From Modicisalibacter luteus DSM 23508 (GTDB lineage: Bacteria > Pseudomonadota > Gammaproteobacteria > Pseudomonadales > Halomonadaceae): a stretch of DNA of 64,000 nt. This document shows, one piece after another, positions 1 to 64,000 of this stretch. The notes under the pieces are model-generated. The model was not told the origin of the DNA. It worked only from the letters and a program-made list of their open reading frames with translations, and ran no database searches. The stretch spans positions 1 through 64,000 of the forward strand of contig NZ_KB899999.1 in NCBI RefSeq assembly GCF_000378505.1. Reading direction: 5' to 3'. The translations under genes and the position numbers were made by a program. The first letter of the stretch is position 1. The number at the start of each line of letters is the position of its first letter.

Positions 1-313
1 GTATTCTACCGATCCGGGCCGCGCTGTCAAGCCGCTGTTTTCGCCGCTGGCCGGCATCTCGAAAGATTCTGGCCGAACCGAAGCACCTGAATCCGTGTCT
101 TCGACCCTGTCGGGCGAACCCCGATCCGTGGCGGTGCATTCTACCGAATGCGGCGTGTCTGTCAATTGTCCTTTCTCAGCGAGCCGAGAAAAACCCCAAC
201 AGAAACAGCGCCTTGCGCCACCTTCACCGCCAACCACGTATGCCCGTCGTTGGCAGCGGATGCGTACTTTACGGATCTCGGGCACAGCATGCAAGCACTT
301 TTTCGCGTCTCGA
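1..313. other. Window-edge stretch with no assignable gene
   Basis: A plus-strand frame is open from base 2 to 358, but its translation is rich in Ser, Arg and Pro, resembles no family I recognise, and runs into the 3-prime end of the HAD gene on the other strand. Open frames of this length arise by chance in GC-rich DNA. I see no promoter, RNA gene or terminator that I would defend here. Confidence 0.4.
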
Positions 314-940
314 TTAATGCCCGGAACCATCGTCGGGAAGTGCACCAAGTTGCTTTAATGCCAAGGACAATTGTGTCAGCCCTCGCACCTGTCGCGCTTG
401 CATGCCCAGCTCGCGAGCAGCCTCTACACACTCGGGATTGTCATCAAAAAAGATGAAGTCCTCGATGGGTTGATCCAGGTGCTTGGATACGGTCTGGTAC
501 GCAGCGGCATCAGGCTTGCGCTGCCCTAACTCATGCGACACGAATAACGCTTCAAAGGGGCGGGCCAGCCCATAGTCATCAATCAGGCGCTGCCAATGAA
601 GGGGATTGCTGTTACTCAACACGGCACGCCGATACTCGGGACGTATCCTCCCGATCATATCCAGCGCCCCTGGATACGGCCCTCGCATCCAACTGTTGAA
701 CGTATCCAGGAAGGCTTGCGGCGTCATGTCCAGCCCGAGCTCGTCAATGGCTGCGCATGCAAATTCCCGCCCATCAGCCCGACCGGTCTCGAATGGCTTG
801 AGAAGCTCGAACTCCATCCAGAATCGTCTCGACTGCTCTTCGCTGAGTCGCCCCTCGGTCAGCTCGACAAGCCCAGCAGTCCCCACCCAGTCGACCAGCA
901 CACCACCAGCATCAAAGAGCAATACTTTATTGCGTGGCAT
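314..940 (-). CDS. HAD-superfamily (IA-type) phosphatase, last gene of the lactate operon
   Basis: A 208-residue haloacid-dehalogenase-fold hydrolase. Motif I is FDAGGVLVDW with nucleophile Asp10; the +2 position is Gly rather than Asp, as in YihX-type sugar phosphatases. Motif II is the LSNSN segment (about 107-113), motif III the Lys of QRKPD (about 141), and motif IV FFDDNP (about 164). A cap-domain helix set lies between motifs I and II. It starts 14 nt after the lldG stop and follows a purine-rich ribosome site, so it is probably co-transcribed with lldEFG. The substrate cannot be read from sequence; a sugar phosphate or a phosphorylated by-product of lactate/glycolate metabolism is possible. 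Confidence 0.85.
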   Translation of the reverse strand: MPRNKVLLFDAGGVLVDWVGTAGLVELTEGRLSEEQSRRFWMEFELLKPFETGRADGREFACAAIDELGLDMTPQAFLDTFNSWMRGPYPGALDMIGRIRPEYRRAVLSNSNPLHWQRLIDDYGLARPFEALFVSHELGQRKPDAAAYQTVSKHLDQPIEDFIFFDDNPECVEAARELGMQARQVRGLTQLSLALKQLGALPDDGSGH

Positions 941-954
941 ATTCCCTTCCCGGC

Positions 955-1608
955 TCAGTGACGAATCAGTACGACCAACTCCCGCGGTCCGTGGACACCG
1001 TAGGCCAAGGTCTGTTCGATGTCTGCAGTCTTGCTAGGCCCTGAGATCAACAAGGCATTGGTCGGCATCTGCCCCGCCCAGCCGTGACGCTCAACGACAT
1101 CAAAAAAGGTGTCCTCTATTGCTTCGGCATCGAGCACGGCGATATGTAGTGGCGGCACCAGGCTTAGCCGACGCGGCTCATCCGGCGTAGGCCAGAGCCA
1201 TAGACTACCGGTTTCGGCAATACCGCCCCGGGTCGAAGTCAGCCCGGCATCCAGAGACTCGAATTGCTCACGTGACCATGTTTCGATATCGCGACCGGCA
1301 TCGACAAGCTCGATTCCTGTCGCCTGCAGCGCGGCACGCGCCTCGCTGGCCACAGGATGATCACGCCCCAGCCCCAGTCGCGTCACGCCCTTGGTCTGCA
1401 GCATTTCGCGCAGCGCGACGACCCATTCATCTGTAGAGGCATGAATTACTTCTCCATGCACGGAGCTGATCCTGGCCTCGAAACGCTGTAGCCGTTCCTC
1501 CTGCGACCAGCCTCTTCCGGTCACGACGGAAAAATCGGCTTCTGGTATCGGCAGGGTCCCGTCGGCTCGCTCACGCAAGCGGCGCAAAATAGATTCACGA
1601 GCACTCAC
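955..1608 (-). CDS. lldG: L-lactate utilisation protein LldG/LutC (LUD domain)
   Basis: A 217-residue LUD-domain protein, the third component of the LldEFG (LutABC) complex that oxidises L-lactate to pyruvate. The family is named from the lactate-utilisation operons of Bacillus and Shewanella. The Leu/Gly-rich core with ETGSLWLWP and LLISGPSKTADIEQ segments is typical. The start is GTG with a GGGAGG ribosome site, and the start overlaps the lldF stop by four bases (GTGA), showing translational coupling. Length is normal. Confidence 0.93.
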   Translation of the reverse strand: MSARESILRRLRERADGTLPIPEADFSVVTGRGWSQEERLQRFEARISSVHGEVIHASTDEWVVALREMLQTKGVTRLGLGRDHPVASEARAALQATGIELVDAGRDIETWSREQFESLDAGLTSTRGGIAETGSLWLWPTPDEPRRLSLVPPLHIAVLDAEAIEDTFFDVVERHGWAGQMPTNALLISGPSKTADIEQTLAYGVHGPRELVVLIRH

Positions 1609-3041
1609 TTTTCATCCTCCCGCTCCAGCTTGCGACGATGCTGCTTAACCATCGCATGCAGTGAAGTGGCGGCCGGCTTGGGAGCTGTACGGTAATCGGT
1701 CCACGGCCCCAAGCGAGACGGCGACAGGAAACGAAACTTGCCGGCCACCCCGGCACCCGCCCGCCAGGCGCCGGGGTGCGTTGCCAGCCACTGCCAGCCT
1801 TTCCAGGCCAACACTTCCTTACGGTCGCGTTTGACGCCGGCACCTTCCACATTGCCACGACCTTCACCAACAGCTTCCTTGCGCAGACGTACCAGCAGGT
1901 CGGGAATGGGAATCTTGACCGGACAAACCTCGCCACAGGCGCCGCACAAGCTGGAGGCACTAGGCAGGTCCTTGGTCGCTTCCAGCCCCATCAGGTGCGG
2001 CATGAGAATGCTGCCGATCGGCCCGGGATACGTCGTGCCATAGGTGTGACCACCGACACGGGTATAGACCGGGCAATGGTTCATGCACGCACCGCAGCGG
2101 ATACAGCGCAGCGTATCGAGCAGCTCGTTGTCCTGATAGATGCTGGAACGACCGTTGTCGACCAGCACCAGATGGACCTCTTCGGGGCCGTCGCGCTCGC
2201 CGGGCTTGCGCGGCCCGGAAATCATATTGAAGTAAGTGGTGACATGCTGCCCTGTCGCCGAACGGGTCAGCAACGCATAGAGCGGCGGTACATCACGCAG
2301 GTGTTCGACCACCTTCTCGATGCCGGTCACGGCAATATGTACCGGCGGCACCGTCGTGGTCATGCGACCGTTGCCCTCGTTCTCGACCAGGCAGAGCGTA
2401 CCGGTCTCGGCCACGGCGAAATTGACGCCGGAGATCCCCACATCGGCAGCCATGAAGCGTTCACGCAATTGCGCCCGCGCTGCCGCAGTAAGATAGTCGA
2501 CATCGATGGTGCGCTCGGTTCCCGTCCGATCATGCATGACATCGGAAATCTCCTCGGTATTGAGGTGAATCGCCGGCATGATGATATGCGACGGTGTCTG
2601 CTCGTTGAGCTGCACCAGGTATTCGCCGAGGTCCGACTCCAGCGCCTCGATACCGGCAGCTTCCAGATGGTCATTGAGGTGCATTTCCTCGGAAACCATC
2701 GACTTGCCCTTGATGACATGCCGGGCTCCACGCGCCTCGCACAGCTCACGAATAATCCGGCATGCCTGTTCACCATCTTCAGCCCAGTGCACACGAATGC
2801 CGTTGGCTTGGCAATTGGCCTCCAACTGCTCGAGAAGGTCCGGCAGCTTAGCCAGCGCGCGCAGCCGGATATTGGCCCCCAGGTCGCGAAGGGTTTCGAT
2901 ATCCCAGTCACCGAAAGCGTCACGACGCTTGGCCATCAGGCCGTCCATGGCCCGCCGGAAATTACTTCGGATCTGGGGGTTGCCCAGCGCATCATGCGCC
3001 TGGCGATGAAAGGCCTGCGGCGTGAATGTCTGTACGTTCAT
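1605..3041 (-). CDS. lldF: L-lactate utilisation iron-sulfur protein LldF/LutB
   Basis: A 478-residue protein with an N-terminal LUD-type domain and a C-terminal ferredoxin-like part. It carries two cysteine clusters, CIRCGACMNHCP and CGACGEVCP, which should bind two [4Fe-4S] centres. It passes electrons from lactate oxidation towards the quinone pool together with LldE and LldG. The frame stays open a further 37 codons upstream, but the ATG at 3041 is preferred: it has a GGAGG ribosome site and overlaps the lldE stop as ATGA. Confidence 0.95.
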   Translation of the reverse strand: MNVQTFTPQAFHRQAHDALGNPQIRSNFRRAMDGLMAKRRDAFGDWDIETLRDLGANIRLRALAKLPDLLEQLEANCQANGIRVHWAEDGEQACRIIRELCEARGARHVIKGKSMVSEEMHLNDHLEAAGIEALESDLGEYLVQLNEQTPSHIIMPAIHLNTEEISDVMHDRTGTERTIDVDYLTAAARAQLRERFMAADVGISGVNFAVAETGTLCLVENEGNGRMTTTVPPVHIAVTGIEKVVEHLRDVPPLYALLTRSATGQHVTTYFNMISGPRKPGERDGPEEVHLVLVDNGRSSIYQDNELLDTLRCIRCGACMNHCPVYTRVGGHTYGTTYPGPIGSILMPHLMGLEATKDLPSASSLCGACGEVCPVKIPIPDLLVRLRKEAVGEGRGNVEGAGVKRDRKEVLAWKGWQWLATHPGAWRAGAGVAGKFRFLSPSRLGPWTDYRTAPKPAATSLHAMVKQHRRKLEREDEK

Positions 3042-3808
3042 GAAGTCCGCCTCCAGAGGTAGCTGGCGATGTGCTCGCCACCAACCTGTCCTTCCTGACC
3101 ATCCTGCCGCTTGCGCTCGAACCGGCCGCCGATATTCATCAGGCAACCGCAATCCGAGGTCACGAAGTGCTCCGCGCCGGCAGACTCAATGGCTTGGGTC
3201 TTGTCTTCGACCATAGCGGCGGAAACTTCCGGGTGGCGCACAGCAAAGGTCCCCCCGAAACCGCAACATTCACTCGCCCGTACCTGTTCGACCAAGGTGA
3301 CATTGGTGAGCTGACTCAGCAGCCCCGGCCCCGTCTCAGCCAACCCCATCTCGCGGCGTGCGCTGCACGAGGTATGCATCGCCACCCGCTGCGGCTGCCC
3401 CTTGTCTTCCAGGCGCACATGGCAGACGTGTACGAGAAATTCGGTGAGTTCGAAGATCCGCCCCGCCACCTCCTCGGCCTGACTCGACCGACTGGAGCCT
3501 GCGAAGAGTTGCGGATAATGGGTCCGCATCATGCCGCCACACGACCCCGAGGGAACAATGATCGGCCAAGGCTCGGGAAACAGGTCGAGCTGGGCCTCGG
3601 CCACGGCTCGCGCCTCGTCATGGTAACCCGACGTGTAGGCAGGCTGGCCACAGCAGGTCTGATCGTCAGGAAACAGTACTTCGATGCCTTCTCGCTCGAG
3701 CAGGCGAATCCCGTCGAGCCCCGCCTGGGGATAAAACATGTCGATCAGACAGGTGCCGAAGAAATACACCTTGTCCGGTTTCGGAGGGTACAGCTTGATT
3801 GGCGTCAT
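3038..3808 (-). CDS. lldE: L-lactate utilisation protein LldE/LutA (CCG-domain)
   Basis: A 256-residue protein with two cysteine-rich CCG domains, seen as CCGQPAYTSG near residue 51 and CCGFGGTFAV near residue 181. These domains are shared with heterodisulfide reductase HdrB and glycolate oxidase GlcF, and bind Fe-S centres. It is the first gene of the lldEFG-HAD operon. The frame extends 17 codons upstream of the chosen ATG, but a GAGGAG ribosome site sits just before 3808. Expression is probably controlled by the operators at 3885 and 4086. Confidence 0.95.
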   Translation of the reverse strand: MTPIKLYPPKPDKVYFFGTCLIDMFYPQAGLDGIRLLEREGIEVLFPDDQTCCGQPAYTSGYHDEARAVAEAQLDLFPEPWPIIVPSGSCGGMMRTHYPQLFAGSSRSSQAEEVAGRIFELTEFLVHVCHVRLEDKGQPQRVAMHTSCSARREMGLAETGPGLLSQLTNVTLVEQVRASECCGFGGTFAVRHPEVSAAMVEDKTQAIESAGAEHFVTSDCGCLMNIGGRFERKRQDGQEGQVGGEHIASYLWRRTS

Positions 3809-3884
3809 ATCGGATCTCCTCGAACCGGTAGCAGAGGGACTGCCAACCGGGCGCAGCATTCTATTAGTTGTGATCGCTGCGGCG

Positions 3885-3901
3885 AATTGGTTTTACCAAT
3901 T
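3885..3901. promoter_or_regulatory. PdhR-type operator 1
   Basis: A perfect 17-bp inverted repeat, AATTGGT-TTT-ACCAATT. It matches the published PdhR operator consensus (ATTGGTnnnACCAAT) of the GntR/FadR subfamily. It lies 77-93 bp upstream of the lldE start, in the divergent region facing the PdhR-like gene at 4191. The match is seen in sequence; binding is inferred. Confidence 0.8.
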
Positions 3902-4084
3902 TACCAAAACTATGAAGGCACCTTAGAGGCAGACAATAATAGCCGTCAAACTCAAACGCCCTGTTCGTGCTAGAAAATTACATGAACTTTGGTATAAGCA
4001 ACCAGTGACACGTAAGTATATATTTATAACATCAACAAAAAACACTCAGCCCGAGGATTCGTCAGGTACGGTAAAAGCGGTTAG

Positions 4085-4101
4085 TATTGGTAATACCAAT
4101 T
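4085..4101. promoter_or_regulatory. PdhR-type operator 2
   Basis: A second copy of the operator: ATTGGT-AAT-ACCAAT, perfect over 15 bp, with one mismatch to symmetry at the outer pair. It lies about 90-105 bp upstream of the GntR start. Its centre is 200 bp from that of operator 1, close to a whole number of helical turns, so both sites may face the same side of the DNA and allow looping and autoregulation. Confidence 0.78.
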
Positions 4102-4190
4102 TGGCGTTAGCAGCCCTGACGCGACTTTGTCACAATCGGTGAGCCATAGTTATTCCCACCATTTCACCCCTAGTACCACGAGAACAGCGC

Positions 4191-4976
4191 ATGGTCTATC
4201 AGCCGGTTCGCCAGCCGCGCATTGCAGATGTCATCACCGATCGTCTCGAGGCCATGATCCTTGAAGGCAGCCTGGCTCCGGGACAGCGCTTGCCGCCGGA
4301 ACGGGAACTGGCCGAGCGCTTCGGCGTATCGCGCCCTTCGCTACGCGAGGCGATCCAGAAATTATCGGCCCGAGGCCTGCTGACCAGCCGTCAGGGCGGT
4401 GGCACATTCGTCAGCGAGGAACTCAAGAGCGGCTATAGCGACCCCTTGTTGGAAATGTTGTCCCGACATGGCGAATTTCATCTGGACCTGCTGGAGTTCC
4501 GCGATGCCCTTGAAGGCATTTCTGCCTACTATGCCGCGCTGCGTTCGTCCCCGGCGGACAAGGAACTGTTAATTCGACGCTACGAAGAATTGGCCGCTTC
4601 CTATGCCGAACCCTCCCTGCAGGATGACCCGCACCGTGAAGCCAAGGCCGATGCCGCCTTTCATCTTGCGATCGCCGAGGCCGGACATAACGTGCTGTTG
4701 CTACATACGATTCGCGGCATCTTTCACTTGCTGGAAAAAAGCATCGTCTCCAGCCTGGCGCACCTCTTCGAACGCCCCGGTGCCCGTGAGCAGCTAATGA
4801 TCCAGCACCGGGCCCTGCTCGACGCCATCCTCGAAGGGCGGGCCGAGGACGCCCGCTCGCGTGCCCATGAACATCTGGTTTTCGTAGAAGAAGGTCTTCT
4901 CGAACTGGAGCGCGCCGAGACCCGGGCACAACGCGCGCTGCGCCGCGCCCAGGCGCTGCCCGAGCGTCCCGAGTAG
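4191..4976 (+). CDS. PdhR-like GntR/FadR-family (FCD) transcriptional regulator
   Basis: A 261-residue GntR-type regulator. The winged helix-turn-helix at about residues 8-75 contains PPERELAERFGVSRPSLREA and RQGGGTFV, followed by an FCD effector domain. The whole protein aligns by eye with E. coli PdhR, including ALEGISAYYAALRS and an Arg-rich C-terminus, more closely than with LldR. PdhR senses pyruvate, the product of the LldEFG reaction, and the operators flanking this gene have the PdhR consensus. I therefore infer a repressor of lldEFG relieved by pyruvate, with autoregulation. It is the first gene of a probable operon with dctB/dctD. Confidence 0.9.
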   Translation: MVYQPVRQPRIADVITDRLEAMILEGSLAPGQRLPPERELAERFGVSRPSLREAIQKLSARGLLTSRQGGGTFVSEELKSGYSDPLLEMLSRHGEFHLDLLEFRDALEGISAYYAALRSSPADKELLIRRYEELAASYAEPSLQDDPHREAKADAAFHLAIAEAGHNVLLLHTIRGIFHLLEKSIVSSLAHLFERPGAREQLMIQHRALLDAILEGRAEDARSRAHEHLVFVEEGLLELERAETRAQRALRRAQALPERPE

Positions 4977-4987
4977 CGGGGTTCGTC

Positions 4988-7282
4988 ATGCAAACGACTC
5001 GCCTTCCACGCCGCTGGCGCCACTTGCTCCTGCTGCTCATCTTGCTGGGCCTGCTGTTGAGCGCTTGGCAGGCGGCCTTGCTGGCACGCGAGAAAGCGCT
5101 GGAATCACTGCATACCGAAGCCACCAACGAACTTCGCCTGGCCGCTGCCGGTATATCCTCTTATCTGTCCCGTCATGATTACCTGCCGCGCCTGCTGGCC
5201 AGCCGAGAAACGGTCAAGCGCGCCCTGGCCAGCCCTGACAACCCGCTGGCAGTCAGGCGCCTAAATCACATACTCGATGAGTTTCGGGCGATAACCGACG
5301 TCTCGGATATCTATCTACTCGACCGAAGCGGCACCACCCTGGCAGCCAGCAATTGGCATCTCCCGCACAGCTTCGTGGGGCAGAATTACAGCTATCGCCC
5401 CTACTTTCAGGATGCCATGCAGGGCCAGAGAGGGCGCTTCTACGGCCTGGGCACGCAGTCCGGCGAGCGCGGCTACTATTTTTCCGCCCCGGTCCAGCTC
5501 GACGCCAACAGCCAACGTGTCGATGGCGTGGTGGTCGTCAAGGTGCGCATAGCCCCACTGGAAGGCAACTGGAGCAGCCAGAGCGGCGAACTGCTGGTCA
5601 GTGATGAAAACGGTATTATCTTCATGGCCAGCCAACCCGATTTACGTCTGTCCAGCCTGGCCCCACTGGACAGCGCCGTACGACGCCGGCTTCAGCAAAC
5701 ACGTCGCTATGACGGCGTTCCTCTGGATACAGTCTCGCTTGTACCCTTCGATCATCGGGCCGACGGCTCCCGCCTCGTCCGCTTCGAACAGGGCCCACTC
5801 AGCAACGCGGCATATCTCGCCCGGTCTCGCGAGTTGCCCTCATTGAGATGGACGGTACACATGCTCAAGCCGTTAACCTCCCTGGAGAGTGCCCAGTGGC
5901 AAGCCGGCATGCTCGCCGCCGGCCTGTATGGCGTGGTAGTGCTGGCTGGCGGCATCGGCTGGCAACGCTGGCGATTGCGCCGTGAACGCGAGCTGTTCAC
6001 GGAGCGGGAGCGCCAGACCTTGGCAGAAGGTCAGGCCCGTGTCCGCGGGATTATCGACCGGACTCGGGCCGGTCTGCTGGTCCTCGACGATCGAGCATCT
6101 CTGGCCTACCTCAACCCTACTGCGCAAGCGATCTTCGGCCACACCCCCGCCAATGTGGAAGGCCGCCTGCTGACCGAGCTGTTATCCCCAGCCGATGCCC
6201 GGCGCGTCCTGGCCCTGCGCCAGCCTCAACCCTCCTCAGCCGTTGAAGTCCTGGCAGTACGCCCCGGCGGCGGCCTCGTGCCTCTCGAGCTGACCATCAG
6301 TCCACTGATCAGCCCACATGGCGAGCGCTGGCTGGCGACGGTCTTCGACATCAGCGAACGCAAGACGCAGGAACAGGCGCTGGCCCGTGCGCGTGACCAA
6401 CTGGAGCAGCGCGTCGAGGAACGTACCCGCGACCTGCTCGACTCCAACCGGCGACTGTCAGGCGAGATCGATGAGCGCCGCCGTGCCGAGGCCGAGTTGC
6501 GCCAGGCCCAGGACGAACTGATCCAGGCCGCCAAGCTCGCCGTTCTAGGGCAGATGGCCGCCGGCATCAACCACGAGCTCAACCAGCCATTGGCGGCCAT
6601 ACGCGCCTACGCCGAAAACGCCCGTGTCTTTCTCGATCGCGGGCGCACCGAGGCCGCCAGCGGCAACCTTGCCCAGATCGTCGAACTGACCGCCCGCATG
6701 GCCGAGATCAGTGCGCAGTTGAAACAATTTTCGCGCAAAAGCGGCGACAGCCTGACTGCCGTATCGGCCCAGGCCAGCTTCGGTTACGCCCTTCGCCTGT
6801 ACCGCTCGCGCCTGACCGATGCCTGCGTAGCGGTAACCCAGGATTGGCCCATGGAAGATATCTGGGTGCATGCCGATCTGGTGCGCCTGGAGCAAGTCCT
6901 CGTCAACCTGATCGGCAATGCCCTGCAGGCCATGAGCGAGACATCATCGCCACGCCTCGACCTATCGATCGTTCAGGAAAATGGCTGGGTACGGCTCGGC
7001 GTTCGCGATCACGGCCCCGGCATCGCCGAGGAGCACCTTGGGCGGGTCTTCGAACCCTTCTTCACCACCAAGGCCACCGGAAAGGGATTGGGACTCGGCC
7101 TGTCCATCTCGGCCCGTATCGTCGATGATCTCGGCGGGCATCTCGAAGCGACCAACGCTGCTGATGGTGGCGCACTGTTCAGCGTGACGTTACGCGCCAG
7201 TACTCCGGCCTCCCCCGCTGCCGAAACCAGCCTGCCTTCCGCCGACGCCTTATCACTGCGCGAGGAGAATCGCCATGCATGA
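4988..7282 (+). CDS. dctB: DctB-type membrane sensor histidine kinase
   Basis: A 764-residue kinase. A transmembrane helix at about 11-30 is followed by a periplasmic double-Cache domain with the FVGQNYSYRPYF segment typical of DctB carboxylate sensors, and a second transmembrane helix at about 308-328. A PAS domain (about 350-455), a coiled coil, a HisKA domain with His529 in GINHELNQPLAA, and a HATPase with GKGLGLGLS complete it. It starts 11 nt after the GntR regulator and overlaps dctD by 8 nt. It probably senses an external C3/C4 carboxylate; the neighbouring lactate genes make lactate or pyruvate candidates, but no transporter gene is adjacent. Confidence 0.9.
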   Translation: MQTTRLPRRWRHLLLLLILLGLLLSAWQAALLAREKALESLHTEATNELRLAAAGISSYLSRHDYLPRLLASRETVKRALASPDNPLAVRRLNHILDEFRAITDVSDIYLLDRSGTTLAASNWHLPHSFVGQNYSYRPYFQDAMQGQRGRFYGLGTQSGERGYYFSAPVQLDANSQRVDGVVVVKVRIAPLEGNWSSQSGELLVSDENGIIFMASQPDLRLSSLAPLDSAVRRRLQQTRRYDGVPLDTVSLVPFDHRADGSRLVRFEQGPLSNAAYLARSRELPSLRWTVHMLKPLTSLESAQWQAGMLAAGLYGVVVLAGGIGWQRWRLRRERELFTERERQTLAEGQARVRGIIDRTRAGLLVLDDRASLAYLNPTAQAIFGHTPANVEGRLLTELLSPADARRVLALRQPQPSSAVEVLAVRPGGGLVPLELTISPLISPHGERWLATVFDISERKTQEQALARARDQLEQRVEERTRDLLDSNRRLSGEIDERRRAEAELRQAQDELIQAAKLAVLGQMAAGINHELNQPLAAIRAYAENARVFLDRGRTEAASGNLAQIVELTARMAEISAQLKQFSRKSGDSLTAVSAQASFGYALRLYRSRLTDACVAVTQDWPMEDIWVHADLVRLEQVLVNLIGNALQAMSETSSPRLDLSIVQENGWVRLGVRDHGPGIAEEHLGRVFEPFFTTKATGKGLGLGLSISARIVDDLGGHLEATNAADGGALFSVTLRASTPASPAAETSLPSADALSLREENRHA

Positions 7283-8657
7283 ACCGGCCGATACCCCAGT
7301 CCTTATCGTTGATGACGAGGAACACCTGCGCATCACCGCCAGCCAGACCCTGGAACTGGCCGGGTATCGACCGGAGGCGCTGAGCAGCGCCGAAGCGGCA
7401 CTCGACGCCCTGAGTCCCGATTACCCCGGCGTGCTGATCACCGACATCCGCATGCCGGGCATGGACGGCATGGCCCTGCTGCGCGAGGTCCACCGCCGCG
7501 ATCCCGACCTGCCGGTGATCCTGATCACCGGACACGGTGATATTTCCACTGCCGTCGCGGCCATGCGCGAGGGGGCCTGGGATTTTCTCGAGAAACCGTT
7601 TGCTGGCGAGCAATTAACCGACGTGGTGCGCCGAGCCACCGAGAAGCGACATCTGAGCCTGGAGAACCGGCACCTGAAAGCCGAGCTCGACGCCCAGCGC
7701 GCCGCGCCGGGGCCTCGCATCGTCGGCCGTACATCGGCGATACAACACCTCAGCGACATGCTCCAGCGGATCAGCCAGGTCGAAGCCGACGTGCTGTTGT
7801 TCGGCGAAACCGGCGTGGGAAAGGACCTGGTCGCACGCTCGTTGCATGAGCGCAGCTCGCGTAGTGGCCAGCCGTTCGTGGCCATCAATTGCGGTGCCGT
7901 ACCTGAGAGCATCATCGAGTCGGAACTGTTCGGGCACGAGAAAGGGGCTTTCACCGGTGCCGTAGAACGCCGCATCGGCAAGTTCGAGCACGCCAACGGC
8001 GGCAGCGTGTTCCTCGACGAAATCGAGTCGATGCCGCTGGCGCTTCAGGTCAAGCTGCTGCGTGTATTGCAGGAACGCACCGTCGAGCGCCTGGGAGCCA
8101 ACGAGCCGATCCCGCTCGATATCCGTGTGATCGCTGCCACCAAGACCGACCTCAAGGCGGCTGCCGAGAACGGTAAGTTCCGCGAGGACCTTTATTACCG
8201 GCTCAATGTGGTGACCTTGCCGATCCCGCCACTGCGTGAACGTCGCGAAGATATTCCGCTGTTGTTCCAGCACTTCGCCGTGGTCGCCGCCAACCGCAGC
8301 AGTCTCGAGGCCCCACCGCTCAATGCCGCCGACGTATCGGTGCTGATGGCCCACGACTGGCCCGGAAACGTGCGTGAACTACGTAATCTCGCCGAGCGCT
8401 TCGTGCTCCTCGGCGCCGCCTACGATTACCGTCTCGACCAGCTGCTCGAGGGTGTCGATATCGGTACCAACGACATGGCCCTACCTCAACAGGTGGAGCT
8501 GTTCGAGAAAAGCCTGATCAGCCAGTCGCTGGCCAACCATCATGGGCGCATCACTGCCGTCTGTGAGCATCTCGGCCTGCCGCGCAAGACGCTCTACGAC
8601 AAGCTCCGCAAGTATGGCCTCAAGGCCGAGGATTATCGCCACAACCGAGAGCCCTGA
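7275..8657 (+). CDS. dctD: DctD-type sigma-54-dependent response regulator
   Basis: A 460-residue NtrC-family activator. The receiver domain has phospho-acceptor Asp57 in LITDIRMPG. The AAA+ domain has Walker A GETGVGKD at 177-184 and the sigma-54 contact loop GAFTGA at 224-229. A Fis-type helix-turn-helix lies at about 415-455 ([20 protein letters not shown]). It is translationally coupled to the kinase. I found no convincing -24/-12 promoter next to it or before the TRAP operon at 14056, so its target is unknown. Its last 25 bases overlap the convergent ydjM-like gene. Confidence 0.93.
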
Positions 8658-9304
8658 GCCAGCAGGTCGATCAGCACCTGCCAGGGTGGCAGCCAGGGGG
8701 CCAGCCCGGCAGCCAGCATCAGCATGACGACCGAGTTGCCTGGCTCGCGATAATCGAACAGCTTGAACGCCGTGCCGAAGGAACGTTTCAGCCGCGAGCC
8801 GACCAGATCGACGCTGTACATCTCGTCGAGCAGCAGGTGAATCAGCGTGCCGATGATCAGGGCAATGCCATGCGCCCAGGCCATCCAGGCGTTCTGCTGC
8901 AAGAGCTGGTAGCTTACGGCAGACGTCGCCAGCCCACACAGCATCGCGGCGAGCAACGAGTGCCAGATTCCGCGATGTACGGTAAATCGCTTGAAGACCG
9001 AACCGAAAACGTAGCGCACACCCACGTAGAGCCCACCGCAGGCAACGACCAGCGCCCCGGGGCTCAGGCGATCCTGCAGCATCAGGGCGCCGCCAACCAC
9101 GGCAAGTACGGCGAACAGCGTGAAGATCAGGCGAATGGATCGGGAATGATCGGAGTCGATGTCGGGAAGAATGCCGCCGAAGGCCGTCAGTGCGGCCAAT
9201 GGCCCGGCATCGGCCGCCGGCCAAAGGGCAGCATGCCAGCCACTGACGGCAAGCAGCGCGCCACCCGCCACGGCGACGCTGAGGTGAGTCTGGAAATTGG
9301 CCAT
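8633..9304 (-). CDS. YdjM-like metal-dependent hydrolase, inner membrane protein
   Basis: A 223-residue membrane protein of the YdjM (DUF457) family. Seen are an N-terminal NFQTHLSVAVAGG, the GGILPDIDSDHSRS motif, HRGIWHSLLAA and HLLLDEMYSVD, whose His/Asp residues are the presumed metal ligands. There are five or six hydrophobic segments. E. coli YdjM is LexA-regulated, but I did not find a clear LexA box upstream here. It overlaps the 3-prime end of dctD on the other strand. Confidence 0.85.
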   Translation of the reverse strand: MANFQTHLSVAVAGGALLAVSGWHAALWPAADAGPLAALTAFGGILPDIDSDHSRSIRLIFTLFAVLAVVGGALMLQDRLSPGALVVACGGLYVGVRYVFGSVFKRFTVHRGIWHSLLAAMLCGLATSAVSYQLLQQNAWMAWAHGIALIIGTLIHLLLDEMYSVDLVGSRLKRSFGTAFKLFDYREPGNSVVMLMLAAGLAPWLPPWQVLIDLLAQGSRLWR

Positions 9305-9383
9305 GCTGCGCTCACGGTTACTGTATGCAAATCCAGATTATCGCGCAGCATCGCCCCAGAAAACAAACGCTTGAAGTGAAGAA

Positions 9384-9926
9384 TCACTTATCCTGGCTGT
9401 CAGCCAGATATTGATCCTTGAGCTTGACGTAATTACCCGCCGTATAAGTGAAGAAGGCGCGCTCATTATCCTTGAGCGCGCGCAGCGGCTTGGCCGGGTT
9501 GCCGGCGTAGACGTGGCCGCTCTCCAGAGTCTTGCCCGGCGTGACCACGGCACCCGCAGCGATGATCACCTCGTCCTCGACCACCACGCCATCCATCACG
9601 GTCGCGCCCATGCCGACCAGCACCCGGTTGCCGATGGTACAGCCATGCAACAGGGCCTTGTGACCGATGGTCACGTCGTTTCCGATGGTGAGCGGATGGC
9701 CGCCAGGATTGAAGTCGCTGGCGTGGGTGATATGCAGCACGCTGCCATCCTGAACACTGACCCGGTCACCGATGCGGATCCGATGCATGTCGCCCCGGAT
9801 GACCGCCATCGGCCACACCGAACAATCGGCACCCATCACTACATCACCAAGTACCACGCTGCTCGGATCGACGAAGGCCCGCTCCCCCAGCCGTGGTGTC
9901 AACCCTTGGAAGGTCCGGATCGTCAT
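9384..9926 (-). CDS. yrdA: Gamma-carbonic anhydrase family protein YrdA
   Basis: A 180-residue left-handed beta-helix protein closely resembling E. coli YrdA. Hexapeptide repeats run through residues 20-150. The predicted metal ligands are His68, His89 and His94, in LHITHAS and GHKALLHG. The frame continues about 149 codons upstream within the NSS transporter gene, but the ATG at 9926 has a GAGGAGAG ribosome site and matches the family length. It lies 26 nt after the transporter stop and may be co-transcribed with it. Carbonic anhydrase activity in this subfamily is not assured. Confidence 0.92.
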   Translation of the reverse strand: MTIRTFQGLTPRLGERAFVDPSSVVLGDVVMGADCSVWPMAVIRGDMHRIRIGDRVSVQDGSVLHITHASDFNPGGHPLTIGNDVTIGHKALLHGCTIGNRVLVGMGATVMDGVVVEDEVIIAAGAVVTPGKTLESGHVYAGNPAKPLRALKDNERAFFTYTAGNYVKLKDQYLADSQDK

Positions 9927-9952
9927 GCTTCTCTCCTCATTATCTGCCACTA

Positions 9953-11293
9953 CTACCACAGCCCGGATACCAGCACGATCACGACCAGCGGGATCGAAAC
10001 GAAACGTACAGTGGCCTGCCAGACACGAAAGCCGCGCGGACCGGCATCCAGAGCGCGCACCACTGTATCGCGAGGCATGACCCAGGCGGCAAAAATGGCG
10101 ATCAGTAATCCACCCACCGGCAGAAAGACATCGGTAGGCACGGTAGTCACCAGGTCGAAGAAGGTCATCTCGCCGAGCCAGTGAACATCGGCCATGGCCG
10201 AGAACGACAACACCGATAGCATGCCCACCGCCCAAACGGCGACCCCGACCAGCGCCGTGGCCCGACCACGGCGCAGGCCGGCACCCTGTAGCGTAGCCAC
10301 GATCGGCTCGGCCAGGTTGATCGAGGATGTCCAGGTCGCCAGCAACAATAGCAGGAAGAAGATCGCCAGCCACCAGGCCCCACCCGGCAGCTCGGCAAAG
10401 GCAATGGGCAACGTGACGAACATCAGTCCCGGCCCCTCGCCCGGATCCATGCCTTGGGAGAAGACCACTGAAAAGATCGCGATGCCGGCCAGCAGCGCCA
10501 CAGTGACATCGAGCACAGCTACCGCCGCGACGGCCTTGGGAAGGCTCTGGTGATCCGGCATGTACGCGCCATAGGCCATCAATGCGCAGGCACCGACTGC
10601 CAGTGTGAAGAAAGCATGGCCCATGGCATTGAGCACTACCGATACGCTAATGGCCGACGGGTTGGGCGTGAACAGCCAGGCCGCAGCGGCCCCGAAGCCA
10701 TCGGTGGTAACCGCATAGCCGGCCAGTACCAGCAGCAACAGGTAAAGCAGCGGCATCAGAAAATTGTTGAGCTTCTCGAGACCACTGGACACGCCCGCCG
10801 CCACGACCGACAGAGTCAGCAGCAGAAACAGCGTATGATTGAAGGTCATACGCAAGGGGTCGGCCAGAAAGGCATTGAAGCTGGCACCGATCTCGTCAGG
10901 CGTGAGACCCACAAAGTTGCCGTTGACCGATTCGATGAGGTACTCGATCGACCAGCCCGACACCACGGAATAGAACGACAGGATCAGAAAGACCGTCATG
11001 ACACCAAACAGCCCCAGCCAACGCCAGTGCGGTGTCGCCCCGGCCTGGCGGGCCAGATGAGTCAGCGCCAGCATCGGGCTGCGGCGCCCAGCCCGACCGA
11101 TCAGGATCTCGGCCATCATTACCGGCAGGCCCAGCAGCAGCACGAAAGCGACATACAACAGCAAGAACGCCGAACCGCCGTTCTCTCCGGTCATGTAGGG
11201 GAAGCGCCAGATGTTCCCCAGCCCCACGGCGGCGCCAGTTACCGCCAGTATGAATGCGCGCCGGGAACTCCAGCGCTCCAATGTCTCGCTCAT
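9953..11293 (-). CDS. Sodium-dependent transporter, NSS/SNF family
   Basis: A 446-residue transporter of the neurotransmitter:sodium symporter family. It begins with the WSSRRAFILAVTGAAVGLGNIWRFPYM signature region of TM1, whose unwound Gly-rich segment binds Na+ and substrate, and has 11-12 hydrophobic helices. It probably imports an amino acid with Na+, consistent with a halophile. The ATG at 11293 follows an AGGCAGGG site; the frame runs on upstream but without family sequence. It is divergent from prlC. Confidence 0.9.
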   Translation of the reverse strand: MSETLERWSSRRAFILAVTGAAVGLGNIWRFPYMTGENGGSAFLLLYVAFVLLLGLPVMMAEILIGRAGRRSPMLALTHLARQAGATPHWRWLGLFGVMTVFLILSFYSVVSGWSIEYLIESVNGNFVGLTPDEIGASFNAFLADPLRMTFNHTLFLLLTLSVVAAGVSSGLEKLNNFLMPLLYLLLLVLAGYAVTTDGFGAAAAWLFTPNPSAISVSVVLNAMGHAFFTLAVGACALMAYGAYMPDHQSLPKAVAAVAVLDVTVALLAGIAIFSVVFSQGMDPGEGPGLMFVTLPIAFAELPGGAWWLAIFFLLLLLATWTSSINLAEPIVATLQGAGLRRGRATALVGVAVWAVGMLSVLSFSAMADVHWLGEMTFFDLVTTVPTDVFLPVGGLLIAIFAAWVMPRDTVVRALDAGPRGFRVWQATVRFVSIPLVVIVLVSGLW

Positions 11294-11498
11294 TGCCCTG
11301 CCTTTTTCGGTGATGGGCGGCACGCCGCCGCGTGCCGAAGGCGCAAGACTATCAGGCGAGCCGCCCGACACAATAGCAGCGGCGCCAACGCTGGCGGCGA
11401 CGTTCACGCTGACGCCATACTGACGACATTGAAACCCATCTGCCGCGCCCGCATCTAATGCAACAGTCCTCACGCACACGACAAGGAAATCCACCGTC

Positions 11499-13550
11499 AT
11501 GTCCAACAACCCGCTGCTTGAGCGTCATACGTTACCGCCGTTCGGTGCCATCCAGCCCGATCACGTGGTGCCGGCCATCGAGCAGATTCTCGACGAGAAC
11601 CGCGCGGCTATCGACAAGCTGGCCGAGAAGGCCGCCCAGGAGCCCCCTACCTGGGAGAGCCTGGCGGCCCCACTGGAAGAACTCAACGACCGCTTGTCAC
11701 AGGCATGGTCGCCGGTCTCGCACCTCAACGGCACCATGAACACGCCGGCCTTGCGCGAGGCGTATCAGACCTGTCTGGCCAAGCTGTCCGAATACGGTAC
11801 CTGGTTGGGCCAGCACGAAGGGCTGTTCCGTGCCTATCAGACACTCAAGGATTCACCGGCCTATAATGCCCTCGACCAGGCGCAGCGCCGCAGCGTCGAC
11901 AATACCCTGCGCGACTTCCGGCTGGCCGGTGTCGACCTGCCCGAAGACAAGAAGCGCCGCTATGGCGAGATCCAGGCCCGCCTGTCATCACTGTCCAACA
12001 GTTTCTCCAACAACGTGCTCGATGCGACTCAGGCCTGGCACAAGGATGTCACGGATGCTGCCGCTCTCGATGGCCTGCCCGAGAGTGCCATGGAGACACT
12101 CAAGGCCAATGCCGAGGCCAAGGATGTCGAAGGCTACCGCATCACACTGGACTTCCCCAGCTTCTACCCGGTGGTAACCTTCGCGCACGACCGTGAACTG
12201 CGTCGCGAGGTTTATACCGCCTTCGTCACTCGTGCCTCGGACCAGGGCCCCAACGGCGGCGAGTTCGACAACGCCACCAATATCGAGGAGATCCTCGCCC
12301 TGCGCCACGAGCTGGCTCAGATGCTGGGCTTCGCGACCTACGCGGACTTTTCTCTGGCCACCAAGATGGCCGAATCGCCCAGCCAGGTACTCGACTTCCT
12401 TACCGACCTGGCCAAGCGTGCCCATCCGCAGGCGCAGGAGGAATTCAACGAACTTGAAGCCTTCGCCAAGGAGACGCTGGGGCTCGAGGATCTCAAGCCC
12501 TGGGACATGGGCTACGCCAGCGAGAAACTGCGCGAGTCGCGTTATGCGATCTCCCAGGAGCAGCTACGTCCCTACTTCCCGGCGCCGCGCGTCATCGACG
12601 GGTTGTTCAGCGTCACGCAGCGCCTCTACGGCGTGAAATTCGTCGAGGACGAGGAGGCGCCACGCTATCACCCCGATGTTCGTTACTACGAAATCCGCGA
12701 AAGCGACATTCCCATCGCCGGCTTCTATCTCGACCTGTATGCCCGCGAGGGCAAGCGTGGCGGGGCCTGGATGGATGAGTGCCGTGTGCGCCGCCAGCGT
12801 GCGGATGGCAGCCTGCAGCTGCCGGTCGCCTACCTGACCTGCAATTTCACCCGTCCGGTAGGCGGCAAACCGGCTCTGCTGACCCACGATGAGGTCACTA
12901 CGCTGTTCCATGAGTTCGGGCATGGCCTGCACCACATGCTGACCCAACAGAGCGTGGCCGATATCTCTGGCATCAACGGTGTCGCCTGGGATGCCGTGGA
13001 GCTGCCCAGCCAGTTCATGGAAAACTTCTGCTGGGAGCGCGAAGGCCTCGACCTGATTGCCGCCCATGTCGAGACCGGCGAGCGCCTGCCCGACGAGATG
13101 CTCGATAAACTGCAGGCTGCCAAGAACTTCCAATCGGCCATGGGCATGCTGCGCCAGATCGAGTTCTCGCTGTTCGATTTCCGCTTGCATCACGAGCTCG
13201 TCGCGCCCAAGACCAGCGATGTCCAGTCCCTGCTCGACGAGGTTCGCGACCAATGGTCCGTGGTGCCACGGGTGGATTTCAACCGCTTCCAGAACAGCTT
13301 CAGCCATATCTTCGCCGGCGGCTACGCAGCGGGTTACTACAGCTACAAGTGGGCGGAGGTGTTATCTGCCGACGCCTATAGCGCCTTCGAGGAGGCCGGC
13401 GTGTTCGATGCCGATACCGGTATTCGCTTCCGCCGAGAAATTCTCGAGCAGGGCGGTGCACGTGACGCGGCAGAACTGTTCCGTGCGTTCCGTGGCCGCG
13501 ACCCGAGCGTCGAGCCCCTGCTCCGCCACAGCGGCATTCGTGCCGCCTGA
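11499..13550 (+). CDS. prlC: Oligopeptidase A (M3 family zinc peptidase)
   Basis: A 683-residue cytosolic M3 metallopeptidase. The zinc motif HEFGH lies at residues 471-475 (LFHEFGHGLHHML), with a downstream Glu in WDAVELPSQFMENF as third ligand. The C-terminal SYKWAEVLSADAYSAF region is typical of PrlC/OpdA. It degrades short peptides, including cleaved signal peptides. The start has an AAGGAAA ribosome site. A yheV-like gene follows 11 nt after the stop. Confidence 0.97.
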   Translation: MSNNPLLERHTLPPFGAIQPDHVVPAIEQILDENRAAIDKLAEKAAQEPPTWESLAAPLEELNDRLSQAWSPVSHLNGTMNTPALREAYQTCLAKLSEYGTWLGQHEGLFRAYQTLKDSPAYNALDQAQRRSVDNTLRDFRLAGVDLPEDKKRRYGEIQARLSSLSNSFSNNVLDATQAWHKDVTDAAALDGLPESAMETLKANAEAKDVEGYRITLDFPSFYPVVTFAHDRELRREVYTAFVTRASDQGPNGGEFDNATNIEEILALRHELAQMLGFATYADFSLATKMAESPSQVLDFLTDLAKRAHPQAQEEFNELEAFAKETLGLEDLKPWDMGYASEKLRESRYAISQEQLRPYFPAPRVIDGLFSVTQRLYGVKFVEDEEAPRYHPDVRYYEIRESDIPIAGFYLDLYAREGKRGGAWMDECRVRRQRADGSLQLPVAYLTCNFTRPVGGKPALLTHDEVTTLFHEFGHGLHHMLTQQSVADISGINGVAWDAVELPSQFMENFCWEREGLDLIAAHVETGERLPDEMLDKLQAAKNFQSAMGMLRQIEFSLFDFRLHHELVAPKTSDVQSLLDEVRDQWSVVPRVDFNRFQNSFSHIFAGGYAAGYYSYKWAEVLSADAYSAFEEAGVFDADTGIRFRREILEQGGARDAAELFRAFRGRDPSVEPLLRHSGIRAA

Positions 13551-13561
13551 CAGGAGAACCG

Positions 13562-13804
13562 ATGTCTATACCCAAACGTTTCATTGCCGGCGCCGTGTGC
13601 CCGCGCTGCGCTGCCATGGACAGGCTGCGTGCCTGGGAGCAGAACGGGATTCGCTATCGCGACTGCGTGGCCTGCGACTTTTTCGAGCAACTGCCGATCG
13701 ATGAAGAGGCCGCCCCCGAGCTGACCACTCGGGTCAACCAGCCCCGCGAGTCACAACGCGACAACGAAGTCCAGACCGTGCGCATCCTTGATCCCAAGAA
13801 ATAA
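13562..13804 (+). CDS. YheV-family putative zinc ribbon protein
   Basis: An 80-residue protein with two CxxC pairs (Cys13/16 and Cys35/38) spaced as in a zinc ribbon, matching the YheV family. Biochemical function is not known to me. It is co-directional with prlC with a CAGGAGA ribosome site, and a strong terminator follows. Confidence 0.85.
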   Translation: MSIPKRFIAGAVCPRCAAMDRLRAWEQNGIRYRDCVACDFFEQLPIDEEAAPELTTRVNQPRESQRDNEVQTVRILDPKK

Positions 13805-13829
13805 GCGACGATTGGCTATCAGTACACGA

Positions 13830-13854
13830 CGCCCCGCATAGCGGGGCGTTTTTA
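13830..13854 (+). terminator. Rho-independent terminator of prlC-yheV
   Basis: An 8-bp GC stem (CGCCCCGC / GCGGGGCG) with a three-base loop, followed directly by TTTTTAT, 26 bases after the stop codon. Confidence 0.9.
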
Positions 13855-14055
13855 TGTGCGGATTTCCGCACGCCATGCCTGGGAAATTGTGCGGACATCC
13901 AGACATTCACCTTCGCGCCCTTTTCGACCTTTGTCGCATAGAGGCAACGCTAAATAGTTGAAACGCATGGGTAATATAAAAAGAGGAACGCGACTTGCGC
14001 TGACTTATGGACCAACCTTCATTCACCCAATGATAACGAACCAAGAGGGAATCGC

Positions 14056-15060
14056 ATGTCAGCCAATACTCGTCTCCCACTGTCGCGTATCGCCACGACC
14101 CTGGCCTCCGGCGCCTGTCTCGGCGGCCTACTGGTGGCAACCGCTGCGCAGGCCGACCGCTCGGAGTGGCCCGAAAGCTTCACCGTCGGCACAGCAAGCC
14201 AAGGCGGCACCTACTTCGTGTACGGCTCTGGCTGGGCCAACATGGTCGCCGATGAGCTGGGGATTTCCGGTGGCGGTGAGGTCACCGGCGGACCGACCCA
14301 GAACCTGGCCCTGGTCCATAGCGGCGATGTCGCCTTCGGCCTGACCACCATGGGGCCGGCGAAAGATGCCATGAACGGCGAAAGCCCACTGGCACCGGGG
14401 GTGGTGATGGACAACGTCTGCGCCATGTTCCCCATGTACGAGACTCCCTTCTCCATCACCGCGCTGAGCGATTCGGGTATCACGTCGATCTCGGAAATTC
14501 CCGATGGTGCCAGCATCGGCTTCGGTCCGGCCGGATCCACCTCTGACACCTACTTCCCCGCCATCCTCGAGGAGCTGGGTGTCAACTTCGAGCGCCGCAA
14601 CGGGGGCTGGGGAGACCTGGGTGGTCAGCTTCAGGATGGTCTGATCGACGTCATCGCCTTTGCTGCGGGGATCCCGATCCCGGCCGTCAGCCAGCTCGAG
14701 GTGCAGACGGACGTCAATATCCTCGAGTTTACCGAGGAAGAGCAGCAAAAGATTGTCGAGGCCTTCCCGGTCTCCGCTTTCAGCATCCCGGCCAACACCT
14801 ACACCACACTCCAGGACGACGCTCGCGCGGTGTCCATGTGGAACTTCGCGATCGCCGGTTGCGACCTGCCGGAAGACATGGTCTACGAAGCCACGCGCCT
14901 CACTATGGAGAACAACGACCGTATGCGTGAGATCCACCGCAGCGCAGCGGCCTCAGTTCCCGAGAACGTGGACAAGAACCAAGTCATTCCTTTCCACCCG
15001 GGCGCTGCTCGCTGGTACAAGGAAAACGGCTATGAGATCGATGAGTCGCTGATCAAGTAA
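14056..15060 (+). CDS. TAXI-family TRAP transporter solute-binding protein
   Basis: A 334-residue periplasmic binding protein with a signal peptide (about 1-33, ending near AAQA). FTVGTASQGGTYFVYGSGWA is the TAXI-family glycine-rich N-terminus, and FGPAGSTSDTYFPAILEELG belongs to the hinge region. It delivers a solute to the fused permease downstream. TAXI systems have been linked to glutamate, 2-oxoglutarate and other acids; the substrate here is unknown. An AGAGGGA site precedes the ATG. A strong intercistronic stem-loop follows. Confidence 0.93.
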   Translation: MSANTRLPLSRIATTLASGACLGGLLVATAAQADRSEWPESFTVGTASQGGTYFVYGSGWANMVADELGISGGGEVTGGPTQNLALVHSGDVAFGLTTMGPAKDAMNGESPLAPGVVMDNVCAMFPMYETPFSITALSDSGITSISEIPDGASIGFGPAGSTSDTYFPAILEELGVNFERRNGGWGDLGGQLQDGLIDVIAFAAGIPIPAVSQLEVQTDVNILEFTEEEQQKIVEAFPVSAFSIPANTYTTLQDDARAVSMWNFAIAGCDLPEDMVYEATRLTMENNDRMREIHRSAAASVPENVDKNQVIPFHPGAARWYKENGYEIDESLIK

Positions 15061-15079
15061 GCCAACACTGTCCTGAACG

Positions 15080-15110
15080 GGACCGGCACTTGGCGTACAA
15101 GTGCCGGTCC
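15080..15110 (+). promoter_or_regulatory. Intercistronic stem-loop between TRAP binding protein and permease
   Basis: A perfect 12-bp stem (GGACCGGCACTT / AAGTGCCGGTCC) with a 7-nt loop, starting 20 nt after the stop. No T-run follows, so it is more likely an mRNA-stabilising or partial-attenuation element than a full terminator. Such a structure would keep binding protein in excess over permease. Confidence 0.7.
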
Positions 15111-15147
15111 TTGTGGCTTTCACCGCTATATCTCCAGGTAACGTTCC

Positions 15148-17331
15148 ATGAGCAATACCCCCCACCGTCCCGAGGAGCGAATCGGCGATACCCCCGAGGT
15201 GCCGACCATAGCCCAGGGGGTCGACGAAGAAGTCGTCGAGGATAACCGCCGCCTGCTCGTCGGCTGGCAATGGTGGCTGTTCGCTGCTTTCGCCGTCGGC
15301 TATTCGTCTTTCCACCTGTTTTCACTCAACGTCTACCCGCTGGAAACATGGTCGTTTCGCATCATTCACATCTGCGGGGCGCTGATCCTCGGCTATGGTT
15401 TCTATGCCGGTGCGCAGTTCCTGGGATCGCGCGAGTCAACAGGTGCACGCAAGGGAATGACCTGGCTGGCCGCAGCCCTACTGATCCCGGCACTGTATTC
15501 GCTGGTCCAGGTCGGCCTGATGTGGCAAACGATCCAGGCTGGCGCCATGCGCATCGACCCCGCCGTCGAAACCTGGCATTTCGGGGCACCGCTGGTCTTT
15601 GCTTCCACGGCAGCCATTGTTCTTTCGTGGTTCTATCGCCAAGCGCGCGAGCACCTGAGCGTCGCCGACCTGGTACTGATGGTCTGCGCCCTGGCCAGTG
15701 CCGGCTACTTCCTGGTGATCTATAACACGCCGCTGCGCATGTCGACGGGGACATCGTTCGCGCCGATAGGCATTTCCTACGCGGCCATTGCAGGTTCCTT
15801 GCTGATTCTCGAGCTGACCCGTCGTGTGGCCGGCCTGGCCTTGGTCATCATCTCGCTAGTCTTTTTGGCCTATGTGTTCGCCGGCCCCTATCTGCCAGGC
15901 TTCCTCGGCTACCCTGGGCTATCGGTGAACCGCTTCTTCAGCCAGGTCTACACCGATGCCGGTATCCTCGGGCCAACGACTGCCGTGTCGTCGACCTATA
16001 TCATCCTGTTCATCATCTTCGCTGCCTTTCTGCAGGCCTCGAAGGTCGGTGATTACTTCGTCAATTTTGCGTTCGCTGCCGCCGGCCGCGCGCGCGGTGG
16101 TCCCGCCAAGGTGGCTATCTTCGCCTCGGGCCTGATGGGCATGATCAATGGCACCAGTGCCGGCAACGTGGTTTCCACCGGTTCGCTGACCATTCCGTTA
16201 ATGAAGAAGGTGGGCTATCCGAGCCGTAGCGCCGGTGCCATTGAAGCCGCCGCCTCAACCGGTGGCCAGATCATGCCACCGATCATGGGCGCTGGCGCCT
16301 TCATCATGGCCGAGATCACCGGTATTCCGTATACCGAGATCGCCATTGCCGCCATCATTCCCTCCATCCTGTACTTTGCCTCGGTCTACTTCATGGTCGA
16401 TTTCGAGGCAGCCTATAAAGGCATGCGGGGGATGCGCAGCGACGAGATCCCGCGCTTTTCACGTCTCGCCAAGCAGGCCTACCTGTTTGCGCCGATCATT
16501 ATCCTGGTTGCCGCTCTGTTCATGGGATACTCGGTCATTCGCGCCGGCACCCTGGCCACTGCCTCGGCCGCCGTGGTGAGCTGGTTATCCCCCCACAAGA
16601 TGGGCATCCGCTCGATCCTCAAGGCGCTCGAGCTGGCCGGGACCATGGCAATCCAGATTATCGCGGTCTGTGCCTGTGCCGGGATTATCGTCGGTGTCAT
16701 CTCGCTCACTGGGGTCGGTGCCCGCTTCTCTTCCCTGCTACTGGGCCTGGCCGGCTTCAGCCAGCTACTGGCACTGTTCTTCGCCATGTGCATCAGTATC
16801 CTGCTGGGGATGGGCATGCCCACCACGGCGGCCTATGCCGTCGCGGCATCGGTGGTCGCTCCAGGCCTGATCGGCATCGGCATCCAGCCGTTGGTGGCAC
16901 ACTTCTTCGTGTTCTACTTCGCGGTAGTTTCAGCGATCACGCCACCAGTGGCGCTAGCCTCCTACGCCGCAGCGGGGATTTCCGGCGCCAACGCCATGCA
17001 AACCTCGGTGACCTCGTTCAAGATCGGCCTGGCCGCCTTCATCGTGCCGTTCATGTTCTTCTACAGCCCGGCGATGCTGATGGAAGGCAGTACAATGCAG
17101 ATCCTGCGTGTCGGGATCACCGCAACGATCGGCATCGTGATGCTGGCCGCCGCCGTGCAGGCCTGGTTCTTCGGTCCGGTCAAGGCCTGGGCGCGCCTGG
17201 CGCTGCTTGTTGGCGCCGTCTGCATGATCTACGGCGGAATCTATACCGACCTGATCGGACTTGCCATTGGCGTGGCGCTATACCTGACGCAACGGCGCAT
17301 GCCCGCCATCAGCAGGAAAGTGGTTTCCTAA
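15148..17331 (+). CDS. TRAP transporter permease, fused 4TM-12TM (DctQM-type)
   Basis: A 727-residue integral membrane protein joining the small (DctQ-like) and large (DctM-like) TRAP subunits, the usual form for TAXI systems. About 16 or more hydrophobic segments follow a soluble N-terminus of roughly 40 residues. Signature parts include GLMGMINGTSAGNVVSTGS, AASTGGQIMPPIMGAGAFIM and LGMGMPTTAAYAVAA of the DctM domain. It uses an ion gradient, usually Na+. It lies 87 nt downstream of the binding-protein gene and ends in a strong terminator. Confidence 0.95.
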   Translation: MSNTPHRPEERIGDTPEVPTIAQGVDEEVVEDNRRLLVGWQWWLFAAFAVGYSSFHLFSLNVYPLETWSFRIIHICGALILGYGFYAGAQFLGSRESTGARKGMTWLAAALLIPALYSLVQVGLMWQTIQAGAMRIDPAVETWHFGAPLVFASTAAIVLSWFYRQAREHLSVADLVLMVCALASAGYFLVIYNTPLRMSTGTSFAPIGISYAAIAGSLLILELTRRVAGLALVIISLVFLAYVFAGPYLPGFLGYPGLSVNRFFSQVYTDAGILGPTTAVSSTYIILFIIFAAFLQASKVGDYFVNFAFAAAGRARGGPAKVAIFASGLMGMINGTSAGNVVSTGSLTIPLMKKVGYPSRSAGAIEAAASTGGQIMPPIMGAGAFIMAEITGIPYTEIAIAAIIPSILYFASVYFMVDFEAAYKGMRGMRSDEIPRFSRLAKQAYLFAPIIILVAALFMGYSVIRAGTLATASAAVVSWLSPHKMGIRSILKALELAGTMAIQIIAVCACAGIIVGVISLTGVGARFSSLLLGLAGFSQLLALFFAMCISILLGMGMPTTAAYAVAASVVAPGLIGIGIQPLVAHFFVFYFAVVSAITPPVALASYAAAGISGANAMQTSVTSFKIGLAAFIVPFMFFYSPAMLMEGSTMQILRVGITATIGIVMLAAAVQAWFFGPVKAWARLALLVGAVCMIYGGIYTDLIGLAIGVALYLTQRRMPAISRKVVS

Positions 17332-17358
17332 GCGCAACACGGTTTGTGGAGCCAAGTG

Positions 17359-17385
17359 CGCCGGCCTCAGGGCCGGCGTTTTTTT
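17359..17385 (+). terminator. Rho-independent terminator of TRAP operon
   Basis: Stem CGCCGGCC / GGCCGGCG with loop TCAG, followed by seven T residues. Confidence 0.92.
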
Positions 17386-17478
17386 GAGGGACCCTTCATT
17401 GGCCTGATTCCAATGTTCCTTATCACGTTGTTTTCCTCCGTTTAACCCACGTCGGCATGGCAAAGTCGAGCGGCTCTT

Positions 17479-17568
17479 CTGTCCGCTAAGGACAGGACAC
17501 GCTACCCTGTCCAAGGTTTCTTTACGTATCCAGATGACCATCAGCTATCGTTCGCCTACGGACGATAG
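17479..17568 (+). promoter_or_regulatory. Repeated TGTCC elements and leader hairpin before the molybdenum hydroxylase operon
   Basis: Upstream of the ATG at 17602 lie CTGTCC-N5-GGACAG (17479-17495) and a further TGTCC at about 17507, giving overlapping inverted repeats. A second repeat, CTATCGT / ACGATAG (17545-17568), could fold as a leader hairpin or form an operator. No regulator gene adjoins this operon. The repeats are seen in sequence; the role is a guess. Confidence 0.35.
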
Positions 17569-17601
17569 TGCTGCCGCCATAAGCAATAGAAAGGAAGCCT
17601 T

Positions 17602-18054
17602 ATGCCAACGCTGACTATCAATGGCGATACTCACCAGGTCGATGTGCCCGAGGATATGCCCCTCTTGTGGGTCCTGCGTGATGTATTGGGAATGACTGGC
17701 ACCAAGTATGGCTGCGGTATCGCCCAATGCGGTGCCTGCACCGTACATCTCGATGGCAACGCCGTGCGTTCCTGCGTCCTGCCGGTAGGGGGGGTGGAAG
17801 GCAAGCGAATCGAGACGATCGAGGCTATGGAGAACTCGGAGCTGGGCAGAAGCGTTCAATCGGCCTGGCTCGAACACGAGGTGGTGCAGTGCGGTTACTG
17901 CCAGTCAGGGCAGATCATGTCGGCCGTGGCATTGCTCAGCAAGACCCCCCAGCCTGACGACAAGGAGATTGACCTGGGCATGTCAGGCAACCTCTGTCGT
18001 TGCTGTACTTATACGCGCATCCGAGGCGCCATCAAGAGCGTAGCCAAGGCGTAA
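17602..18054 (+). CDS. iorA: Isoquinoline 1-oxidoreductase-type molybdenum hydroxylase, [2Fe-2S] subunit
   Basis: A 150-residue small subunit of the xanthine oxidase family. The N-terminal plant-ferredoxin cluster is [15 protein letters not shown] plus a following Cys; the C-terminal helical domain has CGYCQSG and [13 protein letters not shown] for the second [2Fe-2S] centre. It passes electrons from the molybdenum subunit to the cytochrome. It has no signal peptide, so export would be by hitch-hiking on the Tat-exported large subunit. Spacing to the next gene is 17 nt. The actual substrate, a heterocycle or an aldehyde, cannot be told. Confidence 0.9.
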
Positions 18055-18071
18055 TGATAAGGAAGAGAGCC

Positions 18072-20285
18072 ATGAGCAAGGATGACTCCAAGCTGGAATC
18101 CCCTGAACGCCGCGAGCTGATCAAAGTGAGCGGCCTGGCCTTGGGCGGTCTGTTGATCGCCACCTGCCTCCCCCCGGTGATCCACAAGAGTGCCGCAACA
18201 CAGATCGTTGAAGAGGGGGCGAGCGGTGACAGCCCGGCCGGACCAGCCGAACTGGGCGCTTTTATCCGTATCGATCCGACGGGTGGCGTCACCCTGATCA
18301 TGCCCAAGATCGAAATGGGCCAAGGAGTGCAATCCTCGCTAGCCGCGATGCTTGCCGAAGAACTCGAGGTAGACCTGTCACAGGTGACGCTGCAGGAAGC
18401 GCCGCCCAACGAAGAATTATATGTTGATCCCATCCTCAACTTTCAGGCTACCGGAGGCTCCACTTCAGCCCGCAGTTTCTGGAGGCCGCTACGTGAAGCC
18501 GGCGCCACCGGACGCATTCTGCTGGTCCAGGCGGCGGCAGACGAGTGGGGGATATCGTCTGAGGTGTGTGAGGCTCGCAATGGCGCCGTTCATGGTCCCG
18601 ACGGACAGCAGCTAGGGTATGGCGAACTGGTTGAGGCAGCAGCCGAATTACCCGTGCCTGAACAAATTCCGCTGAAAAGCCCGGACCAGTTCCGTCTAAT
18701 AGGAAAACCGCTACAACGCCTGGATACGCCCCCCAAGGTCAACGGGTCAGCGAAGTTCACAACCGATCTGCAGCTGACTGATATGAAGATCGCCACGACG
18801 CGGACCTGTCCCGTTCTTGGAGGCACGCTGGCTTCGGTGGATGATCGTGAGGCACGCCGTATCCCAGGCGTTCGGGAAATCATTCCCCTCAAGGATGCCG
18901 TGGCTGTGATCGGCGACCATACTTGGGCGGCGATCCAAGGTGCCCGAGCCCTGAAGGTAGAGTGGAATTTTGGTGACAATGCCCGTCTTAGCTCCGAGCA
19001 GATCGAACAGGCGTTACGAGATGCCGCAGATCGTGACGGCGCACTAGCGACCGATGAAGGCGATATCGATGCGGCACTCGACGGTGTAGACACCCAGATC
19101 GAGGCAGAATATGAGATGCCGTTTCTGGCTCACGCCGCCCTGGAGCCAATGAGTTGCGTCGCTCAGGTCCGCGTGGATGCATGCGAGCTATGGGTCGGCA
19201 CCCAGGTGCCGGTAATGGCACAACAGGCAGCGGCCAAGGTGTCGGGCTTGCCGCCCGAAAAGGTTATCGTCAACAACCAGTTGATCGGCGGTGCCTTCGG
19301 TAGACGCTTGGAGGTGGATTTCATTGCTCAGGCCGTGGATATTGCCAGGAATGTTTTCTATCCCGTCAAGCTGATCTGGACTCGCGAGGAGGACACGACC
19401 CACGACCTGTACCGTCCGCATTACCTCGACCGGTTCAGGGCCGGCCTGGACGGCAATGGGTTACCGGTCGGCTGGTCACACACCATTGTTGGCGGCTCGG
19501 TAATGGCTCGCTTTAGCCCCCAGGCACTGGGTGAGAACGGTCTGGATCCCGATGCCATCGAGATCTCGGCCAAGCCGATCTACCATCTGCCCAACCTGCG
19601 CGTTCGTTATGTTCCCGAAGATCCCGTAGCGCTGCGAGTTTCCTGGTGGCGTGGCGTTGGCCAGCTACACGGGGCCTATGTCGTGGAAGGGTTTATCGAC
19701 GAGCTGGCTATCGCCGCCGAGCAGGACCCAGTGGACTACCGTTTGAGGTTGCTACAGGATCAGCCTCGCGCGCAGGCCGTGCTCAGGCTGGCTGCCGAAA
19801 AAGCCGGCTGGGGCCAAACGCTACCCGACGGTCATGGCCGTGGCGTGGCCGTGCATCAGGTGTTCGGCAGCTACTTGGCGACTGTGGTGGAACTCGCCAC
19901 GACACCTCAGGGCGGCTTGCGTATCAACCGGCTGATCTGTGCTGTCGATTGTGGCCTGGCGCTCAATCCGACGTCGGTCAGATCCCAGATCGAAGGCGGC
20001 ACGTTATTTGGCCTCTCTGCCGCACTCTTCAACGAAGTGACCGTCAAGGACGGGCACGTGCAGCAAAGTAACTTCCACGACTACCGGCAGATTCGTATCA
20101 GCGATGCTCCCCCCGTCGAAGTTCACCTGATCGATAGCCAGGAAACACCTGGCGGCATTGGCGAGGCAGGAACTGCCCTCATCGCACCGGCATTGGTCAA
20201 TGCTTTGTACGCTGCTACCGGCAAGCGTATCCGTCGCTTGCCATTGTCACGCGCCGGTTATCATGTCTTGGCAAGGGAGGCCTGA
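18072..20285 (+). CDS. iorB: Isoquinoline 1-oxidoreductase-type molybdenum hydroxylase, large (Mo-binding) subunit
   Basis: A 737-residue xanthine-dehydrogenase-family large subunit. The N-terminus has Arg13-Arg14 followed by a hydrophobic stretch, a Tat-like signal typical of IorB proteins. Mo-pterin motifs seen include EMGQGVQSSLAAMLAEEL, GGAFGRRLEVDF and GGIGEAGTALIAPAL near the C-terminus with the probable catalytic Glu. Start 18072 is chosen over an upstream in-frame ATG because of its GGAAGAGAG ribosome site. The neighbouring triheme cytochrome c suggests periplasmic oxidation with electrons sent to the respiratory chain. Confidence 0.92.
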   Translation: MSKDDSKLESPERRELIKVSGLALGGLLIATCLPPVIHKSAATQIVEEGASGDSPAGPAELGAFIRIDPTGGVTLIMPKIEMGQGVQSSLAAMLAEELEVDLSQVTLQEAPPNEELYVDPILNFQATGGSTSARSFWRPLREAGATGRILLVQAAADEWGISSEVCEARNGAVHGPDGQQLGYGELVEAAAELPVPEQIPLKSPDQFRLIGKPLQRLDTPPKVNGSAKFTTDLQLTDMKIATTRTCPVLGGTLASVDDREARRIPGVREIIPLKDAVAVIGDHTWAAIQGARALKVEWNFGDNARLSSEQIEQALRDAADRDGALATDEGDIDAALDGVDTQIEAEYEMPFLAHAALEPMSCVAQVRVDACELWVGTQVPVMAQQAAAKVSGLPPEKVIVNNQLIGGAFGRRLEVDFIAQAVDIARNVFYPVKLIWTREEDTTHDLYRPHYLDRFRAGLDGNGLPVGWSHTIVGGSVMARFSPQALGENGLDPDAIEISAKPIYHLPNLRVRYVPEDPVALRVSWWRGVGQLHGAYVVEGFIDELAIAAEQDPVDYRLRLLQDQPRAQAVLRLAAEKAGWGQTLPDGHGRGVAVHQVFGSYLATVVELATTPQGGLRINRLICAVDCGLALNPTSVRSQIEGGTLFGLSAALFNEVTVKDGHVQQSNFHDYRQIRISDAPPVEVHLIDSQETPGGIGEAGTALIAPALVNALYAATGKRIRRLPLSRAGYHVLAREA

Positions 20286-20288
20286 CCA

Positions 20289-21551
20289 ATGAGCACAGCA
20301 CGCCGTTTTTCGCTGGTCACCGGTCTATTGGGCTGTTTCGCGCCTTTCATGCTAGCGGCTCAAGAGACCCAGACAGACCAACAGGCACAGATCGAGCGCG
20401 GAGAATACCTGGCCAAGGCTGCCGACTGTCTTGCCTGCCACGTTACCGAGGATGGGGAGCCCTATGCGGGCGGTGTCGAGTTCAAGTTGCCGTTCGGGTC
20501 GCTCTACTCGCCGAACATTACCCCCGACGAGGAAACCGGCATCGGAACCTGGAGTGACGAGGATTTCGTCAACGCCATGCAGAAAGGGGTCGGCAAGGGA
20601 GGCAAGCATTACTATCCGGCCTTCCCCTATACCTCTTATACGCTCATGTCGCGAGAGGAAATACTCGCCATCAAGGCCTACCTGTTTAGTCTCGAACCGG
20701 TCCACCAGCCGAACCGGGAAAACGATATCAGCTTCCCCTTTAACCAGCGCTGGGGCATGACTTTCTGGAACTGGCTCTTTCTTGACGACGAGCGTTTCCA
20801 ACCGAATCCGGAGCGCTCGGAGGAATGGAACCGTGGAGCCTACCTGGTGCAGGGTCCGGGTCACTGCGGTGAGTGCCACACGCCACGCAACCTGTTCCAG
20901 GCCAAGGACGCCTCCAAGGAATTGGCCGGCACGACCATTCAAGGCTGGCGCGCCTGGAACATTACCTCCGATGAAGAGAGCGGTATCGGCGCCTGGCCGG
21001 ACGAAGCACTGGCGTCCTACCTTTCCAAGGGGCATGCCAAGGGCTATGGCCTGGCCGGCGGTCCGATGGCCGAAGCCGTAAACCACAGTTTGCGCTATTT
21101 GACGGATGAGGACATCCAGGCCATCGTTACCTACCTCAAGGACGTCCCACCACAGGACTCTGACGTAACCCGCCCACCAGAGAAGACCTTGGCTGATGAG
21201 GTGCCCACCGATAACCCTCACCCCCTGGGACTCAAGGTGTTTGCCGATGCTTGTGTCAGTTGCCACCGTTGGGACGGAGACGGGCGGCAAACACCCCATG
21301 CTGCCTTGAGCGGCTTACGCACAGTCAATGATCCCGAAGGGCTGAACCTGGTGCGAATTCTCATCGAAGGAGGAAAGCTGCATACCGGCAATACCGGTAA
21401 TACCGGCGATAGTGCAGCCTCCATGCCGAGCTTCATCGAAGGCTACTCGAACGAGGAAATCGCATCGGTAAGCAACTTCGTGCTGTCGCACTTTGGGCAC
21501 GTGGAAGGTCAGCTGGAAGCCGAAACGATCGACGAGCGACTCGGTGAGTAG
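20289..21551 (+). CDS. Triheme cytochrome c, electron acceptor of the molybdenum hydroxylase
   Basis: A 420-residue periplasmic protein with a signal peptide (about 1-25) and three CxxCH haem sites at about residues 47, 193 and 322, like the cytochrome subunits of membrane alcohol and aldehyde dehydrogenases. It starts 3 nt after iorB with a GGAGG ribosome site. It probably takes electrons from IorAB and hands them to quinone or an oxidase. A TCTCCCTC / GAGGGAGA inverted repeat at 21567-21597 follows but lacks a T-run. Confidence 0.93.
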   Translation: MSTARRFSLVTGLLGCFAPFMLAAQETQTDQQAQIERGEYLAKAADCLACHVTEDGEPYAGGVEFKLPFGSLYSPNITPDEETGIGTWSDEDFVNAMQKGVGKGGKHYYPAFPYTSYTLMSREEILAIKAYLFSLEPVHQPNRENDISFPFNQRWGMTFWNWLFLDDERFQPNPERSEEWNRGAYLVQGPGHCGECHTPRNLFQAKDASKELAGTTIQGWRAWNITSDEESGIGAWPDEALASYLSKGHAKGYGLAGGPMAEAVNHSLRYLTDEDIQAIVTYLKDVPPQDSDVTRPPEKTLADEVPTDNPHPLGLKVFADACVSCHRWDGDGRQTPHAALSGLRTVNDPEGLNLVRILIEGGKLHTGNTGNTGDSAASMPSFIEGYSNEEIASVSNFVLSHFGHVEGQLEAETIDERLGE

Positions 21552-21566
21552 AGCCCGGATTGCACC

Positions 21567-21597
21567 TCTCCCTCCGCCGTCTATGGGCAGAGGGAGA
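21567..21597 (+). terminator. Possible weak terminator after iorAB-cytochrome operon
   Basis: An 8-bp perfect stem TCTCCCTC / GAGGGAGA with a 15-nt loop, 15 bases past the stop. No poly-T follows, so it may instead be a stability element. Confidence 0.4.
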
Positions 21598-21744
21598 AGG
21601 ATTCCACTTGCGCTTTAAGTAAGCTTTCACATTCTCGGGTTTGAAAAACCAAACGTTAGCCACAACAATCAACCCTGCATGAAGGCAAACGTCGAGCTGC
21701 ATCGGCGCATTGCGATTAACTGTAACGACATAGGAGGAGTCACC

Positions 21745-22350
21745 ATGAAACATGAGTTCCCGGAACTGCCGTACGCATACGATGCGCTGGAGCCGGTCAT
21801 CGACGAAACCACGATGCGCCTTCACCACACCAAGCACCACAAGACCTACTTCGACAAGTTCGTCGATGCCATTTCCGGCACCGACATGGAGAACAAGTCG
21901 CTGGAAGAAATCTTCGCCAGCATCTCCCAGCAGCCGGCCGTGGTTCGCAATAACGGTGGCGGCCTCTGGAATCACACCCTCTACTGGAACTGCATGACAC
22001 CGAACGCCAAGGAGCCCGAAGGCCCGGCTGTCGATGCCATCAAGGCGAAGTTCGGCTCCGTCGATGAGTTCAAGGACGCCTTCACCAAGGCGGGCATCGG
22101 CCAGTTCGGCTCAGGCTGGGCCTGGCTGGTTGTCACTCAAGGCGGCGAGCTGGAAATCACCTCCACCGCCAACCAGGACAACCCGCTGATGGATGTCGCC
22201 AGTGTGCGCGGCACGCCGATCCTGGGTTGCGATGTGTGGGAACACGCCTACTACATCAGCTACCAGAACCGCCGTCCCGAGTATCTCGACAATTGGTGGA
22301 AGGTCGTGAACTGGGATTACGTCAACGAGCTTTACGAAGCGGCCAAGTAA
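21745..22350 (+). CDS. Superoxide dismutase, Mn-type of the Fe/Mn family
   Basis: A 201-residue cytosolic SOD. Predicted metal ligands are His27, His77, Asp163 and His167 (DVWEHAYY). The second-sphere pattern NNGGGLWNHTLYW with Gly, and Gln in STANQDNPLMD, follow the Mn-SOD rather than Fe-SOD pattern, although automatic annotation may call it sodB. The ATG at 21745 is chosen over an in-frame ATG 66 bases upstream because of a TAGGAGGAG ribosome site. It is convergent with sodC, sharing a terminator. Confidence 0.95.
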   Translation: MKHEFPELPYAYDALEPVIDETTMRLHHTKHHKTYFDKFVDAISGTDMENKSLEEIFASISQQPAVVRNNGGGLWNHTLYWNCMTPNAKEPEGPAVDAIKAKFGSVDEFKDAFTKAGIGQFGSGWAWLVVTQGGELEITSTANQDNPLMDVASVRGTPILGCDVWEHAYYISYQNRRPEYLDNWWKVVNWDYVNELYEAAK

Positions 22351-22385
22351 ACGTCGCTTGATCTCGTGGCAATCGCAGCAAATAA

Positions 22386-22413
22386 AAAGTCCCACGCCTT
22401 GGCGTGGGACTTT
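22386..22413. terminator. Bidirectional terminator between the two SOD genes
   Basis: A 13-bp perfect stem (AAAGTCCCACGCC / GGCGTGGGACTTT) with a two-base TT gap between the arms, flanked by A-rich sequence on the left and T-rich on the right. It sits midway between the convergent Mn-type sod and sodC genes and can serve both. Confidence 0.88.
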
Positions 22414-22446
22414 GCGTGTCAAACCGCGGTAGTGCGAAGCGAGTCG

Positions 22447-22968
22447 TTATTTCTCGATCACGCCACAGGCAACGCGCGCTCCGCCACCGCCCAATTCGGG
22501 CTCGGGAGCATAGGTATCCCCCCCCTGATGGATCATCAGCGCGTGTCCTTGCAGGTCGGATAGCTCCAGGCGCGGAGCCACTACCGGCGTCGTGGCGTTA
22601 CCTTCCTGATCGACCATCAGTACCGGTAGGTCGCCAAGGTGCCCTTCCTGATAGGGGCCATGGTGCTCACCGTCATCCGGATTGAAATGGCCACCCGCCG
22701 CGGCGGCCGCGGTCATTTTTCCGTCCTTCTCCGCTGGCTCGCAGCTCGGATTTTGATGCACGTGGAAACCGTGCATACCCGGTGACAGCCCAGACAGATC
22801 CGGGGTCAGCATCAGGCCATAGTCGGACTCTTCGACAGTCACTGTACCGATGCTGTCGCCGACGCCTTCGGCACTGACCTTATGAATTTCGATATCCTGA
22901 GCGGCCAGGGCCGTACCTGCCATCAACGAAGCGCCAAGCCCCAACGCGACCATGCCTAAACGTGCCAT
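22447..22968 (-). CDS. sodC: Copper/zinc superoxide dismutase, periplasmic
   Basis: A 173-residue Cu/Zn SOD with a cleavable signal peptide (about 1-23, ending ALA-AQ). Metal ligands are seen in MHGFHVHQNPSCEP, GGHFNPDDGEHHGP, GHLGDLP and QGHALMIHQGGD; the two structural cysteines lie in PSCEP and VACGVIEK. It removes superoxide in the periplasm. The ATG at 22968 has an AGGAGA ribosome site and gives a proper signal peptide; an upstream in-frame ATG adds nine residues without one. Confidence 0.95.
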   Translation of the reverse strand: MARLGMVALGLGASLMAGTALAAQDIEIHKVSAEGVGDSIGTVTVEESDYGLMLTPDLSGLSPGMHGFHVHQNPSCEPAEKDGKMTAAAAAGGHFNPDDGEHHGPYQEGHLGDLPVLMVDQEGNATTPVVAPRLELSDLQGHALMIHQGGDTYAPEPELGGGGARVACGVIEK

Positions 22969-23063
22969 GTCGTTCTCCTGTCCATGGTGAGTCATGCACC
23001 TTCAGGCTAGCCAACCATTCCATGAGCCGCCAAGCCTTCTTGCCCGGCCTGGCAGTCATTCGG

Positions 23064-23903
23064 TTACTTGAGGTTATCCAGGATCTTCAGGGCCGGTGCG
23101 GCCTGGTTCAGGGTATAGAAATGCAGGCCCGGCGCCCCGCCATCGAGCAGGCGCTGACAGAGCTTTGATATAACTTCCTCACCGAAAGCCTGGATACTCT
23201 CGCTGTCGTCACCATAGGCCTCGAGCTGCTTGCGGATCCAGCGCGGAATATCGGCGCCGCAGGCATCCGAGAAGCGTGCCAGCTTGGTGTAGTTGGTGAT
23301 CGGCATGATCCCCGGAATGATCGGTGCTTCGACCCCCAGGGCACGCGCCCGCTCGACGAAATGGAAGTACGCTTCGGCACTGAAGAAGTATTGCGTGATC
23401 GCCAGGTTAGCGCCCGCCTGCATCTTGCGCGCGAAGTTCTGCAGATCATGCTCGAAGCTCGGCGCCTGGGGATGTGCCTCAGGATAGGCCGCCACGGCGA
23501 TCTCGAAATGGTCCCCGGTTTCGGCTCGAATGAACTCGACCAGCTCATTCGCGTAGCGCAGCTCGCCGATGCCGCCCATGCCAGACGGCAAGTCGCCGCG
23601 CAGCGCCACCAGACTGTCGATGCCACATTCACGGTATTCAGCCAGCAAATCTCGCAACTCACCCTTGTCGCTGCCGATACAGGACAAGTGCGGCGCGGTG
23701 GCAATGCCGCACTCACGTACCGACTTCACTGTATTGAACGTTCGGGCTTGGGTAGACCCACCGGCCCCATAGGTCACCGAAAAGAAACGCGGCTTGCGTT
23801 CGGCCAGGGCATCCCGGGTGCGCAGCAGCTTTTCCCGTCCGGCGTCGGTGTTCGGCGGAAAGAATTCGAAGCTGATGCCCAGCGGATGCTCTTGTGCGCT
23901 CAT
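23064..23903 (-). CDS. metF: 5,10-methylenetetrahydrofolate reductase
   Basis: A 279-residue FAD-binding TIM-barrel enzyme that makes 5-methyltetrahydrofolate for methionine synthesis. SFEFFPPNTDAGREKL at the N-terminus, VTYGAGGST, ALRGDLP, TQYFFSAEAY and PGIMPITNY are family motifs. The ATG at 23903 has a GAGGA ribosome site at slightly long spacing; the upstream in-frame extension is not family sequence. The cycle partners ahcY and metK lie about 28-31 kb away in this window. Confidence 0.96.
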   Translation of the reverse strand: MSAQEHPLGISFEFFPPNTDAGREKLLRTRDALAERKPRFFSVTYGAGGSTQARTFNTVKSVRECGIATAPHLSCIGSDKGELRDLLAEYRECGIDSLVALRGDLPSGMGGIGELRYANELVEFIRAETGDHFEIAVAAYPEAHPQAPSFEHDLQNFARKMQAGANLAITQYFFSAEAYFHFVERARALGVEAPIIPGIMPITNYTKLARFSDACGADIPRWIRKQLEAYGDDSESIQAFGEEVISKLCQRLLDGGAPGLHFYTLNQAAPALKILDNLK

Positions 23904-24006
23904 CGGTGTCGGTCCTCGTGAAGACTTGATGGTTGAAGGGCTGTCATTTTGCCCGCCCCCACGACGAGGGACCAATGAAAGTTTCGCGCCTGATCTTCGA
24001 TTTCAG

Positions 24007-24960
24007 TCATAGACGCGACGCCTCGGTCTCGCAGCCACCCCCGGTCAGGCACGACTCGCTTTCCACTTGCAGCGTGGCATGGGTGATGCCGAAACGTTCA
24101 CGCAGCAGGGCCGATGCCCGGCGCAGCACATGCTCGTGATCGACGTCGTCGTGGACTACCAGATGCAGGCTGAGCAGCGGATCCTGTGGCGTCAGGCCCC
24201 ATAGATGCAGGTCATGCAGGCTTTCGACGCCCTCCAGGGCCTCCAGTTCGCGGCGGATCTCATGCGACTCGATCCCCTCGGGCGTGCCCTCGAGCAGGGT
24301 ATGTCCCGAGCGCTTCAGGATCTTCCAGGCGCCACGCAGGATCAACACGGCAGCAAGCATGGACAAGATCGGGTCAGCGGCGTCCCAGCCGGTAGTCATG
24401 ATGATCAACGAGGCGGCGATGGCTGCCACCGAACCAAGCAGATCGCCCAGCACATGCAGCAACGCGCCATGGAGATTGAGGTTGCCCTGATCACCCCGAT
24501 GCAGAATGGCGAACACGACAAGATTGACGACCAGCCCCAGCACGGCAATGACCAGCATCGGTCCGGCCATGACGTCGACCGGCGAAGAGAGCCGCTGGAT
24601 GGCGGCGATGACGATGCCCACCCCGATGACCATCAGCGTCAGGCCATTAACGAAGGCTGCCAGCACCTGGAAGCGCTGATAGCCATAGGTCCGGCGTTTG
24701 TCCGGGGCCTTCGCGCCCAGCCGAAAGGCAAACCAGGCCAGGGCCAGTGAAGCGCTATCACTAAGCATGTGCCCGGCATCGGCGAGCAGCGCCAGCGATC
24801 CCGATAGCCAGCCGCCAATCACCTCGGCCAGCATGAAGCTACCGGTCAGGATCATGGCCCAGCGCACCCGCTTTTCGCTGTCGGCACTCACGGGGGGGAC
24901 GTGACCATGATCATGGCTGTGCCCATGGTCATGCATGTGCGACGTATCTGACCGAGGCAT
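24007..24960 (-). CDS. Cation diffusion facilitator, Zn/Cd/Co exporter (CzcD/ZitB type)
   Basis: A 317-residue CDF transporter. A His-rich N-terminus (HMHDHGHSHDHGH) precedes six transmembrane helices; the HxxxD/DxxxD metal sites include LLADAGHMLSDS in TM2 and NLHGALLHVLGDLLGS in TM5. The C-terminal cytoplasmic domain runs from about residue 210 on, with a Cys at SCLTGGGCE. The ATG at 24960 follows GGGAG; 53 further in-frame codons upstream contain the promoter and are not coding. A MerR-type promoter controls it. Confidence 0.93.
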   Translation of the reverse strand: MPRSDTSHMHDHGHSHDHGHVPPVSADSEKRVRWAMILTGSFMLAEVIGGWLSGSLALLADAGHMLSDSASLALAWFAFRLGAKAPDKRRTYGYQRFQVLAAFVNGLTLMVIGVGIVIAAIQRLSSPVDVMAGPMLVIAVLGLVVNLVVFAILHRGDQGNLNLHGALLHVLGDLLGSVAAIAASLIIMTTGWDAADPILSMLAAVLILRGAWKILKRSGHTLLEGTPEGIESHEIRRELEALEGVESLHDLHLWGLTPQDPLLSLHLVVHDDVDHEHVLRRASALLRERFGITHATLQVESESCLTGGGCETEASRL

Positions 24961-24988
24961 CCGTTCTCCCACCAACGATTTGCCTCTA

Positions 24989-25019
24989 CTTGTATTGCCT
25001 ATAGTCACTTTAGGGTCAA
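24989..25019 (-). promoter_or_regulatory. MerR-family (ZntR/CadR-type) promoter of the CDF exporter
   Basis: On the minus strand, -35 TTGACC and -10 TACAAG are separated by 19 bp, the long spacer used by MerR-family activators. The spacer region holds a dyad, CCTAAAGT-G-ACTATAGG, with one mismatch, resembling CadR/PbrR operators. The -35 overlaps the stop codon of the upstream EamA gene. No MerR-type gene is in the window. Confidence 0.75.
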
Positions 25020-25885
25020 GCGCCGCGCTGCAACCGTCCACTGCCGACCAGCATTCCCGCGGTGATGAGCAAGGCCGCCAGCGCCAGCAGCGGGGTGGGC
25101 TCGGCATAGCCGCTGGCAATCAGCACCAGGGTCGAAAGCAAGGGCGTGAAGTAAGCGAGCAGCCCGAGCAGGCGCAGGTCGCCATGCTTGACGCCAATAT
25201 CCCAGGTGAAGAAAGCGCTGCCTACCGGGCCCAGCCCCAGGCCGATCACCCCCAACCAGCCGATGTCTTGGGGCAGCCGCGTCGGCTCGAACAGAATGTG
25301 GCAGATCGCCGCCAGGATTGCCGTCGCCAGGCAGAAGCCGCCGACCGCAGCGGTGGGTACGCCCTTGGCAGCGCGGGAGAGCACCGAATAGCCGCTCCAC
25401 ACGAAGGCACAGGCAAAGGCTGCACCATAGCCCAGCGCGCTGCCACCACGGCTGGCATCCCCGCCTACCAGCAAGGCCGCCCCGGCAAAGCCGAGCAACC
25501 CACCGATCACATGAATGGCACGTAGCCGCTCGCCCGGCAGCAGGGCGACAAAGATCACGATGAGCAGCGGCCACAGGTAACTGATCAGCCCCGCGTTGGC
25601 CGGCGGGGCGTTCTGCTGGGCGACAAAATAGAGCGCGTGATAGCCAAACAGCCCACCGACCCCCATCAGCCAGACCCGCGGAGGCTGGTACAGCGGCGCC
25701 AGTAGCGACTCACCACGTACGCCCAGCCACACGGCGAAGCAGACAAAGGCGATGGCGAAGGCCAGCGCCGTGAGCAGAAACGGTGGTACCGGACCGGCGA
25801 GTTGGGTCAGTGCCGCTAGTAGCGCCCAATTAAGAATTGTCGTCGCGCCAATCGCTGTGGCGCGCTGAACGGATGAATCCGCCAT
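25016..25885 (-). CDS. EamA/DMT-family transporter
   Basis: A 289-residue protein with ten predicted transmembrane helices and two EamA repeats, typical of drug/metabolite exporters. Recognisable parts are NAPPANAGLISYLWPLLIVIF at the end of the first repeat and GPVGSAFFTWDIGVKHGDL in the second. The substrate is unknown. The ATG at 25885 has a GGGAG site and starts the family sequence; the frame is open a further 36 codons without recognisable sequence. Confidence 0.88.
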   Translation of the reverse strand: MADSSVQRATAIGATTILNWALLAALTQLAGPVPPFLLTALAFAIAFVCFAVWLGVRGESLLAPLYQPPRVWLMGVGGLFGYHALYFVAQQNAPPANAGLISYLWPLLIVIFVALLPGERLRAIHVIGGLLGFAGAALLVGGDASRGGSALGYGAAFACAFVWSGYSVLSRAAKGVPTAAVGGFCLATAILAAICHILFEPTRLPQDIGWLGVIGLGLGPVGSAFFTWDIGVKHGDLRLLGLLAYFTPLLSTLVLIASGYAEPTPLLALAALLITAGMLVGSGRLQRGA

Positions 25886-26049
25886 GTCAGGCTCCCTGCA
25901 CAGAAATGCGCCGAGTATGCCGTAACGTCGTGCACGGAACTTGTCGAATCCTGACCGGTTACGGGCTCGGCCCTCTCTCCGCCCCTCTGTCATTCGGACC
26001 GACGAGGCGGCATGATGGCGGTTTCAAAAAACAACGAGTCATCGCGACC

Positions 26050-26979
26050 ATGTCCGACGTCGACCTGACCCAACCGTTATGGATGTTACTGGCCTTTGTC
26101 GGACTGGGCTGGCTGTGCGCCCGTCGCCTGGCCATCGATCCACGGCCTATCGCCACGCTGTTGATCTACATCATCGCCCCGTTGACCTTCTTTCGTGGCC
26201 TGACGCTGGGCGGCCCCACGCTGGCCGACCTGGGGCTAACCACAGTCATGTTCCTTCTCGCCAGCGGCCTGTGCCTGTTGGTCAGTCGCCTGGCGCGCCC
26301 TTTCTTCGCCCCGCAGGAGGCCGCTCTACTGGCTTTTTCGTCGGGCACCGGCAATACCGGCTATTTCGGCTTGCCCATCGCAATGGTGTTGCTGCCGCCC
26401 GAGGGCGTCACCCAGTACCTGTTCTGTCTGCTGGGCATTACGCTGTTCGAATTCACTGTCGGCTTTTACATCAGTGCGCGCGGCCAATTCACGGTGCGCG
26501 AGAGCCTGCAGCGCATCGTCCGCCTGCCGTTGATCTACGCCTTCGCCGCTGCCCTGCTGGTCAACGCGATTGATTTCCCGGTGCCCGGCGCGGTAATGGA
26601 GGGACTCGATTACTTCAAGTACTGCTATACGGTGCTGGGCATGATGATCATTGGCATGACGCTCGGCCGGGTGGGCCTGCGTGAAATGGATGTACGCTTC
26701 ATTACTGCCTGCATTACCGCACGCTTCGTGCTGTGGCCGCTGGTCAGCCTGGTCGCGGTCCTCGCCCTGCAGGCCAGTATTGGTATCAGCGACCAGCTCA
26801 CCCTGGTACTGCTCTTACTCGGCGTGGTGCCGATGGCCGCCAATGTCGTGGTGGTGGCCATGGAGCTCAACATCCGTCCCGAAAAGGGCGCCATCGCCGT
26901 ATTGCTGACGACCCTCGCTGCCCCGCTGCTGATTCCACTTTATCTAAGTGGGCTACTGGCCCTGGTGGGGCAGGCATGA
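26050..26979 (+). CDS. AEC-family transporter (auxin efflux carrier type)
   Basis: A 309-residue membrane protein with two five-helix halves. SSGTGNTGYFGLPIA is the conserved crossover motif of the family, and VVPMAANVVVVAMELNI matches the second crossover. In bacteria these carry malonate, malate or other organic acids; the substrate here is unknown. The start at 26050 lacks a strong ribosome site. Its 3-prime end overlaps the convergent AraC gene by 40 bases. Confidence 0.88.
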   Translation: MSDVDLTQPLWMLLAFVGLGWLCARRLAIDPRPIATLLIYIIAPLTFFRGLTLGGPTLADLGLTTVMFLLASGLCLLVSRLARPFFAPQEAALLAFSSGTGNTGYFGLPIAMVLLPPEGVTQYLFCLLGITLFEFTVGFYISARGQFTVRESLQRIVRLPLIYAFAAALLVNAIDFPVPGAVMEGLDYFKYCYTVLGMMIIGMTLGRVGLREMDVRFITACITARFVLWPLVSLVAVLALQASIGISDQLTLVLLLLGVVPMAANVVVVAMELNIRPEKGAIAVLLTTLAAPLLIPLYLSGLLALVGQA

Positions 26980-27689
26980 TCCCGACGCCACTGGCGGGGC
27001 GACAGGCCGTGCTGGGCACGAAAGGCTCGCGAGAAGTGGGCTGCATCGGCGAACCCACAGGCCACGGCAATCTCTGTCAGCGAGGCCTGTGGCTCCGCCA
27101 TCAGCCGACAGGCTCGCTCAAGCCGCTGATCGGTCAGCCAAGCGTGCGGGGCCTGACCGACCAATGCGCGGAACTGGCGGGCGAAGGCGGCCTCGGCGAG
27201 GTGACAGCGCGCCGCCATTTCGCCGACACGCCAGGGCCGGTCGAGAGTCGACAGGACTTCCGGTAACAACCGCATCAGGCGCAGCCGTGGCGTGGCGACC
27301 TGGCGTCCGCCACTCGCCTGGACCGCCTCCAGCCACTGCGCCAGTGCCAGGGTCCCGGCTTCCGCCAAGTGCCACGCCCGCTCCCGCAGCGCCGACGACA
27401 GGCGATAGGCCCGGCGCTCGACCAGTGCGTCTATCCCCAGCGTTTCACACCAGGCCACCGGCAGGTCGAGCACCAGACACCGATTGCTGCCTGCAGCCAG
27501 GTAATGATGCACGTCGCCTTCGACAATAGGGGCCAAAACGCCTGCCATCACGTGTACCCCGCCGCGCCCGGCTTCCAGCTCGACGGTACCCTCCAGCCCT
27601 ACCAGTACCTGATGGTAGGAGTGGCGATCCGTGAGTACCCGCGAGGGGTAGGAGCGCGCCTCGCTGATAGGGCAGTCTAACGCAGTCAT
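26940..27689 (-). CDS. AraC-family transcriptional regulator
   Basis: A 249-residue regulator with an N-terminal cupin sensing domain (YHQVLVGLEGTVELE...) and a C-terminal double helix-turn-helix at about 150-240, including LTEIAVACGFADAAHFSRAF and a following GLSPRQWR. It lies convergent to the AEC transporter and may control it or a lost partner. A truncated GST gene ends 9 nt upstream in the same direction. Confidence 0.9.
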   Translation of the reverse strand: MTALDCPISEARSYPSRVLTDRHSYHQVLVGLEGTVELEAGRGGVHVMAGVLAPIVEGDVHHYLAAGSNRCLVLDLPVAWCETLGIDALVERRAYRLSSALRERAWHLAEAGTLALAQWLEAVQASGGRQVATPRLRLMRLLPEVLSTLDRPWRVGEMAARCHLAEAAFARQFRALVGQAPHAWLTDQRLERACRLMAEPQASLTEIAVACGFADAAHFSRAFRAQHGLSPRQWRRDHACPTRASSPLR

Positions 27690-27698
27690 CGTCCGCTC

Positions 27699-27920
27699 TC
27701 AGCCATGGTGGATATCGATCAGCCTGCGCTCGCCATGCAACAGCACCGGCACCTTGCCAAACGGATGCGGCGCTTGATGCTCGGGGCCATGAAATTCGAC
27801 ACGCTGACCATCGATATGCGCCCCGACCGTATAGGAGATGCCCTTCTCCTCACAGCACAACTGCACGCTGCGTACGAAGGTGCTGAACTGCGGACCGAAG
27901 ATATGCACACTATCGCTCAT
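27699..27920 (-). pseudogene. Truncated glutathione S-transferase (N-terminal domain only)
   Basis: 73 codons encode the start of a GST thioredoxin-like domain: FSTFVRSVQLCCEEKGISY is the first helix region and HPFGKVPVLLHGERRLID the cis-Pro strand. The frame then stops at IHHG where a family member would continue with the glutathione-binding Glu-Ser and an all-helical domain of over 120 residues. No continuation is found; the AraC gene follows at once. It retains an AGGAG ribosome site, so a short peptide may still be made. I infer a deletion remnant. Confidence 0.75.
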
Positions 27921-28033
27921 GGCCGGCTCCTGAGGGCGGTGGCTGGGTATCCGCACAGCGTAACCCAACTTCATTGCATTGGCTCGAGGGGGGACTAGGC
28001 TTAAGAAGTTCACGAGCTCAGGAGCTTGCCATC

Positions 28034-28417
28034 ATGGCCATTAACTTCCGTACGCGCAGGTTATTTGTCCTGCTGATACTGCTGCTGATCGGTCATGCTT
28101 CGTCGGCCGCCTGGGCTCATCATGGCTGGAGCTGGGCCAGCAATGAGCAGACCGAACTCACCGGCACCATTACCGACGTGCGCCTGGGCAATCCGCACGG
28201 CGAACTGACACTGGATGTGGAGGGGACGGCCTGGACCGTGGAGGTCGGTCAGCCCTGGCGCAACCAGCGCGCCGGTCTTCAGGAAAGCGACCTGGCGGAA
28301 GGCGTCGAGATTCGCGTGTTGGGAGCCCCTTCGGCTAATCCGGACGAAAAGCTATTGAAAGCCGTCAGGTTGTGGATTGGCGACCGCGAATACACGCTCT
28401 ATCCGGACCGTGTCTAG
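28034..28417 (+). CDS. DUF6152-like periplasmic protein
   Basis: A 127-residue exported protein: signal peptide about 1-27, then AHHGWSWASNEQTELTGTI, an OB-like beta-rich body, and a YTLYPDR end, as in the DUF6152 family. Function is unknown. An AGGAG site precedes the ATG; an upstream in-frame start adds 20 unlikely residues. The stop overlaps the GTG start of the next gene, a pairing I believe is common for these two families. Confidence 0.75.
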   Translation: MAINFRTRRLFVLLILLLIGHASSAAWAHHGWSWASNEQTELTGTITDVRLGNPHGELTLDVEGTAWTVEVGQPWRNQRAGLQESDLAEGVEIRVLGAPSANPDEKLLKAVRLWIGDREYTLYPDRV

Positions 28418-28892
28418 CCACGCTGATATTCCCTTGGAGTGGCTGACGATCGTCGAGCAATCGTTCCCCGCACAGTGGCTACGTTTCTCGCGCTGGGGAT
28501 ATGCCAGTGTCAATACGCTGCACGTGCTGGGTGTTGCCCTACTGGTCGGCGCCATCGTTCCTCTCGATCTGCGCCTATTGGGTGGCTGGGCCAGCCTGCC
28601 GCTCAAACCCTTGGCCTCGCTTCTGCAGCATGTGGCTCTTGTCGGCCTGTTGCTCGCCCTACCCAGCGGCATGCTGTTGTTCGCGATACGTGCCACGGAA
28701 TACACCAGTCAGCCGCTGTTCCTGGTAAAACTGTCTCTGGTCGCACTGGCGCTGTTCAATGCATTGGTCTTCAAGATCGCCTTCAGCCCTACCCGTCACC
28801 CCATCCTTTCGCGTTTTGCGGCAGGCACGTCATTGGTTCTGTGGCCCACCGTTCTCGTCTCGGGACGCTTTTTGGGGTTTGTCGCCGATTAA
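28410..28892 (+). CDS. DUF6644-like four-helix membrane protein
   Basis: A 160-residue inner-membrane protein with four hydrophobic segments. HVLGVALLVGAIVPLDLRLLG and LVLWPTVLVSGRFLGF recall DUF6644 and related haem-protein-like bundles, with a His in the first helix. The preferred start is the GTG overlapping the previous stop (GTGTCTAG); a TTG 33 bases earlier is possible. Function is unknown. Confidence 0.7.
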   Translation: MSSHADIPLEWLTIVEQSFPAQWLRFSRWGYASVNTLHVLGVALLVGAIVPLDLRLLGGWASLPLKPLASLLQHVALVGLLLALPSGMLLFAIRATEYTSQPLFLVKLSLVALALFNALVFKIAFSPTRHPILSRFAAGTSLVLWPTVLVSGRFLGFVAD

Positions 28893-29129
28893 AAAGCCCT
28901 CCCAGACCAAACTAACTTCCAGTCCATGCGGTTGGCGATTGTCCAAAGAGAGCGTGGCGTGCTGACGTTGGGCCAGTTTCCCTTATCTGGCTACATTCCC
29001 GTACAATTTGCTTAACGGCGCCACAATACTAGGCCTTGGCTTTGGCATATTATATTTTCGCGATTCACTTATTTAGCTGTCGTTAAACAAGCCAAGGCAG
29101 GCTTGTCCGTTCTAGGTCTGGAGTGGCTA
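28893..29129. other. Intergenic AT-rich region before the LPS-modification operon
   Basis: No gene seen. An AT-rich block at about 29045-29090 probably holds the promoter of the downstream operon. A small inverted repeat, ACAAGCC / GGCTTGT (29087-29106), lies just before the ribosome site of the epimerase gene. Confidence 0.5.
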
Positions 29130-30152
29130 ATGCGCATCCTCATTACCGGCGTGGCCGGTTTCATCGGCCATGCCCTGGCACGTCGTTTGGCTGTCGACGC
29201 ACACACTATCGTCGGGATCGACAATCTCAACAGCTACTATGACGTAACTCTAAAGCAGGCCCGTCTGAGTGATTTGGCCGGCTTGCCCAACGTGCGCTTT
29301 CATCTGCTGGACCTGACCGATGCAGAGGGCATGCAGCGCCTATTCGCCGAGTCGCGTTTCGATTGCGTCATCCATATGGCAGCCCAGGCCGGGGTCCGCC
29401 ACTCGCTGAGCCACCCTGAGGTCTACGGCCAAGCTAACCTGATCGGCCATCTGAACATGCTGGAAGCCTGTCGGCGCCACGAGATCGCTCACCTGATCTA
29501 TGCCTCGTCCAGTTCCGTGTACGGGCTGAACAACAAGATTCCCTTTTCAGTCAAAGACAATGTCGATCAGCCGGCCAGTCTGTACGCCGCCACCAAGAAG
29601 TCGAACGAGTTGATGGCGCACTCCTATTCACATCTATACGGCCTGCCCACCACCGGCTTGCGCTTTTTTACCGTCTACGGGCCGTGGGGACGGCCCGACA
29701 TGGCCCTGTTCCGTTTCACGCGCAACATTCTCGAAGGACGTCCCGTCGAACTGTATAACCAAGGCGACATGTCACGAGACTTCACCTATATCGACGATGT
29801 TGTCGAAGGCATCACGCGCCTGGTCTCGCTCGCTCCCGAGCGCGGCGGGACCTCGGATACGCCCTACCGTCTATACAATATCGGCTACGGTAGGCCGGTC
29901 AGCCTGAGTGAGTTCGTCGATGCCATCGAACGCGCTACCGGCAAAACAGCCATTCGCGATTACCTGCCCATGCAGCCCGGGGACATCCAGCACACTTGGG
30001 CGGATACGGAACCACTTTTTGCCGCCACTGGCTTTCAGCCGTGCACAGACGTCGCCGATGGGGTGGAACGCTTCGTGTCCTGGTATCGCACTTATTATCA
30101 TGCGGCCTCGCCGCCGATATGCGCGGGCTCCTCACAGGCCGGCCTCGCCTAG
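29130..30152 (+). CDS. NAD-dependent epimerase, probable UDP-glucuronate 4-epimerase
   Basis: A 340-residue short-chain dehydrogenase/epimerase. The NAD motif GVAGFIGHALA is at about 7-17, the catalytic SSSVYG and YAATKKSNE (Tyr-x3-Lys) near 127-160, and RFFTVYGPWGRPDMALFRF is typical of the UDP-GlcA 4-epimerase branch (LpsL/CapI). It would make UDP-galacturonate. The ATG at 29130 follows GGAG; a small extension upstream is not conserved. First gene of a four-gene operon. Confidence 0.87.
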   Translation: MRILITGVAGFIGHALARRLAVDAHTIVGIDNLNSYYDVTLKQARLSDLAGLPNVRFHLLDLTDAEGMQRLFAESRFDCVIHMAAQAGVRHSLSHPEVYGQANLIGHLNMLEACRRHEIAHLIYASSSSVYGLNNKIPFSVKDNVDQPASLYAATKKSNELMAHSYSHLYGLPTTGLRFFTVYGPWGRPDMALFRFTRNILEGRPVELYNQGDMSRDFTYIDDVVEGITRLVSLAPERGGTSDTPYRLYNIGYGRPVSLSEFVDAIERATGKTAIRDYLPMQPGDIQHTWADTEPLFAATGFQPCTDVADGVERFVSWYRTYYHAASPPICAGSSQAGLA

Positions 30153-30193
30153 GCGAGCCTTAGACAAAAAGATCATTCAGGAATCGGAACTCC

Positions 30194-30967
30194 ATGCAGC
30201 AGCCACTCGTGTCGGTGATCATTCCGGCCAAGGACGAAGCAGACAACCTGCCCCATCTACTGGACGAAATTGCCGCTTCCCTGGCCGATGTCGAGCATGA
30301 AGTACTGGTAGTGGATGACGGCTCGACAGACACGACATGGACGCTGCTGACCCAGCGTGCAGCACGCGACCACCGTCTGCGCCCGCTACACCATGCCCGT
30401 AGTGTCGGCCAGAGCACGTCGATTTGGCAGGCCGCGCACCAGGCCCGCGGTACCTGGCTGGCGACGCTGGATGGCGATGGGCAGAACGACCCCGCCGACC
30501 TGCCCCGCCTACTCGACAAGGCCCGACACGAGGATGTCGCCATGGTTGCCGGCCACCGGGTCTCGCGCCGCGACGACTGGCTAAAGCGGGTATCGTCGCG
30601 CGTCGCCAACCGCATCCGTTCGGCCCTGCTCAAGGATGACACGCCCGATACCGGCTGCGGCCTCAAGGTGATTCGCCGCGATGCCTTTGTCACGCTGCCC
30701 TATTTCGATCACATGCATCGATTCCTGCCCGCCCTGATCCAGTCGCAGGGTGGGCGCTGCGTCTCGGTTCCCGTCAACCATCGTCCCCGGCAGGCCGGAC
30801 GGTCCCATTACGGGCTGAACAATCGGCTATGGGCAGGTCTCATCGACATGGTCGGCGTCATGTGGCTACGTCGTCGCTCACGCCTGCCCGCTACACTCTC
30901 CGCCCAGCGCAACAACCAGGCCTCCCCGGATCTGTCTCCTTCCCAGCATGCCAAGGAGCGCGGATGA
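30194..30967 (+). CDS. Family 2 glycosyltransferase, polyprenyl-phosphate sugar synthase type
   Basis: A 257-residue GT-A enzyme like dolichol-phosphate mannose synthase, ArnC and RgtE. VIIPAKDEADNLPHLLDEI starts the fold; DDGSTD and the metal-binding DGDGQNDP follow, and GCGLKVIRRD is near 155. The C-terminal helices of ArnC are absent, so it is a soluble or peripheral form. It probably loads a sugar, by context galacturonate, on undecaprenyl phosphate. Its stop overlaps the next start (ATGA). Confidence 0.87.
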   Translation: MQQPLVSVIIPAKDEADNLPHLLDEIAASLADVEHEVLVVDDGSTDTTWTLLTQRAARDHRLRPLHHARSVGQSTSIWQAAHQARGTWLATLDGDGQNDPADLPRLLDKARHEDVAMVAGHRVSRRDDWLKRVSSRVANRIRSALLKDDTPDTGCGLKVIRRDAFVTLPYFDHMHRFLPALIQSQGGRCVSVPVNHRPRQAGRSHYGLNNRLWAGLIDMVGVMWLRRRSRLPATLSAQRNNQASPDLSPSQHAKERG

Positions 30968-31260
30968 GTGCAGAGTGGCTGTGGTTAGGCATCGGTTTTC
31001 TCGGGCAGGCGCTATTCTCGGCGCGCTTTATTGTGCAATGGCTGGCCAGCGAGCGCGCCAAACGCAGTGTCATGCCGGTTGCGTTCTGGTTCCTTAGCCT
31101 GGGCGGCGGCGCGACCCTGCTTGCCTATGCCCTGTACCGCCAGGACCCGGTGTTCGTGGTGGGTCAAGCGGCCGGATTGCTCATCTATCTCCGGAACCTG
31201 ATCCTGATCCGCAAGGAACACCGCCAGCACCAGGTCAATGACGAGGATGGCAATGCTTGA
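30964..31260 (+). CDS. LAB_N-domain small membrane protein
   Basis: 98 residues with three hydrophobic segments, matching the lipid-A-disaccharide-synthase N-terminal domain (LAB_N): FSARFIVQWLASERAKRSVMP and GQAAGLLIYLRNLILI are the conserved parts. Such stand-alone proteins commonly sit between GT2 and GT39 genes and may help flip or present the lipid-linked sugar. Overlaps both neighbours. Confidence 0.85.
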   Translation: MSAEWLWLGIGFLGQALFSARFIVQWLASERAKRSVMPVAFWFLSLGGGATLLAYALYRQDPVFVVGQAAGLLIYLRNLILIRKEHRQHQVNDEDGNA

Positions 31261-32989
31261 CCAGACGAGAGTCCCGGCACATCGCCCTGCCTATTTGCCG
31301 TCGCCGGAACACGATTATCGCTTGCTGTGGTCACTGCTCATGCTGTTCGCCCTGGTCCTGCTGGGACTAGGCATTGGCTTGCGCGATCCATGGCCAGCGG
31401 ATGAGCCTCGCTTTGCCCTGAACGCCCTGGAAATGCTGGATACCGGCCAGTTCTGGTTTCCGCACCGCGGCGGCGAGCTTTATCCCGACAAGCCGCCCGT
31501 ATTCATGTGGCTGACTGCCTTGTCCATCGCCATTACCGGCTCGGTGCGCATGGGCTTTCTCCTGCCTACGCTGTTGGCTTCACTGGGTGTCCTGGCGCTG
31601 GTCGTCGATCTGACACGCCGCCTGCACGGGCCGCGCATCGCCCTGCTCAGTGGCGTGGCACTGCTATCGACACTGCAGTTCGTGCTGCAGGCCAAGACCG
31701 CCCAGATCGACATGGTGCTGACCTTCTTCACCACGCTGGGGGCCTATGGGCTGTTGCGCCATGCGCTGCTGGGGCCAGCGCGCCGCTGGTGGCTGATTGC
31801 CTGGGCGGCGATGGGGCTGGGCATCATTACCAAGGGTGTCGGCTTTCTGCCCCTGTCGCTGCTGCCCGCCTGGGTATGGCTGGCCCGGCGAGGAGAGGCA
31901 ATGCCGCTGACCTGGAAGGAACTCGGTCTGGGGCTTGCAGTGCTTACCGGCGTCATTGCCCTTTGGGGCCTGCCGATGATCATGATCGCAACGTTCAGCG
32001 GCGACCCGTTGCTGGCGGCATACCGCGACAACATCCTCTTCAAGCAGACCGGTGAGCGCTACGCCGATGCCTGGCACCATCACGAGCCGTGGTACTACTA
32101 CCTTCTTGAGGTTTTACCCTGGGCCTGGTTACCACTGGTACTGACTCTGCCTTGGGCAGCGCCCGCCTGGTGGCGACGCGCGCGGCGAGGCGATGCGCGT
32201 GTTCTGCTGCCGCTGAGTGGCGTGGTGCTGATCGTGCTGTTCTTTTCGCTTTCCGCCGGCAAGCGTGGCGTTTATATGCTGCCGACGGTCCCCCTGCTGG
32301 TGCTGGCCTTGGCTCCGCTTCTTCCGGGCCTGCTGCCTCGGCGCGGCCTGAACTGGCTGGCGACAGCGGTACTGACCCTCCTCGGCGGCCTGTTTCTGGT
32401 CGCCGGCCTGAGTGGCTGGCTGGGCCTGCCGGCGCTGTCCGAGCTATCGATACGTTACGGCATCACGCCATGGGCCTGGTGGGTCCTGCTCGGCCTGGTC
32501 GCTGCCGGTCTGCTTGCCTGGCTTCGCCCCCGGCGTGGTGTCGCTGCACTGGCGTTGTGGCTGGTCGCCTTCTGGGCTTCGTGGTCGACCTGGGGCTACC
32601 TGCTTCAGGATCCGGTGCGCTCGCCACGCGACATGATGACCCAAGTCGCCCAGCTCACCGGTGACGAGGCTTGGCTGGCCTTGCCCAGTTTCGATGAAGA
32701 GTTCCTGCTACAGGCACGTCAGCCCAGCGTACATTTCGGGGACAACACGCCACTGCCCGAGCAGTTCGCGCGCGCCTTCCACTGGATGCAACAGGCGCCC
32801 GAGTCGCGCTGGATGCTCGCCGAAGCAAGCCACCTCGAAGCCTATGCCTGTGTCGACATGACCCAGGCCAAGGACATGGGACCACAGAACAGCGACGAGT
32901 GGTGGCTGGTGCCAGGCCAGGCGGTAGCCGACTGCGAAGGCAATGCCAACGCTGCGCTCCTCTTCGTGGCGCCGACCACCGTGGAGTAA
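31253..32989 (+). CDS. ArnT/RgtA-like family 39 glycosyltransferase
   Basis: A 578-residue integral membrane transferase. DPWPADEPRFALNALEMLDTG has the conserved acidic residues of the first periplasmic loop of PMT/ArnT enzymes, followed by YPDKPPVFMWL. About 11-12 transmembrane helices and a C-terminal periplasmic part follow. It would move a sugar from polyprenyl phosphate to lipid A or core. The ATG at 31253 is chosen for its GAGGA site and overlap with the previous stop; two in-frame ATGs lie up to 15 bases upstream. Confidence 0.87.
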   Translation: MLDQTRVPAHRPAYLPSPEHDYRLLWSLLMLFALVLLGLGIGLRDPWPADEPRFALNALEMLDTGQFWFPHRGGELYPDKPPVFMWLTALSIAITGSVRMGFLLPTLLASLGVLALVVDLTRRLHGPRIALLSGVALLSTLQFVLQAKTAQIDMVLTFFTTLGAYGLLRHALLGPARRWWLIAWAAMGLGIITKGVGFLPLSLLPAWVWLARRGEAMPLTWKELGLGLAVLTGVIALWGLPMIMIATFSGDPLLAAYRDNILFKQTGERYADAWHHHEPWYYYLLEVLPWAWLPLVLTLPWAAPAWWRRARRGDARVLLPLSGVVLIVLFFSLSAGKRGVYMLPTVPLLVLALAPLLPGLLPRRGLNWLATAVLTLLGGLFLVAGLSGWLGLPALSELSIRYGITPWAWWVLLGLVAAGLLAWLRPRRGVAALALWLVAFWASWSTWGYLLQDPVRSPRDMMTQVAQLTGDEAWLALPSFDEEFLLQARQPSVHFGDNTPLPEQFARAFHWMQQAPESRWMLAEASHLEAYACVDMTQAKDMGPQNSDEWWLVPGQAVADCEGNANAALLFVAPTTVE

Positions 32990-33196
32990 AACGCGTGCGT
33001 TGAAGAGAAGCTGTAAGCAATTCTTAAGATTCAGCGGTCACACTGAGTGCACCAAATGCCATTCCCTATGGAATGGCCATGGAATTCTCGAACAGGACCG
33101 CTAGTCATGAGAAGAACGCTTCTGCTTTGCTACGAGGCTCTGGTAGTGCTTGGTAGCGAACTCCCACAGAAGGGGATTCGCTATCTTGGTAATCTG
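32990..33196. other. Intergenic region between the GT39 gene and the complex-I-like operon
   Basis: Convergent gap with no supported gene. It holds a palindromic CCATTCC-CTAT-GGAATGG (33059-33076), which could act as a weak bidirectional end signal, though no T-run follows on either strand. Confidence 0.5.
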
Positions 33197-34606
33197 TCAT
33201 GGAGTGACAAGGTGCAACATTGGCGACATGGCCATCCCGCCCTGTACCCCCAGGCTCGTCACCAGCAGCAATATCGCGCTGATCAGCATCGCAAGCGCTG
33301 AGGAACGGCCAAGGGTCGGAATCTCGGCCTGGCCGGGCTGGAACGCCATCGCCGCGATGACGCGCAGGTAGTAGAACAGCGATAGCACAGTGTTAATGAC
33401 AGCGACCACGGCCAGCCAGGCGTAGCCGGCAGCCATGGTCGCTTCGAACAGAAGAAACTTGCCGAAAAAGCCCACCAGCGGCGGAATCCCTACCAGCGAC
33501 AGCAATGCCAGAATCAGCACCGTTGCAATCAATGGCTGAGTCCTTGCCAGACCATGATAGTCAGCCAGGCAGGTGCGCCCACGCAGATGCGTGACCACAC
33601 CAAACGCCGCCAGGTTGGCAAGAAGGTAGGCCAGCATAAAGCCCAGCAACGCCGTCATGGCCTGTGCTGTACCGATCACCACCACTGCCATCAGTGCATA
33701 ACCTGACTGCGACACCGACGACCAGCCCAGCAGGCGACGCACATCGGTCTGGCGCAGCGCCGCGAGGTTGCCCAGTGTCATGGTGACTACGGCGATCAAC
33801 GCCACGATAGGGGCCCAGGCCACACTCTCCGGCAGAATCGACACGAAGCGTGCCAACGCCACGGCTGCACCAACCTTGGGCACCACGCTCAGCAGCGCGG
33901 CCACCGGGGCCGGGGCGCCCTGGGCGACATCCGGCATCCAGGCATGTCCCGGAAAGGCCGCCAGCTTGAAGCTTAGCCCGATCACGATCCCCATCGTGGC
34001 GATGCTCAGCGCGAACTGATCGCCACCCTGCGTCGCGAGCCGCTCGTCCAGGTGGGCATAGTCGGTATCCCCCGCCAGCCCGAACAGGATCACAACGCCA
34101 GTGGCCAGCAACGTGTTGGTCAGCGCCCCGATCAAAAAGTACTTCATTGCCGCTTCCAGCCCCGGCGACCAGCCGCGGTGATAGGCTACCAGTGGATAGC
34201 TGGCCACCGAGGAGAGCAGTACGCCGACGATCAGCTCCATGGCATCGTTGGCCGAGGCCATCATGATGGCGCCGAGCAGGGCGAACAGGACCAATGCATA
34301 GTATTCACCATGGCGCCGGTCCGTGAGCATCCACGCCGGCGACAGCAGTACGGCAATGGCGCCGCCGACCAGTATCAGCCCCTTGGCGGCGATGGCCGGT
34401 CCATCCATGGCCCAGACACCGGAGAAGGTCGTGCGAGGGAGCGATGACCACTGGCTCCATGTCAGGCCGAACGAGACTGCCAGGACAAACAGTGCCAGCC
34501 AGGCCCCCCAGTGCTGGCGCTCGTGGGGCGTGAAGGCCGCCAACAGGACAATGGCCACGGCACCGACCAGCAGGACGATCTCGGGCAGCAAGTCACCAAC
34601 GGGCAT
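33197..34606 (-). CDS. NuoN-like antiporter subunit of a complex-I-like membrane complex
   Basis: 469 residues, about 14 transmembrane helices, homologous to NuoN. Ion-path residues are kept: Glu in NDAMELIVG (TM5), Lys in SFKLAAFPGHAWMPD (TM7), Lys in SVVPKVGA (TM8) and Lys in GFFGKFLLF (TM12). The ATG at 34606 has a GGGAGG site and touches the nuoM-like stop (TGATG). It is the last gene of an eight-gene operon in which no NADH, FMN or Fe-S subunit is present. I expect it to conduct ions but not by ordinary NADH:quinone coupling. Confidence 0.9.
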   Translation of the reverse strand: MPVGDLLPEIVLLVGAVAIVLLAAFTPHERQHWGAWLALFVLAVSFGLTWSQWSSLPRTTFSGVWAMDGPAIAAKGLILVGGAIAVLLSPAWMLTDRRHGEYYALVLFALLGAIMMASANDAMELIVGVLLSSVASYPLVAYHRGWSPGLEAAMKYFLIGALTNTLLATGVVILFGLAGDTDYAHLDERLATQGGDQFALSIATMGIVIGLSFKLAAFPGHAWMPDVAQGAPAPVAALLSVVPKVGAAVALARFVSILPESVAWAPIVALIAVVTMTLGNLAALRQTDVRRLLGWSSVSQSGYALMAVVVIGTAQAMTALLGFMLAYLLANLAAFGVVTHLRGRTCLADYHGLARTQPLIATVLILALLSLVGIPPLVGFFGKFLLFEATMAAGYAWLAVVAVINTVLSLFYYLRVIAAMAFQPGQAEIPTLGRSSALAMLISAILLLVTSLGVQGGMAMSPMLHLVTP

Positions 34607-36093
34607 CAGCGGCCTCCCACCAGGATGGCCGACGAGGCATCGATCAGCGTGAGCAAGAAGCGGGGATAGACACCGATGATCACGATGCCCAGCGACAGTC
34701 CGCCAAGCACGCTCCATTCAGTCCGGGACAGCTCGGAGAATTGGCCCAGGTGCGTCGGCAGGTGACCGAAGAACAACCTGCGCAGCATGTCGAGAAACAG
34801 CGCGGCAGTGATCAGGATTCCCACTACCCCCAGCACAGCAAGCCATGGATAGACGGCAAACGTCCCGGTAAATATCTGGAACTCGGCGACGAACCCGGCC
34901 AGCCCCGGCATGCCCAGGCTGGCGAAGGACGCCAGCACCGTGAAGCCGGTCAGCAGCGGCGCCTGATAGGCCAGGCCACCGTAGTTATCCAGGGCGTAAT
35001 CGCCTGTACGTTGCCAGAACGAGCCCGAGATCAGGAACAGCGCCCCGGTAATCAAGCCATGTGCCACCATTTCCACCGTTGCCCCGGTCAGTGCCAGTTG
35101 GCGCACCATCGGGTTATCGGTGACCAAGGCGGCTGCCACGGCGATACCCAGGACCGTGTAGCCCATATGATTGATCGAGGTATAGGCGATGCGCCGCTTG
35201 AGGTTGGATTGGCCCAGCGCCACCAGCGCGCCATACAGGATCGCGACCAACGCAATGATGGCCACCGGCAGCGCGTAGCGGGCGAAGGTCTCCGCCATCA
35301 TCGCGAATGGCAGACGAATCATGCCGAAGGTACCCAGCTTGAGTAGCACCCCGGCCAGAACCGCCGAGGCCGGTCCCGGTGCATCGACGTGCGCCTGTGG
35401 CAACCAGGTATGCAGCGGTACCAGAGGCGTCTTGATCGCCAGTCCCAGCATGAGCGCCAGGAACACCAGGCCAGCGTAGGCTCCCGTGCCTGCCAGCGGT
35501 TGCTCGGCAATCAGTACGCGCATGTCGAAAGTCGGCGTTTCCAATGACAGGTAGAGGCCGATGATGCCCAACAGCATCAACAACGAGCCGGCAAAGGTAT
35601 AAAGAAAGAACTTGAGCGCCGCCGTCTGCGCCTCGCCATGCCCCCAGCGCCCGATCAGGAAAAACATGCCGACCAGTGTCAGATCGAAGAATACATAGAA
35701 CAACAGTAGATCCAGGGTCAGGAATACTCCCAGCGAGGCTCCCTGCAGGAACACTAGCCAAGCGTAGTACTGGCGTGGCTGACCACGGGTATCCACCGGA
35801 TAGAGGATAGCGGCCACGAATAGCACGGCGCTCATGGTCGCCACCGCCAGCGCAATGCCATCGGCCCCTACACGGTAAGCGACCCCCAGCGATGGTACCC
35901 AGCGCACCTCGTCAATGTGCTGGAACAACGGCCCGGCTGGATTGAAGCCGGTCCAGGCGAAGACCAGCGCCAACAGCGACAGGCCGGCACTGCCCACCGC
36001 GACCCAGCGCGCCTGGCTCTGCGTCCAACCAGGCAGTAAGGCCAGTGCCAGCGCGCCGAGCCAGGGAATGACCAACGCCAATGTCAGAATCAC
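34606..36093 (-). CDS. NuoM-like antiporter subunit of a complex-I-like membrane complex
   Basis: 495 residues with about 14 helices. The TM5 acidic residue is Asp (VFFDLTLVGMFFLIG) where NuoM has Glu. Lys in AIKTPLVPLHTWLPQAH, Lys in LLKLGTFGMIR and Glu in GFVAEFQIFTG are kept. The frame is open further upstream, but a GTG at 36093 with GGAG site overlaps the nuoL-like stop as GTGA and starts the family sequence. Sits between L and N, as in canonical nuo operons. Confidence 0.9.
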   Translation of the reverse strand: MILTLALVIPWLGALALALLPGWTQSQARWVAVGSAGLSLLALVFAWTGFNPAGPLFQHIDEVRWVPSLGVAYRVGADGIALAVATMSAVLFVAAILYPVDTRGQPRQYYAWLVFLQGASLGVFLTLDLLLFYVFFDLTLVGMFFLIGRWGHGEAQTAALKFFLYTFAGSLLMLLGIIGLYLSLETPTFDMRVLIAEQPLAGTGAYAGLVFLALMLGLAIKTPLVPLHTWLPQAHVDAPGPASAVLAGVLLKLGTFGMIRLPFAMMAETFARYALPVAIIALVAILYGALVALGQSNLKRRIAYTSINHMGYTVLGIAVAAALVTDNPMVRQLALTGATVEMVAHGLITGALFLISGSFWQRTGDYALDNYGGLAYQAPLLTGFTVLASFASLGMPGLAGFVAEFQIFTGTFAVYPWLAVLGVVGILITAALFLDMLRRLFFGHLPTHLGQFSELSRTEWSVLGGLSLGIVIIGVYPRFLLTLIDASSAILVGGR

Positions 36094-37967
36094 AGCAAGG
36101 CTCCTATCCACAGCAACAGTAGGATCAATACGCAACCGGCTGCAATGCCGGTGTAATAGTGGTGGGTCTGACCACTCTGGGCCTGACGGGCCCAGTGGCC
36201 TCCCCGCTCGCTCAGTCGGGCCAGCGCCCCGGGCAGAGAATCTCCGATAAACTCACCGCGTGTCGCGTTGAACCGGGCCAACCAGGTCCCGACACGAGCC
36301 GTCGCCCGCAGGCCGGCATCGACCACCTCGTCGTCAATGCGCGCCAGCCCTCGGCTGCACGCCAACGCTGCGGAGGCAATGGCCTGGGTCGCCACGGGCA
36401 ATCCATACCACTGCGCAGCGAGCCGCTGCCACTGTGTCGTCGGCGGCACTCGCCGCTCGGGGCGCGTCAGCCAAAGTCCAGCAACTACCCCTGCAGCGAT
36501 AAAAGCCAGGGACACGAGATGCATCCACACATGACTGGAGGGAGCCCGCATCTCGAGCATGGCCATGAGCGGCTGATGCACGGCGGGGAACCATAGCAGC
36601 GACAGCAGGACGGTTCCCGCTACCAGGGCACGCAATGCCCAATCCTCGGGCCGGGACGGCCCCGGGCCCTTCGGTAACCCATGCCGATCCCCCCGCGGCG
36701 GACGCCCATAAGACAGACGCTGGAAACGCGTGGCATAAAATGCACTCAGCCCGCCGACCGGTATGATCAGCAGGGCCAGCCAGGTACCAACATCGCTTGC
36801 AGCGGCAATGATCTGCTCCTTGGCCCAGGCTGCGCCCAGTGGGTCGATGCCGGCCAGGGCCAGACTCGAGAGCAGGGCCATCACTGCCACGCCCGGCAGC
36901 AAACGCCCAAGTCGCATGCGTGCCAGGTCGAAGGTGCCGACCTGGCGCTCGGCCTCGCCCGCCGATAGGAATAGCCCGGCTTTCATGAAGGCATGGGCGA
37001 TGAAATACATCATCGCTGCACCGGGGTAGCCGGCGCCCACTGCGATCCACATCAGCCCATACTGGGCCGAGGTCGAGGCGGCCAGCAGTTTCTTGGCATG
37101 CCATTGGCACGCTGCGGCGATGCTGCCTGCGAAAGCCGTTACTAACCCGATGGCGATGGTGACGGGTGCGAACCAGGCCACCGCCGATAGGGTCGGCTCC
37201 AGGCGTACGAGCAGGTACAGGCCGGCACTCACCAGAGTCGCCGCATGGAGAAGAGCGGACACCGGCACCGGCCCCGACATCGCTGCAAACAGCCAGGCAG
37301 AGAACGGTAGCTGGGCGGACTTGGCCGCCGCTGCCAGCAGTATTCCGGCCACTGCGACGTGCTTCAGGCCACCTTGTAGCTGGGCCAGATCGTCATAACC
37401 GAAGCCGCCACTACCGGCAAACACTGCGCCAGCAGCGATGTACAGGCCGAGGTCACCGAAGCGTGTCACCAGAAAGGCCGTGGTCGCATCCCGTGGCACG
37501 TGAGGTTCGCCCCAACGATGCGAGATCAGCGCCCAGGAACACGCCCCGATCAGCTCCCAGGCGATCAGCAAGGTCAGCAGGTCATTGGCAAGGACCAGCA
37601 GTTCCATGGCCCCGACAAAAGCCACCAGCATCGCTAGTAGCCTCGCCCCGCTGCCCACCCTCACCGAGTCGCCGTGGCGCGTCAGATCGTGATAACTGGC
37701 ATAGATGACGATGGGCAAGGCAACCAGTGGCACCAGTACCGCAGCAACGCGACCGGCCGGCGACATCGCCAGGCCGAGCGTCATAGCCTCGCTCCATACA
37801 TAGTGACTCGACACACCGAGAGCCTCTGCCAGGCCAACCATGACCAGCACCATCATTAGCCCCGATACAGCCAGCAATACCAGCCCGGCCCGGCCGAGTC
37901 GCCGGCCAAGCAGGTACACCACGGCCGCCAGCAGCAGCGGAACGAGAGATACAGCCCACAACGTCAT
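36090..37967 (-). CDS. NuoL-like antiporter subunit of a complex-I-like membrane complex
   Basis: 625 residues, the usual NuoL length. Conserved channel residues include Glu in WELIGACSWALI (TM5), Lys in AAKSAQLPFSAWL (TM7), His in LLHAATLVSAG (TM8) and Lys in AWAKEQIIAAA (TM12). The C-terminal region (about 510-625) provides an amphipathic stretch and a last transmembrane helix like the lateral arm helix HL, which implies assembly with M and N rather than action alone. The ATG overlaps the nuoK-like stop. Confidence 0.92.
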   Translation of the reverse strand: MTLWAVSLVPLLLAAVVYLLGRRLGRAGLVLLAVSGLMMVLVMVGLAEALGVSSHYVWSEAMTLGLAMSPAGRVAAVLVPLVALPIVIYASYHDLTRHGDSVRVGSGARLLAMLVAFVGAMELLVLANDLLTLLIAWELIGACSWALISHRWGEPHVPRDATTAFLVTRFGDLGLYIAAGAVFAGSGGFGYDDLAQLQGGLKHVAVAGILLAAAAKSAQLPFSAWLFAAMSGPVPVSALLHAATLVSAGLYLLVRLEPTLSAVAWFAPVTIAIGLVTAFAGSIAAACQWHAKKLLAASTSAQYGLMWIAVGAGYPGAAMMYFIAHAFMKAGLFLSAGEAERQVGTFDLARMRLGRLLPGVAVMALLSSLALAGIDPLGAAWAKEQIIAAASDVGTWLALLIIPVGGLSAFYATRFQRLSYGRPPRGDRHGLPKGPGPSRPEDWALRALVAGTVLLSLLWFPAVHQPLMAMLEMRAPSSHVWMHLVSLAFIAAGVVAGLWLTRPERRVPPTTQWQRLAAQWYGLPVATQAIASAALACSRGLARIDDEVVDAGLRATARVGTWLARFNATRGEFIGDSLPGALARLSERGGHWARQAQSGQTHHYYTGIAAGCVLILLLLWIGALL

Positions 37968-38269
37968 TGCTTGAGCTCACTCAGTGCTTCCGTGGTATCG
38001 GCCTGCTTGCCGCGGAACACGGCTACCACCAGGGCAAAGCCCATCGCCATCTCGATAGCCATGACCGCCATGACAATGATCGTCAACAGTTGGCCCTGCG
38101 GCGCGCCGGCGCCGCTATAAGCCCAGAAGGCCACTGCGGCGAGCATGGCGCCATTGAGCATCAGTTCGAGCCCCATCATCAGCATGACGAAGGATTGCTG
38201 CGATAGCGCGCCGTACAGGCCAATGCCGATCAGTGCGGCGGCGAGTAACAATAGCGTGACCAGTGACAT
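37964..38269 (-). CDS. NuoK-like subunit of a complex-I-like membrane complex
   Basis: 101 residues, three transmembrane helices. The two buried glutamates essential for coupling in NuoK are kept, in GLELMLNGAML and AIEMAMGFALVV. The ATG at 38269 has an AGGAGG site; 59 further in-frame upstream codons are not family sequence. The stop overlaps the nuoL-like start (ATGA). Confidence 0.92.
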   Translation of the reverse strand: MSLVTLLLLAAALIGIGLYGALSQQSFVMLMMGLELMLNGAMLAAVAFWAYSGAGAPQGQLLTIIVMAVMAIEMAMGFALVVAVFRGKQADTTEALSELKQ

Positions 38270-38294
38270 TCCAGCCTCCTTGCTGGCAGCACGT

Positions 38295-38918
38295 TCAGTG
38301 ATGATGGTGGTGGTGCTCGTGCCCACCCTCTGACTCGCCCTTCTCGGGCTGGCCGGCTGGGTCACCTCCGGGCTCCAGCCCTGGTGGTACCGAGCCCTCC
38401 TCGGCCGCGCCGTAACGACCACGATGGCTGGAGAGCACGACCACACCGATCATGGTGGCAAGCAGCACGATTCCCGCTGACTCGAAGATCAACATCGAGT
38501 CGCCAAGCATTTCATGACCCAGCGAGCGCACCGGATCGAGGCCGGCCGGCAGCGGGTCCGCAGGAAAACTCGAGAATAGCGCCATCGCGGCGAGAATGAA
38601 GAAAGCCACGGCTCCGGCGATGATCGACAGGCGATGCTGATGCACCATCATCATTGGGTTGAGCCCCGCCGGGTTCATCATGAACATGACCATGAATAGC
38701 GCCATGACCATCATTTCCACGGCCATCATGAAAAACATCGCCACGCCCAGGTATTCCGCAGCCAACAGCATCATGATCGCGCCGACGGCAATGAACGATA
38801 CCAGCAGAAAGAACGAGGCGCGCACCATAGAATCGGTGCGGAACACCCGCCACCCGGCCACGACCGCCAGCACCGCGAGCAGCAGGAAGGCGATATCCAC
38901 GAAAATCGAATGTTCCAT
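38295..38918 (-). CDS. NuoJ-like subunit, Met-rich helix and polyhistidine tail
   Basis: 207 residues with five hydrophobic segments like NuoJ; LLAAEYLGVAMFF corresponds to the conserved TM3 with its pi-bulge. Two oddities are visible. TM3 and the following loop are extremely Met-rich (FFMMAVEMMVMALFMVMFMM and NPMMMVHQH). The soluble C-terminus ends in Gly/Glu/Pro-rich sequence and HEHHHHHH. Both could bind soft or transition metals, though this is inference. The ATG at 38918 follows AAGGAGA and lies 11 nt after the nuoH-like stop. Confidence 0.88.
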   Translation of the reverse strand: MEHSIFVDIAFLLLAVLAVVAGWRVFRTDSMVRASFFLLVSFIAVGAIMMLLAAEYLGVAMFFMMAVEMMVMALFMVMFMMNPAGLNPMMMVHQHRLSIIAGAVAFFILAAMALFSSFPADPLPAGLDPVRSLGHEMLGDSMLIFESAGIVLLATMIGVVVLSSHRGRYGAAEEGSVPPGLEPGGDPAGQPEKGESEGGHEHHHHHH

Positions 38919-38929
38919 GCTCGTCTCCT

Positions 38930-39853
38930 TCATGCCCATAGGGCCAGTACCCCGGCCCAGACCAGATCGACGAACGACAGCGGTAGCAGCACTATCCACA
39001 TCAGCGTGACGCAGCGCTCCGGCGCCACCCGGGGCAGCCATTGTCCCAGCCACAGCAGCAGCGCCAGCACGAACAGCGTCTTGAGTAACACCCAGACCGG
39101 CCCGGGCAGCCACGGCCCCAGCCAGCCACCAAGGAACGCCGTGGCGGCAATCCCGCTGAACGCTACCAGCATGACGGCGCGGGCACACTCCCAGACCAGT
39201 CGCGACGGCCCCGACACCTCAGCAGCGGTGCCCCCAGCCAGGTCCGTCGAATCGGCCAGATTGAGCGGTCCCCAAAAGGTCAGGCCCAAGCCCACGACCA
39301 GAAACAGCGGCAGGCCCAGTGGCTGGCGCACCACGTTCCATAGCGACTCCTGCGATGCAACGACCTGAGTCAACTGCAGCGACTCGGCAGGCAGGGCGGC
39401 ACCGATCAGTACAAACATGCTGATCAGAATGTAGGACAGGCCCAGCGCCACGTAGCGATAAGCCCCGATCAAGGGCAGCACGGCATTGGCCGACCAGCCA
39501 TGCAGGAAGATGACCACCGTGGCTAGCGCTTCTACGCTGCCCCACAACACCACGCTGGTAACCAGATCGGTCGCAATCAGCGTTGGCGACCAGGGCACCA
39601 GCGCCAGGCCAACCGCCGCCAGAGCCAGATAGAGCGCCGGCGCCAGTCTCCAAGCCTGCCAATCGGGTGCCTCGGTGGCGTTGGCATGTTGCGTCAATAG
39701 CCAGGCGGCCCGCGACAGCGGGCCCAGCCAGACGTCGCTCGCCAGTGCGCCTCTCGGAGCCGTCGCCACGAGACGGTCCATCACGGCGACCACATACGGA
39801 CCCAGTGCCAGCACAACCAGTACCATGAGCAGCGAAGCAAGCGATTCGATCAT
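38930..39853 (-). CDS. Degenerate NuoH-like subunit of a complex-I-like membrane complex
   Basis: 307 residues, eight predicted helices, homologous to NuoH/HycD. GWSANAVLPLIGAYRYVALGLSYILI and GGWLGP fix the family. The quinone-site loop, normally ETNRxPFDLPEAEAELVxG, is replaced by DSTDLAGGTAAEVSG, and the Arg-rich first loop of NuoH is mostly lost. It probably joins the soluble fusion protein to the membrane arm but may not bind quinone. The ATG overlaps the stop of the B-D fusion (ATGA). Confidence 0.85.
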   Translation of the reverse strand: MIESLASLLMVLVVLALGPYVVAVMDRLVATAPRGALASDVWLGPLSRAAWLLTQHANATEAPDWQAWRLAPALYLALAAVGLALVPWSPTLIATDLVTSVVLWGSVEALATVVIFLHGWSANAVLPLIGAYRYVALGLSYILISMFVLIGAALPAESLQLTQVVASQESLWNVVRQPLGLPLFLVVGLGLTFWGPLNLADSTDLAGGTAAEVSGPSRLVWECARAVMLVAFSGIAATAFLGGWLGPWLPGPVWVLLKTLFVLALLLWLGQWLPRVAPERCVTLMWIVLLPLSFVDLVWAGVLALWA

Positions 39854-41112
39854 ATGTTCGCCCTTCCCGAGGTTTCAGCCACCTCGCGACTATCCAGGCT
39901 GGCTATCAAGGTCATGGCTTCGTCCCACTCCAGCCCGGGCAGCAACTGGTCGAGAAGGGCACTAGCATCCTGAGGGGGCTTAGCGGACCACGGGCCACGG
40001 GGCGTCTCGACAGCCTCGGTATTGGCAGTATGCAGCCCATCGGGTTCAGCCTGCCGGGCCAGCTGCAGTGACTGATCGATTTCCGCCAGCCGCTGCTCCC
40101 AGCGTGCACGCACCGTGCCGTCAGTACGGCATTGCGGCCTGAAGCCCAGCCGCTGGTAGCTGGCATCGTCCATGCGCAAGTCCGCGTCCAGGCCAGCGGC
40201 ACGCGCCGCAGGCCCACCTAGACGAGCAGCCATCTCGGTGTCGAGCTGCCCGCCATCCATCGCTGCCAAGTGAAAGATACCGCTACGCACCAGCTGACGG
40301 CGCAATCCGTCGAGCCGAGATGCCGTCGATAGCTGCCGGGCCAGGCTCAGGGCATGGCGGGCTATCCGCTCGAGCCCCGCCAGGTGCAGTCCACGATAAA
40401 GCTGCACCAGATGGTATCTGGCACGTGCCAGCTCGAGCTCGGCGATCGGCACGGGGCGCTCCCGCGCGGCATAAAAGACCGGGGCGAGCCTCTGCGGCAA
40501 AGCGCCATGCCGGGTTTCCCATGACTGAATCACGTCTCCCTGCAGGGTAATCTCTGCGCAGAGCCCGCTGGGCAGGGCGGGATAGAACGGTCCGAGCCGG
40601 AAGGTCAGAGAATCCAGTGTCAGCCCGTCGCGCAGATCATCCTGCATGTTCATTGCCATGGGCCGGCCATAGGGGGTACCTCCCATCATGCCCTCACCGC
40701 CATGGCCGTCATCGCCCAGCCCTTCCCAGGGGTTGGGTGGCTCATCCGGCAGCAGTCGTGAGGCGCTATCGCGCTGCCCCAGCATCAGCTCACGATGGGT
40801 CCGGATCAGCGTATCAACTAGCCGGTCAGCCTCATCGACATGAATCGGTGCGTTCAGCGCTATCAGGGGCGCTCCGCGAAACCACACAACGGCAAACGGC
40901 GATGGCAGTTGATCATGTACATGCTTCAGGCCGTCACGAAGGGTTGCCGGGATCTCACCGACTACCAGTAGGACACTGGCATGTCGGGGCGAGTCGACCA
41001 GTTCGATTTGCGTCGACAGGACGAGCGTCGCCAGCAACGCTTCGTCGTGCTCTCCCCAGACGGGATACACCGGCACACACGAGCGCGCCGCCAGTTGCCG
41101 CAGCCAGCTCAC
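39850..41112 (-). CDS. Fused, cysteine-less NuoB/NuoD-like (group 4 hydrogenase-like) protein
   Basis: 420 residues, not membrane-spanning. Residues 1-90 resemble NuoB/EchC: IELVDSPRHASVLLVVGEI, then HVHDQLPSPFAVV, align with the VGSPRHADVLLVTG and VYEQ-P-PK-VV motifs. The CxGCDIE segment is replaced by GEHDEAL and no N2-type cysteines remain. Residues 165-355 resemble NuoD/group 4 large subunits: LTFRLGPFYPALP, GGPAARAAGLDADLR, then DGTVRARWEQRLAEIDQSL. No CxxC pair for NiFe exists. A Gly/Met/His insert (131-156) links the halves. The GTG start overlaps the nuoA-like stop; the frame runs 212 codons upstream spuriously. Probably structural rather than redox-active. Confidence 0.75.
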   Translation of the reverse strand: MSWLRQLAARSCVPVYPVWGEHDEALLATLVLSTQIELVDSPRHASVLLVVGEIPATLRDGLKHVHDQLPSPFAVVWFRGAPLIALNAPIHVDEADRLVDTLIRTHRELMLGQRDSASRLLPDEPPNPWEGLGDDGHGGEGMMGGTPYGRPMAMNMQDDLRDGLTLDSLTFRLGPFYPALPSGLCAEITLQGDVIQSWETRHGALPQRLAPVFYAARERPVPIAELELARARYHLVQLYRGLHLAGLERIARHALSLARQLSTASRLDGLRRQLVRSGIFHLAAMDGGQLDTEMAARLGGPAARAAGLDADLRMDDASYQRLGFRPQCRTDGTVRARWEQRLAEIDQSLQLARQAEPDGLHTANTEAVETPRGPWSAKPPQDASALLDQLLPGLEWDEAMTLIASLDSREVAETSGRANI

Positions 41113-41456
41113 TGCCACCGGAACACTCCTTCTCGCCAGGCATAGACAATGCCCACCGACAGGATGGCCAGAAACATGCCCATTTCCATCACGGCCATCA
41201 TGCCCTTTTCGACGAAGACAACCGCCCATGGATACATGAACATCATCTCCATCTCGAAAGCGATGAGCAGCAGGGTCATCGGATAGTAACGAATGTGATA
41301 GCGGTTCCAGGCATGGGTATCGGGAGTTCCGCCGCCCAGGAACGGAATGCGTTGGGAGTAGGAGGGCTGCGGCTGATGGCGCAAGGGCCACGCTTGAATG
41401 AATAGCCCGGCAGACAGTGTCAGCGCCAGGATGATTACGAGCGTCAGCAGTTCCAT
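41109..41456 (-). CDS. NuoA-like subunit of a complex-I-like membrane complex
   Basis: 115 residues, three helices. NRYHIRYYPMTLLLIAFEME followed by MMFMYPWAVV matches the NuoA core, including the two buried acidic residues. The conserved Y-E-C/S-G loop of NuoA is changed to FLGGGTP. TM3 is Met-rich. The start codon has only a weak ribosome site. It is the first complex gene, 78 nt downstream of the copper-storage gene and just past a hairpin. Confidence 0.87.
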   Translation of the reverse strand: MELLTLVIILALTLSAGLFIQAWPLRHQPQPSYSQRIPFLGGGTPDTHAWNRYHIRYYPMTLLLIAFEMEMMFMYPWAVVFVEKGMMAVMEMGMFLAILSVGIVYAWREGVFRWQ

Positions 41457-41479
41457 CGTGCGTCTCGTGTGCTAACTCG

Positions 41480-41516
41480 ACAAAGAAAGGCCGGCAGGAA
41501 GAATGACCTGCCGGCC
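41480..41516 (-). terminator. Terminator or attenuator between csp and the complex-I-like operon
   Basis: On the minus strand a 10-bp stem, GGCCGGCAGG / CCTGCCGGCC, with an 8-nt loop is followed by TTTCTTTGT. Only about 30 nt separate its end from the nuoA-like ATG, too little for a separate promoter of normal form. It therefore probably lets part of the transcription from the csp promoter through. Confidence 0.75.
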
Positions 41517-41534
41517 GCCGGCCTGCCGATGCTA

Positions 41535-41861
41535 TCAGGCCATGGCCTGGCACTCTTCGGCACACCGCATGCAAGCTTTCGCGCACTGCTGGCAGTGATC
41601 CATCTCGTGCTTGGCGCACTCTTCGCCGCACTTGCGACAGATATCCGCACACAGCCGGCAGATTTCCTTCATGTACTCGCTGTCCTGGGCCATGAACGAG
41701 GCCGCCAGCCGGCAGATTTGGGCACACTGCATGTCGAGCCGAATGCACTCGGCCATCATCTTGACGTCATCTTCCTGCAGGCAGGACACCGCACAGTAAT
41801 CGCAGTAGGTCGCGCATTCATTACAGGCATCGATACATGACTTCAACTTCTCGAGATCCAT
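41535..41861 (-). CDS. Four-helix-bundle copper storage protein (Csp-like, DUF326)
   Basis: 108 residues with 17 or so cysteines in CxxxC and CxxC patterns (CIDACNECATYCDYC, CADICRKCGEECAKH, CQQCAKACMRCAEECQ), the layout of Csp3-type proteins whose Cys-lined bundle stores many Cu(I) ions. No signal peptide, so cytosolic. The ATG has an AGGAG site; a promoter is predicted 70-100 bp upstream. It sits between the copper-resistance cluster and the complex-I-like operon. Confidence 0.92.
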   Translation of the reverse strand: MDLEKLKSCIDACNECATYCDYCAVSCLQEDDVKMMAECIRLDMQCAQICRLAASFMAQDSEYMKEICRLCADICRKCGEECAKHEMDHCQQCAKACMRCAEECQAMA

Positions 41862-41930
41862 CTCGTTCTCCTGTTTGTGTTACTACAAATTCGCGTATGG
41901 CCACGCGCCATTGCGTCGCGACCAACGCCC

Positions 41931-41959
41931 TATAAAGGTGTAGTCACGATGCCCGGCAA
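41931..41959 (-). promoter_or_regulatory. Predicted sigma-70 promoter for csp and possibly the complex-I-like operon
   Basis: On the minus strand TTGCCG and TTTATA are spaced by 17 bp, giving a start near 41925 and a leader of about 64 nt. No clear CueR or CopR box was seen beside it. Confidence 0.5.
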
Positions 41960-42054
41960 GAGCAAGCTGTGACCTATATGGGCATGACGAAACGAAGAGG
42001 ACAGCCGGCTGGCCATCCTCTTCGAGAGCTAAGTTAAGCAACCCAGAACGTGGC

Positions 42055-43305
42055 TTACTGAGAAGCGACTTCGCCCAGGGCCTGATTCTGGTTGGACACT
42101 TCTGTGTAATTGCTTGCGTTGTACTCAGACTGCTTTATTTCTTCCACGCTCTGGTTGGTTTGCCATACCAGCCGATCGTTGTTCATCTGCAGCTCGTTCA
42201 GAGGGACAAGGAGTTCTTCCTGACCGGCGCCGAGCACACCGCCACGAGTAACCACTACACCGACCTGATTACTATTGTTGGCAGTAACCACATGATCGAC
42301 TTCGCCAAGCTCATTGCCCGACGTGTCAAAAACGCGCTGCCCTTCGATATCCGTCACCATCAGGCTATAAAGGGCGTTCTGCTGGGACCCTGAGTTCTGT
42401 TGTTGCTGTTGCTCGCCTTCGACCACTTGAACATCGGCATTGTTGGCCTCTTCTACCGTCACCTCAGGTTCGGCCCCGGCAACATTTACATTGGGATCGG
42501 ACGACTCGACCTGTACCTGAGCCTGGCCACTATCGTCGCGTACCGCGACATTGGCCTGCTCATCCCCGTCCACGGCGACACGCGGCTTGGACGGTTGTAC
42601 CGCGACTTCGGGCTCGGGCTGGTTAACAGACACATCAGGCTTGCCCTGGTTGACCGTAACTTCAGGCTTCTGCTGAATTACCTCGACTTCGGGCTTATTC
42701 GTGTCGACCTGAACATTCGGGTCACGCATGACTACCTTGACTTCAGGATCAGGGACAGTGACCTCTACCGTAGGCTTGGGCTGTGTGACGATAACCTTGG
42801 GCTTCTGCTGGTCGACTGTCACTTGCGGATCCGCAGGATCCACTTTCACCTTCGGCGCCTTCTGGTCTACCGCCACTTCCGGCTCGGCGGGATCGACCTG
42901 CACCTCGGGCGGATCGGTGTCGACGACGACCTTGGGCTGCTGGGATTGGACGACGACTTCTTCCGGTGCATCTACGTTCTGGCCCCGTTCAGTAATGGCG
43001 ACCAAAAGAGGCTGGAATTCCTGAAGGTTGAGCGCCTGGTCATTATTGCGATCATACTCGCTCATTACCTGTTCGCGGTTCTGCTGCATGTTGGCTTCGT
43101 TAAGGCGCTGCTGAACCTCATCCCATTGCAGCGACTGATCCCCGTTCTGGTCCAGCTGGTTGAATTCGGCACTCACCCTTTGTTCAACCTGACCACTTGC
43201 CTGTTGAGCAAAAGCAGGCGACATTGCCAGCGAGACACCAGCGGCACTCACTGCAGCGATCTGAAGGCCTAGCTTGTGCAGTTTCGGCTTCTGTTCCATG
43301 TGCAT
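42055..43305 (-). CDS. Exported EF-hand / nonapeptide-repeat / PRC-barrel protein
   Basis: 416 residues. A signal peptide (about 1-33) is followed by two EF-hand-like calcium loops (DQNGDQSLQWDE and DRNNDQALNLQE). From Pro124 on, at least 14 in-register copies of a nine-residue unit PxVxVxxxx (for example PEVQVDPAE, PKVKVDPAD) form a probable beta-solenoid or extended stalk, with looser copies to about 290. A Gln/Asn/Ser stretch leads to a PRC-barrel domain at about 310-375. An AGGAG site precedes the ATG. I know no characterised homologue; a calcium-responsive envelope or surface protein is plausible. Confidence 0.75.
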   Translation of the reverse strand: MHMEQKPKLHKLGLQIAAVSAAGVSLAMSPAFAQQASGQVEQRVSAEFNQLDQNGDQSLQWDEVQQRLNEANMQQNREQVMSEYDRNNDQALNLQEFQPLLVAITERGQNVDAPEEVVVQSQQPKVVVDTDPPEVQVDPAEPEVAVDQKAPKVKVDPADPQVTVDQQKPKVIVTQPKPTVEVTVPDPEVKVVMRDPNVQVDTNKPEVEVIQQKPEVTVNQGKPDVSVNQPEPEVAVQPSKPRVAVDGDEQANVAVRDDSGQAQVQVESSDPNVNVAGAEPEVTVEEANNADVQVVEGEQQQQQNSGSQQNALYSLMVTDIEGQRVFDTSGNELGEVDHVVTANNSNQVGVVVTRGGVLGAGQEELLVPLNELQMNNDRLVWQTNQSVEEIKQSEYNASNYTEVSNQNQALGEVASQ

Positions 43306-43754
43306 ATAAATCTCCTTTTTTACGAATAGCGTCTTACAGTCCTCGCTTTTAGTGAGGGTCGCGAAGAGTTCATGGCTTCACCATCCTTAGAAACCATGTT
43401 TGCCCTTACAGTAAAAAGGCAATATGTTATTCAGAATTAAGAATTTAAAAGTTTGATTAAAAGAGCAAAAAACGAACCCAGCCATCCTCGTTTAATACCG
43501 GCCCGGAGCGAGTTCTCCAACAGCAATCCCGTTATTCAATTAACCGACTTTTAAAACCAAGGCTCTGTGCTGAGAGTAGTCTGCCCTACGAGGGTAATCA
43601 CGCGAGTTTTGTATATATACTCGTAAAAAGGTGTCTTAACGCATAATGAGGTAACTGACAGGTATCTTCAGCACGCCAAGTAATACTATGGACATCCTTC
43701 AATATGAATTCGAAGGGTTAGGCACCCTCACTGAAAGATGGCTCTTCAAGCAAC
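43306..43754. other. 449-bp AT-rich intergenic region
   Basis: Markedly more AT-rich than its surroundings, with long A/T runs at about 43425-43475 and TATATATA near 43611. No gene, repeat or terminator could be supported. It probably carries the promoter of the EF-hand/PRC gene and may mark an old insertion boundary. Confidence 0.5.
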
Positions 43755-45068
43755 CTAGCGAGGCAAACGAATCTGGACACGAAGCCCGCCCTCTGCCGCC
43801 CGGGAAAAGATGATTGTGCCGCGATACTGTTCAACCACCTGCTTCAAAATGGCCAGTCCCAGGCCATGTCCCGGAGTGCTCTCGTCAAGGCGACGTCCAC
43901 GCTGCCCCAGCAGAGGCAAAACTTCCTCATCCACTCCCGGCCCATCATCGCTGACATCGACTACCAATCCCGAATCATCCGAGATGTGGCAGTTCACTTG
44001 GGAACGCGCCCATTTCCCGGCGTTATCGAGAACGATCCCCAGCATCTCGTTAAAGTCTTGTCGCTCCACTCCTATACGTGCGCCCTCATTCAGGGATGAC
44101 GTCAGCGTGAACCGCTTGTCGGGATATAGCGTCTGAACCAGCTCCCGCAAAGTTTGCGCTTCCTGAAGCACGTCCGAATATTGCCCACCTGTCGGCCCGG
44201 CGAAGCGTGCCCGTCGTAACTCCGAGACCAACTGGGCCTGCATGAATTCCAGGCGTTCCAGCATGCGCTGGCGACGCTGATCATCGATCGGCCGACGACC
44301 GCGCAGCACTTGAGTGACTGCAGCCAGGGGCGTCTGCAGGGTATGCGAGAGGTTGGCCACCGCATCGCGTGAGCGCTGCAGTCGCCGCTGCACCTCCTCC
44401 AGAAAATGATTGAGCTGGGCAAGCAAATCATCCAGTTCGGACGGAGCATCGAGATCGAGCCGCTCGCGCTGCCCTGCCTGAAGCTCGGCCAGTTGATGAC
44501 GCAGTCGCGACAGCGGCCGCAGGCTACGGTTGACGGCGACCAGATTCAGGAGAATCAACAACAACAATACGAGACCGGCAATGCCACCAACCCACCAATG
44601 CAGGGTATGCAGGCCGGCTTCGACCTGAGCGAAGTCTTCGCCGATCAGCAGAACCCCGGGGCGCCCCTCTAATGTCAGCGTTTCCCGGTAGACGAGCAGA
44701 TGCCGGCCTTGCGAGTGCACCTCGAAGACCCCAGCTTCCGGTGTCTTCAGCAAGGGCGTGAGTGATGCCAGCCATTTCTGGCTGGAGGCAAAAACCTCTT
44801 CACCGATGCGCAGAACATAGAGATGGTGAAAGACATCGGAGGTCAGCTCTCCCGGCTCAAGCCACTGAGCTGACAGGCCATCGGACTGCTGTAGCCTGTC
44901 GATGGTGTAATGCGCTTCCTGGCGAAGCCGGTCGCCCAGAAATTCCCGAGCCAGACTGCCCAGCAGGACACCATGCAGCAACCAGGTCACGCCTACACAA
45001 ACCAGCGCCACCAGGCCCAGCCGTGTCAACAATCGCACCCGCAGGCTACGCTGATCAATGCGAAGCAA
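43755..45068 (-). CDS. copS: Copper-cluster sensor histidine kinase (CopS/PhoQ-like)
   Basis: About 437 residues: transmembrane helices at about 15-35 and 165-185 enclosing a periplasmic sensor of roughly 125 residues, a HAMP-like linker, a HisKA region with His242 in NLSHTLQTPLAAV, and a HATPase ending GHGLGLAILKQVVEQY. The start is probably a TTG at 45068 overlapping the regulator stop, since no ATG fits; the frame is open 33 codons further inside the regulator gene. Role in copper sensing is inferred from position after copA-copB. Confidence 0.82.
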   Translation of the reverse strand: MLRIDQRSLRVRLLTRLGLVALVCVGVTWLLHGVLLGSLAREFLGDRLRQEAHYTIDRLQQSDGLSAQWLEPGELTSDVFHHLYVLRIGEEVFASSQKWLASLTPLLKTPEAGVFEVHSQGRHLLVYRETLTLEGRPGVLLIGEDFAQVEAGLHTLHWWVGGIAGLVLLLLILLNLVAVNRSLRPLSRLRHQLAELQAGQRERLDLDAPSELDDLLAQLNHFLEEVQRRLQRSRDAVANLSHTLQTPLAAVTQVLRGRRPIDDQRRQRMLERLEFMQAQLVSELRRARFAGPTGGQYSDVLQEAQTLRELVQTLYPDKRFTLTSSLNEGARIGVERQDFNEMLGIVLDNAGKWARSQVNCHISDDSGLVVDVSDDGPGVDEEVLPLLGQRGRRLDESTPGHGLGLAILKQVVEQYRGTIIFSRAAEGGLRVQIRLPR

Positions 45069-45723
45069 AGAGGTACCCTTGCCCACGACGTGTCTGGATG
45101 CGCGCCTTGCCGACCAGACGACGCAATCTCCCGACATAAACTTCAACCAGATTGGGCGCCGCCGCATCCTGGTCGAGCGTATAGAGCTGCTCCAGCAGTT
45201 GGGCCTTGGATAGGACCCGGTCGGGATGACGCATTAGGTAGCGCAGCAGGCAGAACTCAGTTGCCGTCAACGATTGCCATGCACCGTCATCGCCACGCCT
45301 CACCTGACGGGTATGCTCATCGAGGACGACATCGCCGATGCTAAGTACCGTGGCCAGGCTGCCTGTGCCTCGCCGTAGCAGCGCATGTAGTCGTGCCAGC
45401 AACTCGGCCTCGTGATAAGGCTTGGTCAAATAATCATCCGCCCCCCGTCGCAGACCGACGACCTTGTCCTCCCAGCTGTCCCGGGCAGTCAGGACGAGAA
45501 TCGGCAAGCGATGACCCGCTTGCCGCCAGCGCTGCACAAGCTCGAGTCCCGACCCGTCGGGCAAGCCGAGATCGAGGATCGCCAAGGCATAGGCTTCGCT
45601 GGCTATCAGGGCATCAGCCTCACGTGCCCGGCATGCCACATCGACCCGATAGCCCTCGTCCTCCAGCGCTTCGGCCAGGCTTTCCGCCAACAGATCATCG
45701 TCTTCAACGAGCAATAGGCGCAT
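45055..45723 (-). CDS. copR: OmpR-family response regulator of the copper cluster
   Basis: 222 residues. The receiver has acidic pocket EDDD near 7-10, phospho-acceptor Asp51 in LAILDLGLPDG and Lys in LTKPY; the winged helix C-terminus ends RRGQGYLF. Sequence is nearest to the PmrA/QseB/CopR group. It is 18 nt after the cytochrome gene and coupled to the kinase. It probably binds the direct repeat before copA. Confidence 0.9.
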   Translation of the reverse strand: MRLLLVEDDDLLAESLAEALEDEGYRVDVACRAREADALIASEAYALAILDLGLPDGSGLELVQRWRQAGHRLPILVLTARDSWEDKVVGLRRGADDYLTKPYHEAELLARLHALLRRGTGSLATVLSIGDVVLDEHTRQVRRGDDGAWQSLTATEFCLLRYLMRHPDRVLSKAQLLEQLYTLDQDAAAPNLVEVYVGRLRRLVGKARIQTRRGQGYLFASH

Positions 45724-45741
45724 CGGGACCCAACAGCACGA

Positions 45742-46494
45742 TCAATGGGTATGCCCATCGGCATAATGGTCATCTTCCTGCGCCGAAGACGTCGGCTCCT
45801 GTTGGGTCGAAGGCTGCGCCCCAGAGGGGGGCGATGCCGTTTCTGGCTCGTCAGTTCCCTCATGATGGCCTGGCTGGGCACCATCGCCGTGCGCCCCCTC
45901 ACCCTGGGCATGATGCCCCTGTGAAGGCTCCTCCATCATGGCGCTCATGTCGCCATGGCTATGATCGTGACCATCGTCCTGCGCCGTACTGCCATCGCCA
46001 GACGATATGAGCGCCAAGTACTGCGGTTCGGAAAGCCCAGGCAGGCGCTGAAGAAACGCCACTATTTCCCAGAGCGCCTGATCGTCATGCGTCTCCCCCC
46101 AGGCCGGCATGCTCGACATCTTGATGCCGTGCTTGACGATCCAGAACTGCTCCGCAGGCGCCCAGTGCCCTTCTTCGGCCAGCACCGGCGGCTTGGGGTT
46201 GAGACCCTGGCGCAGTATCGTGTTCTCGAGTCCTGGGCGAAGATGACAGCTCACACACATCTGCTGGTAGGCGCGGGCGCCCTTGGCGATTAACTGGTCA
46301 TCGTCGAGGTCGGGCACATTGATACCCTCGGCGTGTTCCTCGACGGAATTGTGCATCGTTTCATGAAAAGCCCACTCCACCCAGGGTGTGTGGGCATCGC
46401 TGGCAGCCACGTTATAGGCTCCGCTATAAATGTAAGCAACGCCACTGAGTGCCAACAAAAGCAACGCCAGCATTGCTCCCAACAAGATCCTCAT
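45742..46494 (-). CDS. Cytochrome c with His/Met-rich metal-binding tail
   Basis: 250 residues. An N-terminal hydrophobic anchor (about 2-23), one haem site CVSCH at 80-84 and a probable axial Met in KMSSMPAWGE. After about residue 165 comes a tail of over 80 residues rich in His, Asp, Gly, Met and Gln (DDGHDHSHGDMSAMM and similar), ending HYADGHTH. It lies between copB and copR in the copper operon. A role in periplasmic copper binding or Cu(I) oxidation is plausible but unproven. Confidence 0.88.
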   Translation of the reverse strand: MRILLGAMLALLLLALSGVAYIYSGAYNVAASDAHTPWVEWAFHETMHNSVEEHAEGINVPDLDDDQLIAKGARAYQQMCVSCHLRPGLENTILRQGLNPKPPVLAEEGHWAPAEQFWIVKHGIKMSSMPAWGETHDDQALWEIVAFLQRLPGLSEPQYLALISSGDGSTAQDDGHDHSHGDMSAMMEEPSQGHHAQGEGAHGDGAQPGHHEGTDEPETASPPSGAQPSTQQEPTSSAQEDDHYADGHTH

Positions 46495-46544
46495 TCACTT
46501 CTCCATTATTGTGTTTCGTTACCCAGCTGCCATGCATGATAGGT

Positions 46545-47306
46545 CTAGAACCACATGCGAATCCCAACGACAGCACCGCTCCCCTCGACCTCACCGAATT
46601 CATCCCGCGTGAAGTCCGCGGTCTGACCGTACTGCTTTTCCCAATAACCGCCGATATACGGAGCAACCTTAGGTGTAATCTCGTAGCGTAGACGCAGTCC
46701 CAAGCGCGTGGAATTCAGCCCCTCGCCTACCCCGAACGCTTCGACATCGCTCCCCGCCAGCTCGATTTCGGCCCGTGGCTGCAGGATGAGGCGCTGGGTA
46801 ACATGCAGGTCGTATTCGCCTTCCAACGCTGCGGAGACATCGCCATCCTCACTGACCCGAAAAGACGTATCAACCTCGATGCCGTAGGGTAGAGTACCCA
46901 TCAGGCCGATGACCGCAAAGAAACGCTCGGGATGATCATTGCTTCCCAAGCCGCCCTGGTAGCCCACGCCACCCTGCAGTTCCCAGAAGTCCGCGATCAG
47001 GTGACTATAGAGCAGGTCCAGCGACTCGAACTCGGCCTTCTCACCGTCGCCTTGGGTGTTTTCACCCTCGCCCTTGAGGTAAAGCCGCTGGCGGTCACCG
47101 CCGTACCAGCCTTGAAAATCCCATATCAAGGCCTCCTCGTTGTCATCGCTCCAGGCATATTCGAAGCGGTCGACAAGCAGCGTCCCGAAATGATGCTCCT
47201 CCATGGCCACCCCCCAACCCGGCGGGATGTCCTCCACCTGGGCCAACGCCGCCGAGGCCAGGGAAAACGCGCCGATACCGGCGACTGCGCGTACACAAAC
47301 GTTCAT
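46545..47306 (-). CDS. copB: Copper resistance protein B, outer membrane
   Basis: 253 residues of the CopB/PcoB family: signal peptide about 1-22, then beta-barrel sequence with WDFQGWYGGDRQRLYLKGEG, a family hallmark, and an end in GIRMWF with terminal Phe for outer-membrane insertion. The usual Met-rich N-terminal extension is missing. The ATG at 47306 has an AAGGAAA site and lies 11 nt after copA. Confidence 0.93.
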   Translation of the reverse strand: MNVCVRAVAGIGAFSLASAALAQVEDIPPGWGVAMEEHHFGTLLVDRFEYAWSDDNEEALIWDFQGWYGGDRQRLYLKGEGENTQGDGEKAEFESLDLLYSHLIADFWELQGGVGYQGGLGSNDHPERFFAVIGLMGTLPYGIEVDTSFRVSEDGDVSAALEGEYDLHVTQRLILQPRAEIELAGSDVEAFGVGEGLNSTRLGLRLRYEITPKVAPYIGGYWEKQYGQTADFTRDEFGEVEGSGAVVGIRMWF

Positions 47307-47317
47307 CGTAGTTTCCT

Positions 47318-49222
47318 TCAGGCGACCTTGACGACCCGGAACATGCCGGCATCCATGTGATAAAGCAGGTGGCAATGAAACGCCCAATGCCCCGGGGCAT
47401 CAGCGGTAACGAGCGCGGAGACCCGCTCGCCCGGCTTGACGTTCAAGGTATGCTTGCGCGGAATCAGCTCACCGGCACCGTTTTCCAATTCCATCCACAT
47501 GCCATGCAGGTGAATGGGATGCTCCATCATGGTCGTATTGACGAAGATCAGGCGTAGCCGCTCACCGTGCTCGAAGTGAATCGGGCCATCGACCTCGCTG
47601 AATTTCTTGCCGTCGAAAGACCACATGTAGCGCGCCATGTTGCCGGTCAGGTGCAGTTCGAGCTCGCGCCCCGGCGGTCGACGATCCGGCCAGGGCGCAT
47701 AGGCCTTGAGATCGCTATAGACCAGGACACGCCGTTCGCCAGGATCGATGCCGATGCCTGGCTGATCATAACGGGCCCCCGGCTGTGCGGCTCCCGCTGC
47801 CAGGAGCGTATTGCCATGCTGGGCTGGAGGCGTCTCTTCCACGGGGGAGGCATGGTTCATTCCAGGCATCGAGGAATGGTCCACGCCGTGCATTGCGGAA
47901 TGGTCCTTGCCATGCATTGTGGAGTGATCCATGTCATGCGCCGGAGTACGATCCATCCCGGCCATCGCTGCATGGTCCGTCGCACTCATCGCCTTGTGGT
48001 CCATACCTGCCATGCCGGCATGGGAAGAATGATCCTTGTCCGATGCGGCTTGCCCGCTTTCCATCATCGCGTGATCCATGCCGCCGCCATGGGCAGCCAT
48101 GGCTTCCATGCCTCGATCGGCAATGCGTCGACGTTCGGGCACCGGGGCCGCCATGCCCAAGCGAGGCGCCAGCGTCGCACGCACATACCCGCTACGGTCC
48201 ATGGTCTCGGCAAATATCGTGTAAGCCTGGTCCGCCTCCGGCTCGATGATGACGTCGTAGGTCTCGGCGACGGCGATACGGAATTCATCGACACTGACCG
48301 GCTGAACCGGCTGCCCGTCGGCGGCGACAACCGTCATCCTTATACCGGGGATGCGCACATCGAAGTAGCTCATGGCCGAGCCATTGATGACCCGCAGACG
48401 AACCTTCTCGCCCGGCCGAAACAGCGCCGTCCAGTTATCCTGCGCGGTATGGCCATTGACGAGGTAGGTGTAGGTGCTGCCGGTGACATCGGCGATATCG
48501 CGCGAGCTCATGCGCATCTGCTGCCACATGGCGCGTTGTTTCCATGTCTCCGCCAGACCATGCTTGGCGACATCGTCAAAGAAATCGACGAGGGTTCGCT
48601 CCTGGCGGTTGTAGTAGCCCTCAGCGACCTTGAGGTGGCGAAAGACGTCACGCGGATCCTCGAAGGTCCAGTCGGTCAACAGCAGAACATGCTCGCGATC
48701 ATAGTCGAACGGCTCAGGTTCAGCCGGCTCGATGATCATCGGCCCGGCATGGCCCAGTTGCTCCTGCAGCCCCGAGTGGCTGTGATACCAGTAGGTTCCG
48801 TTCTGGTTGACGGGAAAGCGAGCCGTAAAGACCTCGCCGGGAGCGACGCCGGCATAGCTAAGCCCAGGTACGCCATCCATGTTCGATGGCAGAATGATGC
48901 CGTGCCAGTGAACGGACGTCGTCTCGTCGAGCAGATTGGTGATCTTGAGCGAAGCATCCTGCCCTTCGCGCAACCGGATCAGTGGCCCGGGGCTGGAGCC
49001 GTTGAGCGTAATCGGGTAAGCCTCTTTGCCGGCGATCTGCCGGGTCTCGCGTCGTACTGCCAGGGAAACCCGAGGGCCGTCTTCGAGCCCCTGAGGATAG
49101 ATATTGGCCAGGCCGGCGGGAGCCGCCCAAGCTGGACGTACTCCCAAAGCAGCGGTGGACAGGCCGAGCAGAGAAGCGGCTTGAAGAAGCTGCCGCCGGG
49201 ACAGAACGGGTGCACTTGCCAT
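47318..49222 (-). CDS. copA: Multicopper oxidase CopA, copper resistance
   Basis: 634 residues. A Tat signal (Arg9-Arg10, SRRQLLQAA) is followed by three cupredoxin domains. Copper ligands are seen in VHWHG, WYHSHSG, HPIHLHGMW and HCHLLYHMDAGM, covering type 1, 2 and 3 sites. A long Met/His-rich insert with MDH, MHG and GM repeats (about 395-480) should bind extra copper. It oxidises Cu(I) in the periplasm. The ATG at 49222 gives a correct Tat signal; 19 upstream codons do not. First gene of the operon copA-copB-cytochrome-copR-copS. Confidence 0.95.
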   Translation of the reverse strand: MASAPVLSRRQLLQAASLLGLSTAALGVRPAWAAPAGLANIYPQGLEDGPRVSLAVRRETRQIAGKEAYPITLNGSSPGPLIRLREGQDASLKITNLLDETTSVHWHGIILPSNMDGVPGLSYAGVAPGEVFTARFPVNQNGTYWYHSHSGLQEQLGHAGPMIIEPAEPEPFDYDREHVLLLTDWTFEDPRDVFRHLKVAEGYYNRQERTLVDFFDDVAKHGLAETWKQRAMWQQMRMSSRDIADVTGSTYTYLVNGHTAQDNWTALFRPGEKVRLRVINGSAMSYFDVRIPGIRMTVVAADGQPVQPVSVDEFRIAVAETYDVIIEPEADQAYTIFAETMDRSGYVRATLAPRLGMAAPVPERRRIADRGMEAMAAHGGGMDHAMMESGQAASDKDHSSHAGMAGMDHKAMSATDHAAMAGMDRTPAHDMDHSTMHGKDHSAMHGVDHSSMPGMNHASPVEETPPAQHGNTLLAAGAAQPGARYDQPGIGIDPGERRVLVYSDLKAYAPWPDRRPPGRELELHLTGNMARYMWSFDGKKFSEVDGPIHFEHGERLRLIFVNTTMMEHPIHLHGMWMELENGAGELIPRKHTLNVKPGERVSALVTADAPGHWAFHCHLLYHMDAGMFRVVKVA

Positions 49223-49253
49223 GGAAGAGTCCTGCGCAATCAGGGATTGCCTC

Positions 49254-49286
49254 ATTCTGACCCAGCAACCTGAAAGCAAGCTGAAA
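49254..49286 (-). promoter_or_regulatory. Candidate CopR box and promoter of copA
   Basis: On the minus strand TTTCAG occurs twice with 11-bp period (49281-49286 and 49270-49275), the direct-repeat spacing of OmpR-family sites, followed 10 bases later by CAGAAT as a possible -10. It overlaps the end of the phospholipase gene. Confidence 0.6.
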
Positions 49287-49289
49287 AGC

Positions 49290-50852
49290 TCAAAGCAAGT
49301 GCTCGATCGGCAATAGGCGCAGCGCCGCGGCTTTCACGTGCCGCCAGAATCCGCCGGGCTCCTCGTCCAGTACGACCTTCCGCCCGTCGCGGCGGGTTTC
49401 CCAGCGCAGGCTGCCATTCTCGGCCAGTGTGACCTGATAACTGCGCGACGGGTGCATGCCCTGCCGAGCCAGATCCCAGAGCTGCTGCCCCAGCTCACGG
49501 CTGTCGATCAACAACCCCAGCTCGCTGTTCCACCACAGCGAACGCGGATCGGCATTGAGCGAGCCGATGAACACGCGATCCCGGTCGAAGGCCATGGCCT
49601 TGGTATGCAGGCTGGAGATTTCGCCCACGGCCCGAGTGGGTTGCCGTGACAAATCTCCCCGCAATTCGTAAAGGCGTGCGCCCTGCTTCAACATGGCAGG
49701 GCGCCACGGTGCATAGGCACCATGCAATGACGGCACATCGGTGGCTTCCAATGAATTGGTCAGCACGCTCAACGTAATACCGCGCTGCGCCAGCCCTTTT
49801 AGAATATCGACACCCGCCCGGGTCGGTATCACATAGGGCGAGATGATCAGCATCTCATCTTCGAGGCGGCCAAACGCGCCTTCGAGCTGGTTCATCAGGG
49901 TCAGTTCGAACGGTGGATAGCCGGTCACTGCAAGCTTTTCCGGCGAGTCCCACAACGCAATGGCCGGCGCCCAGACCAAAGAATCGAAGAGGCTTCGTCC
50001 AGGCTCGCCGGCCAAGCGCCGAAAGGCGGGTTGTGTCGACAGCGCATTGCCTTGCGCAGCATCTTCGGCGAGTTCGAATAGCAGGTCATGCCAGGCATCA
50101 TCCTGCGCGGACTCGAACTGACGCAGCGGTACGGCCAGCGGATGATTCCAGAAGCTATCGAAACTGCCCGAGAGCGTGGCGACCACCGGGCCAACAGCCA
50201 TCACGTCGAGATCGTTGAAGTTGAGTTCGGCATCGACCTCGAAGTACTCGTCACCCAGATTGCGCCCGCCAGTGATCGCTACGGCATTGTCCGTCACCCA
50301 CAGCTTGTTGTGCATGCGCCGATGCTTGCGATCGAACTGGGCCAACAGCGTCAGATAGTAGGTCAGGCGTGTGCCACGCCCCGTAGCCACCGGGTTGAAG
50401 ACGCGTACTTCGGCATTCGGGTGACTGTCGAAGGCGGCCAGTATGGCTTGCTTGTTGCGGCTGGTTGGATCTTCAAGCAGCAGGCGTACACGCACGCCCC
50501 GCTGCGCGGCGTGCAACATCTGCCGCAGCAAGGCTCGACCAGTGCGATCGTCCTCGAAGATGTAGGTTTGAACGTCGAGTGTCTTCTGGGCATGTGCGGC
50601 CAACGAGGCCCGCAAGGCGAAGGCCGTCGGCCCATCCGACAACAGCCTCATGCCACTGACCCCATCGTGAGCGCCGTCTGCCTGACGAGCCCAGGCCCCC
50701 AGGTAAGTGTCGCGGGCGGTGTCCAGCGACAGCGCCTGGGATGGCACTCTGGCCACATCGACCGAAGTGCAGCCAACCAACCATAAGAGGCTGGCCAGGG
50801 CCCATAACCAGCGCCTGCCGCAACTACCTGGCTTCGATAGATGGAGCGTCAT
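49290..50852 (-). CDS. Phospholipase-D-family lipoprotein, cardiolipin synthase C-like
   Basis: About 520 residues. An N-terminal lipoprotein-type signal ends in LVGC. Two HKD motifs are present: HNKLWVTDN followed by GGRNLGDEYF, and HTKAMAFDRDRVFIGSLN. This arrangement matches ClsC/YmdC-type enzymes that condense phospholipid headgroups, relevant to membrane adaptation in salt. The start is not certain: the ATG at 50852 lacks a clear ribosome site, and an in-frame ATG lies at 50876. Confidence 0.88.
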   Translation of the reverse strand: MTLHLSKPGSCGRRWLWALASLLWLVGCTSVDVARVPSQALSLDTARDTYLGAWARQADGAHDGVSGMRLLSDGPTAFALRASLAAHAQKTLDVQTYIFEDDRTGRALLRQMLHAAQRGVRVRLLLEDPTSRNKQAILAAFDSHPNAEVRVFNPVATGRGTRLTYYLTLLAQFDRKHRRMHNKLWVTDNAVAITGGRNLGDEYFEVDAELNFNDLDVMAVGPVVATLSGSFDSFWNHPLAVPLRQFESAQDDAWHDLLFELAEDAAQGNALSTQPAFRRLAGEPGRSLFDSLVWAPAIALWDSPEKLAVTGYPPFELTLMNQLEGAFGRLEDEMLIISPYVIPTRAGVDILKGLAQRGITLSVLTNSLEATDVPSLHGAYAPWRPAMLKQGARLYELRGDLSRQPTRAVGEISSLHTKAMAFDRDRVFIGSLNADPRSLWWNSELGLLIDSRELGQQLWDLARQGMHPSRSYQVTLAENGSLRWETRRDGRKVVLDEEPGGFWRHVKAAALRLLPIEHLL

Positions 50853-50862
50853 TGTTGTCCGG

Positions 50863-51046
50863 TCATTGCCCCGCATTGGCGTGGCGAGAGTTGCTCAGCA
50901 GCCAGGTGACCACCCGCCCGGTAATCAGCGCACCGAATACCAGGCAGTACATCCAAGGTACCGGTAGGCCAAGTACACCGAGTAGGAAATAAGCGGTACT
51001 TCCCTTGCGGTTTCGACCGGGCCGACCAACGTACCTGTCAGCCAGC
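50863..51046 (-). pseudogene. Possible remnant of a small membrane protein
   Basis: A 61-codon open stretch on the minus strand between stops reads as a basic segment, then FLLGVLGLPVPWMYCLVFGALI and RVVTWLLSN, i.e. one or two membrane segments. There is no ATG or GTG at its beginning, so it may be a decayed gene or chance. It ends 10 nt before the phospholipase start. Confidence 0.3.
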
Positions 51047-51127
51047 CGTTAGGCGACGGCCGCCCCATGACGGCCATCGCAATACTAACGAGGCAGTTAG
51101 ACGCCGCATGAAAGCGCCCGCAACTGA

Positions 51128-51589
51128 CTACTCTTGGGCGTCCTGGGAAGTGCTGCTCGAACTCGCCTGGGATACGCCATTCTGACCGCCGCCGCTGGAC
51201 GAGTTACCCTGCGCCGGCTCTTCCGGGGTCGACTCGTTGGGCTGCATCTGCTGAGCAGCCGGATCGCTTACGGGCATCTGGTCTCGCGAGGATTGTCCTT
51301 CGCCGATGGTCTCGTCTGGTTCCACCATGTCCGAGCCCGTAATACCGCTGGTCGTTCCCGTCAGACCAGTCGCCACATCGGCATCGTTACCGACATCAAC
51401 CTGGGTTTCGGCGGACCCTTCGCCGACGTCCATTTCCCTGTTCGCTGTTTCCCCGCCCGATTCACCGGCATTCTCCGAGGCCGGGTTGGTCGTATCCGTG
51501 CTGGTCGCTTCCTCATCATCACCACATCCGGCCAAGAGCGCCCCGGATAGTAACAGCGTTGCCAACAGCGATAGTTTGCCGCGTTCCAT
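51128..51589 (-). CDS. Acidic low-complexity lipoprotein
   Basis: 153 residues. A lipoprotein signal with lipobox LLAGC (Cys22) is followed by a disordered acidic chain rich in Asp, Glu, Ser, Thr, Gly and Gln. AGGAG ribosome site. Its N-terminus closely resembles those of the lipoproteins at 53546 and 54258, suggesting a local gene family. No enzymatic motif; function unknown. Acidic surface chains suit a halophile's envelope. Confidence 0.75.
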   Translation of the reverse strand: MERGKLSLLATLLLSGALLAGCGDDEEATSTDTTNPASENAGESGGETANREMDVGEGSAETQVDVGNDADVATGLTGTTSGITGSDMVEPDETIGEGQSSRDQMPVSDPAAQQMQPNESTPEEPAQGNSSSGGGQNGVSQASSSSTSQDAQE

Positions 51590-51887
51590 GATGCTCTCCT
51601 TGTCTCCTTGGGTTGTTACGTCTTACTTCACCCAGCGTAGCTTTCCTTGGCGGAACGTACTGAACGAGAGGCCGTTACACTCACGCTCCTTGGCCTGCAA
51701 TCAGCTAAAGTATAAGAAACTTATAAGAAAAGGCATAACCACCTGGGCATAACGTTGCCCTAGCCGAGGCGTCTGTGCCTTGCCGCGATTCGCTCCCCTT
51801 CTGCCGCCCAAGCCAATCCAGACCCAAAAGCCCTACCATGGAAACGCCGCCCGAAGGCGGCGTGGCATGACGAGAAACCGGAACGGC
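51590..51887. other. Intergenic region between ahcY and the acidic lipoprotein gene
   Basis: Holds the ahcY terminator near its right end (51844-51863). An AT-rich block at about 51711-51730 may be part of the promoter of the lipoprotein gene. No coding sequence supported. Confidence 0.5.
51844..51863 (-). terminator. Terminator of ahcY
   Basis: On the minus strand an 8-bp stem, ACGCCGCC / GGCGGCGT, closed by a TTCG tetraloop and followed by TTCC. The T-run is short, but the stable tetraloop and place 25 bases after the stop support it. Confidence 0.7.
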
Positions 51888-53300
51888 TCAGTAGCGGTAC
51901 TCATCCGGCTTAAAGGGGCCATCCACCGGGACGCCGGTGTACGTGGCCTGGTCCTCGGTCAGGCGGGTGACTACTCCACCGAACCCTTCCACCATGTAGC
52001 GGGCCACTTCCTCATCGAGTTGCTTGGGCAACACGGTCACGCTCAGGCCACTGGTTTTCTCGTCGTCAGTGAGATCGGCGAAACGCCGCTCATAGAGGTG
52101 GATCTGGGCAAGAACCTGGTTGGCGAACGAGCCGTCCATGATCCGCGATGGATGACCGGTGGCATTGCCCAGGTTTACCAGACGACCCTCGGAGAGCAGA
52201 ATCAGGTAATCATCACTGGTCGGATCAAACTCGCCCGGATCGCTGTCGCGGTAGATCTTGTGGACCTGCGGCTTGACCTCCTCCCAGTGCCACTGACGAC
52301 GCATGTAGGCAGTGTCAATCTCGCTGTCGAAATGGCCGATGTTGCACACCACGGCCCCCTTCTTGAGCGCCCTGAGCATCGGCGCATCGCAGGCGTTGAT
52401 GTTGCCGGTGCAGGTCACGACCAGGTCGATCTTTCCGAGCAGGTCTCGATCGATGCTGTCGACTCCCTTGTTGACGCCACCGACATAGGGTGACACCACC
52501 TCGTAGCCGTCCATGCAGGCCTGCATGGCGCAGATGGGATCGATCTCGCTGACCTTGACGATCATGCCTTCCTGGCGTAGCGAGGCGGCCGAGCCCTTGC
52601 CTACATCCCCATACCCAACCACCAGCGCCTGCTTGCCGGCCATCAGATGGTCCAAGCCACGCTTGATAGCGTCGTTGAGACTATGGCGGCAGCCGTACTT
52701 GTTGTCGTTCTTGGATTTGGTGACGGCATCGTTGACGTTGATGGCCGGCACCTTGAGCTTGCTGTCGCGCAGCATCTCCTGCAGGCGGTGTACACCAGTG
52801 GTAGTTTCCTCGGAGATGCCGTGAATGTTAGCCAGCAACTCGGGACGTTTGTCATGCAGTAACGCCGTCAGGTCGCCGCCATCATCGAGTACCATGTTCG
52901 GTGTCCAGCCATCGGGGCCCTCCACGGTCTGCTCGATACACCACCAGAACTCCTCCTCCGTTTCGCCCTTCCAGGCGAATACCGGGATGCCGGCAGCGGC
53001 GATTGCTGCAGCGGCATGATCCTGGGTCGAGAATATGTTGCACGAGGACCAACGCACCGAGGCACCTAGCTCGATCAGGGTCTCGATCAGCACTGCCGTC
53101 TGGATGGTCATGTGGATACAGCCGGCAATGCGGGCACCGGCAAGCGGCTGTTGATCACGGTATTTGGCGCGAATCTTCATCAGTGCCGGCATTTCGGTCT
53201 CGGCAATGCGAATCTCGCGACGCCCCCAGTCGGCCAGACCGATGTCGGCAACCTTGTAGTCATTCTGAGTAGTGGGTTGGGCATTGGCCATTGCTGTCAT
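51888..53300 (-). CDS. ahcY: S-adenosylhomocysteine hydrolase
   Basis: 470 residues. Splits S-adenosylhomocysteine to adenosine and homocysteine with bound NAD. Family motifs are [28 protein letters not shown] with the active-site Lys, and [10 protein letters not shown] for NAD; the protein ends KPDEYRY. An insert near residues 100-135 is shared with Pseudomonas-type enzymes. The frame is open 41 codons further upstream, but that stretch is the SAH riboswitch; the ATG at 53300 with GGAG site is the start. Confidence 0.97.
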
Positions 53301-53317
53301 CGTCTTACTCCATTCCA

Positions 53318-53402
53318 AGGGAATGGGCGCCGTTGCGACTTGCAAACGTCTACCCGAGCCTCGCACACGATAAGCCATGCGCTGCAGCGCCCCTCGGGTA
53401 GC
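53318..53402 (-). ncRNA. SAH riboswitch in the ahcY leader
   Basis: Read on the minus strand, the leader contains CCCGAGGGGCGCTGCAGCGC, then GCGAGGCTCGGG, and further on CAACGGCGCCCATTCCC. These match the conserved blocks of the SAH riboswitch (CGAGGAGCGCUGC, AGGCUCGG, AACGGCGCUCA). CCCGAG can pair with CTCGGG, and GGGCGC with GCGCCC. It ends about 20 nt before the ahcY start, so ligand would expose the ribosome site. Known biology: SAH binding switches ahcY on. Confidence 0.9.
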
Positions 53403-53545
53403 AATAGGAAGGTCGATTTTCAAATCACAGTAGGAAAGCTCACATTAACGGGACATTTTTTCAATCCCGGCCGTCCTCTCGACGGTCGGGATTGCTAGAA
53501 GCAGCCGGCAGGAGCCAGCCACCCGCTAATATCGCTGTGCGTGCG

Positions 53546-54103
53546 TTATTGGGTAGGCTGCTCTTCTTCTGTCGCCGAGGCCTCGCTTCCTTCTGCAGTT
53601 CCGCCGGTTTCGTCACCATCGACTACGGTGACATTGTCTTCCGTACCACCGTTGCCGTCCTTGATGATGACGTTCGCGTCGCTCTCCCCGTTGGCTGAGG
53701 CATTGCCTTGTGAACCGTTGCCTTCCTTGATAATGACGTTCGCGTCACTCTCTTCGTTGGCAGGGGCATTGCCTTGTGTGCCGTTGCCGTCCTGGGTGAC
53801 AACGTTCGCCTCGTCCTCGCCGCCCTTGTTTGCGGGGGTATCAGTCGAATTAGACGCACTGGCGTCCTGCTCCGTATCGGCAACGGGTTCATCGGGTTGG
53901 GCCTGATCCCCCGTCCCAGCCCCTGAGACAGGCTCAGCGGCTTCCTCTTGATCCTCTTGAGAAGTGTTGTTCGCCGGCTGGGTCTCGGTCACCTCTGCTT
54001 CGTTGGTGGTCGTTGCCTCCTCGGGGGCCTCCTCCTCTCCGCAACCGGTCAGTAGCGCCCCCGTCAGGGCGAATGCGGCAATCAGGATCGTGCGCTTTTC
54101 CAT
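53546..54103 (-). CDS. Acidic lipoprotein with 22-residue tandem repeats
   Basis: 185 residues. Lipobox LLTGC (Cys21) follows a short signal; the rest is highly acidic and lacks hydrophobic segments. Residues about 97-150 contain two full and one partial copies of a 22-residue unit starting EANV/DANV and containing DGNG/EGNG (66-bp DNA repeats). The DxNG pattern recalls calcium-binding loops, but this is only a resemblance. A GAGGA ribosome site precedes the ATG. Transcribed towards ahcY, upstream of its riboswitch. Confidence 0.75.
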   Translation of the reverse strand: MEKRTILIAAFALTGALLTGCGEEEAPEEATTTNEAEVTETQPANNTSQEDQEEAAEPVSGAGTGDQAQPDEPVADTEQDASASNSTDTPANKGGEDEANVVTQDGNGTQGNAPANEESDANVIIKEGNGSQGNASANGESDANVIIKDGNGGTEDNVTVVDGDETGGTAEGSEASATEEEQPTQ

Positions 54104-54257
54104 GGCTGAACATCCTCATATCCATTGATCTGGCAGGCATCATTGCACACACCAGCGTAGTTCGACTCCGCCACGAATGCAGCCCACAGGCCGCCATGTT
54201 CGCAATGCAACGTACCTCGGAGTCACAGCTGGCCCGGCCCAAGCATGGCCAAGCATG

Positions 54258-54416
54258 TTACTCATCTTCGATGCTGGTTCCCGGCTCACGATCCATCGTG
54301 TCCTCTCCAGGGATGTCGGTATCGGTTTCGTTGCTCTGGCCGTTGTCTCCGCACCCTGTCAGCAACGCCCCGGTCAGCAGGAGCGCTGCGAATAGCGTCA
54401 TCTTGCTCATGTCCAT
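54258..54416 (-). CDS. Very small acidic lipoprotein (52 residues)
   Basis: Encodes a 52-residue protein: short signal with LLTGC lipobox (Cys22), then about 30 acidic residues ending SIEDE. A GGAG ribosome site lies 6 bases before the ATG at 54416; a second ATG is two codons later. The signal region (FAALLLTGALLTGCGD) nearly repeats that of the neighbour at 53546 (AFALTGALLTGCGE), implying duplication. Function unknown. Confidence 0.72.
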   Translation of the reverse strand: MDMSKMTLFAALLLTGALLTGCGDNGQSNETDTDIPGEDTMDREPGTSIEDE

Positions 54417-54508
54417 GTGTCACTCCTTTTCATGCTGGCGAACGGTGTCCACTTTCAACGTAGCTCGCCTGATCCACTCGCAACAGTCCGTATTGGTCCA
54501 GAAACGCC

Positions 54509-54531
54509 GACGCCCCGCGAAGCGGGGCGTC
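54509..54531 (-). terminator. Terminator of metK
   Basis: A 10-bp stem GACGCCCCGC / GCGGGGCGTC with three-base loop, 26 bases after the metK stop; a modest T-rich tail (GGCGTTTC) follows. Confidence 0.75.
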
Positions 54532-54556
54532 GATAGGCAGCAGATGTCATGCAAAC

Positions 54557-55777
54557 TTAGATACCGGCAGCAGCCTTGAGCGACTCGGCCTTGTCGGTCT
54601 TCTCCCAAGGAAAAGCCGTAAAGGTTTCGGTATGCATTTCACCGCTGACATCGGTCCAAGTATAGCTGTGCTCGAATGGCTCGCGCCCGAAGTGGCCGTA
54701 GGCGGCCGTCAACTGGTACATGGGATGCTGAAGATCGAGCATATGGGTAATCGCGTACGGACGCAGGTCGAAGTGTTCGCGTACCAAATCAACGATCTTG
54801 TCGTCGGCGATCCTGCCGGTACCGAAAGTGTTGATCGACACAGAGGTCGGCTCGGCGACACCGATCGCGTAGGAGATCTGGATCTCGCACCTGTCGGCCA
54901 GGCCGGCGGCAACGATGTTCTTGGCCACATAACGACCGGCATAGGCAGCGCTGCGGTCGACCTTGGACGGGTCCTTGCCGGAGAACGCGCCTCCCCCATG
55001 GCGTGCCATGCCGCCATAGGTATCGACGATGATCTTGCGCCCGGTCAGACCGCAGTCACCAACCGGCCCCCCGATCACGAACTTGCCGGTCGGGTTGATA
55101 TGGTAACGGGTCTTGTCCGTCAGCCACTCGGCCGGCAACACCTGTTCGATGATCTCGCGCTTGACCATCTTGCGCAGGTCTTCCTGGTCAATCTCGGGGT
55201 CATGCTGGGTCGACAGGACGACCGCCTCGACCCCCACGGGTTTGCCATCCTCGCCGTAGCGGAAAGTCACCTGGCTCTTGGCGTCGGGACGCAGCCACGG
55301 CAGCATGCCCTTCTTTCGCAACTCGGCCTGGCGTTCGACCAGGCGATGCGAATAGTGGATCGGCGCCGGCATGTACGACTCGGTCTCGTTGGTCGCGTAA
55401 CCGAACATGAGCCCCTGATCCCCCGCGCCCTGATCTTCCGGCTTACTGCGGTCGACACCCTGGGCAATGTCCACACTCTGCTTGCCGATCAGGTTGAGGA
55501 CACCGCAGGTTTCGCCATCGAAGCCGACATCCGAGGAGTCGTAGCCGATGTCCAGGATCACCTTGCGCACCAGCTCCTCCAGATCGACCCAGGCGTTGGT
55601 GGTGATCTCGCCGGCGACGATTGCCACGCCAGTCTTGACCATTGTCTCGCAGGCCACGCGAGCCTGCTTGTCACGCGCAATGATCGCGTCGAGCACGGCG
55701 TCGGAAATCTGGTCGGCGATCTTGTCCGGATGCCCTTCGGAGACAGATTCGGAAGTAAACAGGGAATATTCGCTCAT
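54557..55777 (-). CDS. metK: S-adenosylmethionine synthetase
   Basis: 406 residues. Makes SAM from methionine and ATP. Motifs: [11 protein letters not shown], the ATP-binding [13 protein letters not shown], and [20 protein letters not shown], the phosphate loop. The ATG at 55777 is chosen by homology ([18 protein letters not shown]); the frame continues 45 codons upstream without family sequence. No SAM riboswitch was recognised in the leader. Divergent from tkt. Confidence 0.97.
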
Positions 55778-56049
55778 GCGTCCTTGACCCTCTTGGCGTT
55801 TACCCGTCTTGAGCGGGATAAGTGAAACGAAAGGGGAACCGGCGCCGCAGGCCAGGGCGACGCACGACCGGCGCAGAAAATGACGCTGGCCCGGGGGGGC
55901 AAAGTCTACACGCAAGCCCTACCAGTGCCTAGCGAGCCGAGATGGATGCTCCCTGCGGTGCGCGCCCCGACGCTGTCATTCGATGGGCATGCGGCTTCCC
56001 CACCTCCGCTACGATAGGAGAAATCGCGGTGGCTCGCCCGCCGCGTCAT

Positions 56050-56078
56050 TTGATGGATACGGATAACTCGGCGACAAT
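56050..56078 (+). promoter_or_regulatory. Predicted sigma-70 promoter of tkt
   Basis: TTGATG and GACAAT separated by 17 bp; a start near 56085 would give a leader of about 150 nt containing two hairpins. Confidence 0.5.
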
Positions 56079-56092
56079 AGCGCCCTGACCCG

Positions 56093-56162
56093 GCGCCCGC
56101 ACCCTTCGGGCGCATCCTGGGATTTGCCTGAAAGATGACAAGCGCAGGCTTTCAGGCAAATC
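56093..56162 (+). promoter_or_regulatory. Two hairpins in the tkt leader
   Basis: The first is GCGCCC-N9-GGGCGC (56093-56113). The second is a perfect 14-bp stem, GATTTGCCTGAAAG / CTTTCAGGCAAATC (56121-56134 and 56149-56162), with a 14-nt loop. Neither is followed by a T-run. They could form a regulatory leader or protein-binding site; no known riboswitch class was recognised. Confidence 0.5.
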
Positions 56163-56234
56163 GTAGTTGAACAGGCAGCGACCGAACCCGCGGTGGCTGC
56201 CATTGCTGATTTGCCGTAGGCGAGGAGCTATACG

Positions 56235-58229
56235 ATGCCGTCCCGTTTCGAGCTGGCGAACGCCATCCGCGCGCTGTCCATGGATGCCGTGCAGAAGGCC
56301 AAATCCGGTCACCCCGGCGCCCCCATGGGCATGGCCGACATCGCCGAGGTGGTGTGGAACGATTACCTCAAGCACAACCCGGCCAACCCGCACTGGGCCG
56401 ACCGCGACCGTTTCGTGCTGTCCAACGGACACGGTTCCATGCTGCTCTATTCACTGCTCCACCTGACCGGCTACGAGCTGACACTGGAAGATTTGCAGCA
56501 CTTCCGTCAACTGCATTCCAAGACGCCGGGCCACCCGGAGCTTGGCTACACGCCGGGTGTCGAAACCACTACCGGCCCACTGGGTCAGGGTCTCGCCAAC
56601 GCCGTAGGCATGGCCATCGCCGAGCGTACCCTGGCGGCGCAGTTCAACCAGCCGGGCCATGAGATCATCGACCACAACACCTATGTGTTCCTGGGCGATG
56701 GCTGCATGATGGAAGGCATCTCCCACGAAGCTTGCTCGCTGGCCGGCACCCAAGGGCTGGGCAAGCTGACCGCCTTCTACGACGACAACGGCATTTCCAT
56801 CGATGGCGAGGTCGAGGGCTGGTTCACCGACGATACCGCCAAGCGCTTCGAGGCCTACGGCTGGCACGTGGTGCCCAACGTCGATGGTCACAATCCGGAC
56901 GAGATCAAGGCCGCCATCGAGCTGGCACGCAATCACGACGATCGTCCCAGCCTGATCATCTGCAAGACCATTATCGGCTTTGGCGCGCCCAACAAGCAGG
57001 GCTCCGAGGAGAGCCACGGGGCACCGCTGGGCGACGATGAGGTCGCCGCTGCCCGTCGCCAGCTAGGCTGGCCCCATGCTCCCTTCCATGTCCCCGAAGA
57101 GATCTACCAGGGCTGGGACGCCACCGCCCGCGGCCAGAAGGCCGAGGACGACTGGAATGCCCGCTTCGAGCGCTATCAGGAAGCCCACCCCGAGTTGGCC
57201 AGGGAGCTCAAGCGTCGCCTCAAGGGCGAACTGCCTGCCACGTTGAAGACCGAGAAGCTGATCGAGGAAGCCCAGGAGCGCGGCGAGACCCTCGCTACTC
57301 GCAAGGCGTCCCTGACCTGCCTGAACGAGTTCGGCCCGCAACTGCCCGAGCTGCTCGGCGGCAGTGCCGACCTCGCGCCATCCAACCTGACCTTCTGGAA
57401 AGGGGCGAGCGCGATCAACCGCGACCATGCTGCCGGTAACTACCTGCATTACGGGGTTCGCGAGTTCGGCATGGGGGCGATCATGAACGGCATCAGCGCG
57501 CACGGCGGGTTCATTCCCTACGGCGCGACCTTCCTGACCTTCATGGAGTACATGCACAATGCCGTGCGACTGGCGGCATTCATGCATCGTCAGGCCATCT
57601 ACGTATTCACCCACGATTCCATCGGCCTCGGCGAGGACGGTCCGACCCACCAGCCGATCGAGCAGATGGGTGCGTTACGCTCGACACCGAACCTGTCCAC
57701 CTGGCGCCCGGCCGACGCGGTGGAAACCGCCGCCGCATGGCATACCGCCCTGCATCGTCGCGGCGCCCCGACCGCCCTGGTCCTGTCGCGCCAGAACCTG
57801 CCCCATCAACAGCGCGACAAGCATCAGCTGGCCGATATCCAGCGCGGCGGCTACGTGCTCAAGGACAGCGACGAGCCTGCCGAGGTGATCCTGATCGCTA
57901 CCGGTTCCGAAGTGGCCTTGGCCATGGACGCTGCCGATGCACTGGAAGCCAAGGGCAAGGCGGTGCGGGTGGTGTCGATGCCCTCCACCGATACCTTCGA
58001 GGCCCAGCCAGCCAGCTACCGCGACAGCGTATTGCCGCCGACCCAGCGCAAGCGCGTGGCCATCGAGGCCAGCCATTACGCCTACTGGTACAAGCATGTG
58101 GGCCTGGATGGCCGCATCATTGCCATGGACCGTTTCGGCGAATCGGCCCCGGCCGCGGATCTGTTCAAGTATTTCGGCTTTACCGTCGAGAACGTGGTCG
58201 AGCAGGTCGAGCAGATGCTCGCCGAGTAA
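56235..58229 (+). CDS. tkt: Transketolase
   Basis: 664 residues, thiamine-diphosphate enzyme of the pentose phosphate pathway. [18 protein letters not shown] binds TPP and Mg; [33 protein letters not shown] and the C-terminal domain are all present. Length is normal. Divergent from metK, convergent with nrdF. Adjacent to ahcY/metK as in many gammaproteobacteria. Confidence 0.97.
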
Positions 58230-58261
58230 TCTCGGCGCGCTGTTCACACAGCTGCGAACAG

Positions 58262-58289
58262 AAAAAGCACGGCGTAAGCCGTGCTTTTT
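58262..58289. terminator. Bidirectional terminator between tkt and nrdF
   Basis: A 12-bp stem AAAAAGCACGGC / GCCGTGCTTTTT with GTAA loop; the A and T runs serve both strands. Confidence 0.92.
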
Positions 58290-58316
58290 CATTTTCAGGA
58301 GCGCACTACCGATAGC

Positions 58317-59381
<1,065 letters not shown>

Positions 59382-61556
59382 TCACAGGGTGCAGGAGACG
59401 CAGCCTTCCACTTCCGTTCCCATCAGCGCCGCCTGGCGCAGACGCACGTAGTAGATCGTCTTGATACCCTTTTTCCAGGCGTAGATCTGGGCGCGGTTGA
59501 TGTCGCGGGTGGTGGCGGTATCGCGGAAGAACAGCGTCAGCGATAGTCCCTGGTCGACGTGTTGGGTCGCCTCGGCGTAGGTGTCGATAATCTTCTCGGG
59601 GCCGACCTCGTAGGCGTCGCGGTAATAGTCCTGATTGTCGTCACTCAAGTAGGGTGCCGGATAGTAAACGCGGCCCAGCTTGCCCTCCTTGCGGATCTCG
59701 ATCTTCGCCGCCACCGGGTGGATGCTCGACGTGGCATGATTGATGTAGGAGATCGAACCCGTCGGTGGAATCGCCTGCAGGTTGCGGTTGAAAAGGCCGT
59801 GTTCCATTACCGAGGCCTTTAGCTCGCGCCAGTCGGCCTGGGTCGGGATGCGAATGCTGGCGGCGTGGAACAGCTCACGCACCCTGGCGGTCCGCGGCAA
59901 CCATTCACGCTCGGTGTACTTGTCGAAATAACTGCCGTCGGCGTAGGCGGATTCCTCAAAGCCGGCAAAGCGTGTCCCACGCTCGATGGCCAACTGGTTC
60001 GAAGCCCGCAGGGCGTGGTAGGTCACCGTGTAGAAATAGATGTTGGTGAAATCCAACCCTTCCTCGGAACCGTAATGGATGTGCTCACGCGCCAGATAAC
60101 CGTGCAGGTTCATCTGGCCCAGACCGATAGCGTGAGAGCGGGCATTGGCTTCGGCGATAGACGGTACCGAGCGGATGTCGCTCATTTCGGAAACGGCAGT
60201 CAGGCCACGAATCGCCGTTTCGACACTGGCTCCGAAATCCGGGGCATCCATCACCCGGGCAATGTTCAGCGAGCCCAGGTTGCAGGAGATATCCTCGCCG
60301 ATACGCCGGTAGCCCAGGTCGTCGTCGTACTCGGTGGGCGAATTGACCTGGAGGATTTCCGAGCAGAGGTTGCTCATATTGATGCGCCCCGCGATCGGGT
60401 TGGCGCGATTCACCGTGTCCTCGAACATCACGTACGGGTAGCCGGACTCGAACTGCAGCTCGGCCAGGGTCTGGAACAATTCGCGCGCATTGGTCTTGGT
60501 CTTGCGGATGCGCGAATCGTCGACCATCTCCTGATACTTCTCGGTGATGCTGAGGTCACCGAACGGCACGCCATAGACGCGCTCGACGTCATAGGGCGAG
60601 AACAGGTACATCGCCTCGTTGCGCTTGGCCAGCTCAAAAGTGATGTCGGGGATTACCACGCCCAGCGACAGCGTCTTGATGCGGATCTTCTCGTCGGCGT
60701 TCTCGCGCTTGGTGTCGAGGAAACGCAAGATGTCAGGATGGTGTACGTTGAGGTAGACCGCCCCTGCGCCCTGGCGCGCGCCCAGCTGATTGGCGTAGGA
60801 GAAGGCATCCTCGAGCAGCTTCATGATCGGGATGATGCCAGAGGACTGGTTCTCGATGCGCTTGATCGGCGCACCCAGCTCACGGATGTTGCTGAGCAGA
60901 AACGCCACCCCACCGCCGCGCTTGGAGAGCTGCAGCGCAGAGTTGATGGCCCGGCCGATCGACTCCATGTTGTCCTCGATGCGCAGCAGGAAACACGACA
61001 CCAGTTCGCCGCGCTGCTGCTTGCCGCAGTTGAGGAAGGTCGGCGTGGCCGGCTGAAAACGGCCATGGATGATCTCGTCGAGCAGCATCGTCGCCAGCCT
61101 CTCATCGCCGCGTGCCAGGCTAAGAGCGACCATGCACACGCGATCCTCGTAACGCTCCAGATAGCGACGGCCGTCGAATGTCTTGAGGGTATAGCTGGTG
61201 TAGTACTTGAAGGCGCCGAGAAAACTCTGGAACCGGAACTTCACCGCATAGGCCCGCTCGAAGAGCCGCTTCACGAACGCGAAATCGTACTGCTCTAGCA
61301 CGGCGCGCTCGTAGTAGCCCTCCTTTACCAGGTAGTCGAGCTTCTCCTCGAGCGAGTGGAAGAACACCGTATTCTGGTTGACGTGCTGCAGGAAGTACTG
61401 ACGCGCCGCCTCGCGATCGGCGTCGAGCTGCAGGTGCCCGTCGGCATCGTAGAGGTTGAGCATGGCATTGAGCGCATGATAATCCAGTGCCTTCGCCGAC
61501 CGGGAGGTCTCGGTTGCCGGCGCTTCGTCGGGCAGTTCCAGGGTGTCATTCAACAT
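59382..61556 (-). CDS. nrdE: Class Ib ribonucleotide reductase large subunit
   Basis: 724 residues. Contains the radical-site Cys in [10 protein letters not shown], the redox Cys of [32 protein letters not shown], and the C-terminal pair GCVSC that is re-reduced by NrdH. The short N-terminus lacks the ATP-cone of class Ia enzymes. The ATG at 61556 has a GGAG site and overlaps nrdI by 11 bases; the frame is open 50 codons further inside nrdI. Confidence 0.96.
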
Positions 61557-61947
61557 CGGCGGTCTCCAGGGTAAGACAGTCGCGTACCTTGAGGACATCT
61601 TCAGGTGTCCCCATGAGTTCGAAGCGGTGCAGCAAGGGCACCTGGCACTTGTGGGCGATGACCCGGCCCGCCAGCCCGAAGGCGCTGCCGAAGTTGGTGT
61701 TGCCACCGGCCACCACCCCGCGAATCAGGGCGCGGTTGTGCGTATCGTTGAGAAAGCGAATCACCGGCCCCGGCACCGAGGTACGAGGGTCGCCATCGCC
61801 ATAGGTGGGGACGACCAGCACATAAGGACGCTCCACCCGCAGCGATTCGCGACGACTCGACGGGATTCGCTGGGCGGGCAGGCCCAGCTTTTCCACGAAG
61901 CGTCGGGTATTGCCCGACTGAGTGGAGAAATAGACCAAGTCGCTCAC
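61546..61947 (-). CDS. nrdI: NrdI flavodoxin-like protein
   Basis: 133 residues. FMN-binding loop [14 protein letters not shown] at the N-terminus and [10 protein letters not shown] later are diagnostic. NrdI supplies the oxidant that activates the dimanganese cofactor of NrdF. The start is a GTG at 61947 with GGGGAG site; the frame continues upstream inside nrdH without family sequence. Confidence 0.94.
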
Positions 61948-61960
61948 ATGGGCTCCCCGC

Positions 61961-62182
61961 TCAGGCCAGCTGGCGGATGCGCTCGGGCCGGAACCCGGAC
62001 CAGTGCTCCTCTCCCACGACGACAACCGGAAGCTGTCGATAGCCCAGCGATTCGACGGTGCGCACCGCGTCTGTCTCCACGCTGATATCCACCACGCTAT
62101 AGTCGAGTCCCTGCTTGTCGAGGGCGCGGTAGGTGGCATGGCACTGCATGCAATCCGGCTTGCTGTAAATGGTAATACTCAT
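61961..62182 (-). CDS. nrdH: NrdH glutaredoxin-like electron donor
   Basis: 73 residues, thioredoxin fold with redox motif CMQC (Cys10/Cys13 in [16 protein letters not shown]) and [11 protein letters not shown] followed by WSGFRPERI, typical of NrdH. Gives electrons to NrdE. It starts the nrdHIEF operon; the 28 in-frame codons upstream are the leader hairpin region. Confidence 0.94.
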
Positions 62183-62213
62183 GATAATCGTTCCCGTAAA
62201 TGACAGCGGTGCG

Positions 62214-62250
62214 CAAGAAAAGTGCTCTCGCCTCCTCAGGCCGAGAGCAC
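62214..62250 (-). terminator. Hairpin with T-run between the UbiH-family gene and nrdH
   Basis: On the minus strand GTGCTCTCG / CGAGAGCAC forms a stem (9 bp plus inner pairs), followed by TTTTCTT. It may end transcription of the UbiH-family gene. A possible promoter for nrdH (TTGATT-16 bp-TACCAT, about 62253-62280) lies just upstream of the hairpin, so it may equally be an attenuator in the nrdHIEF leader. Confidence 0.65.
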
Positions 62251-62325
62251 CACATATGGTAGTCATTTACGCAAAAGAATCAACATCTGGTACCGAGTCG
62301 AGATCAGCGTCTCGTCAATGCTGGA

Positions 62326-63516
62326 TCAACGGGCGTCTCGCAGCAGATAGCTCTCAAGCCCCCAGCGTAGCGGCCCGACCTGCCTGGCCAGGCCCAACGC
62401 GGCCTGGCGCAGCATACGAGCAGGCGGGCGTGCATCGCCATACAGCGACACTACGGTCTGGGAAGCCAGCCACAAGGGCCGGATCGCGCGCTGATGGGCG
62501 CGTTCGTAGGCGGACAGGACAGCGGACGACCCGATATCGCCACCTCGCCGATGCTCCATGGAAATTTCACGCGCCAGCCGGTGCACGCTGGCCAGCCCGA
62601 CGTTGAAGCCATGCGCAGTGGCGGGATGCAAGCCGATCGCGGCATCGCCGATCAGCGCAAGGCGCTCCTCGACCAGACGCTGCGCATAGCCGACCCACAG
62701 CGGGTAGCTATGCACCTCTCCGATACGCTGCATGTCGCCCAGGCAGTGACGATAGAAGTCGGTGACCGTTGCCGAGAATGCAGCAACATCCAGTGATGCC
62801 AGCCGTTCGGCTTCCGTCGGCGTTAGCGTCATGACTACCGAGGAGGTTTGCTCGTTCAGCGGCAGGAGCGCCAGTGCCCGCTCGTAGCCGAACCAGGACC
62901 ATGTCGTCTCGCCATGGGGGCGCTCATGAGCCATGCGGCAAACCAGCACCTTTCGACCAGTGTCCTCGAGATGGGCAGGCAGCCCCGCCATTCGACGCGT
63001 TACTGACATCCGACCGTCGGCCGCCACGACCAGTCGGGCGTCCAACCGGCTGCCATCCTCAAGACGCAAGGTGCGTGTGCGTGTAGCGGTCTCAAGCGCG
63101 CTGACGCCCTGGCCGGTAAGCAGCGTGATCCGCGAATCGTCCAGGGCGGCCTCGAAAGCGGCACGCCGGATAACGCGGTTGGGAACGAGTTGGCCAATGG
63201 TTCGTGATGCAGAGCGTTCGCCGCCGGCCAGCGTCATGGCTTGCGGCGCGTCGCCATTGTAGAGCTGCGCCTCGCGAATCGGTGCCACGCTCTGCATGTC
63301 GATACGCTGCCAGATACCGGCCCAGGCGAGCTGACGTCGTGACGTGTGGGTCAGGGCGATCTCGCGTCCGTCTTCTCCCGGTTCTGCCAAAGCGGAATAG
63401 GGGATGCGGTCGACCACGGCCACCTCCAGCCCCATGGCGGCCAGTTCGACAGCCAGGCAGAGCCCCGCCGGCCCAGCACCCACGATCGCCACGTCGGCCA
63501 TTGTGTTTTCCGGCAT
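62326..63516 (-). CDS. UbiH/UbiF/VisC-family FAD-dependent hydroxylase
   Basis: 396 residues. FAD-binding GAGPAGLCLAVEL near the N-terminus, the VVAADGRMSVTRR (DG) motif at about 160-170, and the second FAD motif GDAAIGLHPATAHGFNVGL at about 290 place it in the ubiquinone-hydroxylase family. Which ring position it hydroxylates cannot be said; typical ubiquinone operon partners are absent. The ATG at 63516 has a GGGGAAAG site. Confidence 0.88.
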   Translation of the reverse strand: MPENTMADVAIVGAGPAGLCLAVELAAMGLEVAVVDRIPYSALAEPGEDGREIALTHTSRRQLAWAGIWQRIDMQSVAPIREAQLYNGDAPQAMTLAGGERSASRTIGQLVPNRVIRRAAFEAALDDSRITLLTGQGVSALETATRTRTLRLEDGSRLDARLVVAADGRMSVTRRMAGLPAHLEDTGRKVLVCRMAHERPHGETTWSWFGYERALALLPLNEQTSSVVMTLTPTEAERLASLDVAAFSATVTDFYRHCLGDMQRIGEVHSYPLWVGYAQRLVEERLALIGDAAIGLHPATAHGFNVGLASVHRLAREISMEHRRGGDIGSSAVLSAYERAHQRAIRPLWLASQTVVSLYGDARPPARMLRQAALGLARQVGPLRWGLESYLLRDAR

Positions 63517-63631
63517 GTCACTTTCCCCTTGCGCCATTCGTCGTTAACGGCTGTCAGTATGGCTGCTCATGATACGCTGTGGTCCACATAGCGACCACGG
63601 GCAGTGGCGATCGGCCACGCCTCAACGACAA

Positions 63632-63654
63632 ACGGCCCGGCAGAGCCGGGCCGT
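63632..63654 (-). terminator. Terminator of the aldolase gene
   Basis: A 10-bp stem ACGGCCCGGC / GCCGGGCCGT with three-base loop, followed on the minus strand by TTTGTCGTT, 31 bases after the stop codon. Confidence 0.85.
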
Positions 63655-63684
63655 TGCGGTAATCCCCGAGTCGCCCAGTTAACT

Positions 63685-64000
63685 TCAGGCGATGGTGATA
63701 TCCTTCGAGAGGTAGACATCCTGAATGGCGTTGAGCAGTTCGACGCCCTCCTTCATCGGCTTCTGGAAGGCCTTGCGTCCCGAGATCAGGCCCATGCCGC
63801 CGGCACGCTTGTTGATGACTGCCGTGCGTACAGCCTCACCGAGGTCCGAATGGCCCTTGGAGCCACCCCCCGAGTTGATCAGCCCGGCACGTCCCATGAA
63901 GCAGTTGGCTACCTGATAGCGGGCCAGGTCGATGGGGTGATCCGAGGTCAGCTCATCGTAGACCTTGTCGTGGGTGTGGCCAAAGCCGATCGTGCGATAA
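63685..64000 (-). CDS. fbaB: Class I fructose-bisphosphate aldolase (3-prime part)
   Basis: Runs off the right edge; 104 C-terminal residues are visible. [20 protein letters not shown] and [11 protein letters not shown], then [19 protein letters not shown], match the C-terminal barrel and phosphate-binding part of FbaB/DhnA-type aldolases. Residues from about 245 of a roughly 350-residue protein are present; the Schiff-base Lys is expected outside the window. Confidence 0.9.

Follow-up and report, generated by a model that had tools for sequence, protein, structure and literature searches.

We tentatively propose, from sequence and gene context, that the operon at positions 33,197 to 41,456 of the window (the whole stretch of 64,000 nucleotides analysed) belongs to a family of complex I-derived membrane machines that have lost redox chemistry and may have turned to the handling of a metal, most likely Cu+. 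The original prediction had described an ion-moving arm without electron input and left its driver blank. Neighbouring genes, protein domains and residues all point to a metal, probably Cu+, as the driver, which hence need not stay blank.

Organization, spread and intactness of the operon

Eight open, tightly packed genes lie on the minus strand of the window between 33197 and 41456, in the order A-BD-H-J-K-L-M-N. They and the genes upstream are:

41109..41456, minus strand: subunit A (NuoA-like); PF00507, 85 bits
39850..41112, minus strand: BD, fused B-like/D-like subunit; GTG start
38930..39853, minus strand: subunit H (NuoH-like); PF00146, 132 bits
38295..38933, minus strand: subunit J (NuoJ-like); PF00499, 69 bits
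37964..38269, minus strand: subunit K (NuoK-like); PF00420, 60 bits
36090..37967, minus strand: subunit L (antiporter-like, NuoL-like) with a long C-terminal extension; PF00361, 154 bits
34606..36135, minus strand: subunit M (NuoM-like), start codon uncertain; PF00361, 213 bits; TIGR01972, 459 bits
33197..34606, minus strand: subunit N (NuoN-like); PF00361, 211 bits; TIGR01770, 343 bits
41535..41861, minus strand: DUF326 Cys-rich protein, directly upstream of A; PF03860, 63 bits
43755..45723, minus strand: histidine kinase (by Pfam) and response regulator (by eye)
45742..46494, minus strand: c-type cytochrome with a His-rich tail; PF13442
46545..49279, minus strand: CopB and CopA-type multicopper oxidase; PF05275, 232 bits; Cu-oxidase domains

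The genes overlap by 4 bases at A/BD, BD/H, H/J and K/L, by 46 bases at L/M (with the start of M as given) and by 1 base at M/N, while J and K are separated by 25 bases. A, H, J, K, L, M and N each score above the Pfam cut-off of their own complex I family. With NCBIfam, K exceeds its Nuo cut-off (NF004320, 63.8 bits vs 57), M and N exceed that of one Nuo family each (TIGR01972 and TIGR01770), and A, H, J, L and BD reach none among the families listed. The Pfam matches and overlaps bear out the predicted set of eight coupled genes, seven encoding Nuo-like membrane proteins and one a degenerate soluble subunit. A terminator-like stem between the DUF326 gene and A was found by eye; the DUF326 protein is presumably of the copper-binding four-helix-bundle type.

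In a single genome collection 116 stretches of the operon family were confirmed, and 80 loci were kept. The family forms two branches, type 1, to which the window belongs, and type 2, in which BD carries heavy-metal-binding domains (HMBD); a search for type 2 in the class of G371 (289 genomes) matched G371 alone. The sequences are related and some are near-identical (e.g. L045/L046), and the counts given here are not counts of independent events. In a NuoH tree, which drew long-branch warnings and contains one row translated in the wrong frame (t2_L167, its branch being meaningless), a 99/98 branch separates the family from every canonical row (32 in number) and from one Ehr-like row, and either type requires two changes. 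Judged from their names, many carrier hosts are marine or halophilic; Chromohalobacter (L041, L048, L049 and L056) is among the carriers. An anti-phage role was also considered and dropped, as five proteins scanned with PADLOC gave no match.

All eight genes are present as single frames in 68 of the 80 loci. Genes are split in five loci (L058, L069, L078, L079 and L110) and missing in eight (L040, L051, L073, L087, L094, L098, L104 and L110, the last thus on both lists). L104 is truly truncated: its L ends after ~133 aligned residues, with no M or N though the contig continues; the missing genes in the other seven are, judging by length, put down to contig ends. The dN/dS ratio is 0.04-0.18 against the nearest relative and ranges from 0 to 0.39 across five further pairs. 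The family is thus mostly not decaying and is kept under selection, with a few loci broken or truncated; intactness and low dN/dS speak against a pseudogene reading and agree with the earlier view of an ion-moving arm maintained after redox loss.

Best matches to NuoB, NuoCD, NuoE, NuoF and NuoI were found in none of the 80 loci and six plasmid loci. NuoG best matches occur in L085, L033 and L037, and the L033 stretch holds an annotated formate dehydrogenase. The nuoB, nuoCD and nuoI genes that the original prediction would have sought elsewhere do exist in the window genome, inside a canonical nuoA-N operon that is complete and lies on another contig, and a search of 23 other carriers found NuoCD in 21. 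One might therefore regard the operon as a proton pump fed by the electron arm of canonical complex I or, given the split loci and truncated L104, as a decaying remnant. We consider this highly improbable: two carriers, G045 and G058 (the latter with M split over two frames), have no NuoB and no NuoD besides BD itself, which rules out a borrowed electron arm as a general need, and decay is at odds with the low dN/dS and the 68 intact loci.

Retained channel residues and loss of the redox site

Residues of L, M, N, K, H and A were counted in E. coli numbering; the type-1 residue sets, those of J below included, omit L035, L036, L037, L079 and the window row. In L, E144, K229, H254, H338, K342, K399 and D178 are kept in nearly all rows, H334 is kept in 75/79 (Y in the window), and D400 is replaced by E in 75/79. 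The positions of E36 and E72 of K (E. coli numbering) are acidic throughout, with E or, in 8/85, D; the window K has E35 and E73. The TM5 glutamate of M, E144, is D in 75/75 type-1 rows and E in 5/5 type-2 rows, while that of N, E133, is lost, with L or V in 79/79 rows and Leu in the window. Hence the predicted retention of channel residues, including the Glu to Asp exchange in M, holds for L, K and M and fails at the TM5 Glu of N.

The channel residues kept in L, M and K, together with the many hosts that are marine or halophilic by name, would also suit a metal-gated Na+(K+)/H+ antiporter for Mrp-like pH and sodium homeostasis, in which metal at BD and J serves as a switch during copper stress. 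The window genome, however, has two other PF00361 genes close together on contig 1 that appear Mrp-like from their size, and we regard such an antiporter as rather unlikely.

The quinone site is altered as predicted for A and H. E241 of H is R in 78/81 type-1 and 5/5 type-2 rows but E in 30/30 canonical rows, and E157, present in 30/30 canonical rows, is found in 3/81 type-1 and 0/5 type-2 rows; the H loop is altered in the window. E51 of A is present in 1/82 type-1 and 0/5 type-2 rows. BD consists of a B-like part (residues ~1-110) and a D-like part (~155-420), with a Gly/Met linker at ~129-156. It passes PF00346 (40.6 bits) via residues 264-355 only, and its NCBIfam match to NuoB is weak (16 bits, residues 39-76); a family profile compared with PDB sequences finds NuoB at BD 36-80 (E 1e-8) and NuoD at 265-356 (E 3e-7). 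The AlphaFold2 model of BD has a pLDDT of 88.2, and the top PDB matches are D-type subunits. In NuoB, a Cys pair provides ligands of the Fe-S cluster N2. The B half of the window BD has neither this pair nor the NuoB Cys pattern; among the 82 type-1 BD, CC occurs within the first 120 residues in two, and nine contain no Cys whatever. The NuoD quinone-loop motif is replaced as well. The claim that NuoC, E, F, G and I are absent from the locus and the NuoB cluster ligands gone is confirmed.

These losses bear on a further reading, a copper-redox-driven pump in which oxidation of Cu+ at the complex, by quinone or some other acceptor, supplies the energy to pump ions. Copper genes do adjoin the operon, and PMC8233155 suggests such a role in Marinobacter atlanticus. 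Against it stand the missing NuoB cysteines, the lack of NuoE, F or I best matches in the loci, the exchanges at E241 and E157 of H and E51 of A, and the replaced NuoD motif. Moreover, the potentials of copper and quinone lie near each other, which would leave little energy for pumping, and we think this reading quite improbable.

Putative metal ligands, copper-gene neighbours and a transport model

The BD linker has the motif GxGGxGMMGGxPxGR in 82/82 type-1 proteins. In type 2, HMBD and His runs are found between the B-like and D-like halves; the HMBD motif occurs in 5/5 type-2 BD, with three PF19335 stretches (E 3.9e-45) in P0002, and in none of the 82 type-1 BD, window included. HMBD were also found in G371, G466, G499 and G132, and 12 plasmid records carry a heavy metal-binding annotation. 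Type 1 thus has no more than the Gly/Met linker and the Met- and His-rich J as candidate metal-binding features of this kind.

Subunit J contains 11 family-specific, practically invariant methionines, retained at 37-41% identity. Seven are in TM3 (M69, 70, 74, 77, 81, 85 and 86), followed by a loop M94xM96xH98 and a C-terminal His run. Met36, 69, 70, 74, 77, 81, 85 and 86 are present in 86/86 rows and Met94, 96 and 147 in 85/86, while 21 canonical rows have other residues at those of these positions that were listed, a single Met at 85 being the exception. Columns with at least 90% Met number 13 in the family vs 2 in canonical rows for J, 7 vs 0 for A and 6 vs 1 for K. Window methionines of J are retained in all five type-2 rows at 13/22 positions, compared with 13/68 for L/I/V/F (p 0.0008); for A and K, Met conservation is no different from that at the remaining hydrophobic positions (p 1.0 and 0.73). 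Five of the seven TM3 methionines fall inside an 80-degree arc, but a location of all seven on one helix face is not significant, 15% of random sets scoring equally high. The weak structure model of J (pLDDT 64) was not used. A His-rich J tail is seen in 71/81 type-1, 0/5 type-2 and 0/22 canonical rows. In A, the family-specific M69, M71 and M74 flank the kept acidic E68/E70, and H48 and H54 lie in the TM1-TM2 loop; the family-specific methionines of K are M29, M67 and M70. M92 of A, M32 of K and M83 of J were rejected as family-specific, since most or all canonical rows also have Met there; M161 of J is Met in 10/21. A plain sensor, as in the metal-gated antiporter, has no obvious need for ~11 fixed methionines across TM3 and loops of J.

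Copper-resistance genes were defined by a reference set built from four plasmid loci and the window. They occur in the 10 kb upstream of 28/55 full-flank loci (of the 80 loci, 25 were under 20 kb long and were omitted), with two or more kinds in 18/55, as compared with 0/20 canonical nuo operons of carrier genomes (21 possible, G090 dropped). For Halomonadaceae alone the count is 15/27 vs 0/20 (Fisher p 2.5e-5). With that reference set, the upstream 10 kb of the other 27/55 loci contain no copper gene; a uniform copper context is thus absent, which is in line with the metal-gated antiporter. Six of the 27 (L049, L062, L072, L097, L102 and L118) have a copper-set match elsewhere or at a looser cut-off. 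A Pfam search of 24 of these 27 loci, which took in 211 of 271 ORFs in the flanks, found no common theme among the 25 listed out of 136 and out of 113 families; these included three RND pumps, two CusB/HlyD-type and two cation-efflux proteins. On plasmids, 5/5 type-1 contexts examined (of eight records; L037 copper-cluster genes assigned by our own search) lie in copper clusters, two with broken operons, as do 3/5 type-2 contexts examined (of 12 records), including one from Rubrobacter, another phylum.

The neighbours are of the resistance type (CopA/CopB, P-type ATPase, CueR, DUF326), several on plasmids, and include multicopper oxidases and cytochromes. The latter two would also fit a metal importer or a device that loads cuproproteins by the same path in the opposite direction. 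Sequence does not fix the direction, but the resistance-type, partly plasmid-borne neighbours make an importer or loading device improbable.

The best model is a proton-driven Cu+ exporter. We infer that the metal is substrate rather than signal and that it is Cu+, as we do its path, the topology, which way the metal moves and which ion powers this. Several results speak against the model: the 27/55 loci with no upstream copper gene by our reference set, the lack of HMBD in the window type, an excess of Met conservation confined to J, TM3 methionines of J not significantly gathered on one face, and the TM5 Glu lost from N. Cytoplasmic Cu+ would be caught by the soluble BD, the window type using its Gly/Met linker and the other branch its HMBD and His runs. 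Loops of A (H48, H54) and J (M36, M94, M96, H98 and the His tail), which we take to be cytoplasmic from the NuoA/NuoJ topology, would share in the capture. The Cu+ could then pass through the former quinone cavity and along a putative methionine-lined path formed by TM3 of J with TM2 of A and TM2/TM3 of K. Inward flow of H+ (or Na+) via L, M, N and K, the reverse of complex I, would drive expulsion into the periplasm. How quinone-site chemistry is coupled to distant ion channels in complex I is a long-standing open question. A membrane arm without electrons to drive it, in which a metal ion seems to have taken the place of quinone, would set conformational coupling apart from redox, and such a relative would make this coupling directly testable.

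Comparison with known systems

A complex I-like operon, 'NuoADHJKL', co-expressed within a copper-resistance operon, has been reported for Marinobacter atlanticus (Eddie et al. 2021, PMC8233155; ACP86_11540-11570). The brief description there lists seven genes, the seventh hypothetical, and no nuoMN. It probably belongs to the same family; the passages concerned do not mention loss of cofactor ligands, a B-D fusion, an HMBD branch, a Met-rich J or a wide distribution. The three Marinobacter loci found here (L074, L077 and L078) do carry M and N.

With respiratory complex I (NDH-1, NuoA-N) the family shares seven homologous membrane subunits, and its gene order A-(B-D)-H-J-K-L-M-N is that of nuo minus C, E, F, G and I; it differs in having no NADH module, NuoI or NuoB cysteines. 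In energy-converting hydrogenase-related (Ehr) complexes, the B-type small subunit carries Fe-S and the D-type subunit lacks NiFe. The family resembles them in a D-like subunit without NiFe ligands, but its operon, which follows the nuo order, includes NuoA and three antiporter subunits, and its loci contain no NuoC or NuoI best match. As predicted, it goes beyond Ehr in that the cysteines of the B half are gone too.

Antiporter-like subunits, a K/MrpC homologue and the absence of redox cofactors are shared with Mrp Na+(K+)/H+ antiporters as described in PMC7419157. Unlike these, the family has A, H and BD, and its best NCBIfam matches are Nuo, not Mrp. Known copper exporters include the P1B ATPases and CusCBA. 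They resemble the family in the ligand chemistry of Met and HMBD, and are neighbours in some loci, but their protein architecture is unrelated. If copper is indeed moved, the family would represent a new architecture among copper exporters, partly plasmid-borne in marine and halophilic bacteria.

An eight-gene membrane arm without redox parts

The operon consists of closely packed open frames:
41456 to 33197, minus strand, eight-gene operon A, BD, H, J, K, L, M, N

Among the window proteins, A, H, J, K, L, M and N score over the Pfam cut-offs of complex-I membrane families, while BD, the fused NuoB-like/NuoD-like protein, passes that of the 49-kDa family via a single stretch only. Of the NCBIfam families listed, K, M and N each exceed one Nuo cut-off, and A, BD, H, J and L reach none. 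A profile of 59 BD sequences searched against PDB sequences places the NuoB similarity in residues 36-80 (E 1e-8) and the NuoD similarity in residues 265-356 (E 3e-7). AlphaFold2 gives a good model of BD (pLDDT 88.2, pTM 0.86). Judged by titles and chains, the 50 PDB matches listed for it are D-type (49-kDa) subunits or related proteins, formate hydrogenlyase and MBS among them, with 14-20% identity and TM-scores of 0.38-0.46 over the query. Residues 136-156 are its least ordered part (pLDDT under 50) and rank among the best-conserved stretches in sequence, a combination that would fit a segment folding on a partner or ligand.

The NuoB cysteine pattern is missing from BD: CC occurs within the first 120 residues in 2/82 rows of type 1, the window-type family members, and nine of these 82 rows lack cysteine entirely. 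The NuoD quinone-loop motif is replaced as well. In NuoH (E. coli numbering here and below), E241 is R in 78/81 type-1 rows and in 5/5 rows of type 2, the branch with heavy-metal-binding domains (HMBD) in BD, and E157 is kept in 3/81 and 0/5, respectively; both are E in 30/30 rows of canonical complex I. Across 80 loci and 6 plasmid loci, NuoB, CD, E, F and I gave no best match; three matches are NuoG-like, one of them lying where a formate dehydrogenase is annotated. The gene set and the missing cysteine pattern confirm the original prediction of a membrane arm without electron-input subunits, and its interpretation that redox chemistry was lost is right.

It had also stated that nearly all channel charges of L, M, N and K persist. 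This holds for L (the window has Y for H334), for K (E36 and E72 kept as E or D) and for M, where K234, K265, H241, H322, H348 and E407 are kept in nearly all rows and the TM5 Glu is Asp in type 1. In N four lysines remain, with K295 being R in type 1 and V in type 2, but its TM5 Glu is lost in 79/79 rows, which had been missed.

Distribution and independence from complex I

A scan with one genome per species gave 133 stretches, of which 116 were confirmed and 80 kept. All eight genes are single frames in 68/80 loci; genes are missing in eight and split in five, one locus counting in both. For the most part the operon is not decaying: compared with the closest relative, the genes have dN/dS values of 0.04-0.18, and five further pairs range from 0 to 0.39. 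The eight-gene family is real and under selection. In one Kiloniellaceae bin (L104, 12805-13176), among the eight loci with missing genes, the operon ends inside L, and M and N are absent although the contig continues. Two genomes hold two divergent copies each, Modicisalibacter xianhensis (L039, L040) and Salinicola peritrichatus (L042, L043).

Full-length BD was found in 24/146 relatives searched, the own genome included. At E 1e-8, 13 of 398 sampled genomes of the phylum match; on reading, five are window-type and four HMBD-type, and the one read of the other four (G186) is an ordinary NuoD. Rubrobacter type-2 plasmids place the family in Actinomycetota too; loci in Actinomycetota bins (L087, L094, L110) are incomplete. 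On the R. marinus plasmid (L167, 15020-15935) an H-like sequence is broken across two frames and appears in the annotation as a pair of short genes.

The family is INDEPENDENCE from complex I. In the NuoH tree a 99/98 branch has the canonical rows together on one side (one misread row; long-branch warnings). A further contig of the own genome carries canonical nuo in full. NuoCD is present in 21 of the 23 other carriers. In the remaining two, G045 and G058, the PF00346 match is BD alone and there is no NuoB. G045 matches in its coordinates L045 (Vreelandella maris), with all eight genes intact; G058, of the same genus label, has all eight, M being split over two frames. The original prediction had named nuoB/C/D/I genes elsewhere, if they co-purify with these subunits, as contrary evidence; the own genome has such genes within its canonical operon, yet G045 and G058 carry the family with no NuoB and no NuoD but BD. 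Borrowed electron-input subunits are therefore not a general requirement of the family. On an Azospirillum thermophilum plasmid (L168), a complex-I-like cluster combines homologues of NuoB, NuoC, H and L with a large subunit of hydrogenase type and lies near an aldehyde ferredoxin oxidoreductase.

Copper genes and metal-binding features

The window operon adjoins genes for a DUF326 protein, a two-component system, cytochrome c, CopB and the multicopper oxidase CopA. Read by eye, the sequence between the DUF326 gene and A (41460-41535) holds a GC stem that resembles a terminator, with TTTCTTT after it; the two genes may therefore be separate transcripts. At 42055-43305 lies a protein with EF-hand, PRC-barrel and a long PEVxV-type repeat region.

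Of 55 full-flank loci, 28 have copper genes in the 10 kb upstream; of 20 regions upstream of canonical nuo in carrier genomes, none does. The 27 loci without such a match share no common alternative theme in the flank families listed, and six have a copper-set match elsewhere or at a looser cut. Type-1 plasmid contexts are copper clusters in 5/5 read of eight records (Halomonas KO116, Roseivivax, Martelella, Vreelandella sulfidaeris, Acuticoccus), two of them damaged: an ISL3 transposase cuts the operon after its first two genes, beside the copper cluster, in Martelella mediterranea pMM259 (L036), and frame breaks in both operon and copper genes on V. sulfidaeris plasmid AP019515 (L037/L079) suggest sequence quality or decay. 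Type-2 contexts have copper genes in three of five read (12 records), including Rubrobacter marinus; in Paracoccus sediminicola and Thioclava they are not clearly present. The copper association is strong, not universal. Ergothioneine genes egtB/egtD were seen in 19/80 loci, downstream of N in 17 (e.g. L041-L046, L048-L050, L052-L056; L033:26102-28374). Ergothioneine could bind copper.

In 12 plasmid records (Paracoccus, Sulfitobacter, Thioclava, Nitratireductor, Roseovarius, Rubrobacter) the BD-type protein bears a heavy metal-binding annotation, and in four further genomes it reads so. HMBD and long His runs sit between the B-like and D-like halves; the motif is present in 5/5 type-2 BD examined, and the plasmid protein P0002 has three PF19335 stretches (E 3.9e-45). 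Type 1 carries an invariant GxGGxGMMGGxPxGR at this position (82/82). A His-rich J tail occurs in 71/81 type-1, 0/22 canonical and 0/5 type-2 rows.

In J, Met is fixed across both types (85 or 86/86) at 36, 69, 70, 74, 77, 81, 85, 86, 94, 96 and 147, and His98 in 85/86; the residues printed for 21 canonical rows are non-Met at these Met sites, save one Met at 85. Family J has 13 columns in which 90% or more of the rows are Met, canonical J has 2; the corresponding numbers are 7 versus 0 for A and 6 versus 1 for K. At 37-41% J identity between window and type 2, 13/22 window Met are also Met in all five type-2 rows, versus 13/68 for L/I/V/F (p 0.0008); the corresponding excess in A and K was not significant. 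Five Met of J TM3, in complex I the helix where the quinone site meets the channels, lie within an 80-degree arc; placing all seven on one face is no better than chance.

Proposed mechanism and relation to known systems

The original prediction left the driver blank and was incomplete here, as the neighbours, the HMBD branch and the conserved Met point to metal. Cu+ would be captured by the BD linker or HMBD together with A/J loops, then pass along J TM3, and its export would be powered by ion (proton) flow through the antiporter-like arm. The sequence features themselves are observed; from them we infer that metal is the substrate and Cu+ its identity, as well as the topology, the direction of transport and the ion that drives it, and a proton-driven Cu+ exporter is a bold and unproven reading of the sequences. 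The closest competing reading is a metal-gated Na+/H+ antiporter.

Among the titles and abstract beginnings listed, covering few subscription journals, we recognised no further paper on the family beyond PMC8233155, and the part available of a complex I genome survey (PMC12361115) does not contain the word copper. Within this scope, no earlier description appears to exist of BD as a cofactor-free fusion, of the HMBD branch or of the Met pattern. Eddie et al. 2021 (PMC8233155) reported a nuoADHJKL cluster inside a copper-resistance operon of Marinobacter atlanticus, both co-expressed, and suggested copper redox as its energy source. Within the complex-I superfamily, the family forms a new branch linked to metal.
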